24,674 nucleotides of DNA from a virus. Below the pieces are notes generated by a model that saw only the letters and a list, made by a program, of their open reading frames with translations, did no database searches and had not been told where the DNA came from. The stretch lies in the IMG/VR virus record IMGVR_UViG_3300042154_000815, positions 1-24,674 of that record; one strand, 5' to 3'. Positions 1 to 24,674 of this stretch are shown here, piece by piece (the stretch's first letter is position 1; every line of letters begins with the position of its first letter). A program made the translations under genes and the position numbers.

Positions 1-110
1 CATAATTTTATAGTACAACACATTCCCCCCCAATAACAGCACAAAAAATTATGAGAGAGTCATGGGGGGGTGTGTGTGGTCAGTCTTTAGCACTGGGGGT
101 CAAGTTGTTA

Positions 111-139
111 TTGACAATGATAATCATTCTCATTATGTC
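111..139 (+). promoter_or_regulatory. Putative sigma70-type promoter of the left-end transcript
   Basis: A perfect -35 hexamer TTGACA (111-116) is followed by a 17-nt spacer and a weaker -10, TATGTC (134-139). It points rightward. The implied leader runs about 350 nt before the first convincing gene at 495. The spacer is almost entirely filled by a Fur/Zur-type operator, so repression by a metal sensor is plausible. The -10 is poor (TAT only), so confidence is moderate. Confidence 0.45.
113..132. promoter_or_regulatory. Fur/Zur-type operator
   Basis: Bases 113-131 (GACAATGATAATCATTCTC) match the classical 19-bp Fur box GATAATGATAATCATTATC at 17 of 19 positions. In the 7-1-7 view, 118-132 reads TGATAAT-C-ATTCTCA with one mismatch between arms. 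It lies between the -35 and -10 of the promoter at 111-139, where a bound repressor would exclude polymerase. Whether the host protein would be Fur, Zur or another family member cannot be told from the site. Confidence 0.45.
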
Positions 140-155
140 ACCTTTCGGTGACGTG

Positions 156-188
156 TACCCACCCCTAGTTGAGTTGGGTAGGTGGGTA
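156..188 (+). other. Leader hairpin with alternative partners
   Basis: TACCCACC (156-163) pairs perfectly with GGTGGGTA (181-188). Its first six bases can instead pair with TGGGTA (175-180). These are two mutually exclusive stems close to the predicted transcription start. No U-tract follows, so it is not an ordinary terminator. Between here and 494 the sequence holds only the repeats, palindrome and hairpin listed separately; no convincing gene is seen. Confidence 0.4.
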
Positions 189-242
189 TTCATTAAGTGC
201 CTTGAATTGTTAAGGGTGACTGTCTGCATGGGTTGAATCGTT

Positions 243-262
243 GGCAGTTGGCAGGCAGTTGG
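243..262 (+). repeat. Two 9-bp direct repeats, 11 bp apart
   Basis: GGCAGTTGG occurs at 243-251 and again at 254-262, an 11-bp period. A partial third copy, GGCAGTC, sits at 262-268. The block ends just upstream of the palindrome at 282-297. It resembles the 11-bp periodic array at 1150-1226 in spacing though not in sequence. Confidence 0.4.
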
Positions 263-281
263 GCAGTCAATAAGTGAATCC

Positions 282-297
282 CTAACAGTACTGTTAG
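282..297. repeat. 16-bp palindrome CTAACAGTACTGTTAG, copy 1
   Basis: A perfect 16-bp inverted repeat, in the untranslated leader about 200 bp upstream of the HTH gene at 495. It is identical to the copies at 1129, 1286, 2363 and 4418. It probably binds a dimeric protein; an RNA hairpin (6-bp stem, GUAC loop) is an alternative. Confidence 0.75.
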
Positions 298-442
298 CCC
301 ATTGCCTAAAGGGATTATGTCCCCAAGTTGCGTATCTGTGGAATGTGTGTATTCTTGGTTATGTGGACATTGTGCAATTCTGCAATGGCTCACTTGTAAC
401 TTGAAAATTGAATAGCGCGCAGGGTGTCCCTTAGTTGGTTAT

Positions 443-469
443 CCGTTGCCCGTAGATTGCGGGCATCGG
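443..469 (+). other. Hairpin before the first gene
   Basis: CCG (443-445) and TGCCCG (447-452) pair with CGGGCA (460-465) and CGG (467-469), with one T/T mismatch and a 7-nt loop. The stem ends 11 nt before the Shine-Dalgarno AGGAG (481-485) of the HTH gene, so it could tune translation. No poly-U follows, so it is not an obvious terminator. Confidence 0.4.
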
Positions 470-494
470 TTAATCATCTGAGGAGATGAACACA

Positions 495-1064
495 ATGAAC
501 AAATTGCAACTAACAGAAGCAACAGGCAACGCTATCCGCGTGGCCATTGAAGCCCAAGCAACAGCGAAGCGAGCAGTTATCGAAGCGAGCGAAGCCGTTA
601 ACGTTAGCGATAGTCGCGTGAATGATGCTTGTGAAATTGCCTTTAAGGCATCTCAGGCAGGTATCACAGGCGACGCCATTGCAAAGGTCGCAGGCGTTAC
701 AGCAATGACTGTTAGCCGTTACATTGCAGGCGGAAAGTTGATGATGCAGACAGAAGGCAAAATCACAGGAAGCAAGGCAGTTAGCGACATGGGCAATGGC
801 TACTTAACCGTAGGAACGGTTAAGGAATGCGAGAACGTGAGCCAGTACAACAAGGCAGTTGCTGAAGGCAAGAAGGCTAAGGCAGGCAAGGCAGGCAAGG
901 CAGATAAGCGTGAGCCTATCGAAATTGCACAGAGTCACGTCGAAGCATTAGGCAAGGCGATTAAGTCAGGCAAGGTAACCCTTGAACAGGTAACCGATTT
1001 ATTTGCAGACATGGTAACCGACCTAATGGCAGAAGCCGAAGCAGAAGAGATGCAAGAAGCATAG
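495..1064 (+). CDS. HTH DNA-binding protein, candidate early regulator
   Basis: This encodes 189 aa. Residues about 55-77 form a helix-turn-helix-like segment (ITGDAIAKVAGVTAMTVSRY) of the kind that reads an operator. A Lys/Ala/Gly-rich linker (about 121-140) and an acidic, helical C-terminus (AEAEAEEMQEA) follow. An ATG at 486 abuts AGGAG (481-485) with no spacing, so the ATG at 495, nine bases downstream, is the better start. The gene is alone between a long structured leader carrying palindrome copy 1 and a strong terminator, as expected of a separately regulated gene. It is the only HTH protein near the palindromes, so it is a candidate for their ligand. That link is inference. No named family was recognised. 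Confidence 0.75.
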   Translation: MNKLQLTEATGNAIRVAIEAQATAKRAVIEASEAVNVSDSRVNDACEIAFKASQAGITGDAIAKVAGVTAMTVSRYIAGGKLMMQTEGKITGSKAVSDMGNGYLTVGTVKECENVSQYNKAVAEGKKAKAGKAGKADKREPIEIAQSHVEALGKAIKSGKVTLEQVTDLFADMVTDLMAEAEAEEMQEA

Positions 1065-1078
1065 GGACACACCAAGAG

Positions 1079-1110
1079 AATACCCCCGAGAAATCGGGGG
1101 TATTTTTTTT
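1079..1110 (+). terminator. Strong intrinsic terminator
   Basis: AATACCCCCGA (1079-1089) and TCGGGGGTATT (1094-1104) form a perfect 11-bp stem closed by a GAAA tetraloop, followed by a run of eight T (1103-1110). It sits 14 bp after the HTH gene and separates that gene from the next transcription unit. Confidence 0.93.
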
Positions 1111-1128
1111 GTCTAAATTAAATTGGTT

Positions 1129-1144
1129 CTAACAGTACTGTTAG
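1129..1144. repeat. 16-bp palindrome, copy 2
   Basis: Perfect CTAACAGTACTGTTAG, 18 bp after the T-run of the terminator and 5 bp before the 11-bp repeat array at 1150-1226. It marks the left border of the non-coding stretch 1111-1314. Confidence 0.75.
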
Positions 1145-1149
1145 GGCTG

Positions 1150-1226
1150 TGCTGTTGTTTTGCTGTTGTATTACTGGTGCATGGCTGGTGTATTGCTGTT
1201 ATGTTGCTGTTATGGTGCTGGAGTTG
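1150..1226 (+). repeat. Seven degenerate tandem 11-bp repeats (iteron-like)
   Basis: Units start at 1150, 1161, 1172, 1183, 1194, 1205 and 1216. Read in order they are TGCTGTTGTTT, TGCTGTTGTAT, TACTGGTGCAT, GGCTGGTGTAT, TGCTGTTATGT, TGCTGTTATGG and TGCTGGAGTTG. The core is TGCTGTT(G/A)T. An 11-bp period places each unit on one face of the helix. The array is non-coding, lies between palindromes 2 and 3, and the region also holds a short inverted repeat (AACTG-GACA-CAGTT, 1249-1262). It looks like a replication-origin iteron set or a cooperative protein-binding region. Function is not shown by sequence alone. Confidence 0.6.
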
Positions 1227-1285
1227 CGAACGGATTGGATACCTGCTAAACTGGACACAGTTCAGGAAATGCTTGAACGCTGTCA

Positions 1286-1301
1286 CTAACAGTACTGTTA
1301 G
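1286..1301. repeat. 16-bp palindrome, copy 3
   Basis: Perfect CTAACAGTACTGTTAG. Its last base is the first base of the Shine-Dalgarno GGAGAG (1301-1306) of the gene at 1315. A protein bound here, or a hairpin formed in the mRNA, would affect expression of that gene directly. Confidence 0.75.
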
Positions 1302-1314
1302 GAGAGTGAGTGAC

Positions 1315-1524
1315 ATGAGCAAGGGCAAAGGTATGCGTGGGTATGACGGCTCAACCGTTCCCACAAATAAGGTGCTACGCAGTGCCTCTTATGTACAGGT
1401 GAGGACTGTTGCTAAGGTACAGTTGCGAACCAACTGCAAGTCGAGTAAGATACGAGTATCGTACAACGCTGAGGCTATCGCCAAAGCATTAGCCGTACTG
1501 GGTAACAGTACTGTTAGGAGTTAA
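1315..1524 (+). CDS. Small basic hypothetical protein
   Basis: This encodes 69 aa, rich in Lys, Arg, Ser and Val; no family was recognised. The open frame extends upstream to 1123 through the repeat array. The ATG at 1315 is preferred because GGAGAG (1301-1306) lies 8 nt before it. The last residues, NSTVRS, are encoded by palindrome copy 4 (1502-1517), so that sequence is both coding and probably regulatory. It is the first gene of the small-gene train and is followed one base after its stop by the next start. Its basic character is compatible with nucleic-acid binding, but nothing specific supports this. Confidence 0.6.
   Translation: MSKGKGMRGYDGSTVPTNKVLRSASYVQVRTVAKVQLRTNCKSSKIRVSYNAEAIAKALAVLGNSTVRS
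1502..1517. repeat. 16-bp palindrome, copy 4 (one mismatch)
   Basis: GTAACAGTACTGTTAG differs from the consensus only at its first base. It lies inside the 3' end of the gene at 1315 and runs into the AGGAG (1516-1520) that serves the start at 1526. Confidence 0.7.
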
Positions 1525-1525
1525 G

Positions 1526-1684
1526 ATGATGATGCAAGTTGTCGGTGTTACCGATACGACCTGCTCATGGTGTGAGAACGCTCACACTACCGACTACATA
1601 GCAACAGACACGCAAGGTGATGTTGTTAAGTACCTAGTGTGCCACGATTGTGTGCATGAGTTCGCTGAATGTAAGGAGTGCTAG
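1526..1684 (+). CDS. Small zinc-ribbon-like protein
   Basis: This encodes 52 aa with three CxxC pairs: C13-C16, C39-C42 and C49-C52. That is enough to bind one zinc ion in a ribbon, with a further pair at the very C-terminus. Three ATG codons stand in a row (1526, 1529, 1532); AGGAG at 1516-1520 serves the first or second best. The last codons overlap the Shine-Dalgarno and start of the next gene. The role is unknown. Small zinc ribbons of this kind are common in phage early regions and often act as protein or nucleic-acid binding adaptors. Confidence 0.7.
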   Translation: MMMQVVGVTDTTCSWCENAHTTDYIATDTQGDVVKYLVCHDCVHEFAECKEC

Positions 1685-1875
1685 TGATTACTAAAGACAT
1701 TGAAGTGTTGGCTTACTACGAAACTATTGACGGGTCAGGTGCGATGCTAAGCCAGATGTTCACCTACGACTGTCATAGATGTGACTACTCTCACGCTGAG
1801 GGCAGTCGCTTACTATCTAGAATTGCTGAGCAGATTGCTGAGCATGTACTAACGCAAGAACATCAGGAGAAATGA
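1684..1875 (+). CDS. Hypothetical protein with one CxxC pair
   Basis: This encodes 63 aa with C30-H-R-C33 and a nearby His37, possibly half of a zinc site, followed by a helical C-terminus. The start is GTG at 1684, overlapping the previous stop by one base (TAGTG) and placed 5 nt after AAGGAG (1673-1678). An in-frame GTG at 1678 overlaps the Shine-Dalgarno itself and is less likely. No family recognised. Confidence 0.65.
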   Translation: MITKDIEVLAYYETIDGSGAMLSQMFTYDCHRCDYSHAEGSRLLSRIAEQIAEHVLTQEHQEK

Positions 1876-2069
1876 TGCGCACTACATGGAAAGAAATGGT
1901 TGCCTTCCTTATGGATTGGCGCGACTACATGAACGGACTCACACCTGCAAGCCATGCAGAGTTGGGCTGGTCAGGTACTGACAGTGATACCCCTATCTAT
2001 GATGAGTTGCTAGAGATGGCTAAGCATTATGGCTGGGCATACCCAGGCAAGGTGTATGACAATGAGTGA
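1875..2069 (+). CDS. Small acidic hypothetical protein
   Basis: This encodes 64 aa, rich in Trp, Asp, Glu and Tyr, and probably soluble. Two ATGs are adjacent (1872 and 1875). AGGAG (1865-1869) is 5 nt from the second and only 2 nt from the first, so 1875 was chosen. It begins inside the stop codon of the previous gene and ends inside the next, which suggests translational coupling. No motif was recognised. Confidence 0.6.
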   Translation: MRTTWKEMVAFLMDWRDYMNGLTPASHAELGWSGTDSDTPIYDELLEMAKHYGWAYPGKVYDNE

Positions 2070-2217
2070 AGAACCAACATGGCAAGATGAAGAAATTTCT
2101 TGGCATGCTATTGACCTTTATGAATTGGGTTACATAAATACTGCTGAAGAATGGGGTAAGTTTCAGGGAATGTTATGCGATACCGTTCAAAGATACTTGG
2201 AGGACAGTAATGGCTAA
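2062..2217 (+). CDS. Small acidic hypothetical protein
   Basis: This encodes 51 aa, acidic and rich in aromatics (W, Y). The frame is open upstream to 2029, but the ATG at 2062 is favoured: it lies 9 nt after AAGG (2049-2052) and overlaps the previous gene by only 8 bp. Its 3' end overlaps the next gene by 8 bp. Function unknown. Confidence 0.55.
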   Translation: MSEEPTWQDEEISWHAIDLYELGYINTAEEWGKFQGMLCDTVQRYLEDSNG

Positions 2218-2395
2218 GGCACACATGACCGCGCTGTACTGGTACAACACTGAACTTGATAAACTAATCAAGGTCGGCTATGCTAGTGGTGAAGCACACA
2301 AGATACTCATGGACAGGCTTGCCACCATGAATAGTATCGAGTGGATGGAACCAACCAACAACCTAACAGTACTGTTAGATAACGAGGAGGTCTGA
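2210..2395 (+). CDS. Small hypothetical protein
   Basis: This encodes 61 aa, probably alpha-helical (residues about 12-40). The start at 2210 follows GGAGGA (2199-2204) by 5 nt. Palindrome copy 5 (2363-2378) falls in the coding region and is read as LTVL near the C-terminus. The same palindrome in other genes is read as NSTVR, so the DNA is conserved rather than the peptide. The stop overlaps the next start (TGATG). No family recognised. Confidence 0.6.
   Translation: MAKAHMTALYWYNTELDKLIKVGYASGEAHKILMDRLATMNSIEWMEPTNNLTVLLDNEEV
2363..2378. repeat. 16-bp palindrome, copy 5
   Basis: Perfect CTAACAGTACTGTTAG inside the end of the gene at 2210, six bases upstream of the Shine-Dalgarno GAGGAGG (2384-2390) of the amidoligase gene. 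Confidence 0.75.
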
Positions 2396-3594
2396 TGACT
2401 GACATAGATACAACATCCCTTGATGTTGATACAGATGAACGACAGGTGGTGTGTTGTTATGGTACATGTACTAATACCATAGACATGGACAATGACACAT
2501 ACGCACTTGATAGCGCAGAAGATGCGTACTGTGAGGCTCACATCTTCCTATGCAACTGGTGTGACTGCACATTCCCAGACACTGAGGTGCATGATAACTT
2601 CGCTGGCTACTGCCACCCCTGTGGCAACAGGATGTCATCATGTGACAGGTGTGGTCAGGTTCAACATGAGAACGACATGTACAATGTAAGCAGTGACGAC
2701 TGGTGCAATAACTGTTACGAGCATCACTCTCGACACTGCCCTCGTTGTGATTATAGTTACGACCCTAGAAATGGTAGGTGTTGTGGTGGTACTCATGATG
2801 TTGAGGACTATAGTTACAAGCCGTATCCTCAGTTTCATTGGGTAGAGAATGACCCTGATGCTGACCGACGTGTATTCATGGGCTTCGAGTTAGAGGTAGA
2901 GTCTGACGGCGAAACCTATGACGGTCCGGAACTGGTGCGCTTACATCTAGGTGACCTTGTTTACTTCAAGGAAGACGGCTCACTAGATGACGGCTTCGAG
3001 ATAGTCACACACCCAATGACCCTTGCCTATGCACACAGCATGGACTGGGCATGGACTAAAGGACTACTCGACAAGGGCTATCGCTCATGGGACAGGAGTT
3101 CGTGTGGCTTACATGTGCACGTTGATAGACGTGGCTTCAATGGTAGGTTGCATCAGTACTCATTCACGCTGTTGCTCATGCGTAACAAGGCTTTGTCTTA
3201 CCTAATTGCAGGCAGGCAGGGCAACTCGTATGCATCCTTTGACAAGGGTATGCGTACAGAAATACCTAAACATCTAAAGGGTCAAGACAACTGTGTCCAG
3301 CGATACTCAGCGGTCAATGTCCTACCAACAGCCACCCTTGAAGTGCGTATGTTCAAGGGTTCACTAAAGAAAGAACGCATACTCGCCGCACTTGAGTATG
3401 TGCATAGTGCCGTTGAGTATTCACGCGGTGCTAGGTCAGGTGTTGGTGCTGAGGAATACTTAACAGCACCTGCATTTATCCAATGGTTACGAGGTCGCAA
3501 GGACTTGTATCCAAATCTATTAAGTTACATAAATCAATCAGTCGAGTTCGGCTTTAGTGAGAAGTCCTATACTTCTCAGAATAATGGAGAGTAA
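2395..3594 (+). CDS. Zinc-ribbon/amidoligase fusion (COOH-NH2 ligase superfamily)
   Basis: This encodes 399 aa. Residues about 20-130 are a Cys-rich region with CxxC pairs at C53-C56, C73-C76, C83-C86, C104-C107 and C115-C118, presumably two or more zinc ribbons. Residues about 160-345 match the Amidoligase_2 pattern of ATP-grasp-like ligases that join a carboxylate to an amine. The visible motifs are GFELEVE (163-169), KEDGSL (192-197), FEIVTHP (201-207), GLHVHVD (238-244), RYSAVN (303-308) and EVRMFKG (316-322). The next gene is a class II glutamine amidotransferase-like protein, a pairing known for this family in phages. Substrate is unknown; peptide tagging or cell-wall modification are possibilities. 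GAGGAGG lies 4 nt before the start. Confidence 0.85.
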   Translation: MTDIDTTSLDVDTDERQVVCCYGTCTNTIDMDNDTYALDSAEDAYCEAHIFLCNWCDCTFPDTEVHDNFAGYCHPCGNRMSSCDRCGQVQHENDMYNVSSDDWCNNCYEHHSRHCPRCDYSYDPRNGRCCGGTHDVEDYSYKPYPQFHWVENDPDADRRVFMGFELEVESDGETYDGPELVRLHLGDLVYFKEDGSLDDGFEIVTHPMTLAYAHSMDWAWTKGLLDKGYRSWDRSSCGLHVHVDRRGFNGRLHQYSFTLLLMRNKALSYLIAGRQGNSYASFDKGMRTEIPKHLKGQDNCVQRYSAVNVLPTATLEVRMFKGSLKKERILAALEYVHSAVEYSRGARSGVGAEEYLTAPAFIQWLRGRKDLYPNLLSYINQSVEFGFSEKSYTSQNNGE

Positions 3595-3596
3595 TT

Positions 3597-4115
3597 ATGT
3601 GTATGTTATGTGTATCCCTGCCAGGGTCACGACCAACACGCGAGCAGTTAGAGATTGCTTGCTACAACAACAGCGATGGCTTTGGCTATGCAGTACATCA
3701 CGGCGACCACATTGTGGCAGGTCGAGGTATGCTAGTAGACGTAACCATTGACAGGTTCTTTGCTGAGTTAGACAAGAACCCTAACGCTATCGGTATGTTC
3801 CACGCACGTCTTACTACACACGGTACGACACACGTTGAGAACAACCACCCATTCAGGGTTGACGGTCGCAAGGACATTGTGTTAGGTCACAATGGTATGC
3901 TTCCGGTCACGCTCAAACCTGGTGACAAACGCTCGGATACCCGTGTGTTTGCTGAAGATTTGCTACCTAACATGGGTGTCGATGTGCTTGATGACCCCGT
4001 ATACTTCAAGCAACTAGAGGAGTGGGCTAAGGGTAGCAAGATTGCTATCTTGAGTACATCACCTGACTTACAGCAAGAGGTGTACATTCTCAATGAGAAG
4101 GACGGTCTGGGCTGA
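3597..4115 (+). CDS. Class II glutamine amidotransferase-like Ntn hydrolase
   Basis: This encodes 172 aa. Cys2 follows the initiator Met, as in N-terminal-nucleophile amidotransferases, where Met removal exposes the catalytic Cys. Other family-like motifs are NNSDGFG (24-30), HARLTTHG (69-76), NNHPF (82-86) and GHNG (97-100). It starts 2 nt after the amidoligase stop, with GGAGAG 5 nt upstream. By analogy with known amidoligase/GAT-II pairs it could release ammonia from glutamine for the ligase, or hydrolyse or transfer a gamma-glutamyl amide. It is shorter than full enzymes such as PurF, so it is a stand-alone domain. The start cannot shift without losing Cys2. Confidence 0.82.
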   Translation: MCMLCVSLPGSRPTREQLEIACYNNSDGFGYAVHHGDHIVAGRGMLVDVTIDRFFAELDKNPNAIGMFHARLTTHGTTHVENNHPFRVDGRKDIVLGHNGMLPVTLKPGDKRSDTRVFAEDLLPNMGVDVLDDPVYFKQLEEWAKGSKIAILSTSPDLQQEVYILNEKDGLG

Positions 4116-4491
4116 CGGTGTGTGGTGGTCTAACACCTCATACAAGTCACGCAGTTACTGGGCTACCAGTTACACTGGTGGGTACTACAATGGCTATGCA
4201 TCTAAGGAGGACTATGACTTCTTCGAGAGAGACAAGCATCTACTGCTATCATCTGATGAATTGTTAGATGCTGACGGTACTGTCAGAACTATCTATGATG
4301 TGTGCTACCATTGCTACTCACACCTACGAGAGGACGACTACAACGAGGGTGCTTGCCTATCATGCAATACATGTATAGACTGCAACGAACACATGGCACA
4401 CTGCATGTGCTACAATCCTAACAGTACTGTTAGAAGTAACGACTACTGGTGGAAGCAAGAACAACAACAACTAGAGAAATTGGATTGGTAA
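4093..4491 (+). CDS. Cys-rich hypothetical protein
   Basis: This encodes 132 aa. The N-terminus is rich in Tyr, Trp and Ser. A Cys cluster follows with C71-C74, C88-C91-C94-C97 and C104-C106, probably binding one or two zinc ions. The spacing recalls the Cys-rich front half of the amidoligase protein, and both may belong to one complex. The first ATG (4093) overlaps the amidotransferase by 23 bp with AAGAGG 12 nt upstream; an in-frame GTG at 4120 is an alternative. Palindrome copy 6 and a degenerate copy lie inside the coding sequence. Function unknown. Confidence 0.6.
   Translation: MRRTVWADGVWWSNTSYKSRSYWATSYTGGYYNGYASKEDYDFFERDKHLLLSSDELLDADGTVRTIYDVCYHCYSHLREDDYNEGACLSCNTCIDCNEHMAHCMCYNPNSTVRSNDYWWKQEQQQLEKLDW
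4271..4286. repeat. Degenerate copy of the 16-bp palindrome
   Basis: CTGACGGTACTGTCAG matches CTAACAGTACTGTTAG at 13 of 16 positions and keeps the GTAC centre and near-dyad symmetry. It is inside the gene at 4093. It may be a weak site or chance similarity. Confidence 0.35.
4418..4433. repeat. 16-bp palindrome, copy 6
   Basis: Perfect CTAACAGTACTGTTAG within the 3' part of the gene at 4093 (read NSTVR), 60 bp upstream of the start at 4493. It is the rightmost full copy; none was seen from 4434 to 24674. Confidence 0.75.
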
Positions 4492-4492
4492 C

Positions 4493-4795
4493 ATGACCGA
4501 AACTATTAAGATTACATACGAAGTCGAGTACTTCTACGATGAGATACTCAAAGACATGTTAGCCAGTGGTGAGTATGGGCTAGGACAGTACCCCATAACT
4601 GACGAGGCTATTGTATACAATGCACTAGACAGGTTCATTAACATGAGTGGTGGTATCCCTATGATTCCATCAGCCCTTGACCAAGCAGGTGTACTCACAG
4701 TGGAAGATGATAGAGGAGAACTTCTCTACCAATTTCCAGGGTACAACACACTAGCACAGAGAGAAGATGACCATGACACGCGAACTTATGAGTGA
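4493..4795 (+). CDS. Acidic hypothetical protein
   Basis: This encodes 100 aa, acidic and mixed alpha/beta in appearance, with no Cys pairs and no recognised family. The ATG at 4493 begins two bases after the upstream stop; the Shine-Dalgarno is weak (GGATTGG at 4482-4488). Its 3' end overlaps the WhiB gene by 23 bp, so the two are probably co-translated. Confidence 0.6.
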   Translation: MTETIKITYEVEYFYDEILKDMLASGEYGLGQYPITDEAIVYNALDRFINMSGGIPMIPSALDQAGVLTVEDDRGELLYQFPGYNTLAQREDDHDTRTYE

Positions 4796-5150
4796 ACTAG
4801 AACTAATAGTTCCGGACCTAACTGATGCTGCATGCTCAGGTATGGACGGTGACATGTTCTATGACGACATGATTGCCAGTGAATCAGCCAAAGAGTACGG
4901 CAGGTACACATCAACAGCACCCAAGCAACATGCTATGCTACGCAGGGTATGTGCTAACTGTCCTGTTAAGGTTGAGTGTGCTGAGTTTGCTATCAAGCAT
5001 GAGCGGTTCGGTTTCTGGGGTGGTCTTACTGCCATGGAGAGGCACACCATACGCTCTATGAATAACATATTGTTGGAGGAAATAACCTACAACATACCAT
5101 TTACACCAATCATTAACATGAACAGAGAGGATGATAGTGATGAGTTCTAG
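4773..5150 (+). CDS. whiB: WhiB-family iron-sulfur transcription regulator
   Basis: This encodes 125 aa. The four cluster ligands are C21, C60, C63 and C69, the WhiB arrangement Cys-Xn-CxxCxxxxxC that holds an oxygen- and NO-sensitive [4Fe-4S] cluster. The FGFWGG turn (79-84) followed by LTAMER matches the GxWGG(L)xxxER signature used to contact the primary sigma factor. The C-terminus is acidic rather than strongly basic, so independent DNA binding is doubtful and it may work by gripping the host sigma. ATG 4773 is chosen over 4767, which abuts the purine-rich GAGAAG. Phage WhiB proteins are known from mycobacteriophages. This gene is the strongest sign of an actinobacterial host. Confidence 0.9.
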   Translation: MTRELMSELELIVPDLTDAACSGMDGDMFYDDMIASESAKEYGRYTSTAPKQHAMLRRVCANCPVKVECAEFAIKHERFGFWGGLTAMERHTIRSMNNILLEEITYNIPFTPIINMNREDDSDEF

Positions 5151-5364
5151 TTTGCATGGGTCAGGCTGGCTGACCAGTGATAGGAGTGACGACTGGGATT
5201 GTCCTGAGTGTGGCGTTGAAGTCATTGACATAGACGTACCAGCAGATGATGACGGTACCACTGTTAGTTATTGTCCCGACTGTAACTATGAGAAGATAAT
5301 TACAGATGAGCAACGACTTGAGTGGACCACTGATTATGATAGTGAGCAAGACTATGGAAGATAA
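5140..5364 (+). CDS. Small acidic zinc-ribbon protein
   Basis: This encodes 74 aa with CPEC (C21-C24) and CPDC (C45-C48), a standard two-knuckle zinc ribbon, set in a very acidic background. An ATG at 5131 touches GAGAGG (5125-5130), so the ATG at 5140, nine bases downstream, is the likelier start. It overlaps the WhiB gene by 11 bp. It could be a nucleic-acid or polymerase-binding adaptor; no specific family was recognised. Confidence 0.68.
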   Translation: MSSSLHGSGWLTSDRSDDWDCPECGVEVIDIDVPADDDGTTVSYCPDCNYEKIITDEQRLEWTTDYDSEQDYGR

Positions 5365-5548
5365 CAGCCCATTGTTCTTGCTCGACATGACAGATGAGTT
5401 CAGAGAAGAGGCAGGTGTATGGTGGAATACACGTGCTCACCCTGCCCTCAAGATGCTGGTTGTATCTGCTGCATACTATGAACACCTAGCGCATGACGTA
5501 GTACATGCAGATGATTACCTTAAGGAGGTAACGGATGAGATGGATTAA
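5354..5548 (+). CDS. Small hypothetical protein
   Basis: This encodes 64 aa, acidic and mostly helical. The frame is open back to 5306, but that would overlap the previous gene by about 60 bp. ATG 5354 gives an 11-bp overlap, with the purine-rich GAGCAAG 3 nt upstream. Its 3' end contains the near-perfect Shine-Dalgarno of the next gene. Function unknown. Confidence 0.55.
   Translation: MEDNSPLFLLDMTDEFREEAGVWWNTRAHPALKMLVVSAAYYEHLAHDVVHADDYLKEVTDEMD
5522..5529 (+). promoter_or_regulatory. Full-length Shine-Dalgarno AAGGAGGT
   Basis: AAGGAGGT is complementary to eight bases of the 16S rRNA 3' end and lies 5 nt before the ATG at 5535. It is the longest match noticed in the left arm and identifies an otherwise easily missed 39-codon gene. 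Confidence 0.75.
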
Positions 5549-5654
5549 CGCACTGTCATACGTACTTAACTTTGTACTGTTGATTGCTATCTCAAATGCT
5601 AAGACAACTATAAATCGTTACGAAAAAGTTATGAGAATGTTAGGTGTTAGATGA
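5535..5654 (+). CDS. 39-aa single-pass membrane protein
   Basis: This encodes 39 aa. Residues about 3-22 (WINALSYVLNFVLLIAISNA) form one hydrophobic segment. A basic tail (NRYEKVMRMLGVR) follows, so the orientation is probably N-out/C-in. The reading frame is short, but the AAGGAGGT Shine-Dalgarno and the ATGA overlap with the next gene support it. Small early membrane proteins in phages may block superinfection, inhibit host functions or modify lysis; which applies here cannot be told. Confidence 0.65.
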   Translation: MRWINALSYVLNFVLLIAISNAKTTINRYEKVMRMLGVR

Positions 5655-5983
5655 GAACAAGGAAGAAGGAACTCGATGCAATCTCTGATGCGCTGTCACG
5701 GCCCGCCGAATCCGTAGATGATTTAGCCAAGGATGTATGGGATTTAATAGACTCATACCGTAGAGAGAGGGATGTATACGTGGTTGGTGTTAACTACCAA
5801 GGCGTAGGACAATTCCTGTTTGGACCCTACGAGTCCGAGGCTATGGCAACTAAGGACTTCGAGGGACGTGGTAACATACAAGCACTCAAGTCCGGTGATG
5901 TAGCAAGGGTATTCAAGGTGCTTGCACCTAGTAAAATCTTTGACGACACGCCGATACAAGGTGATTTATTTGACACAAGGTAG
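5651..5983 (+). CDS. Hypothetical protein, last gene of the small-gene train
   Basis: This encodes 110 aa. Residues about 1-40 are charged and helical. Residues about 43-95 look like a small alpha/beta domain (VYVVGVNYQGVGQFLFGPY, then a conserved-looking G-rich stretch). No family recognised. It starts at the ATGA overlap with the membrane-protein gene. The -35 of the next promoter (5970-5975) is inside its last codons. Confidence 0.65.
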   Translation: MRTRKKELDAISDALSRPAESVDDLAKDVWDLIDSYRRERDVYVVGVNYQGVGQFLFGPYESEAMATKDFEGRGNIQALKSGDVARVFKVLAPSKIFDDTPIQGDLFDTR

Positions 5984-5998
5984 GTAAATCATTATACT
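5970..5998 (+). promoter_or_regulatory. Consensus sigma70-type promoter of the replication operon
   Basis: The -35 is a perfect TTGACA (5970-5975), the spacer is 17 nt, and the -10 is TATACT (5993-5998; 5 of 6). Transcription would start near 6005, just before a chain of RNA hairpins. It is the best promoter match in the window and should be read by the unmodified host polymerase. Confidence 0.8.
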
Positions 5999-6004
5999 TA
6001 GTTA

Positions 6005-6205
6005 TATACTATACAAGAAACCCCTTAAGGGTTTCAGTTATAGTTGTTCATTACTCTCCTAGTGATGGGTGGTGGGTATGTGTCAGTTCATGCTCACCAC
6101 CACAAGGCAGCACCAAGTGGTCAACGGATGATGAGGGGAAGCATCATCTATTGTTCGGGTGCAATCCCTGTTGCTGCCACGCAAGTACAACAGAAAGGAC
6201 ACAAG
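6005..6205 (+). ncRNA. Structured 5' leader, candidate riboswitch or cis-regulatory RNA
   Basis: Four elements can be drawn by eye. (a) A 7-bp hairpin, 6017-6023/6029-6035. (b) A 13-bp hairpin with two G-U pairs, 6068-6080/6089-6101, loop 6081-6088. (c) A 7-bp closing stem, GGCAGCA (6106-6112)/TGCTGCC (6172-6178), enclosing two hairpins: 6127-6133/6142-6148 (perfect 7 bp) and one near 6156-6170 whose loop TGCAATC looks like a tRNA T-loop. (d) CTGTTG (6168-6173)/CAACAG (6188-6193), which cannot coexist with (c) and ends directly before the Shine-Dalgarno AAAGGA (6194-6199). Two exclusive folds next to a ribosome site are typical of a switch. No known riboswitch class was matched, and no convincing protein start lies in the stretch. 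Confidence 0.55.
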
Positions 6206-6412
6206 ATGTCTGTGAAAATAAATGGGTATGACTTACCAAGTCACATCTCATACTCACAACTAACCACCTGGTTAGATTGTGGTTGGAAGTATTACCTATC
6301 ACGTATCGTTCAGTTGAAAGAGGACGGTTCTTGGTGGTTAGTAGGTGGCTCATCAGTTCATGAGGCTACCGAAGCCTTTGACAAGGCTATGTACGAGATT
6401 GAGGGCAAATGA
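6206..6412 (+). CDS. RecB/Cas4-like nuclease, N-terminal part
   Basis: This encodes 68 aa, equal to the front end of phage RecB/Cas4-like PD-(D/E)XK exonucleases. It carries the opening SYSQLTTWLDCGWKYYL (15-31) and the motif GGSSVHEATEAFD (47-59), whose His52 is a usual metal/active-site residue. Cys25 sits where Cas4/AddB proteins carry the lone upstream ligand of their [4Fe-4S] cluster. The frame is open from 6044, but the ATG at 6206 with AAAGGA 6 nt upstream is the real start. It stops inside the ATGA from which the catalytic half begins, so the enzyme is split. It is unlikely to be active alone. Confidence 0.78.
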   Translation: MSVKINGYDLPSHISYSQLTTWLDCGWKYYLSRIVQLKEDGSWWLVGGSSVHEATEAFDKAMYEIEGK

Positions 6413-7056
6413 GTAGCCCAACATCACCAGAAGTATTAGACGTACTGTGGAAAGATACGTGGGATAGGGTTAAAACCGCTCACGTTGCCTCTACGGGGCA
6501 GGAATCGGCACTGTGGCGCAAGGCTGGACGTACCACCAAGGCTAACCCTGACGGGGAAGATGAGACATGGTGGTTAGAAGAAGGTCGCAGGATGCTGGAC
6601 TCATGGGTTCAGTTCCGGACTGGTCAACTAGGCTGGAGTGTATGGACTACACCTGACGGTAAGCCTGCCATTGAAATCTCAATGACCCCACACATGGGGG
6701 ATGTCCCAGTCCAAATGGGTATCGACCGTGTGATGGTGACACCAGATGGTGAGTTAGTTATTGTAGACTTAAAGACTGGCAAGTACACACCATCATCAGA
6801 CCTACAGTTAGCACTGTATGCTGTGGGTATGGAGAAGACATTCGGTATCCGACCGAAGTATGGTACTTACTGGATGGCACGCAGTGGCACAACATCACCA
6901 CTGATTGACCTAGATTTCTACACTAAGAACATGATAGAGAAAATAGTTGGTGACTTCGACAGAGCACGTAAGGCTGCACTGTTCATGCCTAACTACAATC
7001 ACTGCAAGATGTGTGGATTTAAGACAGAATGCGAATGGAACAAGGAAGGAAAGTAA
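6409..7056 (+). CDS. RecB/Cas4-like PD-(D/E)XK exonuclease, catalytic part
   Basis: This encodes 215 aa. The nuclease core is visible: D106 (GIDRVMV), VDLKTG with D120 and K122, and the QxxxY motif Q133/Y137. The C-terminus has C199-C202-C208, the three clustered Cys of a Cas4/AddB-type Fe-S site; the fourth is likely Cys25 of the protein at 6206. Family members act on double-strand ends, with 5'-3' resection as in Cas4 and AddB. The gene is in the -1 frame relative to 6206 and begins at its stop (ATGA). No obvious slippery heptamer is seen, so reinitiation and assembly of two chains is more likely than frameshifting. A base error is also possible. Confidence 0.82.
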   Translation: MSSPTSPEVLDVLWKDTWDRVKTAHVASTGQESALWRKAGRTTKANPDGEDETWWLEEGRRMLDSWVQFRTGQLGWSVWTTPDGKPAIEISMTPHMGDVPVQMGIDRVMVTPDGELVIVDLKTGKYTPSSDLQLALYAVGMEKTFGIRPKYGTYWMARSGTTSPLIDLDFYTKNMIEKIVGDFDRARKAALFMPNYNHCKMCGFKTECEWNKEGK

Positions 7057-7511
7057 TGACAGAGAAAAACTATGTGGTCAATGTTAAGACTGCTAAGGGT
7101 ACAATCGTCACAGCACGTGGAGATAGTGCCGAGGAACTAATCAGTAACATCAACGCACTCGTAGCAGAGGGTGCAGCAGATGCTATCGCAACACTAGAGC
7201 AAGTACTGACGGGTATGCCATCGGTATCTCCCAGCAACAGCGCAGTCGATACAGTGGTTAATGCGCTAGGTGGCACAGTAGTAAGTGAAGCACCAACCAC
7301 TGGCTTTGCACCAGTACCACCACCGGTCAGTGCTGCACCATCCACATCGGCAGGTCAGGTATCATGCTCGCATGGTTCAATGATTGGTCGTAAGGGTAAC
7401 GGTGCTAAGGGTGAATGGAAGGGTTACTTCTGTCCAACACCTAAGGGTACGCCAGACCAGTGCCAGCCACAGTGGCTCACTAAGAAAGACGCTGCTTGGA
7501 ATAGCATCTAA
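7056..7511 (+). CDS. Hypothetical protein with C-terminal Zn-binding motif
   Basis: This encodes 151 aa in three parts. Residues about 1-55 are an alpha/beta segment, followed by a long Pro/Ala/Ser/Val-rich linker (about 56-100). The C-terminal domain has C104-x-H106, C126 and C136 around GYFCPTPKGTPDQC, which looks like a small zinc site. The ATG at 7056 overlaps the nuclease stop by one base (TAATG), with AAGGAAGGAAAG just upstream. Its place between the end-resecting nuclease and the RecA-type ATPase suggests a single-strand DNA or recombination accessory role. That is inference from context only. Confidence 0.65.
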   Translation: MTEKNYVVNVKTAKGTIVTARGDSAEELISNINALVAEGAADAIATLEQVLTGMPSVSPSNSAVDTVVNALGGTVVSEAPTTGFAPVPPPVSAAPSTSAGQVSCSHGSMIGRKGNGAKGEWKGYFCPTPKGTPDQCQPQWLTKKDAAWNSI

Positions 7512-7535
7512 TCTAATCACTACCTAGGAGATAAC

Positions 7536-8318
7536 ATGAAGACACTAATGAGAGCAGTAGGTCGCCCCGATATAGGGGGCGAGCCTATGCCACCAGTGTT
7601 TCGTGCATTTGATGAGAACCAAATCATCTTCCGTAGGGCAGAGGTCAGCATGATTGCAGGTCAGCCAGGGGCAGGTAAATCCACACTTGCCCTTGCGCTG
7701 GCCCTGCGTATGCAGGCACCAACTCTGTACCTATCAGCGGATACCAATGCACACACTATGGCAATGAGATTGTACTCAATGATTACTGGTAATTCACAAT
7801 CAGAATCAGAGAAGATAATCTCAGACAATCCAGAGCAAGCCAAGCAAGCACTAGCCCAAGCATCACACATCTACTGGTCATTCGATTCCAACCCTGGACT
7901 CGGTGACATTGACGATGAGGTAACAGCAATAGAAGAACTGTTAGGTGAATCACCTGCACTAATCATTGTAGATAACCTTATGGATGTGGCGATGGATGGT
8001 GGCGAGGAGTTTGGTGGTATGCGCTCTGCTATGAAGGAGTTGAAGTACCTTGCAAGAGATACCAATGCGGCTGTGCTTGTACTGCATCACACTAAAGAAT
8101 CCTACAGCGCAGACCCATGCCCACCACGAAGCGCAGTACAGGGAATGGTTAATCAACTACCAGCACTCATCCTTACAGTCGGACAACACCAAGAAATGAT
8201 GGCTGTTGCCCCTGTAAAGAATCGTTATGGTAAGGCTGACCCTTCCGGTAACACACCAGTGTGGCTGCGATTCAATCCTGAGTACATGTACTTGGCTGAC
8301 CTTGAGGAAGCCAGATGA
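7536..8318 (+). CDS. RecA/DnaB-type ATPase
   Basis: This encodes 260 aa with a RecA-fold core: Walker A GQPGAGKST (42-50), Walker B LIIVD (142-146) and a following VLHHT (182-186), with an SAD motif (67-69) after the second strand. It resembles the phage AAA_25/RepA-like and DnaB-C-like ATPases that act as helicases or recombinase-like motors on single-strand DNA. It lacks a primase-binding N-terminal DnaB domain, so it is a compact helicase or RecA-like protein. AGGAG lies 6 nt before the ATG. It overlaps the next nuclease gene by ATGA. Whether it is helicase or recombinase cannot be decided by eye. Confidence 0.83.
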   Translation: MKTLMRAVGRPDIGGEPMPPVFRAFDENQIIFRRAEVSMIAGQPGAGKSTLALALALRMQAPTLYLSADTNAHTMAMRLYSMITGNSQSESEKIISDNPEQAKQALAQASHIYWSFDSNPGLGDIDDEVTAIEELLGESPALIIVDNLMDVAMDGGEEFGGMRSAMKELKYLARDTNAAVLVLHHTKESYSADPCPPRSAVQGMVNQLPALILTVGQHQEMMAVAPVKNRYGKADPSGNTPVWLRFNPEYMYLADLEEAR

Positions 8319-8713
8319 CACACTTCATCCGTGACATGGACACTCACTTAAAGAATACATGGGAGTGGGATGCATGGGGATTCACTGAGTCATGGGGCAA
8401 CTGCACTATGTCAGACATGGATGGGTTCGTACCATTCTTTGCTGAGCGTAGAGGTAAGTTCCTTGTGGTTGAGATGAAGCATTGGGATGGCAAGGGTGAG
8501 CGACCTGAAGTAAACATAAAGACAGGACAGGCTATTGCCTTATGGGAATTGTCTAAGCAGCATGGTTTCCACGTTGTTTTTGGTATGGGTGACACCAGCA
8601 CACAGACAGTGCACTACTATGAGGTGTGGAAAGACAGTAAGAGACTAACCTATCCAATTAGTTTCAAAGAATACTTAACCGAATGGTTTGAGTATGCATC
8701 AGGGAGAGGATGA
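8315..8713 (+). CDS. Putative PD-(D/E)XK nuclease, small form
   Basis: This encodes 132 aa. A restriction-like core is suggested by D36 (MDGFVPFF), E53-x-K55 in FLVVEMKHW and Q72 in TGQAIALWEL, with a beta strand (HVVFGMGD) behind it. This order (D...ExK...Q) is seen in VRR-NUC, Holliday-resolvase-like and related phage enzymes. It begins at an ATGA overlap with the ATPase gene and is one of three predicted nucleases within about 3 kb. A structural or non-catalytic role is possible. Confidence 0.6.
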   Translation: MTHFIRDMDTHLKNTWEWDAWGFTESWGNCTMSDMDGFVPFFAERRGKFLVVEMKHWDGKGERPEVNIKTGQAIALWELSKQHGFHVVFGMGDTSTQTVHYYEVWKDSKRLTYPISFKEYLTEWFEYASGRG

Positions 8714-8716
8714 AGT

Positions 8717-8863
8717 ATGAGAAAGAAAAAGATTAAGTGTAACCAATGTCATCAAGAACAAGAGACAACCACAATCTTTATTCACATTGTTGAGTGCGAT
8801 AGAAATGTAAGGCACTATGCAAGGCAACTCATTGCCGAACTGGAACGAGAACTACGTGAGTAA
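8717..8863 (+). CDS. Small basic protein with CxxC
   Basis: This encodes 48 aa, with a basic N-terminus (MRKKKIK) and C8-x2-C11. A single later Cys27 and a helical, Arg/Glu-rich C-terminus follow. GGAGAGGA (8703-8710) is 6 nt upstream of the ATG, a strong initiation site. It overlaps the next gene by 8 bp. Function unknown. Confidence 0.6.
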   Translation: MRKKKIKCNQCHQEQETTTIFIHIVECDRNVRHYARQLIAELERELRE

Positions 8864-9191
8864 GAGTAAACAAAAGGGTACGTCAGCAGAAACCGCTGTA
8901 GTTAATTGGCTAATAAGTAAGGGACGTAAACATGTGGAAAGACGAGCACTCTCCGGTCTTCTTGACAGGGGCGACATTGCTGGTATCCCTGCTGTTGTTA
9001 TTGAGGTAAAGAACCATCAGCGCATGGAACTCTCAGCATGGCTGAAAGAGTTAGACGTTGAGATGCACAATGACAAGGCAGATACTGGTGTGGTTATACA
9101 CAAGAAGAAGGGTACTACCGATGTTGGCATGTGGTATGCCACAATGCCAGTAAGTGTATGGTATAAACTAATAGGGGAAGCAGGGTACTAG
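8856..9191 (+). CDS. Holliday-junction-resolvase-like PD-(D/E)XK nuclease
   Basis: This encodes 111 aa. The pattern is that of the Hjc-like resolvases: KGTSAET with Glu12, then DRGDIAGIP with Asp40, then VVIEVKN with Glu50 and Lys52. A helix and a final strand (TGVVIHKKKG) follow. Such enzymes cut branched DNA during phage recombination and packaging. An upstream ATG at 8817 is in frame, but the GTG at 8856 gives the family-like N-terminus MSKSKQKGTSAE and only an 8-bp overlap with the previous gene. The Shine-Dalgarno for it is weak (GGAACGAG). It ends on the GTG of the primase gene. Confidence 0.75.
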   Translation: MSKSKQKGTSAETAVVNWLISKGRKHVERRALSGLLDRGDIAGIPAVVIEVKNHQRMELSAWLKELDVEMHNDKADTGVVIHKKKGTTDVGMWYATMPVSVWYKLIGEAGY

Positions 9192-9568
9192 TGGATAAGC
9201 ATAGCATCTTGGCTGTGCTTGAGCATTATGGTGGGTCAATCTATCGTGAGCGTAATGGGTGGCAGAAACTTAAGTGTCCATTCCACGATGACTCACATGC
9301 ATCAGCCACAGTTAACATAGAAGAGAACGCATTCAATTGCTTTGGGTGTGGCATTAAAGGTGACACCTACAAAATCATTATGGAGAAGGAAGGAATAGAG
9401 TTTCGTGAAGCAGTCAAGGTCGCAGAAGGAATCACTGGGCAGAGCAGTAGTGCACTACGCAAAGTACATAGCGGAGGCAGAGGGGTATCTAGCAAGTCGG
9501 GGAATCACCTTAGCAGACGCGCATACAGCCCACCTGGGCTTGGTCGTAGAGCCTCTACCAGGCCATGA
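9191..9568 (+). CDS. DNA primase, CHC2 zinc-finger half
   Basis: This encodes 125 aa. C29-x2-H32 (CPFH) and C50-x2-C53 (CFGC) form the CHC2-type zinc finger of DnaG primases, flanked by the usual GW and NCFGC...GD residues. The finger recognises template for primer synthesis. The rest of a primase (TOPRIM) is on the next ORF in another frame, overlapping this one by 164 nt. The last 40 or so residues here are basic, low-complexity and Ser/Gly/Arg-rich; they may be a real tail or a frame read past a switch point. The start is GTG 9191, one base into the previous stop. Confidence 0.82.
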   Translation: MDKHSILAVLEHYGGSIYRERNGWQKLKCPFHDDSHASATVNIEENAFNCFGCGIKGDTYKIIMEKEGIEFREAVKVAEGITGQSSSALRKVHSGGRGVSSKSGNHLSRRAYSPPGLGRRASTRP

Positions 9569-10022
9569 ACAGTTCGTTGGTAGGCTAGCCATACCTTACC
9601 TCACACCTACTGGTGTGGTGGACATTAGGTTCCGTTCTATTAACGGAGAAGAACCTAAGTACATGGGCATGTCTGGTAGTGAGACAAGGTTATACAATGT
9701 AGCAGCAATCGGTCAGGCAACTGACTTCATAGCAGTATGTGAAGGAGAGATAGATGCAATCACGCTCACGCAAAAGTGTGGTATCCCGGCAATTGGGGTT
9801 CCTGGTGCTAACTCGTGGAAAAGACATTACTCGAAACTCTTACAAGACTTCGAGCGTATCTATGTCTTTGCGGATGGTGACCAGCCAGGCTCGGACTTTG
9901 GTAAGAAACTGGCGAGAGAAGTTCAGGGAGTTATTGTAATCAATATGCCAGACGGTGAAGATGTTAATAGTATATTCAATAAACAAGGAACAGAGTTCTT
10001 TAGGGAGAAGGTAGCGGCATGA
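9405..10022 (+). CDS. DNA primase, TOPRIM half
   Basis: This encodes 205 aa. The TOPRIM signature is present: VCEGEIDA with Glu113 and Asp117, then FADGD with Asp147 and Asp149. Strand GIPAIGVPG lies between them. It binds Mg2+ for primer nucleotide transfer. The N-terminal region (HYAKYIAEAEGYLASRG) looks like genuine primase sequence, so the frame must be used from about 9450 onward. The GTG at 9405 has a purine-rich block (9383-9400) upstream and could start translation by itself. The frame is +1 relative to the zinc-finger ORF. No helicase domain is attached. Overlaps the next gene by ATGA. Confidence 0.82.
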   Translation: MKQSRSQKESLGRAVVHYAKYIAEAEGYLASRGITLADAHTAHLGLVVEPLPGHEQFVGRLAIPYLTPTGVVDIRFRSINGEEPKYMGMSGSETRLYNVAAIGQATDFIAVCEGEIDAITLTQKCGIPAIGVPGANSWKRHYSKLLQDFERIYVFADGDQPGSDFGKKLAREVQGVIVINMPDGEDVNSIFNKQGTEFFREKVAA

Positions 10023-10483
10023 GTAAGATGAAGAGTGAGTGGGAAGATGAATACTTCGGCGAGGGACACATTTACATCGCAGGAGATTGGGGTTATACTG
10101 AACCTACTAAGGGACTTCGGGATAAAGATAGAGAACGTGAAGAGGCTAAGCAGCGACACCCTTCTTCAGGTGACAGTAAGTTTGCCAAAGAAGAGGTAGA
10201 GGATTTCTGCTTACGCTTTGCTCTGTATGATATCCAAGATGAGTTAGCAGATACATTGTTAAGTAAGCATGAAGACTATGGCCCAAAGAATATTACTGAT
10301 GCACCTGGCGGTGCACTCAATGGTATCCGTGTTCGTATGCATGACAAGACAGCAAGGCTTAACAACCTTATAGATAACAACAAAGAACCAAAGCATGAAT
10401 CAATCCGAGACACACTCGTGGACATCGCCAACTATGCAACCATTGCACTAATGGTCATAGATGGTGTATGGGACACTGAGTAA
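10019..10483 (+). CDS. DUF1599-like (nucleotide-modification-associated) protein
   Basis: This encodes 154 aa. The conserved block is in the C-terminal half: KHEDYGPKNI (83-92), RMHDKTARL (106-114), then ES (127-128), D131, D135 and NY (138-139). This matches what I recall of the DUF1599 family, found in phages and sometimes linked to nucleotide or base modification. The acidic helical layout also resembles MazG-type pyrophosphohydrolases. The first 55 residues are charged and probably flexible. It follows primase by an ATGA overlap, compatible with a role in nucleotide supply. Exact activity unknown. Confidence 0.6.
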   Translation: MSKMKSEWEDEYFGEGHIYIAGDWGYTEPTKGLRDKDREREEAKQRHPSSGDSKFAKEEVEDFCLRFALYDIQDELADTLLSKHEDYGPKNITDAPGGALNGIRVRMHDKTARLNNLIDNNKEPKHESIRDTLVDIANYATIALMVIDGVWDTE

Positions 10484-10500
10484 ACAGATAAGGAAACAAC

Positions 10501-11259
10501 ATGAAGCGTATCGTAGTACTATCAGACATGCAAATACCGTATCAAGATAAGCGTGCAACTCGTGCAGTTATGAACTTTGTTGCAGACTACGAACCAGATG
10601 AGTTGTTCTGTGTAGGTGATGAGGCTGATAGCCCAGAACCATCACGTTGGAACAAGGGTTTGGCTGGAGAGTTTGAAGGAACTCTACAGAAAGGTCTAGA
10701 CGAAACAACAAGAATCATGACAGGGTTCAAGGAAGCACTAGGCGACAAGCCATTCCATACGATGAGGAGTAATCACGGTGACAGAATCCAGAACTATGTA
10801 TCGAGATATGCGCCAGCCCTCTCATCATTACGAGACCTTGAGTATAGCAAACTGCTTAGGTATCGTGAGAACGAAATTACGTATCACGATAAGTTCTATT
10901 CCTTCTCTCCAGGCTGGGTACTGGCACACGGCGATGAAGGTAGAGCCAACAAACAACCTGGTGGCACTGCTCTTACCCTTGCTAAACAAATTGGGGCTTC
11001 AGTTATTTGTGGTCACACCCACAAGCAGGGCATACAACACGAGCACACTGGGTTCGGCGGTACTATTAAGCACCGACTCTATGGTGTGGAGGTTGGTCAT
11101 CTCATGGACATATCGCAAGCGCACTATCTCGGACAGACTGGTGCTAACTGGCAACAAGGGTTTACTATACTCTATACACGTAGAGGAAATGTAACACCTG
11201 TTAACGTGCCAATCAATGGCCGTTCCTTTGTCGTTGAGGGTAAAGTTTATGAGTTCTAA
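10501..11259 (+). CDS. Calcineurin-like metallophosphoesterase
   Basis: This encodes 252 aa with the five metallophosphoesterase motifs in order: SDMQIP (Asp9), VGDEAD (Asp40), SNHGDR (Asn91-His92), AHGDEG (His143) and GHTHKQ (His172, His174). These bind two metal ions and hydrolyse phosphomono- or diesters. The usual His of motif I (DxH) is Gln11, a substitution seen in some phage members that may change metal site 1. AAGGAAAC precedes the ATG. Lying between DUF1599-like and sigma-like genes, it could be a DNA/RNA phosphatase, 2',3'-cyclic phosphodiesterase or nucleotidase; the sequence does not decide. Confidence 0.85.
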   Translation: MKRIVVLSDMQIPYQDKRATRAVMNFVADYEPDELFCVGDEADSPEPSRWNKGLAGEFEGTLQKGLDETTRIMTGFKEALGDKPFHTMRSNHGDRIQNYVSRYAPALSSLRDLEYSKLLRYRENEITYHDKFYSFSPGWVLAHGDEGRANKQPGGTALTLAKQIGASVICGHTHKQGIQHEHTGFGGTIKHRLYGVEVGHLMDISQAHYLGQTGANWQQGFTILYTRRGNVTPVNVPINGRSFVVEGKVYEF

Positions 11260-11917
11260 TGATAATTTTGTCCAAGAGTATGAAGGTATGGTTCGACAGA
11301 TTGCATCCGAATATCATCGCAAGTATCCAATGGTGGAGAAAGCAGATTTAGAGCAAGAGATTTGGTTGTGGTTCGTTCAACACCCACGCAAGATGGAAGA
11401 GTGGACAACTAATCATGAGTCGAAAGACTCTGACAAGTTGATTGCTCGCTCCCTCCGGAATGCATCGCATGACTATTGCATCAAGGAAAAGGCGCGAGTA
11501 GAAGGATACGCACCAGACGATGTGTTCTTCTACAAGAAGGAGTTCATCAAGATGATGATTCCTGCTGTGCTATCTGATGACTGGCAGAAGGTAGAGAACA
11601 GCATGGCTAACATGGGGCGTACAATGAAAGCCCCGTCTGAGTCAGGTGACTTCATGGCTTATGCTGCGGATATCAAGAAAGCATTCGAGGAACTCGAAGA
11701 GAAAGAACAGAACCTAGTGTTCTTGTTCTATGGTGAGGATGTTGATTCAAAGACACTTCATGAGATGGTTAACAATGAACGACCAACTGCTAGGGCTACA
11801 GCAATGGCAGCCAATCGTGCACTAAACAAGATGGTCAGAAAACTAGGTGGCTTCGCACCACAGAGAGACAATGACTATGTTCAGCAAGAGGAAGTTGTGG
11901 TAGATGATTTGCAGTGA
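11249..11917 (+). CDS. Sigma-factor-like transcription regulator
   Basis: This encodes 222 aa. Residues about 8-45 resemble sigma region 2 (KADLEQEIWLWFVQHP). Residues about 145-205 resemble region 4 (FEELEEKEQNLVFLFYGED, then a helix-turn-helix-like SKTLHEMVNNERPTARAT followed by a basic helix). The 85 residues between are atypical. Phage sigma-like proteins often switch transcription to late genes, and this gene ends the early arm, so the leftward late operon is a natural target. ATG 11249 (GAGGG 8 nt upstream) was chosen over 11216 because it overlaps the phosphoesterase by only 11 bp. Confidence 0.65.
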   Translation: MSSNDNFVQEYEGMVRQIASEYHRKYPMVEKADLEQEIWLWFVQHPRKMEEWTTNHESKDSDKLIARSLRNASHDYCIKEKARVEGYAPDDVFFYKKEFIKMMIPAVLSDDWQKVENSMANMGRTMKAPSESGDFMAYAADIKKAFEELEEKEQNLVFLFYGEDVDSKTLHEMVNNERPTARATAMAANRALNKMVRKLGGFAPQRDNDYVQQEEVVVDDLQ

Positions 11918-12071
11918 GTGTCGTAGGGCAGGAGATGCATCAAGACTGTCCTCTGAATACACCTTAGCCCATATGTTCCGAAGGGAACTATGGTACAAGG
12001 CTAAGACTCTACATGCTATGTGTAGGGTAGTAGGTTGTTACTGTCAACACATGGTTAAAGCAATAGATTAA
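11904..12071 (+). CDS. Small Cys/His-rich protein
   Basis: This encodes 55 aa with C3-x2-C6 at the N-terminus and C40, C45, C47 and H49 near the C-terminus, enough for one zinc site. A basic helix (MFRRELWYKAKTL) lies between. GAGGAAG (11888-11894) is 9 nt upstream. It overlaps the sigma-like gene by 14 bp and is the last gene of the rightward arm. It may bind nucleic acid like small phage zinc proteins encoding HNH-like or recombination-directionality factors, but no family was recognised. Confidence 0.65.
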   Translation: MICSECRRAGDASRLSSEYTLAHMFRRELWYKAKTLHAMCRVVGCYCQHMVKAID

Positions 12072-12078
12072 ATGCAAA

Positions 12079-12112
12079 AAGACCCCCCTTGGATTTCTCC
12101 TTGGGGGGTTTT
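12079..12112. terminator. Bidirectional terminator between convergent arms
   Basis: AAGACCCCCC (12079-12088) pairs with GGGGGGTTTT (12103-12112), with one G-T pair, over an inner GGA/TCC stem (12091-12093/12098-12100). On the plus strand it is followed by T-rich sequence; on the minus strand the run AAAAA (12076-12080) becomes U5. It lies 8 nt after the last rightward gene and 14 bp from the end of the last leftward gene. Confidence 0.85.
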
Positions 12113-12125
12113 CTTGTTTGTTTAT

Positions 12126-12512
12126 TTAGTTAGATTTAATTTGACGACCATCAAGTGTGATAGGTGCAGTACCATCATGGTCAATGAACAACCCTACTGG
12201 CATAGCACCACCAGAGATGAACGAATGGGCTAGTGTTACCCACACAGTCTTACCTGCCATACCTGGATGCACTGGATAAGAGAAGTGCCCAGTGTAATCT
12301 GCCTTAGCAGTTCCTGGGTAACGGCAGAAGCGGAAGCGGATAATGCTTGGTAGTCCACCACCTGGCAGTTCTACCTGTACGGTAGTCTCCCATAGGTTGC
12401 GCTTACTGCGCACTGAACCCTTCCAAGATGTCTTGCCATTGATGCGAACAGCAACAGCCTTACCCGAGATAACGGATTGCTTATCTTTGTTTGATTCTAC
12501 TTTGTCAATCAT
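12126..12512 (-). CDS. Hypothetical protein after the endopeptidase
   Basis: This encodes 128 aa, rich in beta-branched residues and Gly and probably beta-sandwich (VQVELPGGGLPS, YPVHPGMAGKTVWVTLAHS). No catalytic motif, signal peptide or membrane segment is seen. It is the last gene of the late arm and starts inside the stop of the M23 gene (TAATG at 12512); a GTG at 12521 is an alternative start. Its position suggests a lysis accessory, cell-wall-binding protein or virion decoration. That is inference only. Confidence 0.6.
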   Translation of the reverse strand: MIDKVESNKDKQSVISGKAVAVRINGKTSWKGSVRSKRNLWETTVQVELPGGGLPSIIRFRFCRYPGTAKADYTGHFSYPVHPGMAGKTVWVTLAHSFISGGAMPVGLFIDHDGTAPITLDGRQIKSN

Positions 12513-12913
12513 TATGCCCACAATGTTTGTTGAGGATTAACTGGATTGCTTGTGCTCCAGCGAGCACCATCACGTTCACCGAAGTGAAGATGGGGAGCAG
12601 TGCTTTTACCTGTATTACCGGTAAGACCAATCAACTGTCCCTTCTTAACCTTCTCACCAGGCTGTACAAATATCTTAGATAGATGTGCATACACTAGATG
12701 ATTCTTGGTGGTTAGTGGGTAAGTTCTGCGTTGCACGATGTGCTTGCCGTAGTCGGCACCCCAACTGTTGGAACTAATTACACCTTTACGTGCTGCATAC
12801 ACAGCAGTACCGGTCTTACAAGCAAAGTCAACACCGTCATGCCAACCACGCTTCCAGATTTTCCCAGTCACTCCATAGTGAGTAGAGATAGGTATGTTCT
12901 TAACTGGGTACAT
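12512..12913 (-). CDS. Endolysin, M23 (LytM-type) zinc metallopeptidase
   Basis: This encodes 133 aa, almost only a peptidase domain. H25-x3-D29 (WHDGVDF) and H108-x-H110 (PHLHFGE) are the M23 zinc and catalytic residues, and H77 in VYAHLS is the conserved second His. The loop PGEKVKKGQLIGLTGNTGKS is typical of the family. It cleaves peptide cross-links of peptidoglycan. No signal peptide is visible, so export relies on the holin encoded immediately upstream (TAATG overlap at 12913). No amidase, muramidase or wall-binding domain is attached, although the downstream protein might supply binding. Confidence 0.88.
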   Translation of the reverse strand: MYPVKNIPISTHYGVTGKIWKRGWHDGVDFACKTGTAVYAARKGVISSNSWGADYGKHIVQRRTYPLTTKNHLVYAHLSKIFVQPGEKVKKGQLIGLTGNTGKSTAPHLHFGERDGARWSTSNPVNPQQTLWA

Positions 12914-13119
12914 TATTCGCTTACGCTTCCGTAGCGCAGGTCCATGCCGTTGACGTAGTTGATTGCTACCGGTAGTGCTGCACCAAGTGCAACAATAACA
13001 ACTGGTGCTAGGTCAAAAGATGCAACGTTATCTAGAACGTATACAAGTACAGCACCTAGTGCTGCCTTTAGCATGCCACCAAATGGACTATCTGCTAACC
13101 AGATACCAAATTTTCTCAT
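12913..13119 (-). CDS. Putative holin
   Basis: This encodes 68 aa with two hydrophobic segments: about 14-31 (GMLKAALGAVLVYVLD) and about 37-54 (LAPVVIVALGAALPVAIN). A short loop joins them and the ends are polar, as in two-TM class II holins. It sits immediately before the M23 endolysin and after the large tail gene, with TAATG junctions on both sides and AGGAAA before the ATG. Holins open the inner membrane at a set time so the lysin can reach the wall. Sequence of holins is poorly conserved, so the call rests on topology and context. Confidence 0.72.
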   Translation of the reverse strand: MRKFGIWLADSPFGGMLKAALGAVLVYVLDNVASFDLAPVVIVALGAALPVAINYVNGMDLRYGSVSE

Positions 13120-15164
13120 TATAGTTTCCTAACTAGTACTAGCAATATGCCACCAAAGCCATTGCTATCTTTATCTGGGGAAGACTCACTTGTAAAACGA
13201 ACCTCTTCAATTACACCTTGAAAAGATTCATTAGTTCTAAAGTCTTTAATTGTAACAAAGTCTCCTTCGCTTTCAAGGAGTTCAAGTTTCGAGAGAACAT
13301 CGTATGCTCTACCAACATAACCAAACTGAGAGTTGTACTTATCCATTTCAACATCGTAACAAGACAGTGGATACTGGTACATTCTCTGACGTGGTACACC
13401 AGGGATAGCCTTTAGTTGGTATGACTGAAGTACTGGATAATCTATAATTGGTGAGCCGTTATTAAGTGTGTACTTAATTGCTATTAACTCTTGCTTTCCT
13501 ACTGGCTGGCTCAGTCCAATGTTTTCATTTATAGATTCAGAGTCAAGCGTTGTAATGTCATAGACGGTTCCGGAAGAACCAATAGTTTGAACAGCAATGC
13601 TGTCACCACTACCAACAAGACCACGAGTTTGTAGGTACTTAAAGAACTTAGGTTCAACTGTGCCATAGCGAATCTTGCCAGTCTGTAACCAACCAGAAGC
13701 GCGATAGTCGGTTGTATGTTCTATCTGCAGTTCACCCTTAACGGTATCGCTATCCTCTTGGATAACCATTACGAGGCGATTGTTAATATTGTAAACTTCA
13801 GTACACTCTGAACTGTCACCATCAAGTGATGACTGGTACTCAAGGTCATAGGCATAAGCAAATGTACCATCATTAAATTGCTGTGCCAAGTCAATGCGAA
13901 TCAAGATACCATTTGTATCTGAACCATCAAGAACTTTAGTTGCAGCATATAAGTAACTGCCACGCTCAGTAAATCCATTAACTGCGTAACTTGTTTCAAC
14001 TAAGAGTGGACCAACAATTAAATCACCGTCTTGATTAACTTGACAGATACGTACACCTTTACTGGTTCCAACTGCAAGATATCCAAGATAGTAGTGTATT
14101 GCTTTAATTGTTTCGCCATCTGGCAAAGTTACTGTAACCGTTGAACCTGACAAGTTTGGCAACAGACTTCCATCATTGGTAGATGAGGGTGCTCCATCGA
14201 AAGGTATCTTAAAAATCTCTCCATTATTTCCAGAGTTTCCTGAGGCATAGATATGGGTTGTGCCACCAGCAATGTCATTCCAAATAAAGAATGGGTCAAT
14301 ATGAGTGCGCGAATCAGATTGCTTACCAGCAGGTAACGCACCAACGTGTGCATTAGTATTACCTTGTGTAGTATCCAGCAGATTTAGAATATTATCTTCA
14401 CCAAAGAAAACAAATCCTTTAGCGTACTTAACAAACGCTTTAGTATCTCCACCATCATGACGAGCAAACACTACATCAGAATCTAAAACACCAACAGTTC
14501 CACGATGGATAGCACCACTGCAAGTAGCGTAGTAAGTAGAACCTGAGGTGGTTACAGATGTAAATGGATAGTCGGTACCACTATGTCCTTGAGGATATGA
14601 AGTAGCAGTATGTACATAGTTTGCTGTAGCAACTGCACCATTAAGGGCATCAGGAGTAATCCTCTTTAAGATACCATTGTCATCACCAGAAACTAATACT
14701 TCTCTATTGACTGGTGTTGCACCGCTAGTGTCAGTCCACTGACCAGTGGCAGCATTGATGCCCTTGATTCCAGTATAGGCATGGTAAACCTTCTTGTGTA
14801 AGCGCAACTCGCCAATATTCCAAACATCGACACCACGTGAGTCATAGAATCTATGAGTTACATGTTCGTAGTCTGTTCCTGGTTCATAGAACTCAATACC
14901 AGCACCGTTGTGCCAAGAGGTTTGTGAACGTACCCACCAACCAGTAAGCGATTGCTCTCCCGGTTCAGGGCTATTGTCGAACTGGTCCTTTTTGTATTGA
15001 GCAGTCTCACGACGATAAGGATTCTGATTATCAATCTTTAAGATAAATGGAATGTCTGAAATAGATAAATCGTAGGCTGTATCCGTTGGTTGAAATGTCT
15101 GACCTTCTGCCGTATAGGATAAGTCGTATTGAAAATCCTCAGTAATATCATTTGGTACAGTCAT
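13119..15164 (-). CDS. Large tail/structural protein, beta-rich
   Basis: This encodes 681 aa with no catalytic motif. The first 100 residues are mixed, and the middle (about 110-500) is rich in short Gly/Ser/Thr/Asp turns between beta strands. An example is SGDDNGILKRITPDAL, and similar strand-turn units recur (GSYLYAATKVLDGSDTNGILIRI), so a beta-propeller or solenoid is likely. It is probably a tail or baseplate protein, or a receptor-binding protein. The open frame starts three codons upstream, but the ATG at 15164 lies in the stop of the preceding gene (TAATG). It lies between fibre-type genes and the holin. Confidence 0.65.
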   Translation of the reverse strand: MTVPNDITEDFQYDLSYTAEGQTFQPTDTAYDLSISDIPFILKIDNQNPYRRETAQYKKDQFDNSPEPGEQSLTGWWVRSQTSWHNGAGIEFYEPGTDYEHVTHRFYDSRGVDVWNIGELRLHKKVYHAYTGIKGINAATGQWTDTSGATPVNREVLVSGDDNGILKRITPDALNGAVATANYVHTATSYPQGHSGTDYPFTSVTTSGSTYYATCSGAIHRGTVGVLDSDVVFARHDGGDTKAFVKYAKGFVFFGEDNILNLLDTTQGNTNAHVGALPAGKQSDSRTHIDPFFIWNDIAGGTTHIYASGNSGNNGEIFKIPFDGAPSSTNDGSLLPNLSGSTVTVTLPDGETIKAIHYYLGYLAVGTSKGVRICQVNQDGDLIVGPLLVETSYAVNGFTERGSYLYAATKVLDGSDTNGILIRIDLAQQFNDGTFAYAYDLEYQSSLDGDSSECTEVYNINNRLVMVIQEDSDTVKGELQIEHTTDYRASGWLQTGKIRYGTVEPKFFKYLQTRGLVGSGDSIAVQTIGSSGTVYDITTLDSESINENIGLSQPVGKQELIAIKYTLNNGSPIIDYPVLQSYQLKAIPGVPRQRMYQYPLSCYDVEMDKYNSQFGYVGRAYDVLSKLELLESEGDFVTIKDFRTNESFQGVIEEVRFTSESSPDKDSNGFGGILLVLVRKL

Positions 15165-16036
15165 TATGCCCAACTCACCGTTCCACTTCCTGCTGTAATT
15201 CTAGAAACTTTGTTTGGTCCAACAATTACTGCTGCATCAGCAGTAAGTCCTGCTCCAATGGTAATTGTAAAGTGAGATGGGTATGAAAGAATTACTACAC
15301 CTGAACCGCCAACACGACCTGCGCCGTCTCTACTGCTACCACCTGCGCCACCGCCGTAGCCTGAAACTCCATCAGTTCCAGCCGTGTAAGTAGGACCTGG
15401 AGTGCCAGCACCACCGTTACCACCACCGCCAAGTCCACCAATTCCAGCAGCACCATCACCAGTACCACCACCACCACCTGCGTAGTAGACAGAAGTACCT
15501 GTAATTGCAACTGCTACACCATTACCACCGTGACCACCTGAGCCACTACCAGTAGCACCGGCAGCACCTGCACCACCGCCACCTCCTGCGTATGAATATA
15601 AACCTGTTTGACCAATTGCATTTCCACCAGCAAAACCTTGCCCAGAAGTGCCAGCAGCACCACTTCCTACTGCGCTACCTGCTGAACCACCACCGCCACC
15701 AGAGCCACCTGATGTTCCGTTTCCACCATTTGCACGACCACCTAATCCGCCGCCTATTGCTGTGATAGTTGCAAATACAGAGTTATTACCACTGTTACCT
15801 TGAGTACCACCAAGACCTACGGTTACTGTGTAGTTAGTATTTTTTACTAATTTAAGTGGTGATTCAAGTGACCCACCACCGCCAGTTGCTGTAACTGTTG
15901 AGCGAAGTCCACCAGCACCGCCTCCACCGCCAGTGTATTCTTCTCTGACGTTACTGCCACCACCACCAGCAACAACTAAATAGTTAACAATTAAATCGTC
16001 AGCAACAGATGACGCAATTATTCCTAGGGTTCTCAT
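15164..16036 (-). CDS. Glycine-rich tail protein
   Basis: This encodes 290 aa. After a short lead, NYLVVAGGGGS opens a region of about 220 residues dominated by Gly runs (GGGGGAGG, SGGGGGSAG, YAGGGGGAGAAG). This is like the polyglycine-helix receptor-binding tips of phage tail adhesins. The last 50 residues (VVILSYPSHFTITIGAG) return to ordinary beta structure. The C-terminal end of the fibre at 22776 has the same design ([13 protein letters not shown]... IVIVELYA). The start is the ATG at 16036 in an ATGA overlap with the previous gene. Probably at the tail tip or a fibre end. Confidence 0.7.
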   Translation of the reverse strand: MRTLGIIASSVADDLIVNYLVVAGGGGSNVREEYTGGGGGAGGLRSTVTATGGGGSLESPLKLVKNTNYTVTVGLGGTQGNSGNNSVFATITAIGGGLGGRANGGNGTSGGSGGGGGSAGSAVGSGAAGTSGQGFAGGNAIGQTGLYSYAGGGGGAGAAGATGSGSGGHGGNGVAVAITGTSVYYAGGGGGTGDGAAGIGGLGGGGNGGAGTPGPTYTAGTDGVSGYGGGAGGSSRDGAGRVGGSGVVILSYPSHFTITIGAGLTADAAVIVGPNKVSRITAGSGTVSWA

Positions 16037-16923
16037 GTAACGAGGTCTCCAACGATTGCCCAAGTGTTAGCAGCACGTTTAATAAAACTTGCACTTGACC
16101 ACTGGGCACGTAGTTTAAGTCCAGGTGTTCCGTTAAGTGTGACACCAGCAGCACCTGCTGTTGTGATAACTCCAGTTCCAATGTTTATGATATCTATAGT
16201 TGAACCAATTGGAAAACTGTAGGTTGAATCTAATGGAATTGTTACAGTAAATGTTCCATTAAGTTCAATTAAGTTAACCTCATCACCAGAAGCAAGGGTG
16301 TAGGCACCTGTTTTAGCAGCAGGAATTGTGTATAGTTTTGAAATCTTACCATCTATTTGTGCTTGAATAGCAGACGTAACACCGTCAACATGGTTAAGTT
16401 CAGTAGAGTCTACGGTTAGTGCTGCACCACCATTAACTGTGCCACCAGTAATTACTGGACTGGTTAATGTTTTGTTGGTTAAGGTCTGAGTCTTTGATGT
16501 ACCTACAACGGAACCTTCACCACTTGCAATACCATGAAGTGACTTGGAAATTGTTGGTCCAGTTACACCGGTATTCTCACCATCGTTTTTAATTGTGTAC
16601 GCTGATGCTGCTTCAATGTGATTCTGTGGTTCTTGCAGGTCACGTGGAGTTATCATGTGTCTAATAACTGCTCCAGCATCATGGCTTACAGCGGTTGTTC
16701 CATCTTGAGCACGAGTAATATTTAATGTACTACCAGCGTTAAGACTTCTAACTGTTACAATTTCTTCAGAAGCAGTGTCTGGGTCAATAACAAGGGTGTA
16801 AGGGTACACTGTAGGAAATGTTGATATATCTGGGGACACAGGTAGAGTGGCTGTGCCACTTGCTATCCCACCAGCACCTACGGCTTTAGCCGTGGCAGTT
16901 GAAGTGTAGTTACGAGCAGACAT
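16033..16923 (-). CDS. Tail fibre / minor structural protein
   Basis: This encodes 296 aa. The front part (about 35-95) has PYTLVIDPDTASEEIVTV and ITRAQDGTTAVSHDAGAVIRH, a module seen in phage neck and fibre proteins. Then TKTQTLTNKTLTSPVITGG (about 143-161), a repeat often found in tail fibres, is followed by a short coiled region and a beta-rich C-terminus. It probably trimerises. The ATG at 16923 is 7 bp after the stop of the preceding gene. Confidence 0.72.
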   Translation of the reverse strand: MSARNYTSTATAKAVGAGGIASGTATLPVSPDISTFPTVYPYTLVIDPDTASEEIVTVRSLNAGSTLNITRAQDGTTAVSHDAGAVIRHMITPRDLQEPQNHIEAASAYTIKNDGENTGVTGPTISKSLHGIASGEGSVVGTSKTQTLTNKTLTSPVITGGTVNGGAALTVDSTELNHVDGVTSAIQAQIDGKISKLYTIPAAKTGAYTLASGDEVNLIELNGTFTVTIPLDSTYSFPIGSTIDIINIGTGVITTAGAAGVTLNGTPGLKLRAQWSSASFIKRAANTWAIVGDLVT

Positions 16924-16930
16924 GATTTAC

Positions 16931-17830
16931 CTATCGGGTGAAGTGGATACGGATTGGGTTGCGGTCATTAAGTTTTCTTGCTTCTTCTGCAAGACGCTTG
17001 TCGTAAAGAGCAAGTAAGTATTTAGATGCGTTAGTACCAGCACCATAAGAACGACCAGCAATTTGTGATTGTTGGTCAGACTCAGCAGAACCAAAGGTCA
17101 AACGACCTGGGTCAATGAAGGATGCTAGACGTGCAGCGGCACCAAGAACCATAACATCTTTACATGATGCAGGTAAACCTGTAACAATTTCAAAGTCATC
17201 ATCATTACTATCCATTACTGCAGGAGCAGCAGTGTAAAAAACTTGAACGGTACGGCCAGGCTCAATACCAGAATACAGGCTAAGACTATTGCGAGAATTA
17301 AAGGTATCAGTATTAGCCATAGGGTCAACCCGATAACCACGTACAGGAAGCCATTCTTTAGAAGGGCCAGTAGTTTCATAAGATACTCCGAGAACTGTTT
17401 CAACTTCCTCTGGAAGAGGATAGGTAGACTTTGCTGTAGAGAACGAGAAGGTGTGTGTACCAGTTGTGTATAGGTCCGGGAACGTAGATAGAAGAGTTTC
17501 GTTAATGGCATCCTTTACATCCACAGATGGGAATGTAGGAGAGATGATTACACGTGCACCATTCTGATGACTAGCAGGAGATGTACCATTGTAGCCACGA
17601 CCATAAGGTGGGATACTTAGTACACCAGATGTACGGTCATAGGAATCTACATAAATTAATTCATCATCAATCTGAATGATACCAGTTGAGATGTTGTTTG
17701 CTGAGGCAACAGTAATAGTTGTTGCTGTTGTGTTTACTGCAGCAATGAGATGTGTCTGACGGTCTTGACGTAGCGTAAACCCTGCTAGTTTACGTACAAC
17801 CTCATCAGTCATTGAACCGAATGTTGCCAT
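16931..17830 (-). CDS. Virion structural protein, neck/tail connector type
   Basis: This encodes 299 aa. The pattern ATTITVASANN...GIIQIDDELIYV followed by GRGYNGTSPASHQNGARV resembles the neck and tail-adaptor modules of siphophages and some podophages. It is preceded by an N-terminal helix MTDEVVRKLAGF and followed by a long helical C-terminus (KYLLALYDKRLAEEARKL). That layout fits a head-tail connector or baseplate component. A start three codons upstream is open, but the ATG at 17830 is part of a TAATG junction. Precise role uncertain. Confidence 0.65.
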   Translation of the reverse strand: MATFGSMTDEVVRKLAGFTLRQDRQTHLIAAVNTTATTITVASANNISTGIIQIDDELIYVDSYDRTSGVLSIPPYGRGYNGTSPASHQNGARVIISPTFPSVDVKDAINETLLSTFPDLYTTGTHTFSFSTAKSTYPLPEEVETVLGVSYETTGPSKEWLPVRGYRVDPMANTDTFNSRNSLSLYSGIEPGRTVQVFYTAAPAVMDSNDDDFEIVTGLPASCKDVMVLGAAARLASFIDPGRLTFGSAESDQQSQIAGRSYGAGTNASKYLLALYDKRLAEEARKLNDRNPIRIHFTR

Positions 17831-18117
17831 TACCATTTAACCTTATCTGCCCAGTATGCTGCGGACATTTTGCCCTTGTTGATATTAGATGCGTGACGTG
17901 CCTTGAATGACTTTCTACGTGCAGCATAGGCTGCTGACTCCCCTGATTTCTTAGGGGAGCCAGACACACCTTGCTGACCAAAGCGGATAGTCTTAACCTC
18001 AGTTCCAACTTTAGCCACAACTACGTGTGACTTCTTTGGATGATTAGGTGTACGCTTTGGCTTGTTGTAGCCAGAAACACCTGCACGTGCTAGTCGTGGG
18101 TCCTTCTTTGCTACCAT
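17830..18117 (-). CDS. Small basic conserved-looking phage protein
   Basis: This encodes 95 aa, strongly basic. The block EVKTIRFGQQGVSGSP, followed by RRKSFKARHASNI and ending KGKMSAAYWADKVKW, looks like a conserved phage domain of unknown function (recalled, not searched). It contains no Cys. The gene leads the connector-type gene with a TAATG overlap, so it is probably a virion component. Its basic charge would suit binding to packaged DNA, which is inference. Confidence 0.6.
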   Translation of the reverse strand: MVAKKDPRLARAGVSGYNKPKRTPNHPKKSHVVVAKVGTEVKTIRFGQQGVSGSPKKSGESAAYAARRKSFKARHASNINKGKMSAAYWADKVKW

Positions 18118-18119
18118 GA

Positions 18120-18422
18120 TTACTTCTTGCCAGTCCTCATGTAACCCTTGCCACTTTGTGTGGCTGGCTTGCCTTGAGTCTTCAACTTGTTTTTAACGCC
18201 AGTCTTAACTGGCATAGAAGGCTTCTTGGCTGAGTTAGTCTTGGTTACTCTAACGCTGCTAGATGTTACCTTCATTCCAGTTGACTTTCCTGCTTTAACA
18301 TCTGCTCTATTGCCTTTGTTAAATTCAACTGCGCCCTTATTGCTTACTCGCAACTGACGCTTGCGCATCTTGCTAGCGGTACGCTTAGCATTGCGAACAT
18401 CATTCTTTTCAAAATCTGGCAT
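18120..18422 (-). CDS. Lys-rich low-complexity protein
   Basis: This encodes 100 aa with Lys, Arg, Ser and Thr making up most of the sequence (for example KRTASKMRKRQLR and KTGVKNKLKTQGK). No domain or Cys is visible and it is probably disordered. It is the next in a row of basic proteins (17830-19567) encoded between the connector-type and glycosyltransferase genes. A role with packaged DNA is possible but not shown. The ATG at 18422 stands one base after the previous stop. Confidence 0.6.
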   Translation of the reverse strand: MPDFEKNDVRNAKRTASKMRKRQLRVSNKGAVEFNKGNRADVKAGKSTGMKVTSSSVRVTKTNSAKKPSMPVKTGVKNKLKTQGKPATQSGKGYMRTGKK

Positions 18423-18423
18423 G

Positions 18424-18576
18424 TTACTTACCCTTCTTGGTTGTGCGAGGCATGGCAGGGACTGCTGGTACCTTCGGCATGTTGTAGTTTACTTTTTGTG
18501 GGGTAAAGGATGAGCCCTCTACCTTTGGCATTTCATGCTTGTAATTGATGTGGTTACATCCACAGTTAGCACACAT
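18424..18576 (-). CDS. 50-aa protein with N-terminal Cys motif
   Basis: This encodes 50 aa. MCANCGC at the very N-terminus gives C2, C5 and C7, with His9 as a possible fourth ligand. The rest is Pro- and Lys-rich (VPAVPAMPRTTKKGK) and probably disordered. It begins in the stop of the gene at 18576-18989 (TAATG) and ends just before the next start, which supports a real gene. Function unknown. Confidence 0.6.
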   Translation of the reverse strand: MCANCGCNHINYKHEMPKVEGSSFTPQKVNYNMPKVPAVPAMPRTTKKGK

Positions 18577-18989
18577 TATTGTTTCCTCGGATTTCTTGGA
18601 ACTGGTACGGACTTTGCTTTGTTCCTACGTATTCTGGCTGCGTTTGCTTCTCCAGCCTTCTTCATGCCTTTGATTGTTCCAGCAGCAGCAACTGCTGTTC
18701 CAACCGAGGCTCCAGCAACTTTAGTCTTAGGAGATTTAATTACTCTTTTAGTATCAGATGCTAATGTGCGTTTTACTGGTGCAGATGGCTTAACTTCCTG
18801 ACCAGTTCTAAAATCATATACCTTTGCTTTAGCACCTTGATTAGGTAAACCCTTACCTGCTGGGTGCTTCTTCATAGCATCTTCTTTGGTTACCTTTGGC
18901 TTCTTTGGCTTACCGCCTCTACCACCACCACCGGAACCACTGCTTCCGCGACCAAAGCCGCCTCCGCCACCTGGAGTTTTGCTAGCCAT
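18576..18989 (-). CDS. Gly-rich, basic low-complexity protein
   Basis: This encodes 137 aa. The N-terminus (2-35) is Gly/Ser-rich (PGGGGGFGRGSSGSGGGG). The middle is Lys/Pro-rich and a short Ala/Val-rich stretch (VAGASVGTAVAAAGTI, about 90-105) may be weakly hydrophobic. The C-terminus is Arg/Lys-rich. No enzymatic motif is seen. It starts in a TAATG junction with the preceding gene and belongs to the basic protein row. Its role may be structural or DNA-related; that is open. Confidence 0.6.
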   Translation of the reverse strand: MASKTPGGGGGFGRGSSGSGGGGRGGKPKKPKVTKEDAMKKHPAGKGLPNQGAKAKVYDFRTGQEVKPSAPVKRTLASDTKRVIKSPKTKVAGASVGTAVAAAGTIKGMKKAGEANAARIRRNKAKSVPVPRNPRKQ

Positions 18990-19567
18990 TATTTCATACC
19001 ACGCTTCTTGTTAACAGCAGCCTTGGCCTGCTTAACTTCACTCTTAGTTGCTAATCCCTTAGCCTTACCAATTTTGGTTCGTGCAAGGTTTGCTTTGCTA
19101 CCAGTAGCGGTTGCAAGAGTACGAGTATTTTTAGCAATGCTTACAGCCTTGGCTGTCTTGCTTACGGTTTTGCCAACCTTAATAGCGGCACCACCTGCGA
19201 TAAAGTTTTCTGGACCAGCATACTTGTAAACGTTTCTAGCAGCAGTATCAAGTTTTTTACCAACAGAGTTTGAAGTCTTAGGCTTATCAGTAACAGTAAT
19301 CTTTCCACCGGTACGGGAACCCATAGTCTTTGTCTTTGGCTTTGCCATTGCAACACTCTTCTTAGGTAGTGTGCCTAGTTTTGCTCGCTTGCTATCTGTC
19401 ATTGGGGCAGGTGCAGTAGCACCATAAAAACGACGCAATGCTTCACGCATCTTAGGGTCACTTGAACTACCGTACTTTTCTAGGGCAGCCTTTTTGGAAC
19501 CTGCATCACGAAGTTTCTGGATGTATGTCTCAGAAACTTTGATATCTTTTCTTGGTTTGTATGCCAT
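18989..19567 (-). CDS. Basic Ala/Lys-rich protein
   Basis: This encodes 192 aa. The N-terminal 50 residues form a possible helical domain (SETYIQKLRDAGSKKAALEKY, then REALRRFYGA). The remaining 140 are Lys/Ala/Thr-rich with a histone-H1-like look (KVGKTVSKTAKAVSIAKNTR). No Cys, no signal peptide and no recognised family. AAGGAAAA lies before the ATG at 19567. It is the longest of the basic proteins. Confidence 0.6.
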   Translation of the reverse strand: MAYKPRKDIKVSETYIQKLRDAGSKKAALEKYGSSSDPKMREALRRFYGATAPAPMTDSKRAKLGTLPKKSVAMAKPKTKTMGSRTGGKITVTDKPKTSNSVGKKLDTAARNVYKYAGPENFIAGGAAIKVGKTVSKTAKAVSIAKNTRTLATATGSKANLARTKIGKAKGLATKSEVKQAKAAVNKKRGMK

Positions 19568-19579
19568 TATTTTTCCTTA

Positions 19580-19954
19580 TTAAAGCGCACTGCCGTACGC
19601 ATGTCCTGTCTTATCCGATACGTCAAGAGCCTTGCGAATCTTGGCTGTAGTTGTACCTTCTGGTTGTATTCCTTGCTTGCGTGCTGACCGGTATAGGTCT
19701 AGTTCTTTATCCCATTTCTTCTGGGACATATCTCTACCACCATGGGCATCTCCAGTGTTTAACTGAAGAGTTCCTACCTTGCAAGCAAAACAACCTGCTA
19801 CATAGGAAGTATGTGTGTGTTCAACTACGATGTTTCCATTGCTTGGCGCCTCGTGAAAGGTTTCATCGCAATCAGTACAACCATAAGAACCTGGCTTGTA
19901 GTTAAAGTTCTCATCAAGTTTCCAAGTAAGAATCTTTGCGGTATGACTATGCAT
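19580..19954 (-). CDS. Zn-binding hypothetical protein
   Basis: This encodes 124 aa. C26-x2-C29 and C55-x2-C58, with several His (HTHT, 46-48) between, form a probable zinc ribbon over residues about 20-60. The C-terminal half is charged and probably helical and contains a conserved-looking DMSQKKWDKELDLYRSARK. It overlaps the upstream glycosyltransferase gene by 8 bp. No family was recognised. Confidence 0.6.
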   Translation of the reverse strand: MHSHTAKILTWKLDENFNYKPGSYGCTDCDETFHEAPSNGNIVVEHTHTSYVAGCFACKVGTLQLNTGDAHGGRDMSQKKWDKELDLYRSARKQGIQPEGTTTAKIRKALDVSDKTGHAYGSAL

Positions 19955-21017
19955 TATTATCCTTGAACTGTTTAGCCGTCTGTGTCATGATAAACTCGTA
20001 GTTACCTACTAATCTTTCATCATCTGGATTAAGTTCAACTGCTTTACGTGCATACTTCTTAGCAGAACCCTTCTTGTCTAGGTTCCAGCAAGCAATAGCC
20101 AGCAAGTCGTACATTCTCCACGGCATTGAAGAGTCAGCCACATAATGGTTATGTGACTCAAGGGAAAGTTCGGTTACTTTGATAGCAGCCTGATAACAGT
20201 GCTGCCACATTTTCTTTTCGTAGTAATGAAATGCTAGAGGCATCCAAGCCTCTAAGTCTGTTGGTGCTTCCTCAACATTACGTTGATACCAATGCAGACC
20301 TTCATGTTCATTACCAAGTTTAATGTAGGCTTCACCTACTGCTCGCCATGACTGGGCAAGTTCAACATTCCAACCACCAGATTGAAGTTCTAACTTCTTA
20401 CCGTGGTCAATTACTTCTTGCCACATACCCTTAAAGTAATACTCACGTATCAAGTAGACCAACATGCGGTGGTCATCAGGCATCTCACGATGCCCAAGTT
20501 CTAGTAATGGTAAGTAACTACTACGTGGCTTGTCATTATCTGGTACGTGACGTACACAAGACTCAACAACAATGCAGTTATCTACACCAGTAGTTGACTC
20601 AGTTACCTCGTGGCAAGGGTACTTCCACTTGTATCCATGTCTAGCATGGACACGTAGGTTGTTAGCCCAGATGTTTCCTGTGTCCCACATGACCCAAGCC
20701 CTGCCAGTATCTGGCTTCCAACTTTTACGAAGTAGGTCAAAGAAGTCTGGGTCTGGTATCTCATCCATATCTAAAGAGACACACACATCCACGTCAGATG
20801 GTACTAAATCTAGTGCCATGTTTCTAGCCACATCAAACCTAAAGTCGCTTAGCGTGGCTCTGTGGGCTTCTATGGGGTACTTCTGGAGTAGGTCATAGGT
20901 GTTATCCTCTGACCCAGTATCTAGGACAATTCGGACATCTGCTCCTTGGGTAGCATCTACCCATCTCTTAACGTGCTTAGCCTCATTCTTGGCTATAGCA
21001 TAGACTGCAATCTTCAT
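19947..21017 (-). CDS. Glycosyltransferase family 2-like protein with TPR tail
   Basis: This encodes 356 aa. Residues about 1-170 have the GT-A layout: an opening strand IAVYAIAKNEAKHVKRWV, DTGSEDNT, and the metal-binding D83-x-D85 in VSLDMDEIPD. These are features of enzymes transferring sugar from a nucleotide sugar. Residues about 180-350 have TPR-like helical repeats (the last near ARKAVELNPDDERLVGN), probably for protein contact. It overlaps the next gene (at 19954) by 8 bp and the preceding glycosyltransferase by ATGA. Probable target: a virion protein or the host surface. Confidence 0.78.
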   Translation of the reverse strand: MKIAVYAIAKNEAKHVKRWVDATQGADVRIVLDTGSEDNTYDLLQKYPIEAHRATLSDFRFDVARNMALDLVPSDVDVCVSLDMDEIPDPDFFDLLRKSWKPDTGRAWVMWDTGNIWANNLRVHARHGYKWKYPCHEVTESTTGVDNCIVVESCVRHVPDNDKPRSSYLPLLELGHREMPDDHRMLVYLIREYYFKGMWQEVIDHGKKLELQSGGWNVELAQSWRAVGEAYIKLGNEHEGLHWYQRNVEEAPTDLEAWMPLAFHYYEKKMWQHCYQAAIKVTELSLESHNHYVADSSMPWRMYDLLAIACWNLDKKGSAKKYARKAVELNPDDERLVGNYEFIMTQTAKQFKDNNA

Positions 21018-21685
21018 AGTCCAAAAGCCTTATTAAGTTTATTAATGTCAATGTAGAGTTGTTCACCTAAGTACTCGTGATACACTTGCTTGTCTCTTTG
21101 GATTATCTGTTGAGTATTGCTTTCATAGGTTTCATCTTTTGGTGCTTTACCATTCATCCAATGTAGATGTTCCATGTTTACGTCATGAAAATAGTAAAGA
21201 GAGTTAATGCTCTCACCCATGAACTTCCAAAAGTCATCTGCATAGGAATGAAACAATCCAGGCGGACACCAGTAACCTAAGGTCTTAGTAATGTTGGTAG
21301 ATATCATTACCTTGGTAGGAAGCATTTGTCCTTGGATACCATCATTACCGTAAGAGAAACCGTAGCCTCTACGCTTGATTGGTTCGTATAGGATTTTATC
21401 CCAACCATCTGTCTGTACCAGACAGTCATCATCTATACCAGTAATAGTTTTATACTTGTCTAGGTACTGTGGTACGATAGTGTTGAACTTACCATTGACA
21501 CCATGGTGGCTATCAACTATATGGATAGTTACACCATCTATCTCAGGGTATAAGTCCTTCTGGTCTTCGTTAATAATTAAAGCGAAGTCAGATATTTTGC
21601 TGACTTTTTTAAGTGCATCAAATGCACGTGCTACGTTCTGCGGTCTTGACCGAGAACCAATGATGACAAGATTAGTATTGACCAT
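21014..21685 (-). CDS. Glycosyltransferase-like (GT-A) protein
   Basis: This encodes 223 aa. It opens with VIIGSRSRPQNVARAFDAL, followed by TGIDDDCLVQTDGWD, whose D85-D86-D87 is the nucleotide-sugar/metal site of GT-A enzymes. The second half has aromatic-rich acceptor-side segments (WCPPGLFHSYADDFWKFMG). It is in tandem with the TPR glycosyltransferase, overlapping by ATGA, which suggests two steps of one glycan or two subunits. The start at 21685 lies 23 bp from the small Cys-rich gene. The acceptor is unknown. Confidence 0.7.
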   Translation of the reverse strand: MVNTNLVIIGSRSRPQNVARAFDALKKVSKISDFALIINEDQKDLYPEIDGVTIHIVDSHHGVNGKFNTIVPQYLDKYKTITGIDDDCLVQTDGWDKILYEPIKRRGYGFSYGNDGIQGQMLPTKVMISTNITKTLGYWCPPGLFHSYADDFWKFMGESINSLYYFHDVNMEHLHWMNGKAPKDETYESNTQQIIQRDKQVYHEYLGEQLYIDINKLNKAFGL

Positions 21686-21707
21686 ACTATAATCCTATCA
21701 CACTAGC

Positions 21708-21803
21708 CTATGGGCGTAGTGAGGACTTATTAATTGCTACACCCTTACAGCAGTCTGCGTATGATTCACAGTCCTGTGTTGGGCACCCTGTTCTACAAGC
21801 CAT
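21708..21803 (-). CDS. 31-aa Cys-rich mini-protein
   Basis: This encodes 31 aa with five Cys (C3, C7, C12, C18, C19). It begins MACRTGCPTQDCESYADCC. The start sits in the stop of the upstream gene (TAATG at 21803), the same junction used by its neighbours, which argues for a translated gene. It may bind metal or be disulfide-bonded. Short phage proteins opening MAC-TGC-TQD-SYA look familiar to me, but that is recollection, not a search. Confidence 0.55.
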   Translation of the reverse strand: MACRTGCPTQDCESYADCCKGVAINKSSLRP

Positions 21804-22339
21804 TAGACCCTTATTTCCTGAACAATTAAAGTGGAAGTAGCACTTGAACTTTGGCAGTAAACTGTGCCACTTCCTTGACCAATATGAAACTGAACTGAAA
21901 AAGTTTGAGACCCAGACATTGCGCTAGGTGGAGTATACAAATAAGATGTTGAGTGAGAACCCACGCTATCTGAATCACTATATTGCTGAGATACTGTTGA
22001 TTGAATAAGACCAGTTCCAGCATTAGCCGTATTTCCAGTACGCAAGGCAATGGCGATTCCAAGACCAGAACCACTAGTATATAAACCATTTACGGAATAA
22101 GTAAACAGTAATTTACTATTTGTATACTTGGGAGTAAAAGTAACATTCAATCCAGTAAGCGCTGGAGTACCAGTTGTATTACTTACTACTGTTGATGTTG
22201 TTCCTTGAACTACTTGCGTTACTGAACCTGCTAAAAGACTATTTATCTGCGCTGTAGTTGAGTATGCAGTTAGGTCAGGCGCTGCTACTCCACCTGCTTC
22301 AGTTACCCAAGCAGTACCGCTGTATCTTTTAACTGCCAT
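21803..22339 (-). CDS. Tail fibre-type structural protein
   Basis: This encodes 178 aa. The opening MAVKRYSGTAWVTEAG is typical of short phage fibre and tip proteins. The rest is Ser/Thr/Gly-rich beta structure (QVVQGTTSTVVSNTTGTP, FTPKYTNSKLLFTYSVNG) ending TLIVQEIRV. It is joined to both neighbours by TAATG. Probably an accessory receptor-binding or fibre-distal protein. Confidence 0.65.
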   Translation of the reverse strand: MAVKRYSGTAWVTEAGGVAAPDLTAYSTTAQINSLLAGSVTQVVQGTTSTVVSNTTGTPALTGLNVTFTPKYTNSKLLFTYSVNGLYTSGSGLGIAIALRTGNTANAGTGLIQSTVSQQYSDSDSVGSHSTSYLYTPPSAMSGSQTFSVQFHIGQGSGTVYCQSSSATSTLIVQEIRV

Positions 22340-22775
22340 TATGCCGCCTCGTATGTTCCTGCGATTTGAATTTCATCATTTACCGCCCAAGTTATGGGAG
22401 TAGTAGAACCTAAGTAACCTGCTCCAGCCCAAGTTCCAGAGGCATTTACTGCATACAAATAATGAACTCCGCTTTTAATTAAGTCGCACATTGCAAGGGG
22501 AAAACCAGAACCAAAATCTACAAAAAACACTGATGCGTTCATAATTGTTGAATCTTTCATGGTAATTGGTAAAGTAAAGTTAACCGCTCCTACTGTTGGG
22601 CTAGTACCCATAACCGCTCTAATGCGAAAGTGAACAGTCTTACCAAGTTGTATGTAAGCACCAGTTATACTCCCACCGCTTCCAACTGTTAAGTTTCCTA
22701 AAGTTGGAGTAAAACTTGTCCAAGCACCAACAGGAAAATTTGTTGGTACATTTGCTACGTCTCTTGCTCTTGTCA

Positions 22776-22776
<1 letters not shown>
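22339..22776 (-). CDS. Tail fibre-type structural protein
   Basis: This encodes 145 aa. It opens MTRARDVANVPTNFPVGAW, a common lead of phage fibre and virion surface proteins. It continues as a compact beta domain (VHFRIRAVMGTSPTVGAVNFTLPI) ending IQIAGTYEAA. It is set between the collagen-like fibre and the previous entry with TAATG at both ends, so the three are probably made together in fixed ratio. No enzymatic motif. Confidence 0.65.

Positions 22777-24674
<1,898 letters not shown>

Follow-up and report, generated by a model that had tools for sequence, protein, structure and literature searches.

The stretch of DNA analysed here, an IMG/VR virus record of 24,674 bases that we refer to as the window, contains a replication operon preceded by a leader, with small early genes 5′ of that leader (Table 1). 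The leader sits between a promoter at 5970–5998 and the ORF1 start codon at 6206. In agreement with the initial annotation this promoter is the top sigma-70-like match in the window, where the count of promoter-like sites is not above that of shuffles, and the leader transcript is expected from the sequence to start near 6005. ORF1 and ORF2 encode the two parts of one PD-(D/E)XK exonuclease and overlap in an ATGA. Planktophila phage LanE43AprE7 (L239 1332–2109) also has the split, and translational coupling or frameshifting is possible. Farther along the operon, the primase zinc-ribbon (9191–9568) and Toprim (9405–10022) lie in overlapping ORFs in different frames, which may reflect a split gene, a frameshift or an assembly error. 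A small ORF at 7029–7511 shows, in its C-terminal part, a weak match to class II ribonucleotide reductase (phrog_364, E 6e-4), probably only to the tail of such an enzyme.

The early region has features of its own. The predicted product of 4767–5150 is WhiB-like, pointing to an actinobacterial host. A perfect 16-bp palindrome, CTAACAGTACTGTTAG, recurs in five exact copies, one with one mismatch and two with three (0.27 expected by chance), and looks like an operator; the product of 486–1064 has a helix-turn-helix-like stretch.

The leader consists of three hairpins, H1 to H3, followed by a 73-nt element that holds a further hairpin, P2, and a T-loop-like arm. The initial annotation had described a 13-bp hairpin (our H3), a closure by GGCAGCA/TGCTGCC around a T-loop-like TGCAATC, and a rival hairpin ending right before the Shine-Dalgarno sequence (SD); each is present, the closed element measuring exactly 73 nt, the TGCAATC lying at 6160–6166 and the rival hairpin core (6168–6173/6188–6193) directly preceding AAAGGA. 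We found that the whole leader folds at −71.8 kcal/mol versus −53.7 for shuffles (z −4.5), beating 200 of 200 dinucleotide shuffles. It is the 5′ half that supplies the stability signal (z −6.0). Taken by itself, the core is not unusually stable compared with shuffles (z −1.05), and hence the case for it depends on how it is conserved and covaries and not on stability. The SD and start codon (6197–6213) can also make a small hairpin, GGACA/UGUCU; its counterpart in L022, L023 and L026 is GGACAC/GUGUCU, with GUG as the start codon.

Table 1. Features of the window and of Planktophila-group loci (handles beginning with L denote related loci; other positions are those of the window).
Feature	Position	Strand	Basis or remark
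Palindrome CTAACAGTACTGTTAG, copies	282–297, 1129–1144, 1286–1301, 1502–1517, 2363–2378, 4271–4286, 4418–4433, 4954–4969
Promoter TTGACA-17-TATACT	5970–5998	+	11/12 consensus match; TTGAC[A/T] and, 17 nt on, a −10-like hexamer readable in aligned relatives
H1, 5′-terminal hairpin (CUAUA/UAUAG outer, GAAACCC/GGGUUUC inner)	6009–6043	+	A-U to G-C compensatory change in 3/16 relatives
H2 hairpin, loop CUCCU at 6056–6060	6049–6067	+	19/19 positions invariant; UACUCUCCU common to anti-SD hairpin of Planktophila phage relatives
H3, 13-bp hairpin (6068–6080/6089–6101)	6068–6101	+	One pair changed on both sides; three others changed on one side only, with pairing kept
73-nt element closed by GGCAGCA (6106–6112)/UGCUGCC (6172–6178)	6106–6178	+	Both strands invariant, no covariation
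Alternative helix GCACC (6110–6114)/GGUGC (6158–6162), with rival hairpin in open fold	6110–6162	+	Minimum-energy fold of most variants
P2 hairpin GGAUGAUG/CAUCAUCU, loop AGGGGAAG at 6134–6141	6126–6149	+	G-C to A-U compensatory change at two pairs; 8/8 loop positions invariant
T-loop-like hairpin CGGG-UGCAAUC-CCUG	6156–6170	+	Invariant except last loop position in L009
Rival hairpin UCC-CUGUUG (6165–6173)/CAACAG-AAA-GGA (6188–6199), covers SD	6165–6199	+	143/144 cells pair, 16 relatives
SD AAAGGA of ORF1	6194–6199	+	Sequence; spacing to ATG 6206
ORF1, N-terminal part of PD-(D/E)XK exonuclease	6206–6412	+	PF12705 positions 1–50, phrog_1870
ORF2, C-terminal part of same exonuclease	6409–7056	+	PF12705 positions 83–246, phrog_1870
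DnaB-like helicase	7536–8318		Replication operon
RusA-like resolvase	8817–9191		Replication operon
Primase parts	9191–10022		Replication operon
Metallophosphoesterase	10501–11259		Replication operon
Sigma-like factor	11216–11917		Replication operon
Planktophila-group leader hairpin, 18-bp covarying stem, loop CUCCUGUC	L240–L319 (e.g. L250 about 1740–1830)
Second Planktophila-group hairpin, loop GGGGAAG	L308 2263–2344; L290 3022–3108; L280 3018–3100; L276 3025–3105

Conservation and covariation within the clade

A relative of the exonuclease is encoded at 42 loci, about 20 of which, mostly 92–100% identical in that protein, share the leader of the window. Among 16 distinct leaders of this clade the arrangement of H1, H2, H3 and the closing stem enclosing P2 and the T-loop arm pairs in 99.0% of cells. 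Compensatory changes occur at two pairs of P2 and at a single pair each of H1 and H3, four in all, with nine cells changed on both sides; all slid controls gave zero, and the score was reached by 0 of 500 shuffles. The closing stem and the T-loop arm show no covariation, as their strands almost never vary among these relatives. Locus L009 has C to A at the last T-loop position and keeps both the stem CGGG/CCUG and the register.

Constraint was assessed against the four-fold degenerate sites of ORF2 in 18 relatives, of which 40/77 are invariant. In the core (6105–6184) 70/80 sites are invariant (Fisher p 1.5e-6), the same comparison for H2 gives p 3e-5, and the segment from the T-loop arm through ACGCAAG is invariant at 33 of 34 positions. 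Besides the compensatory changes in H1, H3 and P2, unpaired nucleotides are constrained above neutral sites. Such constraint is typical of RNA with recognition or tertiary contacts and unlike that of a mere stabilising hairpin. A passive structured 5′ UTR, with hairpins that do not switch and that serve mRNA stability or insulation from upstream transcription, would agree with the strong hairpin found directly after the promoter in every lineage and with fast sequence turnover under a kept structure. This reading leaves the invariant loops and the invariant 34-nt T-arm and closing segment unexplained, and we consider it unlikely.

The transcript strand pairs better than its complement, at 821 versus 752 of 829 cells, with frequent G-U pairs, which argues that the selected structure is that of the transcript rather than of the DNA or the antisense strand. 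The location directly before the replication operon and the high conservation could also suit an element that acts as DNA, for example a replication origin or a packaging site, but the strand preference counts against it, as do the placement of the sequence between promoter and SD and a GC skew that does not turn here; such an element has only a slim chance of being the explanation. A leader peptide or an N-terminal extension of ORF1, for which the window is open from TTG 6044, was rejected: relatives differ by indels whose lengths are not divisible by three, so that the frame is lost from one to another, and the leader is therefore not coding.

The initial annotation had also considered a tRNA-like regulator, while remarking that a proper D-arm and anticodon loop were lacking. 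The tRNA reading is not supported. Its attractions are the length of 73 nt, the 7-bp closing stem, a GG in the D-loop-like AAGUGGUC, the T-loop GUGCAAUCC and an L009 variant that keeps the tRNA register. However, ARAGORN found 0 genes and RF00005 gave no match at E up to 10, the P2 loop AGGGGAAG is 8 nt without a U33, the closing stem is followed by ACGCA and not CCA, and there is no real D-stem, none being kept in relatives (CC/AG in most). A decayed or disguised tRNA is hardly credible. Compared across relatives, the sequences support the H1, H3 and P2 helices, strong constraint on the loops and folding at the level of the plus-strand RNA, and we conclude that the leader is very probably a conserved, functional RNA. 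The earlier description of it as structured and probably regulatory is borne out by the compensatory changes, the strand-specific G-U pairs, an invariance above that of synonymous sites, and the structured leaders of sister phages.

Predicted alternative folds at the Shine-Dalgarno sequence

The closed element and the rival hairpin use overlapping strands. In the rival form UCC-CUGUUG lies on CAACAG-AAA-GGA and hides the SD, with UCC 6165–6167 adding pairs to the SD GGA (6197–6199) beyond the hairpin core, and GCACC pairs with GGUGC. The two folds lie within ~3 kcal/mol of each other in every relative, so that energies do not separate them, and random RNA, too, often has folds in such close balance. 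Predicted shares of closed and rival forms vary widely among relatives (closed 0.01–0.96). Growing-chain folding of the window predicts GCACC/GGUGC first, the closed element next, and the rival hairpin only once the SD has been made. The sole variation in the rival helix consists of C to U changes that turn G-C to G-U and keep the pairing regardless. As the closing stem is invariant and the rival helix varies only in this way, covariation proves neither fold; the two exclusive folds of the initial annotation hold up in their geometry and do not gain covariation support. Since the core is also not above shuffles in stability, we infer from modelled folds, and do not claim as established, that the leader switches between them.

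The loops offer a second set of contacts. CUCCU in H2 (6056–6060) and AGGGG in P2 (6134–6138) are complementary at −5.5 kcal/mol, and 119 of 20,000 random same-length loop pairs are as strong. A kissing contact would account for the invariance of both loops, and we regard it as plausible, if somewhat short of probable. For the window clade we rejected the idea that the H2 loop itself pairs with the SD: the match is just 4 bp and not significant, and SD complementarity of leader segments is not above shuffles (229/500).

We propose that the leader would either cover the SD of ORF1 or leave it accessible, and would in this way control translation of the first genes in the replication operon of the phage. 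Protection of the 5′ end is the probable role of H1. In the putative OFF form UCCCUGUUG would pair with CAACAG-AAA-GGA and cover the SD; in the putative ON form the 73-nt element would take up the same strand in its closing stem and T-loop arm, leaving the SD free. The pyrimidine loop of H2 and the purine loop AGGGGAAG of P2 may dock through five or six pairs. ORF2 would follow by translational coupling through its overlap with ORF1, and the balance of folds would be moved by some factor, be it a protein of the phage or of its host, a further RNA or a metabolite. For a cis-acting RNA controlling ORF1 translation through SD occlusion we see the case for and against as about equal. The assignment of the closed element to the ON state is more tentative, and the coupling of ORF1 to ORF2 is likewise putative.

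Leaders of sister phages and of the Planktophila group

Where the exonuclease is ~80% identical or less, an unrelated leader sequence stands at the same place. The initial annotation had looked to unrelated or unpaired leaders without covarying stems in related phages as evidence against its reading. The outcome is mixed: unrelated sequences do appear at that distance, but inside the clade the stems covary. All six sister leaders tested are strongly structured (z −2.9 to −7.1), and every sister lineage has a strong hairpin close to the transcript start, as H1 is in the window. The leader sequence thus turns over while the structure stays. The lineages at 80% and 70% identity (L022, L026) have a common hairpin loop, UUUACUCCUUUC, on differing stems, and this loop can pair with their own SD over 7–8 bp, weakly above shuffles. 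Pattern scans of viral and genome contigs found the window leader in its own clade only, and model R1, run on the sister records, 100 further viral loci and 296 actinobacterial-phylum genomes, the phylum being that of an Eggerthellaceae MAG, found none beyond that clade; a weak genome hit (L238) looked like chance.

The best match in annotated collections is OX376640, Planktophila phage LanE43AprE7, an isolated phage of 39.1 kbp that infects 'Ca. Planktophila' LanE-43 (PMC10202952). Its relatives comprise 305 matching stretches, and in the 80 of 305 analysed we found a leader hairpin with compensatory changes at eight pairs and an invariant loop segment CUCCUGUC. The first gene has GACAGGAG or GACAGGGG as its SD, which this loop complements over 8–9 bp, and SD variants found with the covariance model, GACGGGAG and GAUAGGAG, still pair with it via G-U. 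For each leader taken singly, 2–20 of 500 shuffles compare with the observed complementarity. A second hairpin lies ~1.4 kb downstream, in most loci before a DnaB-like gene; its GGGGAAG loop is invariant, seven of its pairs show compensatory change, and the same SD, GACAGGAG, follows. Neither hairpin has a convincing Rfam match.

Both loops recur in the window. H2 shares UACUCUCCU with the first Planktophila-group hairpin, and the loop of P2, AGGGGAAG, recurs in 49 distinct second hairpins; these are short motifs of 7–9 nt, and homology is only a candidate explanation. GGGGAAG matches in L022, L026, L030–L038 and L042 appear inside reading frames and were set aside. The two motifs are joined in the single leader of the window, and in the Planktophila-group phages they are on separate hairpins. 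Like the second hairpins, P2 carries its invariant loop upstream of a replication gene; unlike the first hairpins, the window lacks an 8–9 bp match between loop and SD (best 4 bp), and model R2 misses it. With so weak a match of the H2 loop to the SD, the window clade has not kept the SD-loop design exactly as its relatives have it. We read this as a leader that still hides the SD and has kept the loops, with the SD-facing strand shifted into the 73-nt element. A more speculative view, which we think on balance improbable, is that freshwater actinobacterial phages share a portable loop pair, in which a pyrimidine loop opposes the SD and a purine loop mimics it, and that pairing of these loops with one another or with the SD times the translation of replication genes, the window clade having fused both with a new 73-nt switch domain.

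Phages can autoregulate replication proteins, and CUCCU and AGGGGAAG could instead form an operator for an RNA-binding phage protein, such as a product of the replication operon, or for a host protein, repressing or activating translation. The loops are invariant while the stems under P2 and H3 vary, and the same two loop motifs stand on unrelated stems before replication genes elsewhere, as would be the case for a recognition element. The loops nevertheless complement each other and, in relatives, the SD, so that RNA pairing alone suffices for their conservation, and no candidate protein was found. We hold an operator to be rather unlikely and continue to favour control by RNA folding.

Comparison with known RNAs

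The leader falls in no catalogued RNA family. Rfam 15 gave 0 gathering-score matches in the whole window and none for the leader at E up to 10, and a literature search, with subscription papers mostly outside its reach, returned no description of the window leader or of the Planktophila-group hairpin. Cyanophage 5′ UTRs carry the structured manA and wcaG RNAs before metabolic genes (PMC2864571). Those RNAs and the window leader are alike as structured RNAs of phage 5′ UTRs, and the leader has no Rfam match to either.

A local likeness to the cobalamin riboswitch (RF00174) consists of GGGGAA, the T-loop GGUGCAAUCC and GCUGCCACGCAA in the same order. In the window, however, GGGGAA is in a closed hairpin loop, the L4-like loop is one base shorter, and P5, P6 and the B12 box are absent. 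This candidate was rejected, since there is no RF00174 match at E up to 10 and none to a profile built from 11 genuine cobalamin cores, and the topology differs. The new riboswitch suggested by the initial annotation is possible in principle, but nothing points to a ligand. In such a metabolite riboswitch the 73-nt element and its invariant joining segments would be a small-molecule aptamer, and it would draw on the invariant unpaired blocks AAGUGGU, AGGGGAAG and ACGCAAG and on the T-loop together with a rival hairpin resembling an expression platform at the SD. Aptamers are normally common to cellular genes too, and this leader was not found outside its clade or among the 296 sampled actinobacterial-phylum genomes; none of the riboswitch families in Rfam matches at E up to 10, and the controlled genes serve replication without a metabolic theme. 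We judge it very improbable. Translational riboswitches such as SAM-II and the preQ1 type occlude the SD via alternative folds, and the window leader resembles them in its predicted alternative folds, one of which would lie over the SD. It differs in having no ligand and no family match, in being clade-specific and in its place before phage replication genes. If the proposed switch is right, the leader would operate in the manner of such riboswitches or of protein-bound leaders, and we do not assign it to any named family.

Little is known of gene timing in phages of the abundant freshwater Nanopelagicales, and the leader provides an uncatalogued RNA element before a replication operon with clear, testable base pairs. 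The portable loop pair, if true, would be a distinct phage route to translation control by RNA only. The related element of LanE43AprE7 is simpler and belongs to an isolated phage whose host is in culture (PMC10202952), so that the pairing of SD and loop is directly testable there. Its leader has the same gene order, leading to the small and then the large part of the split exonuclease, as well as a hairpin after an A+T-rich start, the loop sequence UACUCUCCU and predicted SD occlusion. In LanE43AprE7 the loop CUCCUGUC pairs with the SD GACAGGAG directly, whereas the window carries the loop on a short invariant hairpin, has the additional 73-nt element, and turns another strand toward the SD.
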